A stretch of 64,000 nt of DNA. It comes from Acidobacteriota bacterium. Its GTDB lineage: Bacteria; Acidobacteriota; Terriglobia; Terriglobales; Acidobacteriaceae. The stretch is taken from positions 1,770-65,769 of the forward strand of contig JAJZIJ010000008.1 of NCBI GenBank assembly GCA_021810625.1. The letters are read 5' to 3'. The translations under genes were made by a program, and so were the position numbers. The number at the start of each line of letters is the position of its first letter. The first letter of the stretch is position 1. Below, piece by piece: positions 1-64,000 of this stretch. The notes under the pieces are model-generated. The model worked only from the letters and a program-made list of their open reading frames with translations. It was not told where the DNA came from and did not search any database.

Positions 1-432
1 GCAGCGTGCTGCCGTTGTAGAAGTTCACCGTCCCGCTGGTCACTGGGCTGCCGCCCGATGTCACCGTCGCCGTCAGCTTCACACTCGTCCCATACGTCGC
101 GCTTGGCGACGGAGTGACTGCCAGCGTTGTTGCCGTCGCCGCGCCCGTAATCGTCTCCGTCACCGCCGGAGACGAACTGCTGGCCCCGTAGTTGCCCTGC
201 GCCGCGTAGCTCGCCGTCAGACTGTCCGTGCCCACAGGCAACGTTGTCGTGCTCAGCGTCGCGCTTCCGCTGCCAGTCAGCGTGCCCGTGCCCAGCAGCG
301 TGCTGCCGTTGTAGAAGTTCACCGTCCCGCTGGTCACTGGGCTGCCGCCCGATGTCACCGTCGCCGTCAACTTCACACTCGTCCCATACGTCGCGCTTGG
401 CGACGGAGTGACTGCCAGCGTTGTTGCCGTCG
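1..432 (-). repeat. Near-identical 294-bp (98-aa) tandem Ig-like repeats
   Basis: Bases 1-138 recur at 295-432 with essentially one substitution (agctt versus aactt). The offset is 294 bp, exactly 98 codons, so the repeat preserves the reading frame of the minus-strand surface protein. Each unit encodes a strand-rich Ig-like domain containing GTVNFYNGSTLL. Earlier repeats in the same protein (500-660, 1740-1890, 2320-2860) are clearly diverged, so these two units were duplicated or homogenised recently. More copies may lie to the left of the window. Confidence 0.85.
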
Positions 433-3400
433 CCGCCGGAGCGGTGATGGTCTCCGTCGTGCTTCCCGATGAGGTCGCGTAGTTGATATTTCCAACATAG
501 GTAGCCATCAGACTGTCGTTGCCCACTGGAAGTATTGTGGTGGTCAGCGTTGCGATCCCACTGCTATTCACCGTGCCGGGGCCAATCAGCGTGGTTCCGT
601 TGTAGAAGTTCACCGTCCCTGACGGTACTGCCGCGCCGCCAGTGGTCTCCGCCACCGTCGCCGTCAGCACCACATTGAGGCCCGTCGTCTGGGGATCCGG
701 CGTGGCTGTCAACGTTGTTGTCGTTGCTGCCGGCAACACTTCAATCCCGTTGATTTGTGGGCTGTCTACCGCGCCCGTGGTAAAGCTGATAACAAGCTGG
801 CCGTATGGGTTACTTGTAGCCGTGAATGTTTCCACCACCGCTGTATCGGGGCCTCCGGCAGCCTTAATGATGTCGAAGTTCGTCAACACCGGTATTGCAT
901 TGATGCTTACGTTAAACTCGCGCTGCCCCACCTGCGTCCAATATGTCTCTGCAAAGTGCAGACGCACCGTGTAGCTGGCATTTGGGGTCAAATTCGGGAT
1001 GGTATAGGTGGAAGGCGCCCACCGATTCGTTTGATATACCATTTGTGGCGCTGGATTCGTGACTCCCGAAGTATTGATGGCATTTGTGGTGGATGCTATG
1101 TTGCCGCCGCTGAAGTCCGTATCTGCTACGAAGTTGCCTACCGCCGGGCCTCCAGCGTCAATGGCCATGCCAGGCAGCGTCCCCGGTGGTGGTGGCGGTG
1201 GCATTACGTTCGCTGCAATGATCTCGATGCCGTTGATTTGCGGGTTGTTTGCCGCGCCTCCGGTAAAGCTGATGACGATCTGTCCGCTGGCATTGGGTGT
1301 GGCGAGAAAGGGTTCCACCACCGCCGTGTTGGGGCCTCCGGCAGCCGCAATGATGTCGAAGTTCGTCAACACCTGCGCGCCGTTGATGCTTACGTTAAAT
1401 TCGCGCTGCCCAATCTGCGTAAAATATGTCTCTGCAAAGTGCAGGCGCACGGTGTAGGTATTACCTGCGGTCAGCCCGGGAATGGTGTAGGTGATGGGGG
1501 TTTGGGTTGCCCACTGCCACCGATTCGTTTGATACACCGCCGCTGGCGCTGGGTTAATCATTCCTGCCGGAATGGTGATGGGGGTCGTCGTGTTGGCTTC
1601 GTATCCCACACCGTTGTTGTCCGTATCCGCCACAAAGCTGCCCACCGGCACGGGGCTTCCCGTATCGATGGCCAGGCTGCCTGGGGGGAGTGGCACCTGG
1701 ATCGACACCGTCACCACGTTGCTGGTTGAGGTCACGTAGCCAGTGGTGGCCAGATAGGTGGCCGTCAGGTTGTCGTTACCCGATGGCAACGTCGAGGTCG
1801 TAAAGGTCGCCGTGTCGTTGGACTGCAATGTGCCGGAGCCGATAAGCGTGGTTCCGTCGTAGAAGTTCACTGTGCCGCCAGACGGGGGCGTTCCCGCTCC
1901 GTTGCCGCTCGTTACCGTTGCCGTCAGCTTCACAGGCGTGCCGGGGGGAGCGCTCATCGGCGATGCCGCCAATGAAGTTTTCGTCCATGTTGCGCCAAAG
2001 GTAAACATATTGGCGCTGTTCATCACGCTGGAGCTGGTGCCGTTCGGCGTCGTCACCGTCACCACTACCTGCCCGGCGGCGTGGGGGTAGGTATCCACGG
2101 CGACCACTGTCCCCCCCGAATAAACACCATCGAAGTATTGGACGGTACAGGAACCGCCACCGGGAGCACAAAATTGCACCGTTATAGGGGGACTGCCGCC
2201 GCCAACAAAACCTGTCCCTGTGATGACCACATAGGTGCCACCACCCGTCGGGCCATAATTCACACTTAGCCCCGTTACCACCGGTGGCGCACCCGCCGCA
2301 ATGTTCACCGTCACTGTTGGCGAAGTGCTCGCGCCGTAGTTGCCCTGGGCCGGATAGCTGACCGTCAGGTTGTCCGCGCCTATGGGCAACGATTGGGTCG
2401 TTAGCGTGGCCACGCCGTTGGAGTTCAACGGAGCCGTCCCGATGGACACACCCTTGTTGTAGAAGGTCACATTGACACCGGGACTCGCCACTGCCGCGCC
2501 GCCCGGCGTCACCGTGACTGTTGCCGTCAAGGTTATCGGCGTCCAGTAGGTTGCGCTCGTCGTCGATGCTGTCAGCGCGGTCGCCGTCGCCGCCGTCGAG
2601 ATAATCACCTGCGTTGCTGTCAGAGTGCTGCTGCCCGCAAAGCTGCCCTGCGCCGCATAAGTTGCCGTAATGCTGTCCGTGCCAACGGGCAGTGTCGTGA
2701 CCGTCAGCGTCGCGCTCCCGCTGCCAGTCAACGTGCCCGTGCCGATGGACGCCCCGTTATCATAGAAGTCCACCGTGCCCGTTGGCGTTCCCGCCGCGCT
2801 GCTTACCGTCGCCGTCAGCTTCACGCTCGCGCCGTAGGTCGCGCTCGTCGGCGAGGCCAAAAGCGTCGTTGTTGTCGGTGTCCCATAGGTAAACGTTACA
2901 GGCCCGCTCGTCCCGTTTGCTGTCGTCACCGTAACGTCCACCGGGCCGCCGCCTGTAGGCCCTGCGGGCGCGTCCACGATGATCTGCGTTGCCGAGTCAC
3001 TGGTGATGGTACCCGGATTGCCGGAGCCAAAGTCCACCACCACCGTCGCGCCGTTCAGATTTGTTCCCGTAAGCGTCACCACGGTGCTAACTGAGCCACT
3101 CGACGGGCTGATGGAGGTTAGCGTGGGCGTAGTGCTCACCGGGATCCAGCCAAGGTCTGTCGCCAGCGTGACGCGCGCGGCGGCATATCGGTCAGGATTG
3201 TTCGTCCACTCGCCTGGGCACAGCCAATTCGCTGTAGGGCCATCTGGCAGGCTCGCAGGCCCCACACATTGGGGGGATCCGGGTTGGCCAAAACCTCCAA
3301 CGGTACCCGGCATGGTCCACGCATACCAGTAGGGATCAAAATTCATCCACTCCAAGGCATTCCATGTGTACGACGTTCCGCTCTCGCCCGATGCCGTCCC

Positions 3401-5866
3401 TGCTGTCATTCCGCCGCCGCTCATGGTATCGACAACCGCTTCGGCAGCCGACCTGCCACTCTGCTTGCCCAGCAGGTACAGGTACATGTAATCCTCATAT
3501 CCGCGACGCCATTGCTCCATGCGCACCGACGCCACCGGGCCGCTGATTCCATTGCTTCCGTTGGGATTCACGCTCTGCGTAAGGATATTCGACTCAATGG
3601 CCGCCGCCGGATCGTTGGGACTCGCCAAGGTAAAGCAAGTCAGTTGATTCCCAGGATAGAAGAGTACCCCACCACCGATTGGAGTAGCTCCGCTGTAAGG
3701 CGTCGCCCCCTCACCATCTGTTGGGTAACAACTTCCGGGATATCCACCCCAGGCATCAGCGGCCCAATCCCACACTCCGCCCGGAGCCGGAGCCGGATTT
3801 TGATTCGGGGAGTTTTGGCTGATCGTGGTCTGATCCAGCCCGTATTTATACGCAATCCAGAAATTGGCGCGAAGACCCACGCCCGTGTTGGCGGGGGAAT
3901 CGTTGGCTTCGTTTGGCTCACCACCCTGGTAAAACCATTTTTCAATCGGAACCGGGGCCGTAGACTGCGCTGGCACCCCCTGCGTCATGTCCAAGGTGTA
4001 CGCATAGCCCGTGTTGGCCGTAAGAACCGCAGTATTTGCCCCCGTCCCGTATGACAGAGGAGGCCCCGGCTGACCCGGCATGTAGAGCGCTGCGCTGGTA
4101 GCCCAATCGATCACCCAAGGGTTTGTGAATGCGCTGCCCGTGAGCGGATCGCCGCTGGAGTTCGGGCCACCGGGATATGAAAGATTGATGTGCTGCGCGC
4201 AGGCCGCAGCGGTGTATGGGGTGGGGGTGTTGTTGGGGCCAGCATATTCCCTATGACAAGCAGGGTCGTCCGTCAGGAAGGTGTGAATGGGATTGGTATT
4301 GGCAGCCCATGTCGGGGAGAACGCCGTATTGGCATTGTTAATGGCCTGATTTTCCAGAGCAACATTATCGTAGACGACGGTTGAATCATATAGCTTGTCG
4401 AAGGTCTCATCCCAATTGTAAGCAATCAACTCCGGATGCCCCCAGCCTTTGCCCCCAGAACCGACCGGCAACTGGTTCTGCGTAAAGTGCTGAGAGACCT
4501 GCTCGGAATAGTTCTGAGACAACGTTAGCCAATTCGCCGGGAGAAGAGGGGCGGCACTCGGATCGTTGAAATCAGACCAGCCCCAGAGCTCGAACTCATT
4601 GTTGTCGCACAATCCACACCAGTACAGCGGACCATTGCCCCCCGTGCCCAATGGCGAATCAAAGACCCGTAAGCTGGTGCCATCGGCAAAGAGACCACCG
4701 GGTGTTAGCGCTGGCCCGTAGTACGCATCCCAGGCAGTCCAGTCGATCGTACTGGTGGTGCCAGTGGCTCCGGGACCAGTAGGCGGCCCCGTGGTGAACG
4801 AGGTAGATGGCCCAGACGAGGAATCGCTCGGATAGGCACCGGCGATATGTGGCTGGTAGATATCGCTAAAGGTATCGAAATCATAGTCATGCGCCATGAT
4901 CTGATACTTCTGAAAGAGCGCTTGCCCCTGGCTGCACCCCGGCCCATCGCAGGGCAGTCCTTCGCCATACATAAAGCGGGTGTACCATCTACCATCCAAG
5001 CTCGGCACAAAGGATTTCAGCATGTCGGGATGATTTGGAGAGTCGAAGCGCGGCAAATTGCCGTTCCACACGGTCAGGGTAATGGGAATCTGCGCATACA
5101 CGCCGTTGCCTTGAACCGTGACGTACCCCGTGTAGGTTCCAACGGCTTGGCTGCCAAGAGGCGCGACCGCAGGGATGGAAATGTTGACCCATACGCCCTG
5201 CGTTGTTCCCGGCTGCACATTGAAGGGCGTGCCCAGCGCCGGAGTTCCTGAATCGTAGGGATCATAAAACGGAACCAAAACATCGGGGACATAGCCATTT
5301 CCACTGACTTGCAGGGATGCTGCGCCTCCCGTCGAATATGGAAGGTAGCCTTCCAAATAACGAGTGACATTGGAGGTCTGCGTATTGTCTGAAGTCAATG
5401 TGCCTGAACCACTCAGCGGGCTGACATCGACCGTGACACCCGTGAGACCAGCGCCCGCGCCCGTGTTGGCAGTGATGAACACCTGAAAGGAGACCGTCTC
5501 GCGCCCTGCGCCCGCCAGCGTAATCTGGGGCGATCCACCGGGACAGGAGTAGACCGGATTCAACTGCGTCATCGGCGGATGCCCTGTATATCCCCACGGA
5601 TTGAAATAGCCATCATCCGCGTAGGTGGGAATGGTTGGCTCGTTGCTGGTTGGCTGGTTGTTCAGCATCACCTTGATGCTGCCCTCGGCGGCCCACACAT
5701 TGGCTCCGCTTGTCCAGCCCTGCGCCGGACATGCCTGTCCCGCGGCTGGACGAACACCTGCTGCCAGCAACAACACCCCGGCCAAAATCGCGAACAGCGA
5801 AGAAACAACCTTCGATCCAAACTTCCGATTCCTGCCCATCTCCCCATCCACACGATTTCCGTTCAT
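1..5866 (-). CDS. Giant secreted DUF4091 protein with TIG, Ig-like and malectin modules (partial)
   Basis: The frame opens with ATG at 5866 and stays open to the window edge, giving at least 1955 residues without the C-terminus. A purine-rich AGAGGGAAG precedes the start. Residues 1-43 form a signal peptide (basic, then hydrophobic, ending near PAAGQA). The next ~860 residues resemble glycoside-hydrolase-like DUF4091 proteins and end with the family hallmark RMEQWRRGYEDYMYLYLLGK near residues 780-800. After this come a TIG/IPT domain (~909-996), two Ig-like repeats, a second TIG (~1192-1290), another Ig-like domain, two malectin-type domains (~1392-1550 and 1565-1712, each with RLHFAETY and FNVSIN) and further Ig-like repeats. 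DUF4091 regions accompany GH123-type enzymes and malectin folds bind carbohydrate, so surface polysaccharide binding or degradation is likely. Substrate and catalytic residues were not identified. Confidence 0.85.
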   Translation of the reverse strand, partial: MNGNRVDGEMGRNRKFGSKVVSSLFAILAGVLLLAAGVRPAAGQACPAQGWTSGANVWAAEGSIKVMLNNQPTSNEPTIPTYADDGYFNPWGYTGHPPMTQLNPVYSCPGGSPQITLAGAGRETVSFQVFITANTGAGAGLTGVTVDVSPLSGSGTLTSDNTQTSNVTRYLEGYLPYSTGGAASLQVSGNGYVPDVLVPFYDPYDSGTPALGTPFNVQPGTTQGVWVNISIPAVAPLGSQAVGTYTGYVTVQGNGVYAQIPITLTVWNGNLPRFDSPNHPDMLKSFVPSLDGRWYTRFMYGEGLPCDGPGCSQGQALFQKYQIMAHDYDFDTFSDIYQPHIAGAYPSDSSSGPSTSFTTGPPTGPGATGTTSTIDWTAWDAYYGPALTPGGLFADGTSLRVFDSPLGTGGNGPLYWCGLCDNNEFELWGWSDFNDPSAAPLLPANWLTLSQNYSEQVSQHFTQNQLPVGSGGKGWGHPELIAYNWDETFDKLYDSTVVYDNVALENQAINNANTAFSPTWAANTNPIHTFLTDDPACHREYAGPNNTPTPYTAAACAQHINLSYPGGPNSSGDPLTGSAFTNPWVIDWATSAALYMPGQPGPPLSYGTGANTAVLTANTGYAYTLDMTQGVPAQSTAPVPIEKWFYQGGEPNEANDSPANTGVGLRANFWIAYKYGLDQTTISQNSPNQNPAPAPGGVWDWAADAWGGYPGSCYPTDGEGATPYSGATPIGGGVLFYPGNQLTCFTLASPNDPAAAIESNILTQSVNPNGSNGISGPVASVRMEQWRRGYEDYMYLYLLGKQSGRSAAEAVVDTMSGGGMTAGTASGESGTSYTWNALEWMNFDPYWYAWTMPGTVGGFGQPGSPQCVGPASLPDGPTANWLCPGEWTNNPDRYAAARVTLATDLGWIPVSTTPTLTSISPSSGSVSTVVTLTGTNLNGATVVVDFGSGNPGTITSDSATQIIVDAPAGPTGGGPVDVTVTTANGTSGPVTFTYGTPTTTTLLASPTSATYGASVKLTATVSSAAGTPTGTVDFYDNGASIGTGTLTGSGSATLTVTTLPVGTDSITATYAAQGSFAGSSTLTATQVIISTAATATALTASTTSATYWTPITLTATVTVTPGGAAVASPGVNVTFYNKGVSIGTAPLNSNGVATLTTQSLPIGADNLTVSYPAQGNYGASTSPTVTVNIAAGAPPVVTGLSVNYGPTGGGTYVVITGTGFVGGGSPPITVQFCAPGGGSCTVQYFDGVYSGGTVVAVDTYPHAAGQVVVTVTTPNGTSSSVMNSANMFTFGATWTKTSLAASPMSAPPGTPVKLTATVTSGNGAGTPPSGGTVNFYDGTTLIGSGTLQSNDTATFTTSTLPSGNDNLTATYLATTGYVTSTSNVVTVSIQVPLPPGSLAIDTGSPVPVGSFVADTDNNGVGYEANTTTPITIPAGMINPAPAAVYQTNRWQWATQTPITYTIPGLTAGNTYTVRLHFAETYFTQIGQREFNVSINGAQVLTNFDIIAAAGGPNTAVVEPFLATPNASGQIVISFTGGAANNPQINGIEIIAANVMPPPPPPGTLPGMAIDAGGPAVGNFVADTDFSGGNIASTTNAINTSGVTNPAPQMVYQTNRWAPSTYTIPNLTPNASYTVRLHFAETYWTQVGQREFNVSINAIPVLTNFDIIKAAGGPDTAVVETFTATSNPYGQLVISFTTGAVDSPQINGIEVLPAATTTTLTATPDPQTTGLNVVLTATVAETTGGAAVPSGTVNFYNGTTLIGPGTVNSSGIATLTTTILPVGNDSLMATYVGNINYATSSGSTTETITAPAATATTLAVTPSPSATYGTSVKLTATVTSGGSPVTSGTVNFYNGSTLLGTGTLTGSGSATLSTTTLPVGTDSLTASYAAQGNYGASSSSPAVTETITGAATATTLAVTPSPSATYGTSVKLTATVTSGGSPVTSGTVNFYNGSTL

Positions 5867-6681
5867 CGCTACTTCCCTCTTGCCAACCAAAATTATTTAC
5901 CCGTTTATTTTTGAGCCTTGCATCTGAATGCCGGATATTTCCGCCGCATCCCTCGCAACAACCCTGAAATCTCTCCGTAGCCCCCGGATCAAGCAGCCAA
6001 ATGCGGGCTGGCGGCGACACTCCATACCTGACGAAACAAGACAGCTTCAGCGTTGCCGAACCTATCTCGCGTGGGATACTTCAGATGGAATCTACATTTG
6101 CCCCCCAGACGACGAATCAAACTTGGCAATCCACCCAGATACGCCATTTCCTGGCAACTACGGCCAACCTACCCTGAAATAACCGCCATCTAACACGAAT
6201 CCATTGGGGCTACACCACTGCCGGGGAACATCTCCAAAGGAATAGGTTTTAGGTGTACTAAGTTAGCTGTGAATCTAGCGCCAAAGTACTACATTGTCAA
6301 GGTATTTTCCATTCCACTTAGGTCGGAAACTACTGAATCGATTCATTCTTATCTTTACCCGACTACAATCACAAACTAAGAATGAACCCCACGTTCAACT
6401 CGCACTTGAAAATCGTGGAAAGCGCGTGGTCGCTCCCTCCGTTTCCAGATGCCCTGTCCATGTTGTTTCAGATCGGTATATACTTGTGTAGAGCTTGCCT
6501 ATATGAAAATCGCGGCGATTCTTTTTGCTGACGATTTCGGACGCTCTGAATGCGCCGGAAGGTTTCGTTCCGCGACATATTTCTTTCGGCGGGGTCTTCA
6601 TCTGGTATGCGCGAATCACTCTGCTCGGCATCGGCCCTCCCAATCCCCCGTTCCGGCACATCCTACTACGCGGCGCATGTG
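5867..6681. other. Divergent intergenic region without a recognised gene
   Basis: This stretch lies between the start of the giant surface protein (minus) and the first glycosyltransferase (plus) and should hold both promoters. Short open frames exist (for example 5928-6182 plus) but none has a convincing ribosome site or recognisable product. No riboswitch consensus was recognised. The part from about 6503 onward is duplicated at 8416 upstream of the second glycosyltransferase. Confidence 0.5.
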
Positions 6682-8307
6682 ATGCCCGTGGAATTGGACA
6701 TTCACACTCGAAATAGCCGAATGGAACGCATCGCAGCAACAATGGAAGCGCATCCCTGGATGGCTCTGGGGGGGTTGTCGATTCTCTATTGGGCGATTGT
6801 GCTGGTGCAATCCGCATTGAAGCTGTTATGGCTCGACGAGTTGATTACCCTTTATGTTGCGCGTCTGGGAAGCGCGCGGGCGATCTGGAGCGCGCTGTTG
6901 CATGGCGCGGATCCCAATCCGCCACTAAACCACATCCTGTCCATGTGGGCCATGCGCGTGTTTGGGCAGAATGCCTTTGGGTTGCGCCTGCCAGCCATGT
7001 TGGCAAGCTGGGCAGGTCTGGCCGGACTGTACACCTTTCTGCGGGCACAATTGCCGGTGATCTTCTCCATGATCGGCGTGTGCTCCTTTATGGCAATGGG
7101 AGGATTCGATTATTCCTCCGAAGGGCGACCGTATGCTCTCCTGCTGTGCGCTTCCATTGTGAGCCTGTTGTTGTGGCGTCGAATCGTGGAAGGGCGCAAT
7201 GAAAATCTGCCCGCAATCGGGCTGGCATTGGCGCTGGCGGTGAGCATCTCGTCAAATTACTTCGGCGGCCTCGCAGTGTTTCCCATCGCGGTGGGCGAAG
7301 CCGCGCGGACATTCCAGCAGAAGCGCTTCTGCTGGCGCGTATGGCTGGCTCTTCTTGCAGGATCAGCATCCATCCTCGCCTATCTTCCGCTCATCCACTC
7401 CGCCATGACCCGATTCATCCCCCACGCCTGGAACAAAGCGGACATCCGCAACATCCCCGGCGCTTACCTTGAGATGGTCGATTACATCCTGTTTCCTGCT
7501 TTGATCCTGTTGGCCGCAGTCCTAACAACCCGAATCCTGCGCGGACGGGGATGGCAGGCGCCGTGGGATCGAAATCGAGAGGCGCGGCAGGGGACGAAGG
7601 GAAGAATCTTTCCTCCGCATGAAATGGCAGCGATTATCACTCTGGGACTGTATCCCGTACTAGGCTACGGAATTGCAACCGCCATGTCCGGCATGATCGC
7701 TCCCCGATGCGTGATTCCGGTCTGTTATGCCTTCGCCATACTGATCGCGACCTGCACCTATCGGCTCTTCGCGGGCAGGGCAAAGTCAGCCATTTGCGTC
7801 CTCGCATTCTTTTTGGCTTGGATTGGCGCGAGGGAGTCTGTCCTGAGTGTATGGCTGGTGCAGCAAAAACAGGCGTTTTTTTCGCTGCGCGACCAACTCC
7901 CTGTGCCATCCGGGTCTGAGAAAATTCTGGTTCCCGATTGTTTCCTTGTGTTGCCTTTCTACTACTATGCGTCGCCAGATATCGCGAGCAGAGTCGTGTT
8001 TCCCATTGATTTCCGGGCGATACATAAGCACAAAGACGAAGATTCCGGGGAGCAGAACCTGTGGGCCGGGCGGAATCGTGTCTTCCCCATGCCCGTGGAA
8101 AAGGTTGCATCGCTTGAGGCAGGACATGCGGGCGAATCCATGATCGTCGCGCCAAACGACAACTGGTTCCTGCAGGAGCTGCGCGATGCCGGGTATCACC
8201 CCGTATTGCTGCGATTTTCGCCGCATGGCAATCACCTGGGGGATTTCACGCCCATGAGCAGGCCCAATCCAGCCTACTTTGCTGTGAACCTGTCAAAACC
8301 TCGATAA
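6682..8307 (+). CDS. GT-C type membrane glycosyltransferase, copy 1 (PMT/ArnT-like)
   Basis: This is a 541-residue polytopic membrane protein from ATG 6682. The first membrane segment (MALGGLSILYWAIVLVQS) is followed by an LWLDELIT loop. The Asp-Glu pair matches the catalytic acidic motif that GT-C enzymes carry in their first extracytoplasmic loop. DPNPPLNHIL and GLRLPAMLASW are typical of the PMT_2 (PF13231) group, which transfers sugars from polyprenyl-phosphate donors outside the membrane. About ten more hydrophobic segments and a soluble C-terminal domain follow. The frame is open upstream to 6550, and ATG 6721 is another plausible start because similarity to copy 2 strengthens there. 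No good ribosome site decides between them. Acceptor and sugar are unknown. Confidence 0.8.
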   Translation: MPVELDIHTRNSRMERIAATMEAHPWMALGGLSILYWAIVLVQSALKLLWLDELITLYVARLGSARAIWSALLHGADPNPPLNHILSMWAMRVFGQNAFGLRLPAMLASWAGLAGLYTFLRAQLPVIFSMIGVCSFMAMGGFDYSSEGRPYALLLCASIVSLLLWRRIVEGRNENLPAIGLALALAVSISSNYFGGLAVFPIAVGEAARTFQQKRFCWRVWLALLAGSASILAYLPLIHSAMTRFIPHAWNKADIRNIPGAYLEMVDYILFPALILLAAVLTTRILRGRGWQAPWDRNREARQGTKGRIFPPHEMAAIITLGLYPVLGYGIATAMSGMIAPRCVIPVCYAFAILIATCTYRLFAGRAKSAICVLAFFLAWIGARESVLSVWLVQQKQAFFSLRDQLPVPSGSEKILVPDCFLVLPFYYYASPDIASRVVFPIDFRAIHKHKDEDSGEQNLWAGRNRVFPMPVEKVASLEAGHAGESMIVAPNDNWFLQELRDAGYHPVLLRFSPHGNHLGDFTPMSRPNPAYFAVNLSKPR

Positions 8308-8594
8308 AGAAAATCGGGCGCAGCTTTGAGGGCAACACTGCAAGCAAAAGGCTCATCCCACCCGCAGGGAGCCGCGCCTGAGGCTCGCTGGAAATCACTT
8401 CAACCATGCGCTACCATGAAAGCCGCGGCGGAGCTTTTTGCTGGCGATTTAGGATGCGCTGGACGCGCCAGAAAGCGCCGTTCCGCGACATATTTCTTTC
8501 GGCGGGGTCTTCATCCAACATGCAAGAATCGCTCTGCTCCATGCCCGCTCCAGCAACCGTTCCACACGGCACGTCCTATTGCGCAACGCATGTG

Positions 8595-10232
8595 ATGCCC
8601 TCGAAAGCAACAGCCCACACCCGAAATAGCCGAATGGAACGCATCGCAACAACGTTGGAGGCGCATCCCTGGATGGCTCTGGGAGGGTTGTCGATTCTCT
8701 ATTGGGCGATTGTGCTGGTGCAATCCACATTGAAGCTGTTATGGCTCGACGAGCTGATTACTTTTTACGTTGCGCGTCTGGGAAGCGCGCGAGCGATCTG
8801 GAACGCGCTGTTGCGGGGAACAGATCCCAACCCGCCACTGATCCACATCCTGTCCATGTGGGCCATGCGCGTGTTTGGACAAAATACCTTTGGGCTGCGG
8901 TTGCCCGCCATGCTGGCGAGCTGGGCAGGCATGACAGGTCTATACCTCTTTCTACGAGCGCGGCTGTCGGTGATTTTCTCCATGATCGGCGTGTGCTCCT
9001 TTATGGCGATGGCAGGATTCGATTACTCCTGCGACGAACGATCTTATGCGCTCCTGCTGTGCTTTTCCATTGTGAGCCTGTTGTTGTGGCGTCGGATTGT
9101 GGAGGGACGCAATAAAAATCTGCCCGCAATCGGGCTGGCATTGGCGCTGGCGGCGGGCATTTCGTCAAATTACTTCGGTGGCCTCGCGGTATTTCCCATC
9201 GCGGTGGGCGAAGCCGCGCGGACATTCCAGCAGAAGCGCTTCTGCTGGCGCGTATGGCTGGCTCTTCTTGCAGGATCGGCATCCATTCTTGCCTACCTCC
9301 CGCTGATCCACGCTGCCATGATCCGATTCATCCCTCACGCCTGGGACAAGGCAAAGCTAAGCAACATCCCCGGCGCTTATTTTGAGATGATCGACTACGT
9401 GCTGATTCCTGCGCTGATCCTGTTGGCCGCAGTCCCAGCGACGAACATCCTGCATGGGCGAGGATGGCGCATGCCGTGGGATCAAAATCGAGAAGTCCAA
9501 CCAAGTACAGAGAAAAGAAGTTTCCCCCCGTATGAAATGGCGGCGATGATCACTCTGGGGCTGTATCCCGTACTGGGCTACGGAATTGCAACCGTCCTGT
9601 CCGGCATGATCGCTCCCCGATGCATCATTCCGGTCTGCTATGCCTTCGCCATGCTCATCGCGACCTCTGCCTATCGGCTTTTCGCAGGCAAGGCGAAATT
9701 TGCCATTGCCCTCCTCGCATTGTTTTTGACCTGGGTCAGCGTAAGAGAGATTGTCATCGGGGTGGGTGGCCTGCAGCAGAAACAGGCATTTTTCGCGCTG
9801 CGCGACCAACTCCCTGTCCTCTCTGGGTCTGAGAAAATTTTGGTTCCAGATTACCTGCTTGTATTGCCTTTCTACTACTATGCATCGCCAGATATCGCAA
9901 GCAGGATTGTGTTTCCCGTTGACTTTCAAGCGATACACAAATATGAGAGCGATGATGCCGGGGATCAAAACTTGTGGGCTGGGCGAAATCGTGTCTTCCC
10001 CATGCCCGTGGAAAAGGTTGCATCGCTTGAGGCGGACCATACGGGCGAATCCGTGATCGTCGCGCCCAACAACAACTGGCTTCTGCAGGAACTGCGGGCT
10101 ACCGGGTATCACCCCCTGCTACTGCGGTTTTCACCCCACGGCGATCAACTCGGGAATCTTGAACGGATGAGTAAACCCGACCCGGCGTACTTTACTGTGA
10201 ATTTGTCAAAACCAAATAAGGAGAACCCATAG
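8595..10232 (+). CDS. GT-C type membrane glycosyltransferase, copy 2 (PMT/ArnT-like)
   Basis: This 545-residue paralogue of the preceding gene has the same topology. It keeps the LWLDELIT motif, DPNPPLIHIL and GLRLPAMLASW, so it should be catalytically intact. Changes between the copies cluster in soluble parts: the N-terminal tail (MPSKATAH versus MPVELDIH) and the loop around residues 290-320. This could mean a different acceptor, or only relaxed constraint. ATG 8595 overlaps the stop of a short frame as TGATG, exactly as in copy 1. The frame is open further upstream (ATG 8454 and 8406), and ATG 8634 corresponds to 6721 of copy 1. A role in surface glycan or glycolipid decoration is inferred from the family only. 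Confidence 0.8.
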   Translation: MPSKATAHTRNSRMERIATTLEAHPWMALGGLSILYWAIVLVQSTLKLLWLDELITFYVARLGSARAIWNALLRGTDPNPPLIHILSMWAMRVFGQNTFGLRLPAMLASWAGMTGLYLFLRARLSVIFSMIGVCSFMAMAGFDYSCDERSYALLLCFSIVSLLLWRRIVEGRNKNLPAIGLALALAAGISSNYFGGLAVFPIAVGEAARTFQQKRFCWRVWLALLAGSASILAYLPLIHAAMIRFIPHAWDKAKLSNIPGAYFEMIDYVLIPALILLAAVPATNILHGRGWRMPWDQNREVQPSTEKRSFPPYEMAAMITLGLYPVLGYGIATVLSGMIAPRCIIPVCYAFAMLIATSAYRLFAGKAKFAIALLALFLTWVSVREIVIGVGGLQQKQAFFALRDQLPVLSGSEKILVPDYLLVLPFYYYASPDIASRIVFPVDFQAIHKYESDDAGDQNLWAGRNRVFPMPVEKVASLEADHTGESVIVAPNNNWLLQELRATGYHPLLLRFSPHGDQLGNLERMSKPDPAYFTVNLSKPNKENP

Positions 10233-10477
10233 GATGCAGCTTCCGGTTCCACCTAGCAAGTAAAATGCCTACTGCATCCACCGGGAGCCTGTTGCGCCCC
10301 TCCGAGCAGAATTTTCCCTTCCTCTGGATTACGCTGAAGGTGTAGTCTAGGAGAGTCAGAAACTTCTGTAGCCGGGACTGTCTACACACGGGGCATACGG
10401 TCAATCTGCTACCGGATGACGCGTAGGCTCGTCCAACACAAAGCCTTATCTCCAAAGGATGGTTGCTACTCCCTGTG

Positions 10478-12067
10478 ATGACTGCCACGTCCACCGTGCT
10501 TGATTCTCCGGTCTGCACTCACGACAGCACCCGCGCTGCGAGGGCGCGTGTCTCTCCTTTGGCAAGACTTTTGAGGCGGCCATCCGTCCGCCTGCTGGGA
10601 TTGACCATTGGCGCGCTCCTGATTTTGGGATATCACCCCTTTGTAGACGATGCAGCCATCTATGTTGCGGGCGTGGAAAAAATCATCTCCCCCGGCCTCT
10701 TCCAACAACATGCCGAGTACATTCTTCCGCATTTGCAGCACTCGCTGTTCTCCCTTGGCTTGGGCTGGACGATGCGCCTGACTCATGCTCCGCTGCTGCC
10801 AACCCTGTTCGCCACCTACGTATTTTCCCTGTGGCTGACGTTGCTGGCGTGCTGGCGATTGTCCTGTCACTTATTCACGCGTTCCGAGGCGCGCTGGAGC
10901 GCGACCACGCTTCTGGCTGCAACGATGACCTTGCCTGTGGCTGGCTCCTCGCTCTTCTTCATGGATCCGTATCTTACGGCGCGCTCCTTTTCCACGCCGG
11001 TCTCCTTGTTTGCTCTCATCTTTGCGTTGGAGCGAAAGCCGCTGTACGCCACGCTCAGCCTGCTGCTGGCCGTGCTGCTACATCCGCTGATGGGCGCGTA
11101 CGCCGTTGCGTATGTCATAGTTCTGTGGCTGCTCCGCGATGAGCACTGGAAGCTGCTCGGTGGCCTGACGCTGGCTGTATTTGCCGGAACCTTCTTCGCA
11201 ATGCGCGCGCCGATGCTGCAACATGCCTCGGATGGGTATCGCGCTGCGGCGCTCAGTCGGTCGTATTTTTTCCTGAGTCGTTGGAAATGGTACGAGATAT
11301 TTGGCCTGTTTCCTCCCTTGGTGGCTGCCTGGATATTTTGCGCCAGAGATCGCTTCAACCTGCATGGCAAGTTCTGTAGTGTCTGCGCCACTTCCATCTA
11401 CGTTGGCGTGTCCGCGCTGCTATTTTCCATTCTTTTTGTACATACCTCCGGGCCACTGATGCTGGCCAGCCTGCAACCCCTGCGGGTGTTTCATCTCATT
11501 TATCTGATCTTTTTTCTCTCGTTGGGCAGCGTGTTGGGACGTTACATCCTGCACCGCCGAATGCTGGCATGGGTTCTCTGCTTCGGTGCCATTGGCGCAA
11601 TCATGCTGACGGTGCAGCTTCGCACCTATCCTGCCCTGGCCCATGTGGAATGGCCGTGGGCTGCGCCGCAAAATCCCTGGGAGCGGGCGTTTCTTTGGAT
11701 TCGCCACAATACTCCTGACAATGCGCTCTTCGCGCTTGATCCGAGATACCAGGCTCTGCCCGACGAAAACACTGTGGGCTTCCGCGCCATGACGGAGCGC
11801 AGCGCGCTTCCAGACTGGAGCAAGGACGGCGGCATTGCAGCCATCTATCCGCAAATCGCTCCAGAGTGGCTTGCCGATGCCCGCATGGAAGACACCTGGA
11901 GCCAGTGGTCGGATGCGCAGCGGCTGCAATATCTGACCCCATATCACGTCCGCTGGGTGGTTCTGTCCGCCACAATGTCCACCCGCCTGCCCTGCCCGTA
12001 CCAAAACTCTTTGGTGCGTGTTTGCCAGCTTTCAAAGGAAACCGCGCTCCTGAAAAAGAATCCTTAG
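10478..12067 (+). CDS. Polytopic membrane protein of unknown function, possibly GT-C-like
   Basis: A 529-residue protein (ATG 10478, frame open from 10463) with roughly ten hydrophobic segments and a soluble C-terminal domain of about 150 residues. The first loop after membrane segment 1 contains YHPFVDDAAIYVAGVEK, an acidic pair placed like the Asp/Glu motif of GT-C enzymes. The C-terminus reads as a periplasmic domain (WERAFLWIRHNTPDNALF, WSQWSDAQRLQYL). Such ends occur in membrane proteins that sit beside polysaccharide or lipid glycosyltransferases, and two such genes lie directly upstream on the same strand. I do not recognise a named family, so the glycosyltransferase reading is inference. 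Confidence 0.65.
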   Translation: MTATSTVLDSPVCTHDSTRAARARVSPLARLLRRPSVRLLGLTIGALLILGYHPFVDDAAIYVAGVEKIISPGLFQQHAEYILPHLQHSLFSLGLGWTMRLTHAPLLPTLFATYVFSLWLTLLACWRLSCHLFTRSEARWSATTLLAATMTLPVAGSSLFFMDPYLTARSFSTPVSLFALIFALERKPLYATLSLLLAVLLHPLMGAYAVAYVIVLWLLRDEHWKLLGGLTLAVFAGTFFAMRAPMLQHASDGYRAAALSRSYFFLSRWKWYEIFGLFPPLVAAWIFCARDRFNLHGKFCSVCATSIYVGVSALLFSILFVHTSGPLMLASLQPLRVFHLIYLIFFLSLGSVLGRYILHRRMLAWVLCFGAIGAIMLTVQLRTYPALAHVEWPWAAPQNPWERAFLWIRHNTPDNALFALDPRYQALPDENTVGFRAMTERSALPDWSKDGGIAAIYPQIAPEWLADARMEDTWSQWSDAQRLQYLTPYHVRWVVLSATMSTRLPCPYQNSLVRVCQLSKETALLKKNP

Positions 12068-12164
12068 TCTGTGCTGGCTCCATCGGTTGTTCCCTGCGAG
12101 GCCGGAACGCCGGATGGAAAAGGCTTGGGTATGGCGGCACAATGGAATCGGAGACATCGAAGCC

Positions 12165-12587
12165 ATGATCGACTATGACAAGCTACAAAAGTCGCTCAAG
12201 CATCTTGAGCTTCAGTTTGAGAATCTCCAGCGCGCAAAAGATCGCTCCGAACTGACCGATATCGACCGCGAAGGAATTGCCGAGTCGGTGATTCAGCGCT
12301 TTGAGACCTGCTATGACACGCTCTGGAAGACGCTGAAGCGCTACCTGAGCGAAGAGACAGGCCTGGCGGATACACCGAATAGCCCCAAGCCTATCCTTAA
12401 GCTGGCAGGACAAAATAATCTACTTTCTGGTTCTGTGGAGCAGTGGCTCAAATACGCCGATGCCCGCGTCAGCACGGCACATGATTACAGCGGAGAAAAA
12501 GTCGGGGAGTGTCTGGCAATCATGGCGAGCTTCATCAGCGATGCCATTGGCCTGTATCAAACGATGAGCGGCCAAAGCTGGAAATGA
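12165..12587 (+). CDS. hepT: HepT-like HEPN toxin (HI0074 family) of a HEPN-MNT pair
   Basis: A 140-residue all-helical protein of the nucleotidyltransferase substrate-binding (HI0074/HEPN) family. Near its end it carries RVSTAHDY, an exact RX4HXY motif. In HepT toxins this is the RNase active site, and its tyrosine is the residue modified by the partner enzyme. ATG 12165 gives the usual N-terminus (MIDYDKLQKSLKHLE); the open frame continues upstream without family resemblance. The stop overlaps the next gene as ATGA, so the two are translationally coupled. In characterised systems HepT cleaves RNA and MntA silences it by polyadenylylating the tyrosine. Both motifs are intact here, so a functional type VII pair is likely. 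Confidence 0.85.
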   Translation: MIDYDKLQKSLKHLELQFENLQRAKDRSELTDIDREGIAESVIQRFETCYDTLWKTLKRYLSEETGLADTPNSPKPILKLAGQNNLLSGSVEQWLKYADARVSTAHDYSGEKVGECLAIMASFISDAIGLYQTMSGQSWK

Positions 12588-12937
12588 CAGGCTTGAGAAT
12601 GGATACCGCGATGGACATAACGAGCGAGCAGCGCAAAATACTGCTTGATCTCTTGCGGCAATACATTCCAGATGTCGCCGTCTGGGCTTACGGCTCGCGG
12701 GTCAAGCGCGCTGCGCGTCGAAATTCTGATCTCGATCTGGTGGCCTTCCCCTCTGCCGAACAACGACCCGCTGTCTCTGAACTGAAAGACGCCCTGGACG
12801 AAAGCAATCTTCCCTTTCTCGTTGACCTGCATGTTTGGGATGAGATTCCAGAGCGCTTTCGAGAGATCATTCGCAAGGAATATGTCATTCTTCAGGAACA
12901 AAAAAGTGTGTTGAAGGATATTGGGCATGGCGAATAG
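12584..12937 (+). CDS. mntA: MntA-like minimal nucleotidyltransferase antitoxin
   Basis: A 117-residue minimal nucleotidyltransferase (HI0073/MNT family). Residues ~33-47 (GSRVKRAARRNSDLD) fit the GSX10DXD active-site signature exactly, with a further acidic residue in the VDLHVW strand. In HEPN-MNT systems this enzyme transfers AMP to the tyrosine of the HEPN RX4HXY motif and so neutralises the RNase. ATG 12584 overlaps the stop of the toxin gene. ATG 12599 and 12611 are alternative starts that would shorten the protein by 5 or 9 residues. No other mobile element is visible nearby. Confidence 0.85.
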   Translation: MTGLRMDTAMDITSEQRKILLDLLRQYIPDVAVWAYGSRVKRAARRNSDLDLVAFPSAEQRPAVSELKDALDESNLPFLVDLHVWDEIPERFREIIRKEYVILQEQKSVLKDIGHGE

Positions 12938-12973
12938 CGCCAAGGATGAAGTCCCGCAGTTACCATAGGGAAT

Positions 12974-13234
12974 ATGGAACTCATCGTTTACATGGCCGAC
13001 TGGTGCCCCGATTGCCGCGAGGCAAAGCGCTTTCTGGATCAACACAAAATTCCGTACACGGCAATCGATATTGAGACCACGCCGGGAGCTGCGGACACGG
13101 TGCTGGCTCAAGTGGGCAAGCGCGCAATTCCGCAGTTTGTCCTCGACGGGAAATGGGTGCAACCCTACAAGCCAGGAAGCGGATTTCTGTATAAAGAAAT
13201 GGCGGAACTGTTTGGCGTTGCACACAAACGCTAG
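12974..13234 (+). CDS. Glutaredoxin-like thiol-disulfide protein
   Basis: An 86-residue thioredoxin-fold protein with the dithiol active site CPDC at residues ~12-15, the cis-proline region KRAIPQFVLDG and a C-terminal helix. The size and the YMADWCPDC start are those of the small glutaredoxin/NrdH-like family, which reduces disulfides with glutathione or another low-molecular-weight thiol. It lies 36 bp after mntA and 70 bp before purB and is probably unrelated to both. The physiological electron donor cannot be read from the sequence. Confidence 0.85.
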   Translation: MELIVYMADWCPDCREAKRFLDQHKIPYTAIDIETTPGAADTVLAQVGKRAIPQFVLDGKWVQPYKPGSGFLYKEMAELFGVAHKR

Positions 13235-13304
13235 CGCAACCCCAACCACATGATTACGCGCCCGCGCAATCCATTCGTCTGATACCTTTTGCTGAGGAGT
13301 CTTT

Positions 13305-14606
13305 GTGATCGACCGTTATACCCGACCCGCGATGGGCCGCATCTGGAACGAGGAAAATAAATACCGCATGTGGCTGGCGGTGGAAACCGCTGCGTCGGAA
13401 ACGCTGGCGGAGTTTGGCATTGTTCCCGCAGAGGCCGCGCGCGCCATCCGCGAACGTGGCGGGTTTGAAGTAGCCCGCATCCAGCAGATTGAGGCCGAGG
13501 TGCGCCATGACGTGATCGCCTTTACCACGGCGGTCGCGGAAAAGATTGGCCCGGAGTCGCGCTGGCTGCACTACGGCCTGACCTCCAACGATGTTGTCGA
13601 TACCGCGCAGGCTTTGCAGCTTAAAGATGCCTCTGTCCTTCTGCGCGTGGGCATCACGCGCCTGCTCGACGTGCTGCGCCATCGCGCCATTGAGTTTCAA
13701 CACACGCCGACTATCGGGCGCACGCATGGTGTCCACGCCGAACCAACCACCTTCGGCCTCAAACTGCTGAACTGGTACGCGGAGATGCGCCGCAACCTAA
13801 AACGCTTCGACGCGGCGGCAGAGGACATGCGCATCGGCAAACTCTCCGGCGCTGTGGGCACCTTCGGCCACCTGAAACCGGAACACGAAGCCGCCATCTG
13901 CAAGCGTCTGGGACTGACACCCGCTCCCATCGCCACGCAAGTCATCCAGCGCGACCGCCATGCAGCGTACATTTCCACGCTGGCGATTCTGGCATCGACC
14001 CTTGATAAAATCGCCGTCGAAATCCGCCACCTGCAACGCACCGAGGTGCGCGAGGCAGAGGAATTTTTCTCCGAAAAACAAAAAGGCTCCTCCGCCATGC
14101 CGCACAAACGCAATCCCATCACCTGCGAGCAGATCAGCGGGCTGGCGCGCATCCTTCGCGGCAATGTGCAACCGGCGCTGGAAAATATCGCGCTCTGGCA
14201 TGAGCGCGACATCTCCCACTCCTCCGTGGAGCGCGTCATCCTGCCCGATTCCACAATCCTGGCCGATTATCTGCTGGACAAAACGGCCACGCTGATTAAA
14301 AAACTTCTGGTCAATCCGCAGCGAATGCTACGCAATCTGGAATCTACTGGTGGGCTGATTTTTTCCGGCCAATTGTTGCTCGATCTGGCCGAAGCAGGAA
14401 TGCAGCGCGAGGATGCCTATCGCCGAGTGCAGCAACACGCCATGCGCGCATGGAAGGAAGAATTAAATTTCCGCGAGCTTGTAGGCGCGGATCAGGAGAT
14501 TGCGCGCTTATTGCCACCGGAAAAACTTCAGCGCGTCTTCGATCTGCATCGGCAACTCTCGAATGTGGATGCCATCTTTGCGCGCGTGCTTCAGGACGCG
14601 GACTGA
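13305..14606 (+). CDS. purB: Adenylosuccinate lyase
   Basis: A 433-residue fumarase/aspartase superfamily enzyme. It splits SAICAR and adenylosuccinate in purine synthesis, releasing fumarate. The signature loop SSAMPHKRNPI is at residues ~263-273. The catalytic-histidine segment GRTHGVHAEPTTFG (~140) and LTSNDVVDTA (~88) are present, and the length is that of the short bacterial PurB class. The start is GTG 13305, supported by GAGGAG five to seven bases upstream; no better ATG lies in frame. ubiX follows after 6 bp, so the two are probably cotranscribed. Confidence 0.95.
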   Translation: MIDRYTRPAMGRIWNEENKYRMWLAVETAASETLAEFGIVPAEAARAIRERGGFEVARIQQIEAEVRHDVIAFTTAVAEKIGPESRWLHYGLTSNDVVDTAQALQLKDASVLLRVGITRLLDVLRHRAIEFQHTPTIGRTHGVHAEPTTFGLKLLNWYAEMRRNLKRFDAAAEDMRIGKLSGAVGTFGHLKPEHEAAICKRLGLTPAPIATQVIQRDRHAAYISTLAILASTLDKIAVEIRHLQRTEVREAEEFFSEKQKGSSAMPHKRNPITCEQISGLARILRGNVQPALENIALWHERDISHSSVERVILPDSTILADYLLDKTATLIKKLLVNPQRMLRNLESTGGLIFSGQLLLDLAEAGMQREDAYRRVQQHAMRAWKEELNFRELVGADQEIARLLPPEKLQRVFDLHRQLSNVDAIFARVLQDAD

Positions 14607-14612
14607 ATCAGA

Positions 14613-15230
14613 ATGGATGCTGAAAAAACATTGACGGTCGCCATCACCGGAGCCAGCGGCGCGATGCTGGCCCGTGAGTTGCTACGTCTGCTGCATCAGG
14701 ATGCCCGCGTGGCCCGCGTGCATTTGATTCCGTCGGAAGCCTCCCTGCGCGTGTTGGCGGAAGAGCTGCGCCTGCACGGGCGCGCGAATCTGGTGGAGCG
14801 ACTGCTCGGACACGCCAGCGAAAAAATTCTCCTGCACGCCGCATCGGACATCGGCGCAGCAATCGCCAGCGGCAGCTATCCCACCCACGGCATGATCGTG
14901 CTTCCATGCAGCATGGGCACGCTGGCTGGCATTGCGCACGGCATGGCCGATACGCTGATCGAACGCGCCGCCGATGTCTGCCTGAAAGAACAGCGCCCGC
15001 TGCTTCTCTGCGTCCGGGAAACACCCTTCAGCAGAATTCACCTGCGAAATATGAGCCTTGCCGCCGAAGCAGGCGCGACCATCTTCCCGGTTATCCCCGC
15101 TTTTTACAACCATCCCGGCAGCATGGAGGAGATGGCGCGCCAATTCGTCTTTCGCGTGCTGACGCACATCGGCCTGCCACAGGACGACGCATATCAGTGG
15201 GGAAAGCAGGAAGCGTCGGGCAATAAATAG
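14613..15230 (+). CDS. ubiX: Flavin prenyltransferase UbiX
   Basis: A 205-residue homologue of UbiX/PAD1. The enzyme joins dimethylallyl phosphate to FMN to make prenyl-FMN, the cofactor of UbiD-type decarboxylases. Family features are the N-terminal ITGASGAMLARELL flavin-binding loop, MIVLPCSMGTLAGIAHG (~90-110) and the VRETPFSRIHLRNM segment near residues 132-145. It sits 6 bp behind purB on the same strand. No ubiD is present in this window, so its client decarboxylase must be encoded elsewhere. In this phylum it probably serves the menaquinone route, but that is inference. Confidence 0.93.
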   Translation: MDAEKTLTVAITGASGAMLARELLRLLHQDARVARVHLIPSEASLRVLAEELRLHGRANLVERLLGHASEKILLHAASDIGAAIASGSYPTHGMIVLPCSMGTLAGIAHGMADTLIERAADVCLKEQRPLLLCVRETPFSRIHLRNMSLAAEAGATIFPVIPAFYNHPGSMEEMARQFVFRVLTHIGLPQDDAYQWGKQEASGNK

Positions 15231-15242
15231 GTCGGGGCGTCT

Positions 15243-16244
15243 TCAATTTTTGAATACGCCGCCGGACATGGGCGGATCGCTCTGTAAAAACTTCACCGTA
15301 TTGGGAACCATGCGCCGGGCGCAGGTCGCAGGCGCGGTGTGTCCGCACCCGGCATAAAACTCCAGCACAGACTGCGGCATCGCGCGATGCATCTCTTGCG
15401 CAACCTCTGGAGGAATCAGCGCGTCCTCCGCTCCCCAGGCAATCAGCACCGGAATGTGAATGCTGCCGAGTTGCGCATTCACCCAGTCCCTGCCCGCCAA
15501 CGCGGAGTTGAGCGTCCGGCGAACCACCCAGTAATTTTTGCTGAGTCGGCGCAGAATATCCCGCGCCAGAAAACCAGGAATGCGCGAAGGGTGCGGCACC
15601 AGCAAGGCATACAAACGCGCAAGCCCGGCTTGATCTTTTGGAGTAACAACATCCGGGCCGAAAGGAACATGGAAGTCCAGGCCCGCGCTGTCATAGAGAA
15701 CAAGCCGTTGCACCGTCTGCGGAGATTCGGCTGCCAGTTTCAGCGCAATCCATCCACCCAGAGACCAGCCTGCAACATCGGCCTGCTGAATGTGCATCGC
15801 GCCAAGGAACTGGCGCGCCATATCCACCTGCTGCTGGAGGGTATATGCAATGTCGGGATGGTCGGTTCGTCCGCAGCCCAGCAGGTCAATGGCATAGACG
15901 CGAAACCCATTCCGCGTGAACATGGGCATCGCAGGCGCCCAATCCTCCGCGCGCGATCCCAAACCATGAATCAGCAACAGCGGCGTGCCGCGCCCGCCCA
16001 CAAAATAATGCACACGATACGGCCCGACCTGCGCATATTCACTGTGGATGCCATCCACCGCAAGCTGCAAACAAATGCCATGATCGACTACCCACATGGG
16101 CCGCTCATACACCACAGCACTGACGAGAAATAAAGAGATGAGGATACCCAGCCCCAAATACCGCGCCGCACGCCGCTTCCTCGACCAGGGACGAGGTATC
16201 TTTGCCACAAGCGTTTCCGGCGGATTGTCCAACGTAGCCATCAT
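15243..16244 (-). CDS. Membrane-anchored alpha/beta hydrolase
   Basis: A 333-residue protein with an N-terminal membrane anchor (LGLGILISLFLVSAVVY, ~20-36) followed by an alpha/beta-hydrolase fold. The oxyanion loop LIHGLGSRAEDW, the nucleophile elbow GWSLGG, the acid in WGAEDALIP and the histidine in GCGHTAP make a complete Ser-Asp-His triad. ATG 16244 is chosen because longer starts would run into the nitroreductase stop at 16285. Epoxide hydrolases, C-C hydrolases and haloperoxidase-like esterases share this pattern, so the substrate is open. It converges with ubiX (12 bp apart). Confidence 0.85.
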   Translation of the reverse strand: MMATLDNPPETLVAKIPRPWSRKRRAARYLGLGILISLFLVSAVVYERPMWVVDHGICLQLAVDGIHSEYAQVGPYRVHYFVGGRGTPLLLIHGLGSRAEDWAPAMPMFTRNGFRVYAIDLLGCGRTDHPDIAYTLQQQVDMARQFLGAMHIQQADVAGWSLGGWIALKLAAESPQTVQRLVLYDSAGLDFHVPFGPDVVTPKDQAGLARLYALLVPHPSRIPGFLARDILRRLSKNYWVVRRTLNSALAGRDWVNAQLGSIHIPVLIAWGAEDALIPPEVAQEMHRAMPQSVLEFYAGCGHTAPATCARRMVPNTVKFLQSDPPMSGGVFKN

Positions 16245-16284
16245 TCTGTCATCTTGTTTTGATCGTGTGTTGGCTCGAACAGGT

Positions 16285-16941
16285 TTAGCGCATGTGCCGG
16301 CCAAACTCCTCATCGAAGACGACGCGAGAGCGCGCAAAGCGTCCGCCATTAGGCTTGTCCGCGCCTTTCAGGTGGCCGACGGCCAACAACGCGACCACGT
16401 GGTAACTCAGTGGCAGCTTCAAAACCTCGCGAACTTTTTCCTGCTCAAAACCTTCCATCGGAGCCGTATCGTAGCCGAGCGCCTCGGCCATCAACAGCAT
16501 GTGCGTAAAGGCAATCATCACCTGCCGGTTCAGCCACATGGCCATGTTCGGATGATTCGACAAATAACCGGGAATGCTTTGGCGCGCCTGCTCGGAATAA
16601 CTTTCTGACATGCCACCCTCCTTGCCCAGACGCAGCATCTCGTCCAAATCTCCATTGCGCCAGCCATCGGCATCCCCACAGGCGACGATCATAGCCGAAG
16701 CCTCCTCGATTTTGGCCTGGTTGAAGCTGGCCAGACGCAGACGCTTTTTTTGTTCCGGGCTGCGAACAACAACAAAACGCCACGGCTGCATGTTGTATCC
16801 ACTGGGCGCATGCAGCCCTGCATCAAGAATCTTCTTCAGGTCTGCCTCTGGAATTGGCGTGCCATCAAAACTTGGCGTGGCTCGACGTTCTGCGATGATA
16901 TGAGAAAGTAATTTTTCTTTCGTTGCGCTCATGCGTACCAC
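16285..16941 (-). CDS. Nitroreductase family FMN oxidoreductase
   Basis: A 218-residue flavoprotein of the nitroreductase superfamily. RRATPSFDGTPI near residue 20 and HAPSGYNMQPWRFVVV near residues 43-58 form the FMN phosphate and isoalloxazine site. MAEALGYDTAPMEGF (~152-166) is the second FMN contact region. Members use NAD(P)H to reduce nitroaromatics, quinones or enones, and the natural substrate is not predictable. The start is GTG 16941, with AGGGAG four bases upstream; ATG 16932 is the alternative. The hydrolase gene lies 40 bp downstream on the same strand. Confidence 0.88.
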   Translation of the reverse strand: MVRMSATKEKLLSHIIAERRATPSFDGTPIPEADLKKILDAGLHAPSGYNMQPWRFVVVRSPEQKKRLRLASFNQAKIEEASAMIVACGDADGWRNGDLDEMLRLGKEGGMSESYSEQARQSIPGYLSNHPNMAMWLNRQVMIAFTHMLLMAEALGYDTAPMEGFEQEKVREVLKLPLSYHVVALLAVGHLKGADKPNGGRFARSRVVFDEEFGRHMR

Positions 16942-17039
16942 GTCACTCCCTTGTTGGAATTAACCCTTGCTGTCGCGTCGATCAAGCAACCCCGCACTGC
17001 TTGAAGATATCATGCGCTACAACGAAGTGGCAGATACCC

Positions 17040-18119
17040 TCAAGGAATTTGCTGCATGGGAAGTTCAATCCCGAACGAAGTCTGGCCGGGAATAACGGCG
17101 TAAACCCAAAGCCCATGAAAGGCATCTTTCAATTCTGGATGCGCCTGCAACATGGCCTGCATGACAGCAATATTCTGCCGACGCACGGCTGTCAGATTGT
17201 TCGCGCCTTTCACGTTGTCTGCCGCGTTGTAATTGTTCGCGCCTTTCACGTTGTCTGCCGCGTTGTAATGGATCACAAGATCGAGTCCCCCAAGGTCGCC
17301 ACTGGTTTCCATTTGCGTAATCGCAAAGCTCTGCCCTTTTGCCGGGAGCTGCATGGGCTGCGCTCCGGGCAGTCCGGCGGGCTGCACGGATGTCTGCTCC
17401 TGCATCAGCTTGTCCAGATTCGCGCTGCTCAGATAATCCGCAGGCGCGGCCAGATAGCGCGCCGTCTCATCGTAAAAATACGCATTCCATTTCTCATTTT
17501 TTTCGGCGTAAGCGCGAGCTTGTTTCCAGTACCATACGCTATCGTGACCGCTAATCGTCAGCGGACGAAAAGAAAATCCAGCCAGCTTCCATTTTCCTTT
17601 CGCCTCTGCAAAAATGACGGCAATCTGTTGCGGATTCGACACGCCCGTGGCATGAATGAGCGCCAGAGCATACCGCGCCTGCGGCAGCACGCCAAAAGTG
17701 AGAACCACGCGCCCTGGATGATTAAACACGCCACAGTAAAAGCGCACCGGCGTTTCTCCCGGCTTCACATTCGCTGCATCCAGCAAATACAAATTGTCTA
17801 CCGTAAAGGTTGCGTTCGTTACTGTGGCCGCAACATCCGAAATGGCGTGCAGGATGCCCGTGGCATCAGCAGCCGCTTGCGGCGCAATGTCTGCCTGGAG
17901 CGCCTGCGTATCGTTTGCAGCAACGCGCTGCGACAATTGCCGGCTCACAGCGACCAGAGCATTGCGCTCCGCCTTCTGCATCTCCGCCTGCGTGGTGCAG
18001 GTCTGACCCTGCAATCCAGCGCCCGCGCCAACCAGCAGGAGCGCACATACGATGACCGAAAAGAATCTCGAATTCCCTGGAGCCTGGCAGCGCGTCAGCA
18101 AACGTCTCTCCCCACTCAT
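17040..18119 (-). CDS. Secreted protein of unknown function with internal 12-residue duplication
   Basis: A 359-residue exported protein. From ATG 18119 the N-terminus is basic and then hydrophobic (FFSVIVCALLLVGAGAG) with a cleavage-like GLQGQ. The mature part has no domain I recognise. Segments such as FYCGVFNHPGRVVLTFGVLP, WYWKQARAYAEKNEKWNAYFYDETARY and LDLVIHYNAADNVKGAN suggest a mixed fold. Near residues 280-305 a 12-residue unit (NYNAADNVKGAN) occurs twice, encoded by an exact 36-bp tandem repeat. Its start codon is only 26 bp from that of the divergent lipoprotein, so promoters must overlap the coding ends. The upstream continuation of the frame to 18461 is an artefact antisense to the lipoprotein. 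Confidence 0.75.
   Translation of the reverse strand: MSGERRLLTRCQAPGNSRFFSVIVCALLLVGAGAGLQGQTCTTQAEMQKAERNALVAVSRQLSQRVAANDTQALQADIAPQAAADATGILHAISDVAATVTNATFTVDNLYLLDAANVKPGETPVRFYCGVFNHPGRVVLTFGVLPQARYALALIHATGVSNPQQIAVIFAEAKGKWKLAGFSFRPLTISGHDSVWYWKQARAYAEKNEKWNAYFYDETARYLAAPADYLSSANLDKLMQEQTSVQPAGLPGAQPMQLPAKGQSFAITQMETSGDLGGLDLVIHYNAADNVKGANNYNAADNVKGANNLTAVRRQNIAVMQAMLQAHPELKDAFHGLWVYAVIPGQTSFGIELPMQQIP
17197..17268. repeat. Exact 36-bp tandem duplication inside a coding sequence
   Basis: Bases 17197-17232 are repeated without change at 17233-17268. The unit is a multiple of three, so it adds 12 residues in frame to the secreted protein. Two perfect copies with no silent differences suggest a very recent slippage event or a polymorphic site. 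A short-read assembly artefact is also possible. Confidence 0.95.
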
Positions 18120-18145
18120 ACAAAACACTGCTAGTCTAGTACACA

Positions 18146-18790
18146 ATGCCAAAGGCCATGCGCGAACGTCGTTTCTGGAGACAAAGCCTCCTGTATCTGC
18201 GCCTTCTGGCCTTTGCCTGCATCGTGTCCGGCTGCAAAAAATCCCCTGTGAGGCCGAAGCCCCCGGTACCGAAACAATCTGCAAGCGTGATCGCGCATCC
18301 AATCGGCGCGGCATCTCCCAAGCCATCTGCGACTTCCACGACACCATCGCAACACAAATCGCGCCCCCATGCCTACCGCCGCGTGCAGCGCCGCGCCGCC
18401 AAACGTACAGCCCATACCGCCAAGCCAGCGCCGCCGCCGCCACCGCCGCCGCCACCACCACCGCCGCCAGCGCCTGTGTATCCCGTATACCCGATTCCTC
18501 CGGCGCACCAGCCAGCCGTGCCCGCCGACGTTCAATACGTCAACCATCAACTCACCATCAAAGCAAAGAACGCCAGCCTCAAGCAAATTCTTGCGGAAGT
18601 GACGCGGCTAACCGGGATGACGGTGGAGGGATTGAACAGCGATGTGCGCGTGTATGGCCAGTATGGGCCGGGAACGGCCAATCAGACGCTAAGCACCTTG
18701 CTGGATGGACTCCCCTACAACTACTTGATTATCGGCGGAGATGCCACGCATCCCCCCAGGAAACTCGTGCTGTCGATTTCCTCGAAGTAG
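18146..18790 (+). CDS. Proline-rich lipoprotein with C-terminal STN/secretin-N0-like domain
   Basis: A 214-residue protein. The N-terminus is a lipoprotein signal with lipobox IVSGC at residues ~26-30. A basic, Ser/Pro-rich linker follows, with a run of about 13 prolines near residues 95-108, long enough to cross the peptidoglycan. The last ~85 residues (LTIKAKNASLKQILAEVTRLTGM, then LSTLLDGLPYNYLIIG) resemble the STN/N0 domain found at the start of secretins and TonB receptors. Here it stands alone without a secretin barrel, so it may be an adaptor for a separately encoded outer-membrane complex. ATG 18158 is an alternative start that leaves the lipobox intact. Confidence 0.75.
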   Translation: MPKAMRERRFWRQSLLYLRLLAFACIVSGCKKSPVRPKPPVPKQSASVIAHPIGAASPKPSATSTTPSQHKSRPHAYRRVQRRAAKRTAHTAKPAPPPPPPPPPPPPPAPVYPVYPIPPAHQPAVPADVQYVNHQLTIKAKNASLKQILAEVTRLTGMTVEGLNSDVRVYGQYGPGTANQTLSTLLDGLPYNYLIIGGDATHPPRKLVLSISSK

Positions 18791-18844
18791 CGCGCATTCC
18801 TTTCGTAATAGGGGAACACCGCCGCCCTGTCCTACTCAGGCCAA

Positions 18845-19012
18845 TCAGAGTGAGGAATGCGCCGCTCCAGCAGATACAACCACGGCGCTGTCGGCATGGA
18901 ACTGCGCGCGATGGCGAAAGAACAAAAGGATGCCTCGACAGATTGCATACGCCGCAACGACACCCAACGCCAGAGCAGCCAGGCAAGCACATACAACCAA
19001 AAGCATCAACAT
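18845..19012 (-). CDS. Small 55-residue single-pass membrane protein
   Basis: A short gene of 56 codons. A strong GGAGGT lies six bases before ATG 19012. The product starts with a hydrophobic helix of about 23 residues (MLMLLVVCACLAALALGVVA), then a basic patch (CRGILLFFRHR) and a short polar tail ending HSSL. Signal, helix and positive-inside tail look like a small integral membrane protein. No family is recognised. It converges with the STN lipoprotein (54 bp apart) and is divergent from uvrA. The ribosome site and hydrophobicity are seen in the sequence; expression is inferred. Confidence 0.6.
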   Translation of the reverse strand: MLMLLVVCACLAALALGVVAAYAICRGILLFFRHRAQFHADSAVVVSAGAAHSSL

Positions 19013-19265
19013 GCGACGACCTCCATTTCCATGCGTTCACGCGGTCAGCATCGTTCCATCGCGGATTTTCAGCATCCGATTCCAACTGTCTTCAAAACGT
19101 CTGCGGAAGCATTCTTCCGCACGGATGGTATTCTCTCAGAGATTGTCGGCATGGCGACAGGCGAGCTTATTGCCTCCTAAGATTCCCCCGGCGCAATGCG
19201 CTGCATCACGTTCCAAAATTGCCCGCCTTGACAGGCGAACCCTAACCCCGGAATCTCATTAGAGA

Positions 19266-22193
19266 ATGCCTATTCGCAGTATTACCGTGCGCGGTGCGCG
19301 CCAGCACAACCTGAAGAACATCACGGTCGAGATTCCACGGAACTCGTTCACCGTCGTTACAGGACTGTCTGGCTCCGGAAAATCCTCGCTGGCCTTTGAC
19401 ACCATCTACGCCGAAGGACAGCGCCGCTATGTGGAGACGCTCTCCGCCTATGCGCGGCAGTTTCTCGATCAAATGGAGCGGCCCGATGTGGACTCCATCG
19501 AAGGATTAAGTCCGGCCATCTCCATTGAGCAGAAGACCACCAGCCGCAGCCCGCGCTCGACCGTCGGCACCATCACGGAGATTTACGATTACCTACGCCT
19601 TCTCTACGCCTCCGTCGGCGTACCCCATTGCCCAAAGTGCGGCCAGCCCATCTCGCGCCAGTCGGCGGAGCAGATCGTGGATCGCGTCCAGCGACTGGGA
19701 CAGGGTGAGCGCGTCACCATCTACGCTCCAATCGTGCGGGGGCGCAAGGGGGAGTTTCGCGAAGAACTGGAAAAGCTCGACCAGCAGGGATTTCGCGCGC
19801 GCATCGACGGAGAAATTCTCGACCTGACCGAAGAAATTCGCCTGGAGAAGCGCAAGAATCACACCATCGAAGCCATTGTGGATCGCGTGATTGTGAAGCC
19901 AGGGCTGGAGAAACGTCTGGAGACCGCCGTTGCCAAGGCCTTGCAGATGACAGGCGGATTGGTGCTGGTGGCCATTACCGGCTCCAATGGCGGGCCGGTC
20001 GAGGAGCAGTTGTACTCTTCGTCGATGGCCTGCCCGGATTGCGGCATCAACGTGCCCAAGCTGGAGCCGCGAAGTTTTTCCTTCAACAGCGCCTACGGAG
20101 CCTGCCCGCATTGCAACGGCCTCGGCAGTATTTATGATTTCGACCCGGCCAAGGTGATCGTGGACTGGTCGAAGCCGCTGCTCGATGGAGCGCTGGGGCC
20201 GGGCGGCAGCTCCCAATATCTGCACAAGCTGATTCATCTGGCTGCGGAACGCTACAAGATCAATCTGCGTACCCCCTTTGAACAACTGCCTCCAAAGCAC
20301 CAGATGTTGCTGCTGGTCGGCCCGGATCGCTCCGAAGGCGGACGCACTGGATTTCATGGCATTCTGGCCTGGCTGCGTGACTCGCTGGAAGAGGCCAACA
20401 CTGACGGCTACAAACAATGGCTGCTGCGATACATGTCCGCCTCCCTGTGCCCGGAGTGCCACGGCAGGCGGCTACGGCCCGAATCACTCTCCGTGCGGGT
20501 CAACGGGCAATCCATCGCGGACTTTACCGCGCTGCCTCTGACGCAGGCTCTGGCAGCCGCGCGCGCCTTTACCTTTACCGAGCGAGAACGGCTCCTCACC
20601 GACCGCTTGCAGCACGAGATCGTCGAGCGGCTGGAGTTTCTGAACGCCGTCGGCCTGGGCTATCTGGCGCTGGATCGCAGCGCGGCCACGCTCTCTGGCG
20701 GCGAAGGACAACGCATCCGCCTAGCCACGCAGATTGGCTCCCGGCTGCGCGGCGTTCTCTATGTGCTGGATGAACCCTCCATCGGCCTGCATCAGCGGGA
20801 CAATGACCGCCTGATCGCCGCGCTGATCGCGCTGCGCGACCTGGGCAATACCGTGCTGGTCGTCGAACACGATGAGGACACCATTCGCCGCGCCGATTAT
20901 GTACTTGACCTTGGCCCCGGCGCAGGACGGCTGGGCGGCGAGGTAATTGCGCGGGGCACTCCGGCGGAGATTATGGCGGAACCATCCTCGCTGACCGGGC
21001 AGTATCTCGCCGGAAAGTTGGAGGCGGTGCCACGCGCCACGCCGCGCCCGCTCACTGGCAAATGGCTCACCGTCGAAGGCGCGCGCAGCCACAATTTACA
21101 GAATGTAACAGCGCGATTCCCGCTCGGCGTTCTGACGGTCGTCACTGGCGTCTCTGGATCGGGAAAAAGCACGCTGGTCAATGACACGCTCTATCGCGCC
21201 CTGGCGCAAAATCTCTACGGCTCCCGCGAAGATCCCGGCGAGCATACGCGCATCACGGGCGCTGACCAGATCGACAAAGTGGTGCAGATCGACCAGTCCC
21301 CTATTGGACGCACGCCACGCTCCAATCCCGCCACGTACACTGGCGTTTTTACTGCCATCCGCGACCTGTTTGCCATGCTGCCGGAGTCACGCGAGCGCGG
21401 CTATAAGGCGGGCCGCTTCTCCTTCAACGTTCCCGGAGGACGCTGCGAGGCCTGCCACGGCGATGGCCAACGCCGCATCGAGATGAACTTTTTGCCCGAC
21501 GTGTACGTGCAGTGTGAAGTCTGCCTGGGCCGCCGCTACAATCAGGAGACACTCGCCGTGCGCTTCAACGGCTACTCCATCGCGGATATTTTGGAGTTGC
21601 CCATCGCCGACGCGCTCCCCGTGCTGGCTGATATTCCACAAGCACGGCAAAAACTGGAGACGCTGAACGATGTCGGCCTGGGCTATGTACACTTGGGCCA
21701 GTCGGCCACGACGCTCTCTGGCGGAGAGGCGCAGCGCATGAAGCTGGCCAGAGAACTCTCCAAGCGCCAGACCGGACGCACGCTCTACCTGCTGGATGAG
21801 CCAACCACCGGGCTGCACTTCGACGACGTGCGCAAGCTGCTGGAGGTGCTGCATCGACTGACCGATCTGGGCAATACGATCCTCATTATCGAGCACAATC
21901 TGGACGTGATCCGCACCGCCGATTGGATCGTTGACCTGGGGCCGGAGGGTGGAACCGCAGGTGGAAGCATTGTCGCCGAAGGAGTGCCCGCGCAGATCGC
22001 CGCCTGTCCCACTTCGCATACCGGAAAATTATTGGCTCGATATTTCTCCGGCGCGAAAAATGGACGCGAACCTTCTGTCGCATCTGAACCGCAGGTTGCG
22101 CCAACAAAAAACATCGCAAGCAAACCAGAAAAAAGTAAGACCGCCAAAGACAAGACCGCCGCAAACAAATCGGCGCGAAAAGGGGTCGCATGA
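19266..22193 (+). CDS. uvrA: Excinuclease ABC subunit A
   Basis: A 975-residue DNA-damage recognition ATPase of nucleotide excision repair, which loads UvrB at lesions. It has two ABC modules: Walker [15 protein letters not shown] at ~31 and [14 protein letters not shown] at ~626, and ABC signatures [12 protein letters not shown] and [12 protein letters not shown]. The zinc-binding Cys motifs are complete (CPDCG...CPHC near 258-283 and CEACHGDGQ...CEVC near 730-755). The last ~35 residues are an unusually Lys/Ala/Thr-rich tail ([21 protein letters not shown]), possibly an extra DNA contact. A TTGACA hexamer is at 19228-19233, but no convincing -10 accompanies it. The stop overlaps the next gene as ATGA. 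Confidence 0.97.
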
Positions 22194-23011
22194 TGTTTGA
22201 ACCGGAAATGATTTCGATCCTGTCGCCAACCCCGGAGGATCCCTCGTCAGCGCGCCGCGAACACGCCGAAGGTGGGCCAGGATTTCTGGATGCCGTGGCC
22301 TTTTTCGCCATTGCCGCCTGCCTGATGTTCGCCATGCAGAGCGGAGGCGCTGCGGTGGCGTTGCACTGGCACCTCTTTGGCGGAACAACACTGCAACAGC
22401 TTGAGCAACAGCCCCGCTTCATCCTTCCCATCATGGGATTTGCCTACGGCTGCACGATGTTGATTGCGCTTGCCCTGTTTCCACGGGCCTGGAACCGTCC
22501 CTTTGCGAAGGGCGTGTGCTGGAATGTTTCCGCCGTCCGCAAATACGCAGTCTTATTGCTGGGAGTGGGCATCGCGCTGGCCGTGGTCATCCAGCTTGCC
22601 TCCAACGATTTGCCGATGCCGAAGGAAATGCCCGTGGATGATTTTTTTCACACTCCGCTTGATGCCTGGCTGGTCGTCTTCTTTGGCACGCTGGTCGCGC
22701 CAGCGTTTGAGGAGCTGGCCTTTCGCGGCTTCCTCTACCCCGCGCTGCGCCGCTGGAGCTGGACAGGAATGACAGGAGCCGCCGTGCTAAGCAGCATTCC
22801 ATTCGCGCTGCTCCACGCGCAGCAACTTGGCCATGCAACCTCCCCGTTATTCCTGGTCTTCCTCGTCAGTATGGCTTTGACAGCGGTGCGCCAGCGCACC
22901 GGATCGCTCGCCGCCTCGACCCTGGTTCATGTAACCTACAACCTTTCCATTTTTGTAGCCATGTTTTTGACCAGCGGCGGCTTCACGCATCTGGAACAAT
23001 TAAAAAACTAG
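22190..23011 (+). CDS. CPBP (CAAX/Abi) family intramembrane metalloprotease
   Basis: A 273-residue protein with about seven hydrophobic segments. It carries the family's conserved glutamates and arginine in [15 protein letters not shown] (~177-191), then the metal-ligand histidines in [11 protein letters not shown] (~204-214) and HVTYN (~249-253). These match the EExxxR / FxxxH / HxxxN pattern of CPBP/Rce1-type glutamyl proteases. Bacterial members are linked to prenylated-peptide processing, bacteriocin self-immunity or membrane signalling, and the substrate here is unknown. The gene overlaps uvrA by four bases and may simply be cotranscribed with it. Confidence 0.88.
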
Positions 23012-23032
23012 CTGCTAGCGATTAGCGGGTGC

Positions 23033-23058
23033 CCCATGTCTCGATTTTGAGACATGGG
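23033..23058. repeat. Perfect 10-bp stem hairpin between the CPBP gene and pyrE
   Basis: CCCATGTCTC (23033-23042) and GAGACATGGG (23049-23058) form a perfect 10-bp stem around a GATTTT loop. No T-run follows, so it is not a standard intrinsic terminator. It could end the uvrA-CPBP transcript, act in the pyrE leader (pyrE starts 40 bp downstream), or be a dispersed repeat of this genome. Confidence 0.7.
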
Positions 23059-23098
23059 AGTTGTCTGGACAACCAGTCCGCTACAATTTGCATAGAAC

Positions 23099-23722
23099 AT
23101 GACCGACCATCGGAACGCCCTTCTCAACTTGATCGCGCAACACTCCTTTCGCCTGGGGGATTTTGTCCTCTCCTCTGGCGCGCGCAGCGATTACTACATC
23201 GACTGCCGAACCACCACGCTCCATGCTGAAGGCGGACGCCTTGCCGGGTTGGTCTTCTACGATCTGATCCGCGAACACAATCTGCGCCCCGCAGCCGTCG
23301 GCGGACTCACGATGGGCGCAGACCCGCTGGTCTCCAACATTGCCTCGGCCAGCGCATGGGATCATGTCAAGCATCCCGACGCACCGTATGTCCACGGTTT
23401 CCTCGTCCGCAAGGCCGAAAAGGCCCACGGCACAGGCCGCCGCGTCGAAGGCTTCTGCCAGACCGGCGCGCGCGTTGTAATTGTGGATGATGTCTGCACC
23501 ACGGGGGGTTCCACCATCAACGCGATCCAGGCCGCGCGCGAGGCGGGCATGGAAGTTGTCGGCGTGCTCTGCCTGGTGGATCGCCAGGAGATGAATGGCC
23601 GCGCCGCCGTGGAAGCTGCCGCAGCGGGAGCGCCGTTTTTCGCGCTCTTCACCGCTGCCGAGGTACGCGCCGCGCATATTGCGCTCCAGTCAGGGAACAT
23701 TCAGGCTGGAAGCGCGTCCTGA
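23099..23722 (+). CDS. pyrE: Orotate phosphoribosyltransferase
   Basis: A 207-residue enzyme converting orotate and PRPP to orotidine 5'-phosphate in pyrimidine synthesis. The PRPP-binding motif VVIVDDVCTTGGSTINAI is at residues ~123-140. LSSGARSDYYIDCRTTTLH near the start and VGGLTMGADPLV (~64-75) are OPRTase features. The gene stands alone between a hairpin and the divergent DUF3309 gene, with no other pyr gene nearby. Control by the upstream hairpin is possible but unproven. Confidence 0.94.
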   Translation: MTDHRNALLNLIAQHSFRLGDFVLSSGARSDYYIDCRTTTLHAEGGRLAGLVFYDLIREHNLRPAAVGGLTMGADPLVSNIASASAWDHVKHPDAPYVHGFLVRKAEKAHGTGRRVEGFCQTGARVVIVDDVCTTGGSTINAIQAAREAGMEVVGVLCLVDRQEMNGRAAVEAAAAGAPFFALFTAAEVRAAHIALQSGNIQAGSAS

Positions 23723-23758
23723 AATGCCGCCACCGCGCTCTACCATGTTACAGGCCCG

Positions 23759-23911
23759 TCAAATCACGCGAAGCAGCAAGAGAACAATAAGAATCAGCAC
23801 GATGAGTCCTAAGCCACCGCTTGGGTAATATCCCCAACTGCGACTGTGAGGCCAGGTTGGAATCGCGCCCAGAAAAGCCAATACAAGAATTATGAGAATG
23901 ATCGTAATCAT
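23759..23911 (-). CDS. DUF3309 family small membrane protein
   Basis: A 50-residue peptide from ATG 23911, with GGGAGAG about six bases upstream. It consists of two hydrophobic helices (MITIILIILVLAFLGAIP and GGLGLIVLILIVLLLLRVI) separated by the conserved turn TWPHSRSWGYYPSGG, the hallmark of DUF3309 proteins. The family is widespread in soil bacteria and has no established function. It converges with pyrE (36 bp apart). Confidence 0.9.
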   Translation of the reverse strand: MITIILIILVLAFLGAIPTWPHSRSWGYYPSGGLGLIVLILIVLLLLRVI

Positions 23912-24446
23912 GAGTATCTCTCCCTGATGTCAGTTGGATATGAACCGTGCCTTCCATGAAAATAGGAATATCGGCCATACCCTTACAACCGCTGCATTTA
24001 CAAGAGATGCAATGGGATGAACAATGGGTAGCTCGTCACGATCTTATATTTATCTCCCTACCTGCCCAGGTTTATGCGAAGCCCAACGAAGATTCTCAAC
24101 AGTGCAGAAAACCACCGAATGCCAACGCCGCATCCACTGTTAGCAGGTGGCGTGTAACGAGCAGAAACTCCCAATGCTGCGACCATGCGAAGCATTGGGT
24201 TGCGCCCCGTGTTGAGGGGGTGAGGAATCGAGGATTTTTCGTGATTTCCTCCTCTGAATTTTCCGGCGAAGGAGAATCGCGTCAGCCGGAACCTCACCCG
24301 CTTTCCATGCATTCGCTCCTAAATTTCCTGCGTTTCCCATGTATCGCCCCCCCCGTTCTGGCCCCCTGTTCTGGAATGTTTGCTTCTTCCCCGGCGCACT
24401 CCCCTGCCTTGTTACCCCCGGAGATGCTAAAATCGAGGCATACGCT
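23912..24446. other. Intergenic region between the DUF3309 gene and hpnJ
   Basis: About 535 bp without a convincing gene. It holds a perfect 9-bp inverted repeat, CCCAATGCT (24170-24178) and AGCATTGGG (24191-24199), with a 12-base loop. A weaker 7-bp repeat, TTCCGGC (24261-24267) and GCCGGAA (24285-24291), follows. The open frames here lack good ribosome sites. The stretch should contain the hpnJ promoter and that of the minus-strand DUF3309 gene; no clear -35/-10 pair was identified. Confidence 0.55.
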
Positions 24447-25931
24447 ATGCCCTTGAAAACGCTTTTCCTCAACCCGCCCTCTTTCAAAAACTTTGACGGT
24501 GGCGCCAGTTCGCGCTGGCCTGCCACACGCGAGATTGAGTCCTACTGGTATCCGGTCTGGCTCGCCTATCCGGCAGGCTTGCTGGAAGGCTCCCGACTGC
24601 TCGACGCGCCGCCGCATCACGTCTCGGCGGAAGAGACGATTGAAATCGCCAAGCAGTATGAATTTCTGGTGCTCTTCACCAGCACTCCCGGCTGGACGGG
24701 TGACCACAAGCTGGCCGAGGCCATCAAAGAGGCCAATCCCTCCATCAAGATTGCGTTTGTCGGCCCGCCAGTAACCACCTCCCCGGATCGCGCTCTGAAC
24801 GAGTGCCCCGTGATTGATTTCGTCTGCCGCCGCGAGTTTGACTTCTCCGTGGTGGAGTACGCCAACGGCAAGCCGCTTGATGAGATTCTTGGCATCAGCT
24901 ATCGCAAGAACGGACAAATCGCGCACAATCCCGACCGCCCGCAAATTGAAAATCTCGACCGCCCGAATCTGCCCTGGGTTACGGATATTTATGCGCGCGA
25001 CATGGACGTAACGCGCTACAACGTTCCCTTCCTGCTGCACCCGTATGTCTCGCTTTACTCCACTCGCGGCTGTCCGGCGCAATGCACCTTCTGCCTGTGG
25101 CCGCAGACCCTGAGCGGTCATGCGTGGCGCAAGCGCTCCACCGATGATGTGGCCGCGGAGATGGCCCACGCCAAGGAACTCTTTCCGCATGTGAAGGAGT
25201 ACTTCTTCGACGACGACACATTCAACATCCAAAAAGCGCGCACCATCGAACTATGCGAGAAGCTGAAGCCGCTGAAGCTGACCTGGTCTTGCACCTCGCG
25301 TGTCACCACTGACCGTGAGACGCTCAAGGCCATGCGCGAGGCTGGCTGTCGCCTGCTCATCGTCGGCTTTGAATCTGGCGACCCGCAAATTCTGAAGAAC
25401 ATCAAAAAGGGCGCCACCGTCGAGCGCGCGCGCGACTTTACCCGCGATTGTCACGATCTCGGCCTGACCATCCACGGCGATTTTATCCTCGGCCTGCCCG
25501 GAGAGACCAAGGAGTCCATTCGCAACACCATCAACTTCGCCAAGTCGCTGGATGTCGAAACCATTCAGGTGTCGATTGCGCACGCCTACCCTGGCACGGA
25601 GTTCCACGACTTTGCCAAAGCAAATGGCTTCATCATCAACGGCGGACAAATGGTCGATGAAGGTGGCCACCAACTCGCGCACGTCGAATACCCCAACCTG
25701 CCAACGGAATACGTACTCGAAATGGTGCATCGCTTTTACGACGAGTATTACTTCCGCCCCAAAGCTGCATGGCGCGTGGTGAGCAAGGCCATCATCAATC
25801 GCGACCTGGGCCGCCTCTACGTGGAGGCGAAGGCATTTATGAAGCTGCGCGCGCAACGCAATCGCGCCGTGGCCCAAACCAAGCGCGACAAAGCCGCCAC
25901 CGCCGCAGAAGCTGCACGGGCTGGGGCGTAG
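24447..25931 (+). CDS. hpnJ: Hopanoid biosynthesis B12-binding radical SAM protein HpnJ
   Basis: A 494-residue protein matching HpnJ throughout. The N-terminus MPLKTLFLNPPSFKNFDGG is followed by a cobalamin-binding-like domain (~1-170). The radical SAM core has CPAQCTFC near residues 210-217, a CX3CX2C cluster ligand set, and a C-terminal domain (YPNLPTEYVLEMVHRFYDEYYF) typical of the family. HpnJ is required for the cyclitol-ether side chain of composite bacteriohopanepolyols in other bacteria. ATG 24447 is preferred over the upstream frame (from 24339) because family similarity begins there and GAGG precedes it. No hpnI or hpnK lies in the window. Confidence 0.93.
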   Translation: MPLKTLFLNPPSFKNFDGGASSRWPATREIESYWYPVWLAYPAGLLEGSRLLDAPPHHVSAEETIEIAKQYEFLVLFTSTPGWTGDHKLAEAIKEANPSIKIAFVGPPVTTSPDRALNECPVIDFVCRREFDFSVVEYANGKPLDEILGISYRKNGQIAHNPDRPQIENLDRPNLPWVTDIYARDMDVTRYNVPFLLHPYVSLYSTRGCPAQCTFCLWPQTLSGHAWRKRSTDDVAAEMAHAKELFPHVKEYFFDDDTFNIQKARTIELCEKLKPLKLTWSCTSRVTTDRETLKAMREAGCRLLIVGFESGDPQILKNIKKGATVERARDFTRDCHDLGLTIHGDFILGLPGETKESIRNTINFAKSLDVETIQVSIAHAYPGTEFHDFAKANGFIINGGQMVDEGGHQLAHVEYPNLPTEYVLEMVHRFYDEYYFRPKAAWRVVSKAIINRDLGRLYVEAKAFMKLRAQRNRAVAQTKRDKAATAAEAARAGA

Positions 25932-25964
25932 GCCGCCCAAACGCGCGCGCGGAAATGTCGAGAG

Positions 25965-26001
25965 GCGGTCGGCAGCATCTTGGCTGACCGCTTTTTTCTT
26001 T
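25965..26001 (+). terminator. Intrinsic terminator after hpnJ
   Basis: GCGGTCGGC (25965-25973) pairs with GCTGACCGC (25983-25991), nine pairs including one G-U, and is followed directly by TTTTTTCTTT. The position is 33 bp after the hpnJ stop, so hpnJ is probably transcribed separately from the two membrane genes that follow. Confidence 0.85.
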
Positions 26002-26035
26002 GACGAGTCGTAACAGGAGTTCAAAAATCTTCCCC

Positions 26036-26497
26036 ATGCAATCGACTCTGACCTTTCGACGTTATCTGGTTTTGATCGCCATCATGCTCACCGCCTCCTT
26101 TGGCGATACCTTTCTGAGCATTGGCATGAGACAGATGGGGCCAGTCTCGATCCATCATCTCTCCAGCCTGCTGCTCGCCATGCGCACTCCCTGGGTAATT
26201 GCCGGAGTCGCACTGCTGCTGGGCTTCTTTGCCGCCTACCTGACGGCGCTCTCCTGGGCCGACCTGACCTTTGTGCTGCCCGCCACATCCTTCGGCTACG
26301 TGCTCATCGCGCTGCTGTCGAAATTCTGGCTGCATGAACCAGTCTCTTTGGCGCGTTGGACTGGCATCCTTCTCATCACGCTGGGCGTTGGCTTTGTAAC
26401 ACGCGGGCCATCGTACACTCCGCACACGCCGATGGAAACTGCCACGCCCGTACTTGCAGGACAGGCTGCCGCGCAGGCAGAAGGAGACCTGCCGTGA
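26036..26497 (+). CDS. Half-size DMT/EamA-like membrane protein, subunit 1
   Basis: A 153-residue protein with four hydrophobic segments and a polar C-terminal tail. FGDTFLSIGMRQMG follows the first helix, and ALSWADLTFVLPATSFGYV lies near residues 78-96. Both are half-transporter features of the drug/metabolite transporter superfamily (EamA, SMR, ArnE/F-like). The next gene is a clear paralogue (AGDVSLAGAMRHIGD, ALSWADVSLVAPASA) overlapping by four bases, so a heterodimer is likely. ATG 26036 is used; TTG 26000 would add 12 residues. Lying between hpnJ and hpnE suggests, but does not prove, a role in moving a hopanoid or its headgroup precursor. Confidence 0.75.
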   Translation: MQSTLTFRRYLVLIAIMLTASFGDTFLSIGMRQMGPVSIHHLSSLLLAMRTPWVIAGVALLLGFFAAYLTALSWADLTFVLPATSFGYVLIALLSKFWLHEPVSLARWTGILLITLGVGFVTRGPSYTPHTPMETATPVLAGQAAAQAEGDLP

Positions 26498-26883
26498 AGC
26501 ATGTTGCCGATCCCAGCGTCTGGTTGATGATTGGAACCATCGTGGTGCTGGCCACGGCTGGCGATGTTTCCCTCGCGGGAGCCATGCGCCATATTGGCGA
26601 CTTCGACGACATTCGCGCTCGCTCCGGCTTGCGTGGCGCGATCCGCGCCGTGTTGGGGAATCTGCGTTTTCTCTTTGGCGTGCTCTGTATGGCGCTCAGC
26701 TTTTTCGCGCTGCTCTTCGCCCTGAGCTGGGCGGATGTCAGTCTGGTTGCGCCCGCTTCTGCTGCGCTCACCTTTGTAACCAACGCCTTCGCCGCCAAAT
26801 GGATTTTGAAGGAAAATGTGGATCGGCGACGCTGGTTTGCCGCTGTCTGCGTCTGCCTGGGCGTGTTGCTCATCTCGCGCTGA
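26494..26883 (+). CDS. Half-size DMT/EamA-like membrane protein, subunit 2
   Basis: A 129-residue paralogue of the preceding gene with four hydrophobic segments. The start GTG 26494 overlaps the upstream stop as GTGA, giving tight coupling. Shared landmarks are GD..L.GAMRHIG near the start, LFALSWADVSLVAPASA in the third helix and a final CVCLGVLLISR helix. Unequal, coupled half-transporters of this size resemble ArnE/ArnF, which flip an undecaprenyl-linked sugar across the inner membrane. A lipid-linked substrate is therefore attractive here, but this is inference. The gene ends 21 bp from the convergent hpnE. Confidence 0.75.
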   Translation: MKHVADPSVWLMIGTIVVLATAGDVSLAGAMRHIGDFDDIRARSGLRGAIRAVLGNLRFLFGVLCMALSFFALLFALSWADVSLVAPASAALTFVTNAFAAKWILKENVDRRRWFAAVCVCLGVLLISR

Positions 26884-26904
26884 ACGACGAATCTGTCCTC
26901 GAAC

Positions 26905-28350
26905 CTACCCAAATATCCGCATGAATCCCTGCACGGGTAGATCGGCTTGCAGAAATTTTTGCTCGTGGTTTTGGTTGCGCGTATATGCCTCCGCTGCCAA
27001 ATATCCGCTGCGAACCGCGCCTTCCATCGTTGCAGGCCAGCCTGTCGCCGTCCAATCTCCGGCCAGAAAAATCCCAGGCCATGCCGTGATCGGGCCGGGA
27101 CGATGGGCATCCAATCCCGGCGTAACGCAAAAGGTTGCGCGCACTTCCTTTACAACTGTGGCCTTCAACAAATTTGCCTGCCGCGCTGCGGGAAAAAATT
27201 CCGCAAGCTCACGCAGCGCCAGATCAAGGATCTCCTGCCGCTGCATCGGCACCAGCGTCTTCGATGCGCTCACCACCAGTTCGAGATAATCCCCCGCAGC
27301 GTTGGCGCGTGTCTGTGGCTGTAAGAGCGACTTGTTGAACATCCACTGAATTGTCGTGTCCAGCAAAACCGCGTGCGGCAATTCTGTAATTTTTCGATCA
27401 AACCAAAGATGAATCCCCGTGATGGGCGAATGTTCAAAGTGTGCAAGCTGATCCGGCAATTTGTTCTGCGCACCCGAAGCCAGCGCTGGCAACATCGGCA
27501 ACAATTTCTGCGTCGCTTCAAAGGGTAGCGCCAGAATAACGGCACCTGCGTCGATGCGGATTCCCTGCCCCATCACCGTCCAGCGATGACTTTCTGGATG
27601 AAAAGAAAATCCTTCGGCGCTGACGCGCAGCAGCACCTCGCCACCACGCGCGCGAATATATGCCACGGCGTGATGGTACAGTTCGCTTAATGGAATGGTT
27701 GGAAATCCCATGCGCCCTGCGATCGGCGAACTCATAAACGAACTGCGAATCACCATTCCGGCATAACGAACGGACAAGCGATCCAGATCATCATTCAGCG
27801 CGCTGTGCATCAAGGGCTTCCAAAAGCGCTCCACCGATGCCCGCGTCTGTCCATGCCGCTCCAGCCAATGCGCGAAATCTTCCGCAGTGTCTTCCGGCAC
27901 GCCTTGCAGCAGCGCCATCATGGCGCGGGCAATCGCCAGCTTATCCGACAGCGTGAAAGCCCGCGCCGCAAGAAAGGAAAAGGTATTGTGCAGCGGAGCG
28001 GGCAAAGCTCCCGGATATAAATCGCTGCGCCGTCCGCCCGGCTCAAGAAATGTAAAACGATCAAACCACTGGATGCGATTCTCAACGCCCAGCCTGCGAT
28101 ACAGGTCGATGAGATTGGTGCAACTGCCCAACAGCAAATGCTGACAGTTATCAACGATCTCCCCTGTGCCGGGATGCTCGTAGGAAGAGGCGCGCCCGCC
28201 AACGTAAGGACGGCGCTCCAGCAATTGCACACGATAGCCCGCATCGGCCAACGCGCAGGCGGAGGCAAGGCCCGCAAGCCCGCCGCCAACAACCACGACA
28301 TCGCACACAGCGCGGTCTGCATCGCGTGGCGCGAAATCCGTTGCTTCCAT
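26905..28350 (-). CDS. hpnE: Hydroxysqualene dehydroxylase HpnE
   Basis: A 481-residue FAD-dependent oxidoreductase of the squalene-associated desaturase family. It reduces hydroxysqualene to squalene, the last step of the HpnCDE route. VVVVGGGLAGLASACALADAG at the N-terminus is the dinucleotide-binding fold, LLERRPYVGGRASSYEH follows, and the C-terminal FAD motif is GIFLAGDWTATGWPATMEGAVRSG. ATG 28350 is used. TTG 28362, with GGAG five bases upstream, is a serious alternative that would add four residues. It is the last gene of the minus-strand hopanoid operon, 36 bp after hpnD. Confidence 0.93.
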   Translation of the reverse strand: MEATDFAPRDADRAVCDVVVVGGGLAGLASACALADAGYRVQLLERRPYVGGRASSYEHPGTGEIVDNCQHLLLGSCTNLIDLYRRLGVENRIQWFDRFTFLEPGGRRSDLYPGALPAPLHNTFSFLAARAFTLSDKLAIARAMMALLQGVPEDTAEDFAHWLERHGQTRASVERFWKPLMHSALNDDLDRLSVRYAGMVIRSSFMSSPIAGRMGFPTIPLSELYHHAVAYIRARGGEVLLRVSAEGFSFHPESHRWTVMGQGIRIDAGAVILALPFEATQKLLPMLPALASGAQNKLPDQLAHFEHSPITGIHLWFDRKITELPHAVLLDTTIQWMFNKSLLQPQTRANAAGDYLELVVSASKTLVPMQRQEILDLALRELAEFFPAARQANLLKATVVKEVRATFCVTPGLDAHRPGPITAWPGIFLAGDWTATGWPATMEGAVRSGYLAAEAYTRNQNHEQKFLQADLPVQGFMRIFG

Positions 28351-28386
28351 CGCAGTCGTCAATCCATCTCCGTTCGATGTAAAAAT

Positions 28387-29355
28387 CTATGCGCGCGACA
28401 ACAATCGCGCGCGCAAAACCATCCACAGACCACGCAGCAGGATGGCGATCTTTTCATGTGTTGGAACTTTTATTTTTCCAGAAAAAACCTGGTATCGCCG
28501 CGCCGTAATATGCTCCAATAAACGCCGGTAGACAGCCACCAGAACCCAGAGCGCTGGCCGACTGTCCGGTGAAATCATTGGCAGCAGCGCCTCAGCAGCG
28601 GCGTAATACTTGCGTGCGCGTTGGGCCTCCATCTCTAAAAGCGAATGCGCCGCCAGTGACATCGGCGCATCGCCCCGCATCGCCGCCACTTCCTCCGCCG
28701 TCAGGCCGTAGCGACGCAAATCCTCCAGCGGAAGATATACGCGCCCACGTTCCGCATCCTCCCGAACATCGCGCAGAATGTTGGTGAGTTGAAACGCAAT
28801 CCCCGTTTCTTCCGCGAGTTTTTCCGCGCGCGCATCCTGATATCCGAAAACGCGAATGCAGACCAGACCCACGACAGAGGCAACGTAATAACAATACCGA
28901 TACAAGTCATCAAAGGTGCGATAGACAAGAAAGGGATGGCCGCTGGAAGCGTCTTCTGTCTCTTGCGGAAGCTCCGCGCCCACTCCGCGCCCGTTCTCCG
29001 GCTGCGGCATCAGATCCATCATCGTGCCCTGCACAAGCTGGTCGAGCAACTCGTTCGAGATTGCAAAACGCTGCTGCACATCGCGCACGGCAAGGAACAC
29101 AGGGTTTTCCGTTACAGCGCCAGCAGCAACGCGGTGCCACTCCTCCAACCACGCCGCCGCCCGTTGACGGCGCTCCTCCAGTGGAATACTCTCGTCATCC
29201 GCAAGATCATCCGCATGGCGCATGAACGCATACATCGCGCACATGGCAGATCGTTTGTGCCGGGGCAAAACAAGAAATGCATAATAAAAATTTTTGGCTT
29301 CGCTGCGGGCGATCTTCCTGCAAACCGTATACGACTGTTCAATGGAAAGACTCAC
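28387..29355 (-). CDS. hpnD: Presqualene diphosphate synthase HpnD
   Basis: A 322-residue trans-isoprenyl diphosphate synthase of the squalene/phytoene synthase family. It condenses two farnesyl-PP to presqualene-PP. The first acidic motif is HADDLADDE (~47-55) and the second is NILRDVREDAERGRVYLP (~195-212); both bind Mg-diphosphate. The start GTG 29355 overlaps the hpnC stop by four bases, so the two squalene-forming enzymes are translationally coupled. Pairing with HpnC and HpnE is diagnostic of the NADPH-independent squalene route. Confidence 0.95.
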   Translation of the reverse strand: MSLSIEQSYTVCRKIARSEAKNFYYAFLVLPRHKRSAMCAMYAFMRHADDLADDESIPLEERRQRAAAWLEEWHRVAAGAVTENPVFLAVRDVQQRFAISNELLDQLVQGTMMDLMPQPENGRGVGAELPQETEDASSGHPFLVYRTFDDLYRYCYYVASVVGLVCIRVFGYQDARAEKLAEETGIAFQLTNILRDVREDAERGRVYLPLEDLRRYGLTAEEVAAMRGDAPMSLAAHSLLEMEAQRARKYYAAAEALLPMISPDSRPALWVLVAVYRRLLEHITARRYQVFSGKIKVPTHEKIAILLRGLWMVLRARLLSRA

Positions 29356-30305
29356 TCTGCTCTCCTCGTCGTCATCTTCTTCGCGAGGGCGAGCAACAGC
29401 AAACCCAGTTTGCGCGGCTTGCTGATTGCGGGCCGCGCGCGCAACACATCGTAATGCTGCCGTTCAATGGCGCGTAGAATCTCCATTCCGCCGCGACTGA
29501 ATAGATCAATGTCGATGGCCAGTTCAGCATCCAGCCGCCCGATCAGCGGCATTCCCTTGCGGAGAAGATCGCGCGTATATTCCACTTCATATTGCATCAG
29601 CGCGCGAAATTCCGTGGTGCAGCGGCGCTCTCGAATTTGTTCTTCGCTCACTCCAAACCGCCGCATATCTGCCTGCGGCAGATAGATGCGATTCTTCTGG
29701 AAATCCACGCTGACATCCTGCCAGAAATTTGCCAGTTGCAGCGCGGTACAGGTGAAGTCCGAGAGCGCGAAGCGTTCCGGGTCGCGATAGCCGCTTGCAT
29801 AAAGCACCAGATGCCCCACAGGATTGGCCGAGTTTTGGCAGTAGCCCAACACATCCTGCATCGTCTCGTAGCGCTGCACTGTTTGATCCTGGCGAAAAGC
29901 GATCAGAAGATTTGCAAATGGCTCTTTGGGAATTTCGCATCGCCGTATCGTCTCCGCGAGCGCGACAAAGACCGGATGACGCATCTCTCCGCGATAGCAG
30001 GCATCCAGTTCCGCTCCCCAGAAATCGAGCAGCGCAAGCGATTGTTGCGTGTCTCCCACTTCATCGCCAAGATCGTCTGAGATGCGGCAATAGGCGTAGA
30101 TGCTTTGAAAGTGCGGACGCAAACGCTCCGGCAAAAACCATGAGGCGACATGGAAATTCTCATAGTGCGATTCCGTGAGCCGACGACAAAATAGCTGCGC
30201 CTCTTCCAGCGTCGGAACTTGAGCTGGCATTCGATAGAGCGCGGGAAGTTTTTTCCATCCAGCCTCCAGTGCCGCAACGTCGATTGATGTTGTTTGGATT
30301 GTCAT
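29352..30305 (-). CDS. hpnC: Hydroxysqualene synthase HpnC
   Basis: A 317-residue squalene/phytoene-synthase family member. In the HpnCDE route it converts presqualene-PP to hydroxysqualene. Motifs are YCRISDDLGDEVGD (~71-84) and LANFWQDVSVDFQKNRIYLP, plus an N-terminal SHYENFHVASWFLP segment typical of HpnC. It starts 8 bp after the zinc dehydrogenase stop and overlaps hpnD by four bases. Confidence 0.95.
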   Translation of the reverse strand: MTIQTTSIDVAALEAGWKKLPALYRMPAQVPTLEEAQLFCRRLTESHYENFHVASWFLPERLRPHFQSIYAYCRISDDLGDEVGDTQQSLALLDFWGAELDACYRGEMRHPVFVALAETIRRCEIPKEPFANLLIAFRQDQTVQRYETMQDVLGYCQNSANPVGHLVLYASGYRDPERFALSDFTCTALQLANFWQDVSVDFQKNRIYLPQADMRRFGVSEEQIRERRCTTEFRALMQYEVEYTRDLLRKGMPLIGRLDAELAIDIDLFSRGGMEILRAIERQHYDVLRARPAISKPRKLGLLLLALAKKMTTRRAE

Positions 30306-30313
30306 TGTTTTTC

Positions 30314-31375
30314 TCAGGGAAGAATCACCGTTTTTATGTCCGCGCTCGACGGATGCGTCCCGCGATCCATCATGCGCGCAAAGACCGGAACAATGTCATC
30401 AAGAGACGCTCGTCCGGTGAGAAAAGCAGCACTCGAAAATTTGCCGCTGGCAATCCACTCAAATGCGCTCCGGCACACCGAGGGTCGATGATGAAAACTC
30501 GCGCGCAAGGTGAGATTGTTGTAATGCAGCCGATTGGTATCCAGCGCCACTGTGGTTCCCGCTGCACACCCGCCAAAAAAATTGACCACGCCGCCTTTGC
30601 AAACCATATCCACGGCCCATTGCCAGGTCTGCGGCATGGCCACAGCCTCAATCACCGCATTCGCGCCGCGATGCCCCGGCGTCAACGCGCGCACTGCGGC
30701 GACCACATCTTCCACTACGCCTGCATCCACAACATGACTGGCCCCCAATGCCTTCGCCGTTTTCGCCTGCGCATCTCGTCTAACGACAGCGATAACATTG
30801 GCTCCCATCTGATGCGCGAGATGAATGAACATCAGGCCAATCGGCCCGGCTCCGATCACAACGATTTGATTTCCCGGCTGCACGCCGGTCTCTTCCATGC
30901 CATGCACCACGCAGGCCAGCGGCTCGGTCATGGCCGCGTGTTCCAGCGGGACAGACTCCGGCACATGAAGCATGTTCTTTGCCACGATGCGCGCCGGAAT
31001 GCGAATATACTCCGCATACGCTCCGTTGTTGAAGAGCAGATCGTCGCAAAGATTCTCCTGCCCGCGACGGCAAAAATAGCAAGCGCCGCACGGCGCGGAG
31101 TTCAACGCAACCACGCGGTCGCCTTCGTGGAAATCAGCAACACCCGCGCCCACCATCGCAACGTGTCCGGAAAGCTCGTGTCCAAAGGGAATGGGCGGCT
31201 GCAACATTTTTGCGTGATAGCCGCGACGGTAGACCTTCAAGTCCGTCCCGCAGGTGAGCGCGGCGCGCACGCGCACAATCACCTCACCCTCCGCTGGCTC
31301 TGGAATGGGAAGGCGCTCGATGCGCAGGTCTTCTTTGCCGTAGAGGACAGCCGCTTTCATGGTTTGCGTCATCAT
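30314..31375 (-). CDS. Zinc-dependent medium-chain alcohol dehydrogenase 1, within hopanoid operon
   Basis: A 353-residue MDR-family dehydrogenase. CGTDLK (~42) and GHELSG (~65) supply catalytic zinc ligands. CGACYFCRRGQENLC (~95-109) holds the four structural-zinc cysteines. The Rossmann motif is VVIGAGPIGLMF. The loop after the second Rossmann strand reads VVRRDAQ, with Arg where NAD-specific enzymes have Asp, so NADP(H) preference is possible. It resembles the sorbitol/threonine dehydrogenase branch, which oxidises or reduces polyols and sugar-like substrates. It is 24 bp after dehydrogenase 2 and 8 bp before hpnC, clearly inside the operon. No role in hopanoid synthesis is established; a side-chain reductase is proposed in the findings. 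Confidence 0.85.
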   Translation of the reverse strand: MMTQTMKAAVLYGKEDLRIERLPIPEPAEGEVIVRVRAALTCGTDLKVYRRGYHAKMLQPPIPFGHELSGHVAMVGAGVADFHEGDRVVALNSAPCGACYFCRRGQENLCDDLLFNNGAYAEYIRIPARIVAKNMLHVPESVPLEHAAMTEPLACVVHGMEETGVQPGNQIVVIGAGPIGLMFIHLAHQMGANVIAVVRRDAQAKTAKALGASHVVDAGVVEDVVAAVRALTPGHRGANAVIEAVAMPQTWQWAVDMVCKGGVVNFFGGCAAGTTVALDTNRLHYNNLTLRASFHHRPSVCRSAFEWIASGKFSSAAFLTGRASLDDIVPVFARMMDRGTHPSSADIKTVILP

Positions 31376-31399
31376 CTCAATGCTTCTATTTTCGCAGAG

Positions 31400-32530
31400 C
31401 TAGGCCGGATTGGGTTGAATCACGATTTTTAGCGAATCCGGCCTGGGTTGCGACGCAAATTGAATGGCCTCCGCAGCCTGCTCCAGCGAGAAGCGATGCG
31501 AGATCAGCGGAGTCAAATCAAAGCCGGAATGATAGCCCTGCAATACTTGCTGCACGCCTTCGTCCTGAATTTCAACCGAGGCGCTGTACGAGCCAAGCAG
31601 AGATTTTTCGTCCATGCAGACTGCTGCCGGATCGATTCCGGCCTCGCCATGCTGCGTCTGCGCAAAGAGAAGTACACGCCCTCCCGGACGAGCCGCGTCC
31701 ATTGCGGTACGAATCAACGCATTGCCCGCCACGGCAAGAATCACGGCATCCGCGCCACGACCATCGGAATGCTCTTTGGCGGCAGCAACAACATCTTCGC
31801 AGCTCGCGTCGATGGAGCGCGTCAATCCAAAACCCGCCGCAACCCGATGCCGCGAGGAATACAGATCAGAAGTAAGAATCTTTGCGCCTGTCCGTTGCGC
31901 CAGCGCAGCCAGAAGAATTCCAATGGGGCCTTGGCCGATGACAAGCACCGTTTCATCCGAGGCAAGATGTAAATTTCGCACCGCTTTCAGGCATGTATTG
32001 ACCGGCTCAATAAAGGATGCCTGCTCAAAAGGAACATCGTCGGGAATGCGAATCATGCCGCGCTGCACAATCCAATCCATCACGCGGATGTACTCGGCAA
32101 AGCCGCCGCCAGCAGGCTCGAACCCCGCCGTGCAGCCAACGCGCTTGTACACGGAGCACTGCGCGAAGGTCTTCTTGTGGCAGTAATAACATTCGCCGCA
32201 GGGAATATGATGGAAGGCCATCACGCGATCCCCAACCTGCCAGCCCTGCACGCCAGCGCCCAGCGCAACGATGGTTCCAGCCATCTCATGCCCAAAGATG
32301 CGCGGCGCGGTATGCGATCCTGTATGAATTTTTTTCAGATCGGTACCACAGATGCCGCAGGTGTGGATGCGCACCAGCACCTCGCCCTCGCTGATCGCCG
32401 GAACCGGAATAGTTTCCACGCGCACATCGTTGATGCCGCGATAAACTGCCGCGCGCATGGTGGACGGCACCGTAAAGGATTGCGCCTCGATTCCAGAGAA
32501 TGCCGCTGCCGCCATTGATCGTTTATCCAT
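31400..32530 (-). CDS. Zinc-dependent medium-chain alcohol dehydrogenase 2, within hopanoid operon
   Basis: A 376-residue MDR-family dehydrogenase with complete zinc sites: CGICGTDLKKIH and GHEMAG (catalytic) and CGECYYCHKKTFAQC (structural). The cofactor fold is VIGQGPIGILLAALAQ, followed by LTSDLYSSRH, where the Asp suggests NAD(H). This differs from the Arg of its neighbour, so the two enzymes may use different cofactors. ATG 32530 overlaps the hpnG stop by eight bases and is preceded by GGAACGAA; ATG 32545 is less well placed. The overlap with hpnG argues for co-translation with the enzyme that produces the ribosyl intermediate. Confidence 0.85.
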   Translation of the reverse strand: MDKRSMAAAAFSGIEAQSFTVPSTMRAAVYRGINDVRVETIPVPAISEGEVLVRIHTCGICGTDLKKIHTGSHTAPRIFGHEMAGTIVALGAGVQGWQVGDRVMAFHHIPCGECYYCHKKTFAQCSVYKRVGCTAGFEPAGGGFAEYIRVMDWIVQRGMIRIPDDVPFEQASFIEPVNTCLKAVRNLHLASDETVLVIGQGPIGILLAALAQRTGAKILTSDLYSSRHRVAAGFGLTRSIDASCEDVVAAAKEHSDGRGADAVILAVAGNALIRTAMDAARPGGRVLLFAQTQHGEAGIDPAAVCMDEKSLLGSYSASVEIQDEGVQQVLQGYHSGFDLTPLISHRFSLEQAAEAIQFASQPRPDSLKIVIQPNPA

Positions 32531-33224
32531 TTTCGTTCGTTCCATGTGTTTGGTATGCCAGTAGAATACGATGCAATTCCTGACAAAGATTTCGCGCCGA
32601 CGCAGATGCGGTTCGCGCCATGCGCATCGTCGCCAGCCACATCCAGGGCCGCAGCGCGACATGCAGGGCAAATGCCTTTTCGCGAATCCATCCATCGTCG
32701 GTGGTAAATGCCTGGAGCAACTCCGGTGGCGCATCCTCGCATTCATCCGAGATGGTCTTGACGGCGGCAAAGGGAATTTTATTTTCTGCCGCCAGGCGCG
32801 CCACTGTGGCTGCTTCCATATCTACATACTCGGCATCGAACTCCACCGCAAGCGCCCGCTTTTCCTGCGCGTTGGCAACCTTGGCTACCGTTACCAACGT
32901 GCCCGTCCCTGCCACCGCCGTAAATTTTTGATTGGTTGCGGCATCCACCACGTAGGCCGGATGATAAATGGAACCAGCGAAAAATTCCGACTTCAAGGCT
33001 CCCGCCCATCCCACGGAAAAAAGGTAGGAAATCGGCCCACGCGCCAGCGCTGCCTGCACGGCAATCTCCGCGCGCGCAGCGCCCATTCCGGCGCAGACCA
33101 CAACCGCGCTATCGTTCGTATACACGAAGATTTTTTTTGCGGGATCGCTCTCCTCCTGCCAGCCGCGAACCAAGCTTGCAATCTCGCGCGGCAGCGCGGC
33201 GATGATGGCGATTCTCGGCTTCAT
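32523..33224 (-). CDS. hpnG: Adenosylhopane nucleosidase/phosphorylase HpnG
   Basis: A 233-residue protein of the purine nucleoside phosphorylase fold. It removes adenine from adenosylhopane to give a ribosylhopane intermediate. Seen features are IAIIAALPREIASLV at the start, CAGMGAARAEIAVQAAL, and the substrate-site segment EYVDMEAATVARLA followed by KTISDEC. ATG 33224 overlaps the hpnA stop as ATGA; the longer frame would run deep into hpnA. Its stop overlaps the following dehydrogenase gene. Confidence 0.92.
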   Translation of the reverse strand: MKPRIAIIAALPREIASLVRGWQEESDPAKKIFVYTNDSAVVVCAGMGAARAEIAVQAALARGPISYLFSVGWAGALKSEFFAGSIYHPAYVVDAATNQKFTAVAGTGTLVTVAKVANAQEKRALAVEFDAEYVDMEAATVARLAAENKIPFAAVKTISDECEDAPPELLQAFTTDDGWIREKAFALHVALRPWMWLATMRMARTASASARNLCQELHRILLAYQTHGTNENG

Positions 33225-34243
33225 GCGGAAGGAGTATTCCCTTGCGGCGCGTATCCGTTCACATATCCGTTGGCGCGAAACCAATCAATGGCGGAGTGAA
33301 GCGCGGGGTCGATGGGAAGCACCTGGTAGCCCAGCTCGCGCTCCGCTTTGGCCGAGGAAGCGAACATTTTCTTTTTACCCATGCGCACGGCTTCAACCGT
33401 GGCGCGTGGTTCGCGACCCAGGATGCGTCCGGTAATCCATTCGTCAAAAAAAGCAAAGGTCATGGCCACGGAGTGCGGCACTTGCATCGTCGGCGAAGGC
33501 AGTCCAGTGATGGCCGCCATGCGATCCAGAATCTGCTTGAGCGTCAGATTTTCTCCGCCCAAAATGTAGCGTTCCCCCGACCGTCCACGCTCCAGCGCCG
33601 CGACGTGCGCCTGCGCGATGGCCTTTACATCCACCAAATTCAGACCGGTATCGACATACGCCGGAAATTTTCGATTCAAAAAATCCACCACAATACGCCC
33701 GGTCGGCGTTGGCTTGGCATCGTCCGAACCAATCGGCGTGGTTGGATTCAGAATGATGACTGGCTGACCACTGCGAGCGGCAGCAACGGCCTCTTGCTCG
33801 GCCATAAACTTGGAGCGTTTATAGTGGCCAATCATATCGGCCAGCGCAACCGGGGTCTCCTCGTCAACAATGGTGCCGTCGGCGCGAAAGCCCATCGTGG
33901 CCACGCTTGATGTGTAGACCACGCGCCGCACGCCAGCCTCATGCGCAAGCTGCAATAGCTCTCGCGTGCCTGTCACGTTCGCGGCATACATCGCATCGGG
34001 ATCGCGCACCCACAGACGATAATCAGCGGCAACGTGGACGAGCGCTTCACAATCGGCCAGCGCCGCCGCCAGCGTGGAAGGCTGTCGCAGATCACCCACC
34101 ACCAACTCCGCATGGAGAGATTGCAGATGTTCCGCGCGACTGGCTCTACGAACGAGCAGGCGAAGCTGCGCGCCGTTGGCGCTGAGCGCGCGCGCAACGT
34201 GCGTGCCCACAAATCCAGTCGCGCCTGTCAGGAAGATTTTCAT
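33221..34243 (-). CDS. hpnA: Hopanoid-associated sugar epimerase HpnA
   Basis: A 340-residue extended short-chain dehydrogenase/epimerase. The NAD(P)-binding motif TGATGFVGTHVARAL opens the protein, and the catalytic YXXXK is YKRSK near residue 140, preceded by VVYTSSVATMG. HpnA proteins occur in most hopanoid clusters, but their reaction is not firmly established. The name means association rather than proven sugar epimerisation. It is coupled to hpnG by a four-base overlap and lies 32 bp after the unknown 141-aa gene. Confidence 0.9.
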   Translation of the reverse strand: MKIFLTGATGFVGTHVARALSANGAQLRLLVRRASRAEHLQSLHAELVVGDLRQPSTLAAALADCEALVHVAADYRLWVRDPDAMYAANVTGTRELLQLAHEAGVRRVVYTSSVATMGFRADGTIVDEETPVALADMIGHYKRSKFMAEQEAVAAARSGQPVIILNPTTPIGSDDAKPTPTGRIVVDFLNRKFPAYVDTGLNLVDVKAIAQAHVAALERGRSGERYILGGENLTLKQILDRMAAITGLPSPTMQVPHSVAMTFAFFDEWITGRILGREPRATVEAVRMGKKKMFASSAKAERELGYQVLPIDPALHSAIDWFRANGYVNGYAPQGNTPSA

Positions 34244-34275
34244 AGACGTTTGCGTGGAAGAAATTGTCCAGATGC

Positions 34276-34701
34276 CTAGTCGAGCGCCTCGGCCTCAATC
34301 CCAATGTTCGTTTCGCCCGCAGATTTCTTTTCCCAGTATTTGCGAAGCCACGCCTCCCAGCTTTTTCCGGCAGCCGTGTCGCGCCCGCTAAAGGCCAGCG
34401 CGGCAATCTCCGAATATGGGACGACCATCTTCTCATCCGAATCCTTCGGAATCACACGCACGCAGGATTGCTGAAGCGTTGGCGCGCTGCGGCGGTCGAA
34501 GACGTAGCCTTCGATTTTACTGCCCGCCTTGAGCGTGATGGTCACATCCCCGCGAAAATCGAACGCCTTTTCCATCGCGTCGCAAATCTCTTCCTGCGTG
34601 GCCAATGGCGGTATCCAGCCTTCAAGGTTTTCGTGCTCAAACCCAAGGGCGACTTCCTGTTCAGATATCGGCGGGTTCTGCAATTCGGAAGTTGAACTCA
34701 T
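34276..34701 (-). CDS. Uncharacterised 141-aa protein between hpnH and hpnA
   Basis: A soluble acidic protein with no signal or membrane segment and no family that I recognise. The N-terminus is polar. The middle (AFDFRGDVTITLKAGSKIEGYVFDR) looks like a small beta-barrel, reminiscent of Sm-like or SH3-like folds with a G..I.GYV.D turn. The rest (VRVIPKDSDEKMVVPYSEIAALAFSGRDTAAGKSWEAWLRKYW) continues in strands plus a helix. ATG 34701 overlaps the hpnH stop as ATGA, so it is translationally coupled to the adenosyl transferase. This suggests a structural or regulatory partner in side-chain formation, which is inference. Confidence 0.75.
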   Translation of the reverse strand: MSSTSELQNPPISEQEVALGFEHENLEGWIPPLATQEEICDAMEKAFDFRGDVTITLKAGSKIEGYVFDRRSAPTLQQSCVRVIPKDSDEKMVVPYSEIAALAFSGRDTAAGKSWEAWLRKYWEKKSAGETNIGIEAEALD

Positions 34702-35825
34702 ACGCGTTGCTCCTCCAACTCCGCTGCGGGAGTGGTAATTTGAACCAGCGGATTGTGCGCGTGAACGGGCGCGACAGGTTGACTCAAAAGATCCAGCGCG
34801 CCACGGTCGGGATAGCGGTTGAAGATTGCCGCCTTCGCCATCGCCAGAATGCCGCTCAACGAGCCAAATCCTGCATCAACGGTGGAGGGTTCATATCCGC
34901 AACTCACCATGCAGTTGGCGCACTTTGGATTTCCGGATTCCGTGCCGTAATTCGACCACTCGGTCGTCTGCAACAATTCTTCAAATGTGTCGGCATAGCC
35001 ATCCTGCAACAGGTAACAGGGCTTTTGCCAGCCAAAAACGTTGTATGCGGGCGAACCCCACGGCGTGCATTGGTAGTCGCGCTTGCCCATTAAAAATTCC
35101 AGAAAAAGCGGCGACATATTGAACTTCCAGTTCGACTTGCGATTCGACAAGATGGCGCGAAAGAGACGACGCGAACGGGCGCGCCCCATAAAATGCTTCT
35201 GGTCGGGAGCTTTGTCGTAGGTATATCCCGGCGAAAGAACAATTCCCTCGACACCCATCGACATCACTTCATCAAAGAAGGCCCGCACACTGTTCGGATC
35301 GGCGCCATCGAAGAGCGTGGTGTTGGTGGTCACGCGAAATCCGCGCTGCACCGCCACGCGAATGCTTTCGACGGCGATGTCATAGCCGCCCTCGCGACAG
35401 ACAGAAAAATCATGATGCTCGCGCTGTCCATCCAGGTGAACGGAGAACGTGAGATATTTGCTAGGCTTGAACAGATCGATCTTTTCTTTGAGCAGCAGCG
35501 CATTCGTACACATGTAGACGTACTTTTTGCGCGCGACCAGGCCAGCGACAATCTCGCCAATCTGCGGATGCAGCAGCGGCTCGCCACCGGGAATGGAGAC
35601 CATCGGCGCGCCGCATTCCTCCGCCGCGTGGAAACACTCTTCCGGGGTCAACTGCTTCTTCAGAATATGCGCCGGATACTGAATTTTTCCGCAGCCCGCG
35701 CAGGCCAGATTGCAGCGAAACAGCGGCTCCAGCATCAGCACCAGCGGATACTGTTTGCGTCCATTCCATCGCTGCTTGAGCACGTAGGTTGCTACGGTCC
35801 ACATTTGTGAGATCGGCACAGCCAT
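34698..35825 (-). CDS. hpnH: Adenosyl-hopene transferase HpnH (radical SAM)
   Basis: A 375-residue radical SAM enzyme that adds the 5'-deoxyadenosyl group to diploptene, forming adenosylhopane and the first C35 intermediate. The cluster motif CNLACAGC (CX3CX2C) is at residues ~38-45. PGGEPLLHPQ follows, and the C-terminal half has the Cys-rich CANCMVSCGYEPS segment typical of the SPASM-like end of HpnH. The start ATG 35825 has GGGAGA eight bases upstream and lies 34 bp after shc, in the order cyclase then side-chain enzyme. Confidence 0.95.
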   Translation of the reverse strand: MAVPISQMWTVATYVLKQRWNGRKQYPLVLMLEPLFRCNLACAGCGKIQYPAHILKKQLTPEECFHAAEECGAPMVSIPGGEPLLHPQIGEIVAGLVARKKYVYMCTNALLLKEKIDLFKPSKYLTFSVHLDGQREHHDFSVCREGGYDIAVESIRVAVQRGFRVTTNTTLFDGADPNSVRAFFDEVMSMGVEGIVLSPGYTYDKAPDQKHFMGRARSRRLFRAILSNRKSNWKFNMSPLFLEFLMGKRDYQCTPWGSPAYNVFGWQKPCYLLQDGYADTFEELLQTTEWSNYGTESGNPKCANCMVSCGYEPSTVDAGFGSLSGILAMAKAAIFNRYPDRGALDLLSQPVAPVHAHNPLVQITTPAAELEEQRV

Positions 35826-35859
35826 AATTTTTTCTCCCGTTTGATGCGTTGCAACGCGC

Positions 35860-37857
35860 CTAGTTCGATGCCGCGTTTGATGTCGCCGCTATCGGCTGCA
35901 TCGCCCGCCGATACGTTGTGAGCGCGAACAGCGGAAAGTAGTCCCGATACATGTGGTACGCCAGATAGAAGACCCGCGGGAACCCAGTTCCAGTGTAATC
36001 TTTCTCATTCCAGGAGCCATCGGAGTTCTGATGTTCGAGCAGCCAGCGAACTCCCTTGGCCACCGAGTCGCTCCGCGTATCGCCTGCGGACAGCAATCCA
36101 AGAATTGCCCATGCCGTCTGCGATGGCGTGCTAACGCCGATCCCCCGTTGCACGGGATCGTCATAACTAACGCAGCTTTCGCCCCAGCCGCCATCGGCAT
36201 TCTGCACGCAGCGAATCCACTCCGCCGCCTGCTGAATCTGCGGCTCATGGTTCCAGACCCCCATCGCTTCCAATCCGCGCAACACCAGAAAGGTTCCGTA
36301 AATATAGTTGACACCCCAGCGCCCAAACCAGCTTCCATCCGGCTCCTGCTCGCGGAAGAGAAACTGAATGGCGCGTTCCACTCGCGCATCCTTCCGCGTG
36401 TAACCGTGGCTGGCCAGCATCTCCAGAACACGCCCGGTGATATCGACCGTTGGCGGATCGAGCATCGCGTTATGATCGGCAAACGGGATGTACTGAAAGA
36501 TCATCTTGCTATTGTCTTTGTCGAAGCTGGCCCAACCGCCGTTCTTGCACTGCATGGCAAAGACCCACTGAATGGCCCGCTGCTCAACCTCATGCTGGTA
36601 GCGCTCCCTGGGATTATCCACCTTGTTCAACGCCAGCAATACCTGGGCCGAATCGTCCACGTCAGGATAAAATTCGTTGTTGAACTCGAAGTACCAACCA
36701 CCAGGCTCAACCTTCGGAACCTTCACCGCCCAATCGCCCTTTTGCCGCACTTCTTTGGCCAGCATCCAGTCCGCAGCCTTCAGCAAGCGAGGATCATTCT
36801 TTGACACGCCAGACTCGCCGAGCGCGAAAACGGCGTAGGCCGTATCCCAGATCGGAGACATGCAGGGCTGCATACGGAAGGTGGCAGGAGCGTCTCCGCT
36901 GCCCGGCTCCTCAATGCCCAGCTTTTCAAACTCGTCCATTGCGCGAATCATCTGCGGATCGTCGAGCGAGTAACCGAGACAGCGCAGCGCAATGATGGAA
37001 TTCAACATGGCCGGATAAATTGCGCCCAGCCCATCGCTTTTTTCAAAGCGCGCGAGCATCCAGCGCTCGGCCTTCTTTAGCGCCATTGCCCGCAGCGGGC
37101 GTATATGCACGCGCTCGAACGCATGGGTCAGGCGATCCAGAAAAAGAAAGAAATTGCGCCAGCTAAAAATATGCCGATCCCAATGCAGGTGCAGATTGGA
37201 CTTCTCGCGGCCCCCCAGAAAAAGCTCGTCGATGCCCTGCTCCGGCTGAATTTTCTTGAACGGCTTTTTTGCGTAGGCAATGGAGAACGGCACCAGAATG
37301 GCCCGCGACCAGGAAGAAATTTCGTACAAATTGAAGTAAAACCACTTCGGAAACAGCACAATCTCCGGCGGAATGGCCGGAGCCGCGTTGTAGTCATACT
37401 GGCCGAAGAAACAGAGATAGAGCTTGGTGTAGGTGTTGACCTGCGTGACGCCGCCATGCGCCAGAATCCATGCGCGCGCGCGGGTCAGCACCGGATGATC
37501 CTGCGACCAGCCCATCAGCTTGAAGGCAAAATATGCCTTGACGGAAGCGCTGATATTCGACGGCCCGCCGTGAAAAATGCTCCAGCCGCCGTCGGCGTTC
37601 TGATGCCGGAGTATTTCCTGCACGGCGCGCTGCATCCGTCCCGCATCGCCGGTGCCCAGCAACGTATGCACCATGATGTAGTCGGATTCCAGCGTCGTGT
37701 CGGCTTCCAGTTCTCCGCACCAGTATCCATCCGGGTGCTGCAAGGAAAACAGGAAATCGCGGGAGGCGGCAATTGCGCGCTCCACCTGATCTAAGCTGGC
37801 ATCCAGCCTGCCATACTTCACAGTCGCCGACTGGCTGCCTTGATGAGATTGATTCAT
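35860..37857 (-). CDS. shc: Squalene-hopene cyclase
   Basis: A 665-residue membrane-associated triterpene cyclase that turns squalene into hopene or hopanol. The protonating motif DVDDSA is present, and several QW repeats (QNADGGWSIF, CKNGGWASFD, QEPDGSWFGRWG, QNADGGWGES, QNSDGSWNE) are spread through the two alpha-barrels. Its length is normal for bacterial SHC (hpnF). ATG 37857 is chosen because the longer frame (to 37983) enters ispH and encodes no family-like residues. Placement directly after ispH links precursor supply to cyclisation. Confidence 0.97.
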   Translation of the reverse strand: MNQSHQGSQSATVKYGRLDASLDQVERAIAASRDFLFSLQHPDGYWCGELEADTTLESDYIMVHTLLGTGDAGRMQRAVQEILRHQNADGGWSIFHGGPSNISASVKAYFAFKLMGWSQDHPVLTRARAWILAHGGVTQVNTYTKLYLCFFGQYDYNAAPAIPPEIVLFPKWFYFNLYEISSWSRAILVPFSIAYAKKPFKKIQPEQGIDELFLGGREKSNLHLHWDRHIFSWRNFFLFLDRLTHAFERVHIRPLRAMALKKAERWMLARFEKSDGLGAIYPAMLNSIIALRCLGYSLDDPQMIRAMDEFEKLGIEEPGSGDAPATFRMQPCMSPIWDTAYAVFALGESGVSKNDPRLLKAADWMLAKEVRQKGDWAVKVPKVEPGGWYFEFNNEFYPDVDDSAQVLLALNKVDNPRERYQHEVEQRAIQWVFAMQCKNGGWASFDKDNSKMIFQYIPFADHNAMLDPPTVDITGRVLEMLASHGYTRKDARVERAIQFLFREQEPDGSWFGRWGVNYIYGTFLVLRGLEAMGVWNHEPQIQQAAEWIRCVQNADGGWGESCVSYDDPVQRGIGVSTPSQTAWAILGLLSAGDTRSDSVAKGVRWLLEHQNSDGSWNEKDYTGTGFPRVFYLAYHMYRDYFPLFALTTYRRAMQPIAATSNAASN

Positions 37858-37912
37858 GGTTCTGACCCGAAACTCTCCTGCGAACTTGTGGCGTTCCGTG
37901 TAACAGAAACAG

Positions 37913-38944
37913 CTATTGCGCCACCGGAACCGGCTGCGACGGCGCAGCGGCAATAGCCTGCACAATCTCCGGCGGCAAGCCAAACCTTACATTCTCCGGC
38001 ATGACTTCGACTTCTTCCAGCGTGTCAAATCCGTGATTGCTCAGGTAGTTGATGACATCCTGCACCAGAACCTCTGGCGCGGAAGCTCCTGCTGTAATGG
38101 CGACCGTCTGCACGTTCTCCAGCCACTCCGGCAGAATGGCGTCGGAGTTGTCGATCAGATAGGCGCGGGTGTCCAGATTGCGCGAGACCTCCACCAAACG
38201 GTTGGAGTTGGAACTATTGTTCGACCCCACCACCAACACCAAATCGGCCTGATGCGCCACGTTTTTCACGGCCACCTGGCGATTTTCCGTTGCGTAGCAG
38301 ATGTCCTGCGAGTGCGGCCCGACAATGTTCGGATACTTCTCTTTGAGCGCGTGGATAATGTCGCGGGCTTCGTCCAGGCTGAGCGTCGTCTGCGTCAGAT
38401 AGGCCACGCGGTTGGGGTCTGGCACTTCGAGTGCCGCAACTTCGGCAACATTGGAGACCACCTGCGTCACGTCTGGAGCCTCGCCAAGCGTGCCTTCAAT
38501 CTCATCGTGGTCGCGATGACCAATCAGAATCAGCGAATATCCCTGCTGGGCAAACTTGACGGCTTCGACGTGAACCTTGGTCACCAGCGGGCAGGTGGCA
38601 TCAATCACTTTGAGTCCGCGCAGCTTGCTGTGTTCGCGGACGGCGGGCGAAACTCCATGCGCGCTGTAGATGACGCGCATTCCCGCCGGAACCTCGTCAA
38701 TATCATCGACAAAGATGGCTCCTTTTTCCGCTAATTCATTCACAACAAACCGATTGTGGACGATCTCCTTGCGCACATAGATGGGCGCGCCAAAGGTTTC
38801 CAGCGCAATTTTGACAACATCAATGGCCCGCACAACGCCAGCGCAAAAGCCACGGGGTTTCAGCAACAGAACACGCCGATGGCCGCCCGGAACAACAGAG
38901 GCACCAGCGACATCGGAGGAGGAATGCGAAGCGTGGTTAGTCAC
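37913..38944 (-). CDS. ispH: 4-hydroxy-3-methylbut-2-enyl diphosphate reductase
   Basis: A 343-residue [4Fe-4S] enzyme of the last MEP-pathway step, producing IPP and DMAPP. The three cluster cysteines are in PRGFCAGVVRA (~34), DATCPLV (~118) and QDICYAT (~213). The substrate histidines in IVHNRFVV and LIGHRDHDE and the SNNSSNSNRLVEV segment are present. It appears to be the first gene of the hopanoid operon, so isoprenoid supply and hopanoid synthesis would be coexpressed. The start is GTG 38944. There is no spaced ribosome site: a G-run directly abuts the codon, and a TATACT hexamer ends seven bases upstream. Confidence 0.95.
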   Translation of the reverse strand: MTNHASHSSSDVAGASVVPGGHRRVLLLKPRGFCAGVVRAIDVVKIALETFGAPIYVRKEIVHNRFVVNELAEKGAIFVDDIDEVPAGMRVIYSAHGVSPAVREHSKLRGLKVIDATCPLVTKVHVEAVKFAQQGYSLILIGHRDHDEIEGTLGEAPDVTQVVSNVAEVAALEVPDPNRVAYLTQTTLSLDEARDIIHALKEKYPNIVGPHSQDICYATENRQVAVKNVAHQADLVLVVGSNNSSNSNRLVEVSRNLDTRAYLIDNSDAILPEWLENVQTVAITAGASAPEVLVQDVINYLSNHGFDTLEEVEVMPENVRFGLPPEIVQAIAAAPSQPVPVAQ

Positions 38945-38956
38945 CCCCCTAGTATA
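38945..38956 (-). promoter_or_regulatory. Candidate -10 element giving a leaderless ispH mRNA
   Basis: On the minus strand, TATACT occupies 38956-38951 and is followed by AGGGGG and then the GTG start at 38944. If this hexamer is the -10 box, transcription would begin at or next to the start codon. No good -35 was found, so the assignment rests on position and one hexamer. Confidence 0.35.
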
Positions 38957-39005
38957 CCGTTCCTTGTCGCAATATGGGTAAAAAATGCTGCGGCCAGCAA
39001 TACGC

Positions 39006-40715
39006 CTATCGGCTGCTGGCGAGCATCTGCTCGGCGTGTTGCAGGGAGGTCTCGGTCAGCTTGGCTCCGCTCAACATGCGGGCAATCTCCTGCTTGCGTT
39101 GCTCGTCGTCAAGCTGGCGGATGGAGGTGCGCGTGCGCCCTGCGTGTTCCTTTTTCTCAATCAGAAAATGCTGGTCGGCAAAGGCTGCAATCTGCGGCAG
39201 ATGCGTAATGCAGAGCACCTGCTGCACCCGCGAGAGCGCCTTCAGCTTGCGTCCAACCGCCTCCGCAGCGCGACCACCAATGCCAATGTCGATCTCGTCA
39301 AAGATCAACGTGCGCGGAAGTTGCTGCTTTCTTTTTCCTTTGCTGGCCGCGTTTCCTTTGCTGCTCGCGTTGGCGCTCTCCTCCACGCTGACTTTCAGCG
39401 CCAGCAGAACACGCGACATCTCTCCGCCCGATGCAATCTGATCCAGCGGCTTGAGCGGCTCGCCAGCGTTGGTGGCAATGCGGCACTCCACCGTGTCCCA
39501 GCCATGTGCAGTCCAGGCGGAGTCTCCCATCCCCGGCGTCACGGCAATCTGAAAGCGCGCTTTCATCGCCAGATCGTTAATCTCGCCCTCAGCGCGTTGG
39601 GCCAATTGCTTCGCCGCAGCCTCACGTTGCCGCGTCAATGCCTGCGCTGCGGCGCGATACGCCTCCGCAGCTTTGGCCAGTTGGTCGCGCAGATCGGCCA
39701 ACAGTTGATCGCGATTTTCAATCTCCGCCAGCTTCGCGCTGACCTCCTCGCCGTATGCGATAACCGCCTCCAGATTTGCGCCGTACTTGCGCTTCAGTCG
39801 GTCGAGCAGCGCTAGGCGATCTTCAATCTCCGCCAACCGCTCCGGCGAAGATTGAATATGCTCGGCAAAGTCCCGCGCCTGCGTTCCCAGATCGCTGACG
39901 GTGGCTCGCGCCGCAGCCAATTGCTGCGCCGATTCCACCCAGCGCGGATCGTAGCGCGCCAGTTCCTCCAGATGCTTCAGGCCCGCGCTTAACGCCACCT
40001 CCGCCGAGGAGGCCGACTCATACAGCACGTCATGCGCGCCGGTCGCGGCGGCGTGGAGCTTTTCCGCATTCGCCAGCACGCGCTTTTCGGCGGCAAGCGT
40101 CTCATCTTCGGCAGGCAGCGGCTGGGCCTGCTCAATCTCGCGCTTCTGAAAGCTCCACATATCGACCATGCGCAGCCGATCCTGCTCATCGTGCTCCAGC
40201 GCGTGCAGTTTGTCGCGCAGCCCCGTCCAATCGGCGTAAGCCGCAGCCACGGCATCGTTGGAGATTCCAGCGCTGCGATCAATCAACGCCCGCTGCTGCG
40301 CGTGATCGAAGGCTCCCAGCGAATCGCTCTGCGCGTGGACGAGCGCAAGCTCCGGGGCCAGAGCGCGCAGCACGCCCACCGTGGCTGGTTGATTGTTCAC
40401 AAAGACGCGGCCCTTGCCATTGGCCGCAATCTCGCGGCGTAAAATAATCTCTTCCCCCGCTCCGTCCAGGCCGTTGGCTTCCAAAATCGCCAGCGCTCCG
40501 GGGGTACACTCAAACACGCTGGTGACGACGGCCTTCTCCGCGCCGTGGCGCACCACGTCGGCAGAGGCTTTTTCTCCCAGAAGCAGCGCCAGCGCGTCGA
40601 TCAGGATCGACTTGCCCGCGCCGGTTTCTCCGGTCAGCAGGTTCAGACCTGCGGCAAAGGTGGCTCCGGCCTGATCCACCACAACGTAATTTTCCGCTTT
40701 CAGCTCAAGCAACAT
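39006..40715 (-). CDS. recN: DNA repair protein RecN
   Basis: A 569-residue SMC-like ATPase of double-strand break repair. The Walker A motif GETGAGKSILIDAL is near the start. A long coiled-coil with an Ala/Glu-rich middle (~150-370) follows. The signature IASGGEMSRVLLALK and Walker B RTLIFDEIDIGIGG (~455-490) complete the C-terminal half ATPase. The start ATG 40715 has AGGAA five bases upstream; the longer frame to 40748 adds only unconserved residues. The gene is transcribed towards ispH but separated from it by 61 bp. Confidence 0.95.
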   Translation of the reverse strand: MLLELKAENYVVVDQAGATFAAGLNLLTGETGAGKSILIDALALLLGEKASADVVRHGAEKAVVTSVFECTPGALAILEANGLDGAGEEIILRREIAANGKGRVFVNNQPATVGVLRALAPELALVHAQSDSLGAFDHAQQRALIDRSAGISNDAVAAAYADWTGLRDKLHALEHDEQDRLRMVDMWSFQKREIEQAQPLPAEDETLAAEKRVLANAEKLHAAATGAHDVLYESASSAEVALSAGLKHLEELARYDPRWVESAQQLAAARATVSDLGTQARDFAEHIQSSPERLAEIEDRLALLDRLKRKYGANLEAVIAYGEEVSAKLAEIENRDQLLADLRDQLAKAAEAYRAAAQALTRQREAAAKQLAQRAEGEINDLAMKARFQIAVTPGMGDSAWTAHGWDTVECRIATNAGEPLKPLDQIASGGEMSRVLLALKVSVEESANASSKGNAASKGKRKQQLPRTLIFDEIDIGIGGRAAEAVGRKLKALSRVQQVLCITHLPQIAAFADQHFLIEKKEHAGRTRTSIRQLDDEQRKQEIARMLSGAKLTETSLQHAEQMLASSR

Positions 40716-40857
40716 GGCATTCCTGATGGTCTCTGTCCGCGCCAACATTCCTCGCCTGGATTCTTACGAAGACGTGCGCAGCATACCATGAATCGTACAA
40801 GCAACTGGAAAAGCCCCGCACGCATCCATACACTTTCTGTACACTTACAGCAGACTC

Positions 40858-41667
40858 ATGAATCTACTTCCCTACCTCGCCCTCGTCTGGTTGCAGCTAC
40901 AGGATGCAACCCCGCAGGCTGCTCCGGCAGACACCAGCAGCAGTTTCGGCGGCAGCAGCGCCCTGTTGGACATGCTGCACAACAGCGGCCCGGTGGCTCT
41001 GGTTGTGCTCGGACTGTTGCTGCTGGCCAGCCTATACTCCTGGAGCATCATTCTGGGGAAATGGTTCGGCCTGCGCCGCGCCCGCGCGCAAAGCCATCGC
41101 TTTCTGCGCGCCTTTCGCAAGGCCGCGCGATTGCAGGAGATCGCCGCCGTCAGTGAGCAGTTCAAACCCAGCCCGCTGGTGCAGGTCTTCGACGAGACCT
41201 ACGACGAATACCGCCGCCAGATGACGGCCAATGGACAAATCCGCAGCCTGAGCGCGCTGGAACGCGCCGCGCAGAATGCCAGCAGTGAAGCTCTGACGAT
41301 CCAGGAACGCCGCATGACCTGGCTGGCCACCATCGGCGCGATTGCCCCCTTCATTGGACTTTTTGGCACCATCATGGGCATTGTGGATGCATTCCACGGG
41401 CTTGGCACCTCCGGCGGCGCGACGCTGCGCGCAGTGGCTCCGGGAATCTCCGAGGCGCTCATCACCACGGCGGCGGGACTTGCGGTCGCCATTCCCGCCG
41501 TCATCGGCTACAACCAGTTCACGGCGCGACTGCGGGAGATGGCCGCGCAGTTGGATGGGTTTGCGCGCGAGTTGCTGACCAACATCGAAGAGGTGCCATC
41601 GCCCTCGACGACCACCGACGACGCCTATGCCCGGCAGCGGGAGGTTCCGCGTGGCCTTCACCGCTAG
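40858..41667 (+). CDS. tolQ: TolQ/ExbB/MotA family proton channel
   Basis: A 269-residue inner-membrane protein with three membrane helices: one near residues 38-60 (NSGPVALVVLGLLLLASLYSW) and two in the C-terminal half. These include TWLATIGAIAPFIGLFGTIMGIVDAF and ISEALITTAAGLAVAIPAVIGY. The TolQ/ExbB glycine- and threonine-rich channel motifs are intact. With TolR it converts proton flow into work on the envelope. It opens the tol cluster and overlaps tolR by 17 bases. Confidence 0.92.
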   Translation: MNLLPYLALVWLQLQDATPQAAPADTSSSFGGSSALLDMLHNSGPVALVVLGLLLLASLYSWSIILGKWFGLRRARAQSHRFLRAFRKAARLQEIAAVSEQFKPSPLVQVFDETYDEYRRQMTANGQIRSLSALERAAQNASSEALTIQERRMTWLATIGAIAPFIGLFGTIMGIVDAFHGLGTSGGATLRAVAPGISEALITTAAGLAVAIPAVIGYNQFTARLREMAAQLDGFARELLTNIEEVPSPSTTTDDAYARQREVPRGLHR

Positions 41668-42076
41668 CAACGGGCGGACGCAGACCGCGCTCGCCGACAT
41701 CAACATCACGCCCCTGGTGGACGTGGTTCTGGTGCTGCTGGTTATTTTTATGATTACGGCCCCGGTGCTGCAATCCGGCATTGAAGTCTCCGTCCCAAAA
41801 ACGCGAACTGTCAAGCAGATTACGCAGCAACGCATGACCGTCACCATCGACCATCAGCAGCAGGTCTATCTGGACGACAAGCCGGTAAATCTGAATAATC
41901 TTCCAGCATTGTTGAAGCAGCGCGGTCTGGACCCAGCGCATCAGGTGATTTATCTGCGCGCCGATGAGCATGTTCCCTTTGGCGCATTTGCCTCGGTGAT
42001 GGATGCGGTGAAGCAGGCGGGCATCACCAACGTCAGCATCGTAACGCAACCCATCAGCGGCAACGCAACGCACTGA
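41651..42076 (+). CDS. tolR: TolR/ExbD biopolymer transport protein
   Basis: A 141-residue protein with a short cytoplasmic N-terminus, one membrane helix and a periplasmic domain. ALADINITPLVDVVLVLLVIFMITAP contains the essential membrane aspartate of the TolR/ExbD family (VDVVLVLL). The start GTG 41651 has GGGAGG six bases upstream, inside the end of tolQ. It forms the stator channel with TolQ. Confidence 0.93.
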   Translation: MAFTASNGRTQTALADINITPLVDVVLVLLVIFMITAPVLQSGIEVSVPKTRTVKQITQQRMTVTIDHQQQVYLDDKPVNLNNLPALLKQRGLDPAHQVIYLRADEHVPFGAFASVMDAVKQAGITNVSIVTQPISGNATH

Positions 42077-42095
42077 ACCCATGAGCAGATGAGCC

Positions 42096-42902
42096 ATGCT
42101 ACACGAACATCAAGATTGGGCAGACAGAGAACCTCTCGCCGGGTTCTGGATTGGCTCCGCGATGCTGCACCTGCTGCTGGGAGGTGGAATTGCGGCCTAC
42201 GCCCTGCTCTTCGCCCACTTGCATGAAAATCAATGGGGGCAGATGAGCAGCGGCAATGCCATTCAGGCTTCGCTGGTCTCCTCCGCGCCCTCGCTTCCGC
42301 TGCCCAATGTACAGAATCCGAATGACAACGTGCTGGCCACGCAGAATCCCAGCCCAGCGCCAACCATCCCGGAAGAAAAAACCGTAGCTGCGCCTCCGCT
42401 GGATGCCATCCCAATCGCGGTCAAGCAACCCAGGCAGAAGGTCGCGCCAAAGGAACAGAACAACAAGCCTCCGCTGCATCCACAGCCGCAGCCAAAGCAG
42501 CAGAATGTCGCCGCCTATGGCGAAGCCGCTCCCTCCAGCATCCCCATGAACGCGCAGAGCGCCAGCACCAACAACGTGAAGGTGCAGAACGGAGATTTTG
42601 GCTCGCGCTTCGGCTGGTATGTGGATGGGATCAAGCGCAAGGTGGCGCAAAACTGGTACAGCCAATTGGCCAATCCCCAGGCATCGATGGGCCACTCTGT
42701 TGTTGTCAGCTTCACCGTGCATCGCGATGGCTCCGTCAGCAACGCGCAGATCATGCAGTCCAGTGGCGTGCCCTCTCTGGATATGTCGGCCATTCAGGCC
42801 GTGGAGCGCGTGGATTCCTTCGGTTCCCTGCCCGACGGCTACGCTGGAAGTTCGGTCTCTGTTGCCTATACGTTTACCTATGACGAAACAACAAGACATT
42901 AA
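42096..42902 (+). CDS. TolA/TonB-like energy-transducing protein
   Basis: A 268-residue protein with a cytoplasmic N-tail and one membrane helix (GSAMLHLLLGGGIAAYALLF, ~22-41). A Pro/Gln/Lys-rich periplasmic spacer (~80-150) and a C-terminal TonB-type domain follow: VVVSFTVHRDGSVSNAQIMQSSGVPSLDMSAIQAVERV. The domain type is TonB, while the position between tolR and tolB is that of TolA; one protein may serve the TolA role. The gene starts 19 bp after tolR. Confidence 0.85.
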   Translation: MLHEHQDWADREPLAGFWIGSAMLHLLLGGGIAAYALLFAHLHENQWGQMSSGNAIQASLVSSAPSLPLPNVQNPNDNVLATQNPSPAPTIPEEKTVAAPPLDAIPIAVKQPRQKVAPKEQNNKPPLHPQPQPKQQNVAAYGEAAPSSIPMNAQSASTNNVKVQNGDFGSRFGWYVDGIKRKVAQNWYSQLANPQASMGHSVVVSFTVHRDGSVSNAQIMQSSGVPSLDMSAIQAVERVDSFGSLPDGYAGSSVSVAYTFTYDETTRH

Positions 42903-43018
42903 GACGTGAGTTTATATATACTTGGAAGTTGATTCCGGGGAATGGTTTTTACGTGCATCCAGAAAATTGGCCAACGCATGGAGCGTAGATGGCATCCGAC
43001 ACAGGTGCAGGAGAAATG

Positions 43019-44395
43019 ATGGCAAGTCTGCAACGTTCCCAGTGGCGATCTCAACAGCGATCCCAGTGGCGTTTTGCGTGTTTGGTAGCGACCTTTTTTC
43101 TCACAGCAATCCAACCCCGCGCCCACGCGCAGGATTGGGTGCATACCGGAACGAATCTGGGAGCGCAGAAAATTCGTCTGGCGGCAGCCGACTTCAAGCC
43201 CGTTGGCTTTGACACCGCTCTGGCAACGGATAAGCAGACCTTCGACAGCGTTCTCTATGCCGACCTCACCAACGCCGGCATCTTTGACATGGTCTCCAAG
43301 AGCATGGCTCCCCCAGTTATGCCCGGCTCTCCAAAGGAAATCAATGTAAGCCAGTGGAGCGCCCCGCCCGCCAATGCCGCGATGGTCGCCTTTGGAGCCA
43401 TCGCGCTCCAGAATGGACAGGTCACGGTCTACGGCTGGCTGTACGACACGCAGAATCTGCAATCCCCGCAAGTGCTTGGCCAGCAATATACTGAGGCCGA
43501 CGGCCCAAACACGGCCCGCCACATTGCCCATGAATTTGCCGATGCCATCATCACGCGACTGGGCGGCGGCATCCCCGGCATTGCGGAGAGCAAAATCTTC
43601 CTTGTCTCCAACCGTACCGGACACAAGGAAATCTGGGAGATGGATTACGACGGAGCCAACCAGAAGCAGCTTACGCGCCTCGACACCATTTCGCTCTCGC
43701 CACGCATCTCTCCTGACGGCCATCGCCTGGCATTTTCGGAGATGGGCAAACGCGGCTGGGACATTCGCATGTACTCGATGGATTTGAATCGACTGGTCAA
43801 CTTTCCCAGTGGCAGCGGCTCGGATCTCTCGCCCGCATGGTCGCCCGATGGCAACACCCTGGCCTTTTCCTCCTCGCGCAGCGGCGACCCGGAGATTTGG
43901 GTCTCCGCCGCCAGCGGCTTCAATCCCCGCCGCGTCACCGCCTATGCCGGGCCGGATGTCTCGCCCGTCTGGAACCCCAAGACTGGGACGCAGATTGCCT
44001 GGATCAGCGGGCGCACGGGATTGCCCCAGTTGTACATCATGGACTCCGACGGCACCAATGTGCAGCGCATGACTGATGGCGGCTATGCCACCTCGCCTTC
44101 CTGGTCGCCGAACGGCCAGTTTCTGGCCTTTGCGTGGGATCGCAGCTACGGCCCTGGCGCGCCCGGCGGACAGGACATTTACGTCATGGACATTGCCAGT
44201 CACCGCTGGATTCAACTCACCCATGACATTGGCCGCAACGATTTTCCCACATGGTCGCCGGATGGACGCCATCTCGCCTTTCAAAACTTCCAGCATGGCC
44301 AGCGGCAGATTTGGACCATGCTGGCCGACGGCACGGGGCAGCATGCGCTAACCACCGTCGGCGGCAATAGTATGCCAAACTGGAGTTGGAAATAA
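43019..44395 (+). CDS. tolB: Tol-Pal system beta-propeller protein TolB
   Basis: A 458-residue periplasmic protein. A signal peptide (FACLVATFFLTAIQPRAHAQ) is followed by the N-terminal TolB domain (KIRLAAADFKP) and a six-bladed propeller of WD40-like/PD40 repeats. Examples are ISPDGHRLAFSEMGKRGWDI, WSPDGNTLAFSSSRSGDPEI and WSPNGQFLAFAWD. ATG 43019 is chosen because AGGAG lies five bases upstream; ATG 43016 and 42989 are in frame. The first residues include a short direct repeat (QRSQWRSQ then QRSQWRF), from an 11-base repeat. TolB links Pal to the TolQRA motor. Confidence 0.94.
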   Translation: MASLQRSQWRSQQRSQWRFACLVATFFLTAIQPRAHAQDWVHTGTNLGAQKIRLAAADFKPVGFDTALATDKQTFDSVLYADLTNAGIFDMVSKSMAPPVMPGSPKEINVSQWSAPPANAAMVAFGAIALQNGQVTVYGWLYDTQNLQSPQVLGQQYTEADGPNTARHIAHEFADAIITRLGGGIPGIAESKIFLVSNRTGHKEIWEMDYDGANQKQLTRLDTISLSPRISPDGHRLAFSEMGKRGWDIRMYSMDLNRLVNFPSGSGSDLSPAWSPDGNTLAFSSSRSGDPEIWVSAASGFNPRRVTAYAGPDVSPVWNPKTGTQIAWISGRTGLPQLYIMDSDGTNVQRMTDGGYATSPSWSPNGQFLAFAWDRSYGPGAPGGQDIYVMDIASHRWIQLTHDIGRNDFPTWSPDGRHLAFQNFQHGQRQIWTMLADGTGQHALTTVGGNSMPNWSWK

Positions 44396-44473
44396 TGCCG
44401 CAGAAACGCCAGTAGATTTTTCGCCAATAGACTTTTTCATAACCCAAGCATTGCAACCCAAGGAGAACTCTTC

Positions 44474-45229
44474 ATGAACGCTCGAAGTAAATCCGCAGCA
44501 CTCATCGCCGCCGCGCTTGCAGCCATTCTTTTGCCCGCTGCCGGTTGCCACAAGAAGGTCGCCCCGCCGCCACCGCCACCGCCGCCGCCACCCGCTGCCG
44601 CGCCAACCCCTGCGCCAACCGCCACACTGACGGCTAGTCCGAGTACGATCACGCCAGGACAGAGTGTGGTTCTGAACTGGAGCACGACGGATGCCACTAG
44701 CGTCACCATCGACAACAACATCGGCACCGTCAATGCCAACGGCACACAGAACGTGACCCCAACCGCAACCACGACCTACAACCTGGTCGCGCGCGGCGAT
44801 GGCGGTTCGAGCGAAGCCAGCGCGACGGTCACGGTAAACCAGCCTCCACCGCCGCCACCGCCACCGCCACCGGCCATGACCGAGTCGATCTTCGATCAGA
44901 GCGTCAAGCCTGTCTTCTTTAGCTTCGACAGCTATAAGATCAGCCCGGAAGCGCAGCAGATTCTTACCGATTCTGTGGCCTTCCTGCAGGCGCATCCTGA
45001 CGTGAAGGTGCTGGTCGCTGGCTACTGCGATGAGCGCGGATCGGAAGAGTACAACCTGGCGCTGGGCCAGAATCGCGCCAACGCAGCCAAAGATGCTCTG
45101 GTGAAGGCTGGCATTGACCCCAGCCGTCTGCGCACCATCAGCTATGGCAAGGAGAAGCCCTTCTGCACCGAGCACAATGAAGCGTGCTGGCAGCAGAATC
45201 GCCGCAGTCAGTTCTCCATCGACCAGTAG
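44474..45229 (+). CDS. pal: Peptidoglycan-associated lipoprotein Pal with an inserted Ig-like domain
   Basis: A 251-residue outer-membrane lipoprotein. Lipobox LPAAGC is at residues ~20-25. A proline run (~31-40), an Ig-like domain (~47-120, ATLTASPSTITPGQSVVLNW through YNLVARGDG) and a second proline run follow. The OmpA-type peptidoglycan-binding domain comes last (FFSFDSYKISPEAQQIL, GYCDERGSEEYNLALGQNRA). In most proteobacteria Pal is only ~150-170 residues, so the Ig-like module between two proline linkers is an addition. AAGGAG precedes the start. Confidence 0.93.
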   Translation: MNARSKSAALIAAALAAILLPAAGCHKKVAPPPPPPPPPPAAAPTPAPTATLTASPSTITPGQSVVLNWSTTDATSVTIDNNIGTVNANGTQNVTPTATTTYNLVARGDGGSSEASATVTVNQPPPPPPPPPPAMTESIFDQSVKPVFFSFDSYKISPEAQQILTDSVAFLQAHPDVKVLVAGYCDERGSEEYNLALGQNRANAAKDALVKAGIDPSRLRTISYGKEKPFCTEHNEACWQQNRRSQFSIDQ

Positions 45230-45246
45230 TTTTCCACACCAACCCC

Positions 45247-45289
45247 ACGGCAGCATGGTCAAATCGACCCTGCTGCCGTACACTTTTAT
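45247..45289 (+). terminator. Hairpin terminator after pal
   Basis: ACGGCAGCA (45247-45255) pairs perfectly with TGCTGCCGT (45271-45279), with an inner GGTC/GACC stem around AAATC. ACACTTTT follows. The stem is very stable but the T-run is short, so termination may be partial, leaving some read-through into cpoB. Confidence 0.6.
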
Positions 45290-45350
45290 CAAGCAGAATT
45301 CATGCCGCGACCTGGCGACATGAGTAGGCTGCATCCGAGGCCAATCCGCT

Positions 45351-46316
45351 ATGTCTTCGATTTTTCGTCCTGTTGTTTTCCGTTCTCCTGCTCGCGCTAT
45401 GCGCCGTCCAGCCGCCTACATCCTTTCCGCTCTTGCCTGCGTTGTTTTGTTCATGGAAGCCCCGCAGGCATTCGCAAGCAACAAGGACATCATCGAGTTG
45501 CAGACCGAGGTACAGCAGTTGCAGGCCATGCTGTTGACCATGCAGCAATCGGAAGAAGCGCATCTGGGCGCTCTGACCAACATGCTGCAACAAACCACAT
45601 CCAGCGTGGCGAAAATCTCAACGCAGCTCGACGCGATGCAGAAATCCATGCAGACCACGCAGGGTGCCGATTCAGGAAAGATCGACCAGATCTCTGGTCA
45701 GATGCAATCGCTCAATGACTCCGTTGATGAGCTACGCGCGCGCCTGGACAAGTTACAGAAAACATTGGACACACTGCAACAACAATCGCAATCGCTTCAG
45801 GCTGGACAGTCCAGTCAAATTCCTGGTGGCATGGTCGGCCCTGCCGCAACAGACGCGGCCTCTGGCACAGGCGCGCCAAGTGAAGCGGCACAGCCCCCCT
45901 CTCCCCAAGCTCCGCCACTGAATCAACTGTATCAATCGGCGCTGCGCGACTATAACGCCGCCAAATACAACCTGGCCAATCAGGAATTTGGCGATGTCAT
46001 CAAGTTCTACCCGCAAAACGATCTGGCCGGGAATGCACAGTTTTATCAGGCAGAGATTGCCTATCGCCAGGGCGATTACCAGAATGCCATTCAGGGATAC
46101 AGCGCCCTGCTGTCGCAGTATCCCGGCAGCAACAAGGCTCCGGCTGCCATACTCCGCAAGGGCGAGTCTTTGCTCTCACTGGGACAAAAGGATGCTGCAA
46201 TTCACCAGTTACGCGCCCTGATCCAGCGCTACCCGCAGTCGCCTGAGGCCGTGCAGGCGCACAACAAGCTGGATACCATCGCGCAACCCAAGCCCCAAGC
46301 CGGGCATTCCTTCTAG
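45351..46316 (+). CDS. cpoB: CpoB/YbgF-like Tol-Pal accessory protein
   Basis: A 321-residue exported protein. From ATG 45351 (or ATG 45399, which places the hydrophobic YILSALACVVLFM signal nearer the start) it has a signal, then a long coiled coil (~45-150, heptad-rich with ELQTEVQQLQAML and LRARLDKLQKTLDTLQQQ). A Pro/Ala linker and a C-terminal TPR domain (LYQSALRDYNAAKYNLANQEF onward) complete it. This is the CpoB architecture, which coordinates Tol with peptidoglycan synthesis during division. It is the last gene of the tol cluster. Confidence 0.9.
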   Translation: MSSIFRPVVFRSPARAMRRPAAYILSALACVVLFMEAPQAFASNKDIIELQTEVQQLQAMLLTMQQSEEAHLGALTNMLQQTTSSVAKISTQLDAMQKSMQTTQGADSGKIDQISGQMQSLNDSVDELRARLDKLQKTLDTLQQQSQSLQAGQSSQIPGGMVGPAATDAASGTGAPSEAAQPPSPQAPPLNQLYQSALRDYNAAKYNLANQEFGDVIKFYPQNDLAGNAQFYQAEIAYRQGDYQNAIQGYSALLSQYPGSNKAPAAILRKGESLLSLGQKDAAIHQLRALIQRYPQSPEAVQAHNKLDTIAQPKPQAGHSF

Positions 46317-46317
46317 G

Positions 46318-46360
46318 GGGAGTGGTCTGCGGGCCGCGCCTTTGCCCACAGACCACTCCC
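46318..46360. terminator. Long 12-bp stem hairpin downstream of cpoB
   Basis: GGGAGTGGTCTG (46318-46329) and CAGACCACTCCC (46349-46360) form a perfect 12-bp stem two bases after the cpoB stop. No T-run follows on either strand, so it may stabilise the 3' end or terminate in another way rather than be a classical intrinsic terminator. Confidence 0.6.
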
Positions 46361-46474
46361 GTGTCGCCCCTATTGCCTACAGATATACCCCCTTTCCGCA
46401 ACCCCATCCATGCTGCTATAACTTAGGCCACGTTCCTCGTAGTCATCTTTTCATCTTCAGACAGGAGACGCATC

Positions 46475-46930
46475 ATGTTATGCAAGATTACGGAAACAAC
46501 CCATGACTTTACCCTTACGGTCGTCCGTCTGGTACTCGGCCTTGTGTTTTTCATGCACGGGGCGCAGCTTACGCTCGGCTGGTTCGGCGGTTACAAATTC
46601 CCCGGCACCCTGCACATGTTTGAGCAAGGCATGGGCATTCCCGCGCCGCTGGCGGCATTGGCGATTCTGGCCCAGTTTCTCGGCGGGATTGGCCTGCTGG
46701 TCGGACTGCTCAGCCGCATTGCCGTCATCGGCATCGCCACCGACATGCTGGTCGCCGTCTTTCGGTATCACATCCACGTCGGATTTTTTATGAACTGGGC
46801 CGGCCTGCCGAGAGGCGAGGGCTATGAGTATCACCTGCTGGTGCTGGCGCTTTGCCTGCTCATTTTCATCAAGGGGTCAGGCGCGGCTTCCATCGACGAG
46901 TTGCTGCCCGGAAAGAAATCGGAAGCCTAA
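46475..46930 (+). CDS. DoxX family membrane protein
   Basis: A 151-residue protein with four hydrophobic segments. Family features are [25 protein letters not shown] (~13-37), [26 protein letters not shown] and [10 protein letters not shown]. DoxX-like proteins are usually annotated as quinone-linked or redox-related membrane proteins, but their biochemistry is poorly defined. AGGAG lies eight bases before ATG 46475. Its stop overlaps the convergent dehydrogenase gene by three bases. Confidence 0.88.
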
Positions 46931-49101
46931 AAACTCGCCAGATCGGTAATCGCCCGCAGAATGTCTTCCGGCTGGGGGAGAATCGCATCCTCCAGCAGCG
47001 GCTGGTAGGCAACAAAGACATCCTTGGCCGCAACGCGCCGCACCGGAGCATCAAGATCGTCAAAAAGCTCGTCCGCGATACGCGCGGCAATCTCCGCTCC
47101 ATAGCCCCAACTCAACATATCCTCATACGCAATAATGACGCGGCTGGTCTTGCGCACGGAGGTGGCAATCGCCTCCCAATCATAGGGGCTGAGCGTGCGC
47201 AGGTCGATGATCTCCACGGAAAGATTGTGTTCGCGCTCCGCCCGCTGCGCCGCCTGCAATGCGCGCGGCACCACCGCGCCATAGGTGATGATGGTGATCT
47301 GGTTCCCCTCGCGCACTGTTTTGGCTTTGCCAAAGGGAATGGTGTACTCCGACCCAGGATACGCGGCACGGCCATAGGTCTCGCGATAAAGCCGCTTGTG
47401 CTCCAGAAACAACACCGGATCGTCGCAACGGATGGCTGTGCGCAACAGCCCGTTCGCATCCAGCGCATTCGACGGAAACACCACGCGGATGCCCGGCGTG
47501 TGCGTAAAGATGCTTTCGCCGCACTGCGAGTGATAGATGGAGCCTCCGGTCAGATAGCCGCCAATGGCCACGCGGATCACGATGGGCGAAGAAAAAGCTC
47601 CATTGGAGCGCCAGCGAATCAGCGGCAGCTCATTGCGCAGTTGGTGCATGGCGGGCCAGATGTAATCAAAAAACTGAATCTCCACCACGGGCTTCATGCC
47701 GCGCGTGGCCATACCCGTGGCGCGGCCAATAATGTTGGCCTCCGCCAGCGGGGAGTTGAAGACGCGCTCCGAGCCAAAGCTCTTCTGCAAGCCTGCCGTC
47801 AGCTTGAAGACGCCGCCTTTGCCCTTGACGCGCTCATCTTTCATGCTTTCCTCGCGGCTGCAATCGGCCACATCCTCGCCAAAGATCACGACACGCTCAT
47901 CGCGCCGCATCTCATCGGCCAGACAGGCGTTGATCATCTCGGCCATCGTGTGCTCGACGACATCGGAGGTTGCCTGCGGATACCGCCGCCACGTTGCCGC
48001 AGTTGGATCCAAATCTTCTGAATACACATGCTTCAGGATGGTCTCTGGCGTTGGCAGCGGCGCCCGCAGCGCGCGATCCGCCGCAATGCGAATCTCCTCA
48101 TCCACTTCATTTTCCAGGCGCGTCAATCCCTGTTCGTCCAAAATACCCTCGCGCAGCAAATACATTTGCAAACGCGGCAAGGGATCACGCAGAGCATCTG
48201 CCTCCCGCTCCGATTCCGCCCGATAGTAACGCTCGTCATCCGACAGTGAATGGGAATAGGGCCGGATCACATGCCCATGCACCAGCGCCGGCCCCTTGCC
48301 AGCGCGACAATGCGCCACCGCCTCCCGCATGGCCGCATAGCTGGCCACAGGATCGGTGCCGTCAATCTCCGCAAAAAAGAAATTTGGGAAATTCGCCAAT
48401 AGTCGGGAGATATTCCCTCCCGGCGTGTTCACTTCCACAGGAACGGAGATGGCATACTCGTTGTCCTCAATAACAAAAAGCACGGGCAGCTTGCCGTTGG
48501 AGGCCGTGTTCATCGCCTCCCAAAATTCGCCTTCGCTGGTCGCGCCCTCGCCCAGGGAAACATAGGTCACTTCATCGCCCTGAAAACGCACGTCTTTGAA
48601 TGCGCGATAGTCGCCTTCGCCCTTCAACGCCGCTTCGGGGTGGCGGGAAAAATAGCGACCCGCCTCCGCGCAGCCAATCGCCTGCAAACACTGCGATCCC
48701 GTGGCGGAGGATTGCGTAACAATGTTCCACCGCGTGCTCGTCCAGTGCGAAGGCATCTGGCGTCCGCCGCTGGCCGTGTCCGTGGCCGCGCCGACGGCCT
48801 GCAACAACATCTCCTCCGGCGTCACGCCCAGAGTAAGGCAGAGCGCGCGGTCACGATAGTATGGATAAAACCAGTCATAGCCGGGCTTGAGCGCCATGCC
48901 TGCGGCAATCAACAGCGCCTCATGTCCGGCGCAGGAGACCTGAAAGAAAATCTTCTGCTGCCGTTTGAGCAGAATTTCGCGATCATCAATGCGGCGAGAC
49001 AGGTACATCAACCTGTAAAACTGCACCATTTGCCGCCGAGTCAATCCGGCTTCCGCATAGGAAGAACGCGATTTGACTCCTGCCGTACTTGTCTGCGCCA
49101 T
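46927..49101 (-). CDS. Fused E1 alpha-beta subunits of a 2-oxoacid (branched-chain) dehydrogenase
   Basis: A 724-residue thiamine-diphosphate enzyme combining both E1 subunits. Residues 1-~350 are the alpha part: YFYPYYRD-like [11 protein letters not shown], the TPP motif [19 protein letters not shown] (GDG-like) and [15 protein letters not shown], the phosphorylation-loop region. Residues ~380-724 are the beta part: [42 protein letters not shown] and [19 protein letters not shown]. The substrate is probably a branched-chain 2-oxoacid, although pyruvate cannot be excluded. No E2 or E3 gene is nearby, so the partners are encoded elsewhere. Confidence 0.9.
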
Positions 49102-49209
49102 GCGTGTTCCCCATCCCGCAAAAAAATGTCTGCCGTAGGGTATTGTAGCGGCTCACTCCCGCGCCTGTCAGTCCTGAACCCAGCGAATCAACATTACGAA
49201 AAATTCCGG

Positions 49210-50199
49210 CTATTTTTCTCGCGCAACAACGAAATCCGGAACCCAGAGCAGGGCGCGCTTGTACTCGGATTCCGGCAATCCTGCTGCAACCGCGCGCGCC
49301 GTTTCCGCGTAGGCATAGGCCGTCTGCATCGCGTACTCCACCGACCCGTTGCGGCGCAGAATCTCCAGAACACGCTCATGCCCGACGCGAAGAAAGGATC
49401 GGTCTGCCAACACGGCATGGATGGCAGCGCGATCCTCCGGAGTTCCATTTTCCAGCGCGTGTACGACCGCCAGCGTCGCCTTACCTTCGCGCAAATCGCT
49501 GGCCGTGGGCTTGCCCAACACGTCTTCAGTCGCCGTCAGGTCGAGCACGTCATCGACCACCTGAAAGGCCAGCCCCAGGTTCCGCCCATACTCGCCCATG
49601 CGCTCTTCCACCTCTGGCGAAGCCCCGGCCAGAACGCAGCCAAGCTGCATGGAAACCCTGAACATGCAGGCCGTCTTGCGATAGATGAGTTCGTAGTATT
49701 CCTGCTCCTGAATCGCGCGCCCCTGCAATTCAATTTGCAGCAGTTCGCCCTCCACCATCTGCTGCGTCAGGTGGATCAGCAGATCGAGAATGCGAAAGTT
49801 GCGCTCCTCCAGCGCCATGCGAAAGGCCTGCATGTAGAGCCAGTCACCGGTCAGCACGCACTTGGAGTTGCCCCACTGCTTGTTCGGAGAGGGCCGCCCG
49901 CGCCGCGTGTCCGCCTCGTCAATGATGTCGTCATGCACCAGCGTCGCCGTATGCACCATCTCGACGACGGCTCCCAGATGCACGGCGCTCCCACCCTGGT
50001 ATCCCAGAGCTTTTGCAGCCAGCAACAGCAGCGAAGGACGTATCCGCTTGCCGCCGCCCTCGCGCAGATACGCCGCAATCTCCATGACGGCAGAGACATC
50101 GGAGCTGCACGCCTGCTCGAATTCCTGCTCAATGACAAGCAGATCGTCGCGGATGAGATCGAAGACCTCTTTGGCCGTGGCTATGGCGAGTGTGCTCAA
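49210..50199 (-). CDS. Polyprenyl diphosphate synthase (long-chain, trans)
   Basis: A 329-residue isoprenyl synthase. The first Asp-rich motif DDIIDEADTRRGRP (~90-103) and second VVDDVLDLT (~216-224) are intact. GGKRIRPSLLLLAAKALG precedes them. Small residues before the first motif (VHTATLVHDDIID) suit a long chain, so hepta- or octaprenyl-PP for the quinone tail is likely. Farnesyl-PP for the hopanoid route needs a different or additional enzyme. The start is TTG 50199, supported by GGAG five bases upstream; no ATG is in a better position. Confidence 0.9.
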   Translation of the reverse strand: MSTLAIATAKEVFDLIRDDLLVIEQEFEQACSSDVSAVMEIAAYLREGGGKRIRPSLLLLAAKALGYQGGSAVHLGAVVEMVHTATLVHDDIIDEADTRRGRPSPNKQWGNSKCVLTGDWLYMQAFRMALEERNFRILDLLIHLTQQMVEGELLQIELQGRAIQEQEYYELIYRKTACMFRVSMQLGCVLAGASPEVEERMGEYGRNLGLAFQVVDDVLDLTATEDVLGKPTASDLREGKATLAVVHALENGTPEDRAAIHAVLADRSFLRVGHERVLEILRRNGSVEYAMQTAYAYAETARAVAAGLPESEYKRALLWVPDFVVAREK

Positions 50200-50250
50200 A
50201 ATGGCTCCGCTTTCCTTTTGCCCTGTCTATACCGTACCGGAATGCGCCGC

Positions 50251-50751
50251 TCAGTTCGAGCGATAATTTGTAAATTGCAAATCAATGCCCAAATCCTGCT
50301 TCTTCAGCATCGCAATCACTTCCTGCAGCGCGTCGCGATCCTTGCTGCTCACCCGCACCGTATCGCCCTGAATGGAAGCCTGCGCTTTGATCTTGGAATC
50401 CTTAATCAGCCGCGAGATTTCCTTGGCCTTCTCGGTTGAAATCCCCTGCTGCAAATCCACCTTCTGCCGCACACTGGAGTTGGCCGCTGGCTCCAGCTTT
50501 CCATACGTCAGCGCCTTTAACGAGACGCCGCGCTTGGCCAGCTTCTGCTGCAAAATCTCCGTCACCGCCTTCAGTTTGTACTCGTCGGCGGAGGCAAGCT
50601 GCAACTTGTCCTCGCCCTCCAACTTTACATCGGAGTTCGAATCCTTCAGATCAAAACGCGCCCGAATCTCCTTGAGCGCCTGGTCAATCGCATTTTTTAC
50701 TTCCTGAATATCGACCTTGCTCACAATATCGAATGAATTTTCTGCTGCCAT
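50251..50751 (-). CDS. yajQ: YajQ family nucleotide-binding protein
   Basis: A 166-residue protein matching YajQ along its length: FDIVSKVDIQEVKNAIDQALKEI at the start, SDVKLEGEDKLQLASADEYKL, and the C-terminal VRVSSKDRDALQEVIAMLKK and DLQFTNYR. The fold is two ferredoxin-like domains. Some homologues bind cyclic di-GMP and act as effectors; others bind nucleic acids or nucleotides, so the ligand here is open. It sits between tatD and the polyprenyl synthase on the same strand. Confidence 0.94.
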   Translation of the reverse strand: MAAENSFDIVSKVDIQEVKNAIDQALKEIRARFDLKDSNSDVKLEGEDKLQLASADEYKLKAVTEILQQKLAKRGVSLKALTYGKLEPAANSSVRQKVDLQQGISTEKAKEISRLIKDSKIKAQASIQGDTVRVSSKDRDALQEVIAMLKKQDLGIDLQFTNYRSN

Positions 50752-50769
50752 ATACTTCGCCCCTTTTCC

Positions 50770-51678
50770 TTACTTTCTGTTGGCCAAATTGGGAATGCGC
50801 GCATCCGCGTTCAAATTGCGCGATACGTTCCGACTCCCAAGTGCGCCAAAAAATCTGTAGAAATTCTCCGTGGTCGTTCGCGCCACTGTTGCAAAATCGC
50901 TTCCGTGAATCTCCGCCAGCGTCTCTGCCACATGCCGCACCAGCGCTGGTTCATTGCGCTGGCCGCGATGCGGTACCGGAGCAAGAAACGGCGCGTCCGT
51001 CTCCACCAACAGCCGATCCAGCGGAATTTGCTTCGCAACCTCGCGCAAAGCCTGCGCCTTCGGGAAGGTAAGATTGCCCGCGAAGGAAATCAAAAATCCC
51101 ATCTCCATTGCCCGCCGCGCTTGCTCCCATTCTCCCGTAAAACAATGCAGCACGCCGCCCAGACCCGTCGATTTCCACTGCGTTTCCAGCATGGAGAGCG
51201 TGGCCTCCCACGCTGCGCGACTGCCCTCCGCCGGGCGACAATGAATCAAAATCGGCAGCTTGTGTTGCGCGGCAATCTCCATCTGCTGCGCGAAGACACG
51301 CTGCTGCACTTCGAGCGCAGGATTCTCGGCGTGGTAATCATCCAGGCCAATCTCGCCGATGGCTACCACCTCCGGCTCTGCTGCCAGCGCGCCCAGCTTG
51401 TCCAACGCGGCGGCATCCGCCATCGCCGCCTCTTGCGGATGGATGCCCGCGCTGACCACAATGCGCGGCATTCGAGCATCGTCAGCTACCTGGCGACTTA
51501 GCTCCAGCGCCGCGTGCATGGTGGCTGGCCCATCGCCAATACCAACGGCCAGAATCATCTCCACGCCCGCCTCACGCGCGCGCAGCAGCATCGCCTCGCG
51601 ATCCGCATCGTAGCGGGCGCTGTCCAGATGCGCGTGCGAATCGACCAGCGCAAATTGCGTCTCCAGCGTGGGTTGCAT
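50770..51678 (-). CDS. tatD: TatD family metal-dependent hydrolase
   Basis: A 302-residue TIM-barrel hydrolase. Metal ligands are seen in DSHAHLD, GEIGLDDY, ILIHCRP, LHCFTG and ETDAPFLAP. Characterised TatD enzymes are 3'-5' DNA/RNA exonucleases. ATG 51678 is selected because GGGGA lies seven bases upstream; TTG 51684 would leave almost no spacing. metG ends 20 bp upstream, so metG-tatD-yajQ is probably one transcript. Confidence 0.93.
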   Translation of the reverse strand: MQPTLETQFALVDSHAHLDSARYDADREAMLLRAREAGVEMILAVGIGDGPATMHAALELSRQVADDARMPRIVVSAGIHPQEAAMADAAALDKLGALAAEPEVVAIGEIGLDDYHAENPALEVQQRVFAQQMEIAAQHKLPILIHCRPAEGSRAAWEATLSMLETQWKSTGLGGVLHCFTGEWEQARRAMEMGFLISFAGNLTFPKAQALREVAKQIPLDRLLVETDAPFLAPVPHRGQRNEPALVRHVAETLAEIHGSDFATVARTTTENFYRFFGALGSRNVSRNLNADARIPNLANRK

Positions 51679-51698
51679 CGACAAATCCCCTATCGCGC

Positions 51699-53768
51699 TT
51701 ACTTCAGCCGCGCGCCAACTTCAATGTCTTCGAGAAATCCCGCCAGCACCGGCCTGCCTTTTTCTCCCAGCGAGGCCGCAACCACCATGCCATTGGATTC
51801 CAGACCGCGCAACTTACGCGGCGCAAGATTCGCCACAATGACCACCTTGCGCCCAATCAAACTCTCCGGCGCGTAGGCCTCGGCGATGCCTGCAACAATC
51901 TGCCGCTGCTCATAGCCCAGATCAACCTCCAGCCGCAGCAGACGGTCTGCGCCCGCAACTCGCTCGGCCACTTTGATCTGCGCCACGCGCAGCTCCACCT
52001 TGGCAAAGTCGTCGATGGTGATGGTCTTTGCTTCCGCAACAACGGGAGCAGCCACAACGCCGGGAGCCGCAGCTATGGGAGCGCCGGGAGCCTGTGTTGC
52101 CGCAGCCGTTGATTCGGCCAAACGTGCTTCTTCTTTTTCCTGCATACGAGTGATCGCTTCCTTTTCTGCGCGGGGAAATACGGGGCCAAGCGCGCCGAGT
52201 TTCGTTCCCGGCTTCAGACCGCCCCACTGCAAATCTTTTAGATCAGCTTGCGTAATGTCGCCCAGACCAAGCTGCGCCCAGACCTTTGCCGCCGCGTCGG
52301 GAATCACCGGATAGACCAGGGCGGTGATGATGCGAATGGATTCGGCTGCCGTGTCAAGAATCTGTTTGACGCGGTTTTGCATTGGGAGATCATTGGACTG
52401 AGCAAGTTTTTTCCAAGGGGCCTCGGCATTTAAGTAAATATCAACGGTCTTCATGAATGCCCATACCGCTTCCAATGCTGCCGAAAACTGAAGACCCTCG
52501 AAAAGCTTATTGAAGGAACCAATGCAATCTGAAGCAGCATTTTCTATGCCTGAGATTGAGGACACATGAATGGATCGCCCGGGAAATGACACCACGCCGT
52601 CAAAATACTTCTCAATCATGGCCAGCGTGCGGCTCACCAGATTGCCATAACCATTCGCCAAGTCGGAGTTGTACCGCTGCACCAGAGCGTCGAAGCTGAA
52701 ACTTCCGTCCTGCCCAAAGACAATCTCGCGCAGCAGAAAATACCGCAACGCATCCGCGCCCAGCACATCCAGAATCGTCTCAGCGCGAACAATGTTGCCC
52801 CGCGACTTCGACATCTTGCTCTGCTCAAACAACAGCCAGCCATGCACCACAAAGCTCCTGGGCAGCGGCAGTCCGGCGGCCATCAAAAATGCAGGCCAGT
52901 AGACGCAGTGAAAGCGGCTAATCTCCTTGCCCAGCAGTTGCACATCGGCAGGCCAGTATCTTGCAAAGCGCGCCTGATCTTCCGGCGCGTCGCTGCCGTA
53001 GCCCAGCGCCGTGATGTAGTTGGCCAGCGCATCCATCCACACATAGATGACGTGTTTCTCATCGCCGGGAACGGGTATGCCCCAGTTGAAGCTGGTACGG
53101 CTGATGGAGAGGTCTTTCAACCCGCCGCGCACAAAGGCCATCACCTCATTGCGCCGCGACTCCGGGCGAATAAACTCCGGGTGCGCCTCGTAGTGTTCCA
53201 GCAGCGGGCGCTCAAAGGCCGAGAGCTTAAAGTAATAATTCTCCTCGCTCACCTTCTCCGTGGGCCGCCCGCAATCGGGGCACGGCGCGCCCTCCGGCGC
53301 ATCCACATATAGCTCGTCGGAGACGCAATACTGGCCCGTGTATGTGCCTTTGTAGATGTAGCCGCGCTGCTGCAACTCCATAAAAAGCCGCTGCACGCCG
53401 CGTTTGTGGCGCGGCTCCGTGGTGCGGATGTAGTCGTCGTTGGTCAGCCCCATGCGCGCCCACAGGGAGCGAAACTCTGCGGAAATCTCATCGGCAAAGG
53501 TCTGCGCGGTCTTTCCTGCTTTGTCGGCGGAGCGCTCAATCTTCTGGCCATGCTCATCCGTGCCCGTCAAAAATCGGGCGTCGAAGCCACGCATCCTTTT
53601 GTAGCGCGCAAGCGTGTCGGCGGCAATCGTCGTATATGTGTGCCCCAGATGGGGACGCGCATTCACGTAGTAAATCGGAGTGGTCAGGTAATAGGGCTTC
53701 TTGCTGATTTCTGTTGGCATGCGGGCGCTCATCGCCCGCGCATCCAGATGCGGCGAGGCTGTCTTCAT
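51699..53768 (-). CDS. metG: Methionyl-tRNA synthetase
   Basis: A class I aminoacyl-tRNA synthetase of about 689 residues. The HIGH-like motif is HLGHTY in YYVNARPHLGHTYTT, the second signature is KMSKSRGNI, and GTDEHGQK and WGIPVPGDEKHVIYVWMDAL mark the methionine pocket. A single CPDC pair remains of the zinc knob. After an Ala/Pro-rich linker a C-terminal tRNA-binding domain (VELRVAQIKVAERV, then GIAEAYAPESLIGRKVVIVANLAPRKLRG) is fused. The start is uncertain: ATG 53768 is given, while ATG 53732 and 53720 lie closer to the conserved core and TTG 53795 is also in frame. Confidence 0.95.
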   Translation of the reverse strand: MKTASPHLDARAMSARMPTEISKKPYYLTTPIYYVNARPHLGHTYTTIAADTLARYKRMRGFDARFLTGTDEHGQKIERSADKAGKTAQTFADEISAEFRSLWARMGLTNDDYIRTTEPRHKRGVQRLFMELQQRGYIYKGTYTGQYCVSDELYVDAPEGAPCPDCGRPTEKVSEENYYFKLSAFERPLLEHYEAHPEFIRPESRRNEVMAFVRGGLKDLSISRTSFNWGIPVPGDEKHVIYVWMDALANYITALGYGSDAPEDQARFARYWPADVQLLGKEISRFHCVYWPAFLMAAGLPLPRSFVVHGWLLFEQSKMSKSRGNIVRAETILDVLGADALRYFLLREIVFGQDGSFSFDALVQRYNSDLANGYGNLVSRTLAMIEKYFDGVVSFPGRSIHVSSISGIENAASDCIGSFNKLFEGLQFSAALEAVWAFMKTVDIYLNAEAPWKKLAQSNDLPMQNRVKQILDTAAESIRIITALVYPVIPDAAAKVWAQLGLGDITQADLKDLQWGGLKPGTKLGALGPVFPRAEKEAITRMQEKEEARLAESTAAATQAPGAPIAAAPGVVAAPVVAEAKTITIDDFAKVELRVAQIKVAERVAGADRLLRLEVDLGYEQRQIVAGIAEAYAPESLIGRKVVIVANLAPRKLRGLESNGMVVAASLGEKGRPVLAGFLEDIEVGARLK

Positions 53769-53826
53769 CTTAGGGTCAGGGCAAAGCAGCGTCAAACGCC
53801 ACTATCCAAAAATCACCGATAAACTT

Positions 53827-53938
53827 GTCATCCCGAGCGAAGGTCGCCGTGGCGACCGCAGTCGAGGGATCTGCGGTATTTTTACGCAGCGAAGGAACCG
53901 CAGATTCCTCGACTTCGCTGCGCTCCGCGCGGAATGAC
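53827..53938. repeat. REP/REPIN-like palindromic element, copy 1
   Basis: A 112-bp imperfect palindrome between the metG and argS starts. It begins GTCATCCCGAGCG and ends GGAATGAC. It contains a perfect small hairpin GGTCGCC-GT-GGCGACC (53842-53857). A long stem pairs GAGGGATCTGCGGT (53864-53877) with ACCGCAGATTCCTC (53897-53910), with one mismatch. The same layout with different bases recurs at 62843-62975. The argS start is 79 bp downstream. Confidence 0.8.
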
Positions 53939-54017
53939 AATATCCGATAGTGTGTTCAGCACAGCGCTGCTGCTAAACTTCTCGTAGACCCATTATCTTT
54001 TCTACATCGGATCACGC

Positions 54018-56069
54018 ATGTATTTCACCTACGGGAATGCCCTGGAATCGGCCATCCGGGAAATTCTGAAGCAGCCGCCCTACCAGATCGACGACATCGC
54101 CACGCTCGCCATTGAGCAGCCGCCCAAAATTGAGTACGGCGAGTTCGCCCTGCCCATCGCCTTCGATCTGGCCAAGCGGTTAAAAAAAGCTCCACGCAAA
54201 ATTGCTGAAGAACTGGCCGCGCAGCTCAAAGAAAAAAACATCGAAGGCTTCTCCACTTTTGAAGTTGCCGGTGCAGGTTACATCAACTGCAAGCTGGATC
54301 GCACAGTTGCATCAAAGAAAATCGCAGCGCGTACAGAAGGAATGCCGCTTCGCACTTACTTTCCCCTGATTGAACACACCAGCATCAATCCCAACAAGGC
54401 CGCGCATATCGGTCATCTGCGCAACGCCATTCTGGGCGACACGCTAGCGCGCATGATGCGCGTGGGGCCAAACGAAACAACAAAAAACGCTATTGGCGTA
54501 CAGAACTACATCGACAACACGGGCGTGCAGGTCGCTGATGTCGTCGTCGCGCTGACGCATCTGCAAGGCCTGAACCTTGCTGGAGTCGAACGCTGGATGG
54601 CTGAGTTGGCCACGCGGAAAGAGCGCATCGACTACGCCTGCTGGGATATCTACGCCCGCGTCTCGCAGTGGTATGACGAAGACCCAACGCAAAAAGAGGC
54701 CCGCAAGCAAATCCGCCAAGACACACTGCACGCTCTGGAACAGGGCGGCAACGAAATCTCTGAAATTGCCGAACTTGTCTCCACCGCTATCGTCCATCGG
54801 CATCTGAAGACAATGGAACGTCTCGGCATTGAATACGATTTTTTACCTCGCGAGAGCGAAGTGCTGCGCCTTAAATTCTGGGACGCAGCCTTCGCGCTGA
54901 TGAAGGAAAAAGGCGTGCTCTATCAAGAGACCGCTGGCAAGAATGCAGGCTGCTGGGTGATGCGTCGCGCCGGAACCGCAGGCGTAACCGGCGACGGCCC
55001 CGATGAAGAGGCCAAAGTCATCGTCCGCTCCAATGGAACGGTTACTTACGTCGGCAAAGACATCGCCTACCATCTTTGGAAGTTCGGCAAGCTGGGACTC
55101 GACTTCGGCATAAAATACGACTTCTATAAATATGACGACGGCAAGACGTGCAGCATCTCTTGCCTGCCCGATCCTGCGCAAGGAGAACTTGGCTTGTCGC
55201 ACTTTGGCAAAGCCGAGGTTGTCTACAACGTCATTGACTCGCGCCAGAACGATCCGCAAAACAACGTGATCGAAGCGTTGCGCGGCATGGGATTTACCAA
55301 AGAGGCCGACAACTTCCATCACTTTTCGTATGAGATGGTCGTGTTGACACCGCGTTGCGCCGAAGAACTGGGCTACGCTCTGTCCGAGGAGGACAAGGCC
55401 CGCCCGTTTATCGAGGTCTCTGGACGCAAGGGCTTCGGTGTCAAGGCCGACGACCTGATCGACCGCATGATTGAAGCCGCATTGATTGAGGTCACGGCGC
55501 GCCATCCCGAACTCGTTGACGCATGGCGCATAGACATCGCCAGTAAAATCGCTGTCGGCGCGTTGCGCTATTACATGCTGCGCTACACGCGCAACACCAT
55601 CATCGCCTTTGACTCCAAAGACGCGCTCAGCTTTGAGGGTGAAACCGGCCCTTACGCGCAATACGCCGCCGTTCGCGCTGCCAGCATCTTCCACAGGTTA
55701 GGACAGGGCGATCACGAGTTAGGGCAGAGCGATCCAGTGACGGTGCTCCAGTATTACGCAGAAAACCCTCCTGATGTCGCTGCACACTTCTCAGGCGAAG
55801 AGGGCGATAGCATCTGGGAGGTCTGGCTGGCGGCGTCCAAAACCGCCTTTGTGATTGAGCAATCGATTCGCACTACGGAGCCAGCCTTCCTTGCCAAGTA
55901 TGTTTTTCAGCTCGCCCAGCAGTTCAATAATTTTTACCACCGCCATCACATCCTCACCGAGGCGGATCCGGCCCGGAAGACCCTGCTGCTGGCCACGGCT
56001 GCCGTGGCGCTGCGGGAATTGAAGCGTTCGCTCTCCTGGCTCGGCATCGAAGTTCCAGAAATGATGTAG
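54018..56069 (+). CDS. argS: Arginyl-tRNA synthetase
   Basis: A 683-residue class I synthetase charging tRNA-Arg. The N-terminal additional domain (~1-100) is followed by the HIGH motif in INPNKAAHIGHLRNAILGDT (~126-145). VQNYIDNTGVQ and GKDIAYHLWKFG mark the active site. SGRKGFGVKADDLID stands in for KMSKS, and the anticodon-binding DALR domain ends with LRELKRSLSWLGIEVPEMM. It is divergent from metG with a REP-like element in between, and 22 bp from the convergent acyl-CoA ligase. Confidence 0.95.
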   Translation: MYFTYGNALESAIREILKQPPYQIDDIATLAIEQPPKIEYGEFALPIAFDLAKRLKKAPRKIAEELAAQLKEKNIEGFSTFEVAGAGYINCKLDRTVASKKIAARTEGMPLRTYFPLIEHTSINPNKAAHIGHLRNAILGDTLARMMRVGPNETTKNAIGVQNYIDNTGVQVADVVVALTHLQGLNLAGVERWMAELATRKERIDYACWDIYARVSQWYDEDPTQKEARKQIRQDTLHALEQGGNEISEIAELVSTAIVHRHLKTMERLGIEYDFLPRESEVLRLKFWDAAFALMKEKGVLYQETAGKNAGCWVMRRAGTAGVTGDGPDEEAKVIVRSNGTVTYVGKDIAYHLWKFGKLGLDFGIKYDFYKYDDGKTCSISCLPDPAQGELGLSHFGKAEVVYNVIDSRQNDPQNNVIEALRGMGFTKEADNFHHFSYEMVVLTPRCAEELGYALSEEDKARPFIEVSGRKGFGVKADDLIDRMIEAALIEVTARHPELVDAWRIDIASKIAVGALRYYMLRYTRNTIIAFDSKDALSFEGETGPYAQYAAVRAASIFHRLGQGDHELGQSDPVTVLQYYAENPPDVAAHFSGEEGDSIWEVWLAASKTAFVIEQSIRTTEPAFLAKYVFQLAQQFNNFYHRHHILTEADPARKTLLLATAAVALRELKRSLSWLGIEVPEMM

Positions 56070-56091
56070 CAGCGCCGCAGTCCGCTCCCGG

Positions 56092-57921
56092 CTAGCGGTG
56101 GGCCGTGGCTTCGTCGGCGTACATCCAGGCAATCTGCGGCGCGTAGCGTTCCAGAATGACGCGGCGCTTCAGCTTCATGCTGGGAGTCAATTCTCCGGTC
56201 TCCAGCGTCCACTCCTCGGCCACCAGACGCAGACGCTTCAAGGTCTCATAGCTGGGCAGCGTTGCATTCACCTGATCGACAATCTCCTGATACGCGGCCA
56301 CCACTTGCGGATGCTCAATCCACGCTTTGCGAATCTGCATCACGTTCTGCGCCGAGGTCTGCATCGGAATTCCCTTGGCCTTCACCCAGGCTTCCAGCGC
56401 AATAAAATTCGGCGACAGCAGCACGGCGGCAAATTTATGTCTGTCGCCCACCACGCAGGCATTGCCCACCAGAACATTGGCCTTTAATTGATTTTCGATG
56501 GGCTGCGGAGCAATCATCTTGCCGCCAGAGGTTTTGAGCAGCTCCTTTTTTCTGTCGGTGATGAACAGAAACCCGTCGGCATCCATCTGCGCGATATCGC
56601 CGGTTTGAAACCAGCCATCCGAGGTAAAAGCCGCTGCCGTCTGCTCCGGCTTGTGCCAATAACCGGAAAAAACCGATGGCCCGCGCACCAGCAGTTCGCC
56701 GTCCCCGGCCAGTTTCACTTTCAGATTTGGCAACACCTTGCCCACCGAACCAACCCGATAAGCCTGCTGGTTGTTCAACGCAATCACTGGCGAAGTCTCC
56801 GTGAGTCCATAGCCCTCAAAAATACGAGTGCCGATCTGGAGAAACCAATTGGCCGTGTCCAGACCGAGCGGAGCGCCGCCGGAGATAAAATGCGCCACGC
56901 GACCTCCAAAGCCTGCGCGAATTTTCTCGAAGGCCAGCCGATTGGCCAGCTTCCACGCGAGACTGGATGGAATCTTGCCCTGCATAATTTCCGCGCGATG
57001 ATTCTCGCCCCGCCGCAGCGCCCAGTGGAGCAGGCATTCGCGCAGGCGTGATTCCCCGGCGCGGCGGAGAACCTCCTGTCGAATTTTTTCGTAGACGCGC
57101 GGCACGCCGACAAAAATCGTCGGACGCACTTCGCGCATGGCTATCGGCAGCAGATCAAACTGCGGGCAGTAGGCCAGCGTTGCTCCATAAGAAAATAATG
57201 CGTAATCCAAATGCCGGGCCGTAATGTGCGACAACGGCAGAAACGAGAGGCAGGAATCCTCCTGGCCCCATCCAAAAAGCGTGGTGGAATGGTTCAGATT
57301 GGTTGCAATGTTGCCATGCGTCAGCATGACGCCCTTGCTTTCTCCTGTGGTGCCGGAGGTGTAAATGATGGTCGCCAAATCCCCCGGCTGCACGGCGGCA
57401 ACGCGGCGATCAAACTCTGGATCGCGCTCCAGTCGCGGGCCTGTCTCCGCTGCGGATACGCCGGGCATCCACTCGCCAAACCATGTCGCCAGCGGCAACC
57501 TGGGTTCACGATCCATCATCAGAATTTTTTCCACCACGGTGCGGGAACGCGCGGCTGCAACCTTCTCATATTGCTGCGCGCTCGACACCACCACCATCTT
57601 TGCTCCAGAGTCGGCCAGCATGGTGGCAATCTGATCCGCGGGCAGGGTTGCGTACAACGGCACATCAACGGCACCCAGCGCGAGCACGGCAAAATCCGTA
57701 ACAGCCCACTCCCAGCGATTCTCTGCAAGAATGGCCACGCGGTCGCCTTTGCCAATGCCCCACGCGGCCATCGCCGAAGCCAGGGCGCGCACCCGCTGGT
57801 ACAACTGCCGCGAGGAAATACGTTGCCAGATGCCTGCGCCATCGCGCCAAAGCATGGCCGTGGCCTCGCCCCGACTGCTGGCGCGGAAAAAAACATCGTT
57901 CAAGGTTGTCAATTCCAGCAT
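56092..57921 (-). CDS. Long-chain fatty acid-CoA ligase (AMP-forming)
   Basis: A 609-residue adenylate-forming enzyme of the FadD15/long-chain acyl-CoA synthetase type. The P-loop TIIYTSGTTGESKGVMLTHGN (~188-208), the FEGYGLTETSPV core and DGWFQTGDIAQMDADGFLFITDRKKELLKTSGGK are intact. The protein activates fatty acids to acyl-AMP and then acyl-CoA. ATG 57921 is chosen because similarity begins there; the longer frame runs to 58026 through the argR promoter region. It is transcribed divergently from the arginine operon. Confidence 0.92.
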   Translation of the reverse strand: MLELTTLNDVFFRASSRGEATAMLWRDGAGIWQRISSRQLYQRVRALASAMAAWGIGKGDRVAILAENRWEWAVTDFAVLALGAVDVPLYATLPADQIATMLADSGAKMVVVSSAQQYEKVAAARSRTVVEKILMMDREPRLPLATWFGEWMPGVSAAETGPRLERDPEFDRRVAAVQPGDLATIIYTSGTTGESKGVMLTHGNIATNLNHSTTLFGWGQEDSCLSFLPLSHITARHLDYALFSYGATLAYCPQFDLLPIAMREVRPTIFVGVPRVYEKIRQEVLRRAGESRLRECLLHWALRRGENHRAEIMQGKIPSSLAWKLANRLAFEKIRAGFGGRVAHFISGGAPLGLDTANWFLQIGTRIFEGYGLTETSPVIALNNQQAYRVGSVGKVLPNLKVKLAGDGELLVRGPSVFSGYWHKPEQTAAAFTSDGWFQTGDIAQMDADGFLFITDRKKELLKTSGGKMIAPQPIENQLKANVLVGNACVVGDRHKFAAVLLSPNFIALEAWVKAKGIPMQTSAQNVMQIRKAWIEHPQVVAAYQEIVDQVNATLPSYETLKRLRLVAEEWTLETGELTPSMKLKRRVILERYAPQIAWMYADEATAHR

Positions 57922-58012
57922 GATTTTGCTTCGTCCCGCTTTATTTTGATCCCAAGCAAGATTACGTCCAACCCGGCATGGATCGCCAGCCCCAACCCGA
58001 CAAAATAAATAC

Positions 58013-58060
58013 TTGACAAGGGGCATGTATATTTATACATTGGAATGTATGTTTATGCGT
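58013..58060 (+). promoter_or_regulatory. Candidate argR promoter with two ARG-box-like operators
   Basis: A perfect TTGACA (58013-58018) is followed, at 17 bp, by TACATT (58036-58041), or at 15 bp by TATACA. The -10 lies inside an A/T-rich palindrome ATGTATA-TT-TATACAT (58025-58040). A second, weaker copy, ATGTATG-TT-TATGCGT, begins 20 bp later (58045-58060). Paired A/T-rich palindromes about 21 bp apart are how ArgR hexamers bind, so the operon is probably autorepressed in the presence of arginine. The ATG at 58045 falls in the second box, which argues for a later argR start. Confidence 0.65.
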
Positions 58061-58134
58061 TGGCATTTTTTGCCGCGCCACTCCATCGTTCCCTTACGCA
58101 ATCAGCAGAAATGAGACGCACAGGCCACGCCCAA

Positions 58135-58575
58135 ATGAAAGCCAACCGTCACAACGCGATTCGCGCCATCCTGACCGAGACTCCGGTCTTCAACCAGGAT
58201 GAACTGCGCCGCAATCTATTGCGCCGCAGCTTTGATGTTACGCAGGCCACGCTGTCCCGCGACATCCACGAGCTGCGTCTGTACAAGGGGCCGAACGGAT
58301 ACAGCTTTCCCAATGGCGAGTCGGAAAACGCGGAGTTGCCCTCTGTGGATTCCATGTTCTCCAGCTTTGGATTGGAGGTTCGTCAGGCGATCAATCAACT
58401 GGTGCTGCGCACCACCACGGGAAGCGCGCAGCCCGTAGCGGCGGCGCTCGACCGGGAGCGGCTGCCGGAGGTTTTAGGCACGATTGCCGGGGACGACACC
58501 GTTTTAATTATTTGCCAGGATCAGAAGCAGGCCAGCCAACTGCGCCAGCGACTGGGAGAGTTGCTCGAAGCATGA
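58135..58575 (+). CDS. argR: Arginine repressor ArgR
   Basis: A 146-residue repressor from ATG 58135 (ATG 58111 and 58045 are in frame). The N-terminal winged helix has the DNA-contact signature ATLSRDIHELRL (~40-51). The C-terminal hexamerisation and arginine-binding domain has GTIAGDDTVLIIC (~113-125). ATG 58135 gives the usual family length and N-terminus (MKANRHNAIRAIL). The stop overlaps argC as ATGA. Candidate operators lie about 75-110 bp upstream, consistent with autoregulation. Confidence 0.9.
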   Translation: MKANRHNAIRAILTETPVFNQDELRRNLLRRSFDVTQATLSRDIHELRLYKGPNGYSFPNGESENAELPSVDSMFSSFGLEVRQAINQLVLRTTTGSAQPVAAALDRERLPEVLGTIAGDDTVLIICQDQKQASQLRQRLGELLEA

Positions 58576-59642
58576 CCACAACCAAATCCAGAACGATGCA
58601 AACCGCCGTGTTGGGCGTCAGCGGCTACGCGGGCGCGGAGTTGGCGCGGCTGTTGCTGCATCATCCCCGCTTGCAGGGACGCGCTCCGATATTTTTTGGC
58701 CGGGAGAACGCCAGCGGAGAGAGCATCGCGCTCACCGATCTGCATCCGCAACTGGCCGATAACAACGGCTCCGCCAGCCTGCGCGTGGAAGCCTTTCGCT
58801 GGGCCGCGCTGCGGGAGCGGGAGATTGACGTTGTATTTCTGGCCACGCCGCACGAGCAATCTCGCGCTTGGGTGCCCGATCTGCTGACCCACGGCGCGCG
58901 TGTCATCGACCTGAGTGGCGCATGGCGCTTGCAGCATCCAGAAAATCGCGCCGTTTATAAATTTGAAGATGCCGACGCGACCATCGCGGCCACGACACAG
59001 CAGCAGGCCGTCTACGGAATGCCAGAGTTGCATCGCGCCGCCATCAAAGACGCGAAGATTGTCGCCAATCCCGGCTGCTATTCGACCGCCGCCATTTTGG
59101 GGCTGGCCCCACTGGTGCGCTCCGGCTGGGCCGATCTCAACCGTGGCATCATCTGCGACGCGAAATCCGGTGTCTCTGGAGCGGGCAAAGCTCCCACGGC
59201 CAAGACGCACTTTATGTATGCGGCAGATAATCTCTCCGCCTACTCCATCTTTGGCCATCGGCACACAGGAGAGATTCTGGAGCAGTTGCATCTGGCACCG
59301 CAGCAGATGACCTTTACGCCACACTTGCTGCCGATTCCGCGCGGCATTCTGGCGACGATTTACGTCACGCTGCGCGAACCCATGCAGGCTTCGGCCATTG
59401 CGGAATGCTATCGCAGCTTTTACAAAGATTCGCCGCTGGTGCGCTTTCACGGCGAGCGGCTGCCGCAGATTCAACATGTGGTTCGCACGAATTATTGCGA
59501 TATCGGCTTCGCGCTGGCGGGGGATGGACGGCGACTCATCGTCGTCGCCTGCTTGGACAATTTGCTCAAGGGCGCCGCAGGCCAGGCGGTACAGAACATG
59601 AATTTGCTTTTCGGCTGGCCAGAGCAAGAGGGACTGCTATGA
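58572..59642 (+). CDS. argC: N-acetyl-gamma-glutamyl-phosphate reductase
   Basis: A 356-residue NADPH-dependent enzyme of step three in arginine synthesis. The nucleotide fold VLGVSGYAGAELARLLLHHP is near the start, the catalytic cysteine lies in VANPGCYSTAAIL, and the general base in GHRHTGEI. ATG 58572 overlaps the argR stop; the open frame upstream lies inside argR. Its stop overlaps argB as ATGA. Confidence 0.95.
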   Translation: MTTTKSRTMQTAVLGVSGYAGAELARLLLHHPRLQGRAPIFFGRENASGESIALTDLHPQLADNNGSASLRVEAFRWAALREREIDVVFLATPHEQSRAWVPDLLTHGARVIDLSGAWRLQHPENRAVYKFEDADATIAATTQQQAVYGMPELHRAAIKDAKIVANPGCYSTAAILGLAPLVRSGWADLNRGIICDAKSGVSGAGKAPTAKTHFMYAADNLSAYSIFGHRHTGEILEQLHLAPQQMTFTPHLLPIPRGILATIYVTLREPMQASAIAECYRSFYKDSPLVRFHGERLPQIQHVVRTNYCDIGFALAGDGRRLIVVACLDNLLKGAAGQAVQNMNLLFGWPEQEGLL

Positions 59643-60421
59643 GATACGTCGTCAAAATTGGCGGACGCGCCATTGAAGATGCCGCCACGCTGCTGGCGTG
59701 CGCGCAGGCGATTGCGGATATGGCTCGCGATGGCAATCAGGTGGCCGTGGTACATGGCGGCGGCGCGGCATTAACGCGCACACTGGCGCAAATGGGCAAG
59801 AAAAGCGAGTTCATCTCTGGCCTACGCATCACCGACGCGGAGACACGCGATGCCGCGCTGATGGTGCTGGCTGGCAGCGTCAATAAGCAGCTTGTGGCCG
59901 CCATTAGCGCTCGCGGGCAAATGGCCGTTGGCCTCTCCGGTGGCGATGGCATGGTCTTTCGCGCGCGCAAAAAGCGCACCGCGCCCGATCTTGGCTTTGT
60001 CGGCGAGATTGCCGCCTCCGATCCCCGCTGGCTGCACGCCGTCTGGCAGATGGGCGGCGTACCTGTCATCTCCAGCATCGCGCTGGGCTTTGACGGCGAG
60101 TATTACAACATCAACGCCGACGAAATGGCTGCCGCCTGCGCCGTGGCCTGCCGCGCCGAAACGCTGGTCTTTTTGACCGACGTGCCCGGCGTGCGCGGAG
60201 CCGACGGCGAAATCATGCGCTGGTTGAGCTTGAAGCAAATTCCAGAGCTGACCAGCAGCGCCATCATCAGCGGCGGCATGTTACCCAAGCTGGGAGCCTG
60301 TCGTGAAGCATTACTGCACGGCGTGCAGCGCGTGCGCATTCTACCGGCAGATGCGGCAAAGATTCTGCCCGATCTTTGCTCGTCCCGAAATACCGAAGGC
60401 ACGGAGGTGATGGTCGCATGA
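59639..60421 (+). CDS. argB: Acetylglutamate kinase
   Basis: A 260-residue amino-acid kinase phosphorylating N-acetylglutamate. VVKIGGRAIED is the N-terminal Lys-Gly-Gly motif, VAVVHGGGAALT binds the phosphates, and YYNINADEMAAACA is the substrate site. VFLTDVPGV and GGMLPKLGA complete the family pattern. The length is at the short end for ArgB. No extra N-terminal helix of the arginine-inhibited type is visible, so feedback control may rest mainly on ArgR. The gene overlaps argC and argD by four bases each. Confidence 0.95.
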   Translation: MRYVVKIGGRAIEDAATLLACAQAIADMARDGNQVAVVHGGGAALTRTLAQMGKKSEFISGLRITDAETRDAALMVLAGSVNKQLVAAISARGQMAVGLSGGDGMVFRARKKRTAPDLGFVGEIAASDPRWLHAVWQMGGVPVISSIALGFDGEYYNINADEMAAACAVACRAETLVFLTDVPGVRGADGEIMRWLSLKQIPELTSSAIISGGMLPKLGACREALLHGVQRVRILPADAAKILPDLCSSRNTEGTEVMVA

Positions 60422-61656
60422 AGCTCGACAACATTCGCGCAGCCGAAGCCAAGCTGCTGCTGCAAACCTACGACCGCACCCCCATTCTTTTTGTTCGGGG
60501 CGAGGGCGTGCATCTGTACGATGAAAGCGGCAACGCCTATCTCGACTTTTTGAGCGGGATTGGCGTCAGCGCGCTCGGCTACGGCCATCCGAAAGTGGAA
60601 GCGGCCATTGCCACGCAAAGTCGCGCGTTGCTGCATACCTGCAACCTTTTCTACCACGAAGGCCAGGCGGAACTGGCGATGCGCCTGACAGAAATGACCG
60701 GCCTGGATCGCGCCTTCTTCTGCAACAGCGGCACGGAGGCCTGGGAGGCGGCGATGAAGCTGGCCCGCGCCCATGCCGCGCTGCTCCGCGCCGAAGGGAA
60801 AAAAGTCGGCACAAAATTTCTTGTGTTGGAACACAGCTTTCATGGCCGGACAATGGGATCGGTCTCCACCACGCACAAGGCAAAGTACCGCGAGCCGTTT
60901 GCGCCGCTGATTCCCGGCGTGGAGTTTGTCCGCTTCAACGATGTCGCCGACCTCAAGGCAAAATTCTCCGACGAATTTTGCGCCATCGGCATCGAGGCGG
61001 TACAGGGCGAAGGCGGTATTCATGCCGTCTCACAGGAATTTTTCGCCACGGCTCACGCTCTGACCCAGCAAACGGGCGCGCTGCTGCTGGCCGATGAGAT
61101 TCAATGCGGCATGGGACGCACCGGACAGTGGTGCGCCTATCAGCACTACGGCATTCTGCCCGATGTCACCACGCTGGCCAAGCCACTCGGCGGCGGCCTG
61201 CCTATCGGAGCCATGCTCTGCACCGATGAGGCTGCGCGCGCCTTCACTCCCGGCATGCACGGCACCACCTTCGGCGGCGGGCCTCTGGCCTGCGCTGTGG
61301 CAATTGCCGTCATCGACACGATGCGTCAGAGCAATTTGCTCGCGCATGTCCGCGAGACAGGCGCCTACTTCCAAACGCAACTGAAATCTCTGGCCGCCAG
61401 GCATCCCAGCATCACCGCAGTACGCGGCATGGGGTTGATGGTCGGCATCGAGATTGAATCCGAAGAGCTTGCAAAAGCCATTGCCGCGCAAATGCTGGAG
61501 CGGCGTATCCTCATCAACCGCACCAGCGAAACCGTGCTGCGTTTTCTGCCGCCCTACGTCATTGAGCGGCAACACATCCATCAGGTTGTCGAGGCACTCG
61601 ACGCCATTCTCACGACGGCTGCCGTCGTCATTGGAGCCACGCGCCATGACCAGTAA
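60418..61656 (+). CDS. argD: Acetylornithine aminotransferase
   Basis: A 412-residue class III PLP transaminase. GEGVHLYDESGNAYLDFLSGIGV is the N-terminal signature. FCNSGTEAWEAAMKLAR binds the cofactor phosphate. LLADEIQCGMGRTG leads to the Schiff-base lysine in TTLAKPLGGGLPIGAM. It converts N-acetylglutamate semialdehyde to N-acetylornithine and may also serve lysine synthesis. ATG 60418 overlaps argB, and argF begins 11 bp before its stop. Confidence 0.94.
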   Translation: MKLDNIRAAEAKLLLQTYDRTPILFVRGEGVHLYDESGNAYLDFLSGIGVSALGYGHPKVEAAIATQSRALLHTCNLFYHEGQAELAMRLTEMTGLDRAFFCNSGTEAWEAAMKLARAHAALLRAEGKKVGTKFLVLEHSFHGRTMGSVSTTHKAKYREPFAPLIPGVEFVRFNDVADLKAKFSDEFCAIGIEAVQGEGGIHAVSQEFFATAHALTQQTGALLLADEIQCGMGRTGQWCAYQHYGILPDVTTLAKPLGGGLPIGAMLCTDEAARAFTPGMHGTTFGGGPLACAVAIAVIDTMRQSNLLAHVRETGAYFQTQLKSLAARHPSITAVRGMGLMVGIEIESEELAKAIAAQMLERRILINRTSETVLRFLPPYVIERQHIHQVVEALDAILTTAAVVIGATRHDQ

Positions 61657-62770
61657 GGCTTATGTACTGCGGCAGAGACCTTTGCCCGCCCCAAACCCGG
61701 TTTCAACCCAGACTGCCAGCGATGGAGAGTCCGGCAGCGATGTGGCCGCCGGTCTGCTGGGCCGCGATCTCTGCTCCATGCGCGATCTAACCCCGGAAGA
61801 GGTTCAGTGCATTCTGGACACGGCGCAGCAGATCAAAGCGCAGCCGCAGAAGTATCGTCATGCGCTGGAGTCCAAGCAGTTGGTGATGTTTTTTGAGAAG
61901 GAGTCGCTGCGCACGCGGCTCACCTTTGAGACGGGCATCAACACGCTGGGCGGCTCGGCGATTTTTGTCGATCAAACCAGCTCCCGACTCGGCCAGCGCG
62001 AGTCGCTCTCCGACGTGGCGCGAAATCTGGAGCGCTGGATGGACGCGATTGTGCTGCGTACCTACGCGCATGAAACCATCACCGGAATGGCGCAGTTCGC
62101 CCGGATTCCTGTCATCAATGCGCTCAGCGACATTGAGCACCCTTGCCAGACACTGGCCGATATGCTCACGCTGCAAGAGCGCTTTGGCAACCTGCGCGGA
62201 TTGCGGCTGGCCTATCTGGGCGATGGCAACAATGTGGCGCATTCGCTGATGCTGGCGGCGGCGCAACTCGGAATGCACTGCGTACTGGCCACGCCCCCGC
62301 AGTACAAGCCCGCGCCGGAGTATCTGACCGCCGCGCAAGCCATCGCTGCAACCACGGGCGGCACCGTGGAGTGGATGCGCGATCCACAGCAGGCCGCTGC
62401 GGGAGCGGATGCCATTTACACCGATGTCTGGACCAGCATGGGACGGGAGCATGAAACCGAGCAGCGCAATCAGGTCTGCCGCCCGTATCAGGTGAATCGG
62501 CAGATGATGGCCCTGGCCGCGCCGAGCGCTGTCTTCATGCACTGCCTTCCGGCGCACCGCGAGGATGAAGTCACGGCAGAGGTGCTGGATGGGCCGCAGT
62601 CGGTGGTCTTCGACCAGGCGGAAAATCGGATGCACGCGCAGAAGGCGATCCTGTTACTCCTGCTGGGCGGAACGCCGGAAACTGGCTCTGGCAAGGTTCA
62701 CGAAAGCTACACCCCTGCCGACGCAAAAGGAAATCCGCGCCAGCGCTCCCGTCTTTCATCCTTTTCCTGA
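61646..62770 (+). CDS. argF: Ornithine carbamoyltransferase
   Basis: A 374-residue transcarbamoylase. The carbamoyl-phosphate loop reads FEKESLRTRLTFETG, with Leu replacing the Thr of the classical STRTR. HPCQTLADM, GDGNNVAHSLM and HCLPAHREDEV are present. DVWTSMGREHE keeps the SMG ornithine-binding motif, so ornithine rather than acetylornithine should be the acceptor. The first ~40 residues (to GLLGRDL) are a Pro/Ser-rich extension not typical of the family. ATG 61646 overlaps argD by 11 bases. Confidence 0.94.
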   Translation: MTSKAYVLRQRPLPAPNPVSTQTASDGESGSDVAAGLLGRDLCSMRDLTPEEVQCILDTAQQIKAQPQKYRHALESKQLVMFFEKESLRTRLTFETGINTLGGSAIFVDQTSSRLGQRESLSDVARNLERWMDAIVLRTYAHETITGMAQFARIPVINALSDIEHPCQTLADMLTLQERFGNLRGLRLAYLGDGNNVAHSLMLAAAQLGMHCVLATPPQYKPAPEYLTAAQAIAATTGGTVEWMRDPQQAAAGADAIYTDVWTSMGREHETEQRNQVCRPYQVNRQMMALAAPSAVFMHCLPAHREDEVTAEVLDGPQSVVFDQAENRMHAQKAILLLLLGGTPETGSGKVHESYTPADAKGNPRQRSRLSSFS

Positions 62771-62842
62771 ACGGATGGAAGACGCAGCATTTGAGAAAAT
62801 AAAAGCAGAGTGGTTGATATATATCCGGTAGATATAGAAAGG

Positions 62843-62975
62843 GTCATTCTGAACGGAGTCCGCCGTAGCGGACAGAGTGAAGAATCCAGAGAATACGAAA
62901 TAAGAATACAGCGCCAATACCGTCTGGATTCTTCGCGGAGTTCATCCTGAGCGCAGTCGAAGGACTCAGAATGAC
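62843..62975. repeat. REP/REPIN-like palindromic element, copy 2
   Basis: A 133-bp palindrome between argF and argG. The ends GTCATTCTGA (62843-62852) and TCAGAATGAC (62966-62975) are perfectly inverted. Inside are the hairpin GTCCGC-CGTA-GCGGAC (62858-62873) and a 12-bp stem GAAGAATCCAGA (62879-62890) with TCTGGATTCTTC (62923-62934). The arrangement matches the copy at 53827-53938 although many bases differ, so pairing rather than sequence has been kept. The argG start is 84 bp downstream. Confidence 0.85.
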
Positions 62976-63059
62976 TCCCTTACTTTTAAGATCAGCACAC
63001 ACAAAGATGCTATAGAGAAATCCAAAGCAAGCGAAAACCAGAAAGGTTCTGTGAGTTTT

Positions 63060-64000
63060 ATGGCGAAGAAAAAAGTTGTACTGGCATACTCCGGCGGTCT
63101 GGATACCTCCATCATCATTCCCTGGATCAACGAAAACTACGGCATGGACGTGATTGCCATGATTGCTGACGTAGGCCAGGGCGAAGACCTGGACGCCGTG
63201 GTCGCCAAAGCCTACGCGACGGGCGCGAAGAAGGCCGTGGTGCGCGACCTGCGCGACGAGTTTCTACGCGAGTACGTCTTCCCCACTGTCCGCGCTGGCG
63301 CGGTCTATGAGGACAAATATCTGCTCGGCACCTCGATGGCGCGCCCGGTCATTGCGAAGCACCAGGTGGAAGTCGCCCTCGAAGAAGGCGCGGAGGCCGT
63401 CGCCCACGGCTGCACCGGCAAGGGCAACGATCAGGTGCGCTTCGAGCACGCTTATCAGGCGCTTGCGCCGGAGCTGCAAGTAATCGCCCCCTGGCGCGAG
63501 TGGGATTTGCACTCCCGCGAGGATTGCCTGGACTACGCTGCGGCGCACAACATTCCCGTAGCCGCAAGCCGCGCAAAGATTCACTCCCGTGACCGCAACC
63601 TGTGGCACATCAGCCACGAAGGCGGAGAGTTGGAAGATGCAGGCAACGCGCCGCTGGAAAGCACCTGGGTCTGGACAAAATCGCCGCAGGAAGCGCCCGA
63701 CAAGGAAGAGACCGTCGAGATTGGCTTTGAGCAGGGCACGCCGATTTCCCTCAACGGCCAGCGCATGGACCCGGTGCAGTTGCTCGAACTGCTGAATGAG
63801 ATCGGCGCGCGCAACGCCATTGGCCGCATCGACATTGTGGAGAACCGCTTTGTCGGCATGAAGAGTCGCGGCATTTACGAGACGCCCGGCGGCACGCTGG
63901 TTCTGACCGCGCTGCGCGAACTCGAAGCGCTGACGCTGGAGCGCGAGGTGAAGCACTACAAGCAGCAGATCGCGCTCAAATATGCGGAGATCGTCTACTT
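63060..64000 (+). CDS. argG: Argininosuccinate synthase (partial, cut by window edge)
   Basis: The first 313 residues of ArgG. The ATP-binding P-loop [13 protein letters not shown] is at residues ~10-22. [33 protein letters not shown] and the aspartate-binding [14 protein letters not shown] follow. The enzyme joins citrulline and aspartate using ATP. The start ATG 63060 has AAAGG about 12 bases upstream. It lies 289 bp beyond argF with a palindromic element in between, so it may be transcribed with the operon or from its own promoter. argH is not in the window. Confidence 0.95.

Follow-up and report, generated by a model that had tools for sequence, protein, structure and literature searches.

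A tandem pair of half-size DMT proteins next to hpnJ in Acidobacteriota: a putative flippase for glycosylated hopanoids

The locus and its gene pair

The window, the whole stretch of 64,000 nucleotides of an Acidobacteriaceae genome that we analysed, carries two small membrane protein genes amid hopanoid genes (Table 1). DMT1 and DMT2 are paralogous: their pairwise alignment covers 122 columns with 34% identity (E 6e-13), and a profile-profile comparison matches them with 99.9% probability. Helices of transmembrane (TM) length span residues 7-34, 52-71, 74-98 and 105-122 in the DMT1 model, and 7-34, 57-79, 82-104 and 111-128 in the DMT2 model, which has an extra loop helix at 37-55.

A sequence-only reading of this DNA had described two four-helix paralogues that overlap as GTGA between hpnJ and hpnE. 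Frames, alignment, models and neighbours all agree with this description. The same reading had assigned two motifs to both proteins. ALSWAD is common to both, whereas GD..L..GMR holds for TM1 of DMT1 only; the DMT2 form is GD..L..AMR. The pair is not a chance arrangement, as 34 of the 37 genomes of the window's family have an orthologous tandem pair. The predicted frames overlap in 57 of 77 related pairs, extracted from the best 80 of 520 loci.

Table 1. Positions in the window of the gene pair and the hopanoid genes around it (profile scores in bits).
Feature	Position	Strand	Description	Basis
hpnJ	24447..25931	+	cobalamin-binding radical SAM enzyme	TIGR03471, 750 (cut-off 577.6)
DMT1	26036..26497	+	first half-size EamA/DMT protein, 153 aa, 4 predicted TM helices and charged C-terminal tail	ATG start
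GTGA overlap	26494..26497	+	DMT2 start inside DMT1 stop	sequence
DMT2	26494..26883	+	second half-size EamA/DMT protein, 129 aa, predicted SMR-like fold	GTG start
hpnE	26905..28362	-	hydroxysqualene dehydroxylase, convergent with the pair	TIGR03467, 495 (cut-off 283)
hpnD	28387..29355	-		TIGR03465, 237 in two stretches, below cut-off 278.6
hpnC	29352..30305	-		TIGR03464, 360
hpnG-like	32523..33284	-	phosphorylase	TIGR03468, 83.6, below cut-off 187.1
hpnA	33221..34243	-		TIGR03466, 493
hpnH	34698..35825	-		TIGR03470, 540
shc	35860..37983	-	squalene-hopene cyclase	TIGR01507, 760

The open frame of hpnJ begins at 24339; the start at 24447 is our choice. On the other side of the pair, the hopanoid cluster runs from hpnE through hpnD, hpnC, Zn-dependent dehydrogenases, the hpnG-like gene, hpnA, hpnH and shc to ispH, and extends to 38944. 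The split match of hpnD is apparently due to an inserted stretch near residues 120-144. The two adjoining Zn-dependent dehydrogenase genes (window 30314-32770), between hpnC and the hpnG-like gene, are conserved in the family; such a gene, of unknown function, is called ug2 in PMC5462960.

Family, predicted fold and conserved residues

DMT2 belongs to the EamA family (PF00892, 37.1 bits, curated cut-off 28.2). DMT1, at 27.0 bits, falls just below the cut-off and is a clear paralogue of DMT2. A search of the whole genome (2.45 Mb, estimated to be 99% complete) finds EamA at these two places only (E <= 0.001). The SMR profile (PF00893, Multi_Drug_Res) hits neither the genome (E <= 0.001) nor, in an hmmscan, the pair; a search of PDB sequences returned a single match at chance level.

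The DMT2 model (pLDDT 78.2) has the four-helix SMR fold. It aligns to Gdx-Clo with Z 11.9 (102 aligned residues, rmsd 2.9) and to EmrE with Z 11.6, and the first unrelated row follows at Z 9.1; its Foldseek E-values are weak (best 0.08). For the DMT1 model (pLDDT 77.9, pTM 0.51), Z is 6.8 to both EmrE (rmsd 4.4) and Gdx-Clo, no higher than for unrelated rows.

Profiles of the two halves were made from 28 pairs hand-picked from those fetched (A1, A2), and from 46 of 78 (A3) and 44 of 77 (A4) extracted sequences. When five half-size proteins of E. coli are compared, the DMT2 profile prefers ArnE (32.3 bits; next MdtI, 10.7), the DMT1 profile scores MdtJ (20.7) and ArnE (20.3) about equally, and neither matches ArnF.

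Proton-coupled SMRs have a central Glu in TM1. The corresponding position 20, equated with E14 of EmrE from the aligned ranges of the structure comparison, is Ala, Ser or Gly in nearly all rows, Thr or Asn in others, and acidic in none that is aligned. At position 24, Asp occupies 24 of the 28 DMT1 rows, and the 27 DMT2 rows without a gap at this point all have Asp or Glu.

Could the pair then be an SMR-type exporter of small molecules that sits near hpnJ incidentally? The SMR-like fold predicted for DMT2 and the MdtJ score of DMT1 speak for such a pump. The missing PF00893 signature, the missing acidic residue and a linkage to hpnJ that is conserved across many families (see below) make it very improbable. 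Clear orthology to a small-molecule SMR pump, which would have told against the sequence-only reading, is not seen. The same residue pattern, together with ArnE as the best match of DMT2, fits the resemblance to ArnE/ArnF that this reading had proposed.

The charges of the two halves differ. The K/R bias of DMT2 is negative in 28 of 28 sequences (mean -7.75; -8 in the window), a strong bias to N-out/C-out. DMT1 is weakly biased the opposite way (mean +2.4), and the window's own DMT1 has a bias of 0, which is not positive. The signs are opposite in 22 of the 28 pairs, and in 13 of 28 when the DMT1 tail is left out. Such biases fit an antiparallel heterodimer of DMT1 and DMT2, short of proof.

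Linkage to hpnJ and the head-group pathway

The pair follows hpnJ across genomes. Among 61 genomes including the window's own, HpnJ scores above its cut-off in 40. Of these 40, 39 have the tandem pair, against 1 of the 21 others (Fisher 7e-14, relatedness ignored). A search with DMT1 matches 54 genomes, but 13 of them, from another family of the order, give no more than a single weak hit. The sole HpnJ genome without the pair (G006) has an hpnJ cut by the contig end (16279-17361 of 17363 bases). In 39 of 39 genomes the pair lies downstream of hpnJ on the same strand, even where hpnC, hpnD, hpnE and shc are elsewhere; one of them (G020) is counted on DMT1 alone, where the contig stops.

The pattern extends to the phylum. 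HpnJ is above its curated cut-off in 60 of 396 genomes, and 57 of the 60 have the pair. All 43 HpnJ genomes of the window's family have it, as do both from a second family of the class and 12 of the 15 from outside the class; these counts ignore relatedness. The cut-off left out a partial hpnJ with the pair (G159), a partial hpnJ without it (G262) and a 347-bit match without it (G088). Pair and hpnJ share contig and strand, with the pair downstream, in 54 of the 57, at a median distance of 183 nt (at most 300 nt in 37, at most 2 kb in 52). In the remaining cases, hpnJ lies less than 2 kb from one contig end and DMT1 less than 0.3 kb from another (G249), or the pair follows hpnK on a contig other than that of hpnJ (G320 and G344; loci L099 and L101). 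Among the best 80 of 520 named loci, a sample that favours close relatives, DMT2 follows DMT1 in 78 and hpnJ precedes the pair in 76. The association with hopanoid genes in other genomes, whose absence would have told against the sequence-only reading, is strong. One lineage has a few loci with an additional gene between hpnJ and DMT1, for a 243-aa protein with no family assignment (L060:10846-11577).

Outside the window's class, the operon holds the whole bacteriohopanetetrol (BHT) cyclitol-ether pathway. The gene order is hpnJ-hpnK-DMT1-DMT2-hpnI in five loci (L086, L087, L089, L090, L091), and hpnJ-hpnK-DMT1-DMT2 in L088, where hpnI is absent from the map. These names come from one representative scanned at L086, where neighbouring gene cluster c15 is HpnK (TIGR03473, 295 bits, cut-off 232.6) and c11 is HpnI (TIGR03472, 367 bits, cut-off 310). 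According to PMC12583986, HpnI makes BHT N-acetylglucosamine, HpnK converts it to BHT glucosamine and HpnJ produces the BHT cyclitol ether.

Genomes of the window's family carry hpnI and an hpnK-like gene at other sites. HpnI is above its cut-off in 40 of 61 relatives; HpnK homologues reach 165-215 bits in 36 of 61 and exceed the cut-off in none of the 61. The substrate is therefore uncertain there, and PMC5462960 expresses doubt that these strains produce the cyclitol ether.

Hopene cyclase is present in 39 of the 61 genomes. One genome (G025) has Shc and is without HpnJ, HpnI and the pair; this case suggests a tie of the pair to the head-group pathway and not to hopanoids as such. The hopanoid transport of the sequence-only reading therefore narrows: the pair follows the presence of hpnJ, joined outside the class by hpnK and hpnI, but not that of the cyclase. 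In another genome (G058), the pair adjoins an HpnI-like gene, and both Shc and HpnJ are missing. The pair family would therefore also serve another lipid.

Where the pair is missing, HpnL takes its place. Of six proteobacterial hpnJ loci (L216, L217, L218, L229, L230, L231), every one matches HpnL no further than 8 kb from hpnJ, and none has a match to the pair. Two of these HpnL proteins were scanned (TIGR03476, 328 and 340 bits), and one also matches PF03706 (LPG_synthase_TM, the TM region of lysylphosphatidylglycerol synthase). Across the 396 acidobacterial genomes no HpnL is above the cut-off, and 103 match at E <= 1e-12. All three HpnJ genomes without the pair, from three families, have an HpnL match: G087 at 112 bits, in the order hpnI-hpnJ-hpnK-hpnL (L102); G331 at 152 bits, in the order hpnJ-hpnK-hpnI-hpnL (L103); and G246 with a 107-residue fragment (72 bits) at one contig end and hpnJ-hpnK at another. 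Only 2 of the 57 pair genomes have HpnL (G318, G344), on contigs other than that of hpnJ. The resulting Fisher p of 2.9e-4 rests on three genomes and ignores relatedness. The window's own genome is without HpnL at E <= 1e-12, and neither TIGR03476 nor PF03706 matches DMT1 or DMT2. The pair and HpnL appear to replace each other.

Two further maps show other features near hpnJ. In G331, the open frame of hpnJ has an extra part of about 500 codons ahead of the HpnJ domain (L103:8022-10991), either as a fusion or as a mere open frame. In G262, which lies outside the 60, a membrane-like protein of 281 aa without family stands between hpnJ and hpnI (L118:1102-1947) and is perhaps a third occupant of the slot.

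With HpnJ as the most constant neighbour in the window's family, the pair might be required by HpnJ itself, to anchor it in the membrane or to supply a cofactor or precursor, and move no lipid at all. We regard this as quite improbable. The pair stands with hpnK, apart from hpnJ, in G320 and G344, it occurs without HpnJ in G058, and the HpnJ genomes that lack it have a flippase-type protein, HpnL, instead.

The same pair family also occurs away from hpnJ. A tree of 88 rows, built on few columns, groups the second halves in a single clade (support 99/98). We reject a separate clade of HpnJ-linked pairs; unlinked pairs nest inside, and the cargo has therefore probably changed several times. Some unlinked members lie near HpnI-like, ArnT-like or aminotransferase genes. 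Hence, a flippase for another lipid-linked sugar has to be considered, for example for an undecaprenyl-phosphate sugar of an ArnT-like transferase, with the placement near hpnJ reflecting shared sugar chemistry. Paralogous pairs or single halves do occur near an ArnT-like PMT (L040, L036), an HpnI-like transferase (L041, L114) and a DegT aminotransferase (L110-L112, L117), and HpnI paralogues adjoin an ArnT-like PMT gene in two single-contig genomes (L209:8694-12856, L212:9643-12722), which suggests a non-hopanoid route for lipid-linked sugars. However, the pair accompanies HpnJ almost invariably, and outside the class its operon consists of HpnJ, HpnK and HpnI genes with no PMT gene. We consider this alternative unlikely. 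We read the family as glycolipid flippases whose hpnJ-linked members would serve BHT glycolipids.

Other pairs have no common partner in the eight loci where one neighbour each was scanned (OEP, GATase/Asn_synthase, beta barrel, DUF5666 or nothing). Next to hpnJ-free pairs, again with one neighbour scanned each, we find an outer-membrane efflux protein in G131 and, in G225, a protein assigned to no family (G255 and G268 lay outside the scan). On plasmids, HpnJ matched 20 records; one match at 31% identity, on Lawsonia plasmids, has methyltransferases and glycosyltransferases for neighbours and is not clearly a hopanoid locus, and the two plasmid matches of DMT1 are distant and have no hopanoid context. 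We set both aside. Our literature search found no description of the pair in print. The Leptospirillum hopanoid cluster of PMC12654047 includes an EamA-like protein, with no function given in the text available, and the accessible part of PMC7231039 names neither the pair nor hpnL.

Proposed role and related systems

How hopanoids with bulky heads leave the inner leaflet is an unsettled question, and as late as 2025 hpnL was described as having no established function (PMC12583986). We propose, as somewhat more probable than not, that DMT1 and DMT2 form a heterodimeric flippase of ArnE/ArnF type for BHT-glucosamine or its cyclitol ether, and that they are a non-homologous replacement of HpnL. 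HpnI would put the sugar on BHT, HpnK or an equivalent would take off the acetyl group and HpnJ would turn the sugar into the cyclitol ether; the presumed site of these steps is the cytoplasmic side of the membrane. The pair would then pass the polar head across the inner membrane while the hopane part remains in the bilayer. HpnL, with its LPG_synthase_TM region resembling the MprF flippase, would have the same job in other hpnI-J-K operons. A review of SMRs describes ArnE and ArnF as flippases of glycolipids, in which the central Glu is often missing and which may work by facilitated diffusion (PMC9574504). By analogy, we adopt a mechanism of this type for the pair.

An unrelated flippase-type pair in the slot of HpnL suggests a function for both. 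If this is true, the pair and hpnL should be interchangeable. Acidobacteria are common soil bacteria that make hopanoids, and we predict that they expose BHT-type lipids by their own route.

The onward route may be visible in some genomes. Ahead of hpnJ, genomes of the window's family often encode a MacA/HlyD-type adaptor (TIGR01730), a TPR protein and a TolC-type channel (PF02321), with matches in 52, 49 and 59, respectively, of the best 80 of 520 named loci, on either strand. In many Acidobacteriaceae the three genes lie directly upstream of hpnJ and on its strand (L066:4352-7953 and similar), with no inner-membrane pump gene in most maps. The window's genome has a homologous triplet on another contig (L228:5476-8994, adaptor 42% identical). 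The tie of these genes to hpnJ is an association only. A wider scheme, in which HpnL and the DMT pair are unrelated solutions to flipping a glycosylated hopanoid and the MacA-like, TPR and TolC proteins of Acidobacteriaceae then carry the lipid to the outer membrane without HpnN, is tentative and on balance doubtful.

HpnN itself, an RND transporter of hopanoids, shares the proposed role of hopanoid transport with the pair; it belongs to another family and acts at another step, transport to the outer membrane (PMC12583986). The sequence-only reading had counted the absence of hpnN as an argument. We dropped it; TIGR03480 matched neither the 61 genomes (E <= 1e-30) nor any control genome.

Among paired SMRs, EbrAB and MdtIJ are like the pair in their coupled half-size genes and in the opposite charge bias of many pairs (see PMC9574504). 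Unlike them, the pair has neither the central Glu nor their Pfam family signature. HpnL is likewise a membrane protein of hpnI-J-K operons, but it comes from an unrelated family and is one protein of about 350 aa instead of two of 129-153 aa.

A close parallel is ArnE/ArnF of E. coli, the flippase for undecaprenyl-phosphate aminoarabinose and a glycolipid subtype of the SMRs. Both systems consist of two tiny four-helix proteins from adjoining genes, with no acidic residue at the central Glu position, and the glycosyltransferase ArnC and deformylase ArnD of the ArnE/ArnF pathway are comparable with the setting of the pair. The likeness is uneven: among the five E. coli proteins compared, ArnE ranks first for DMT2 and about level with MdtJ for DMT1, and ArnF is no match. 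In contrast to ArnE/ArnF, the pair lies in no arn operon; its neighbours are hpn genes of the hpnI/J/K set, and its presumed cargo would be a triterpenoid glycolipid rather than undecaprenyl phosphate.
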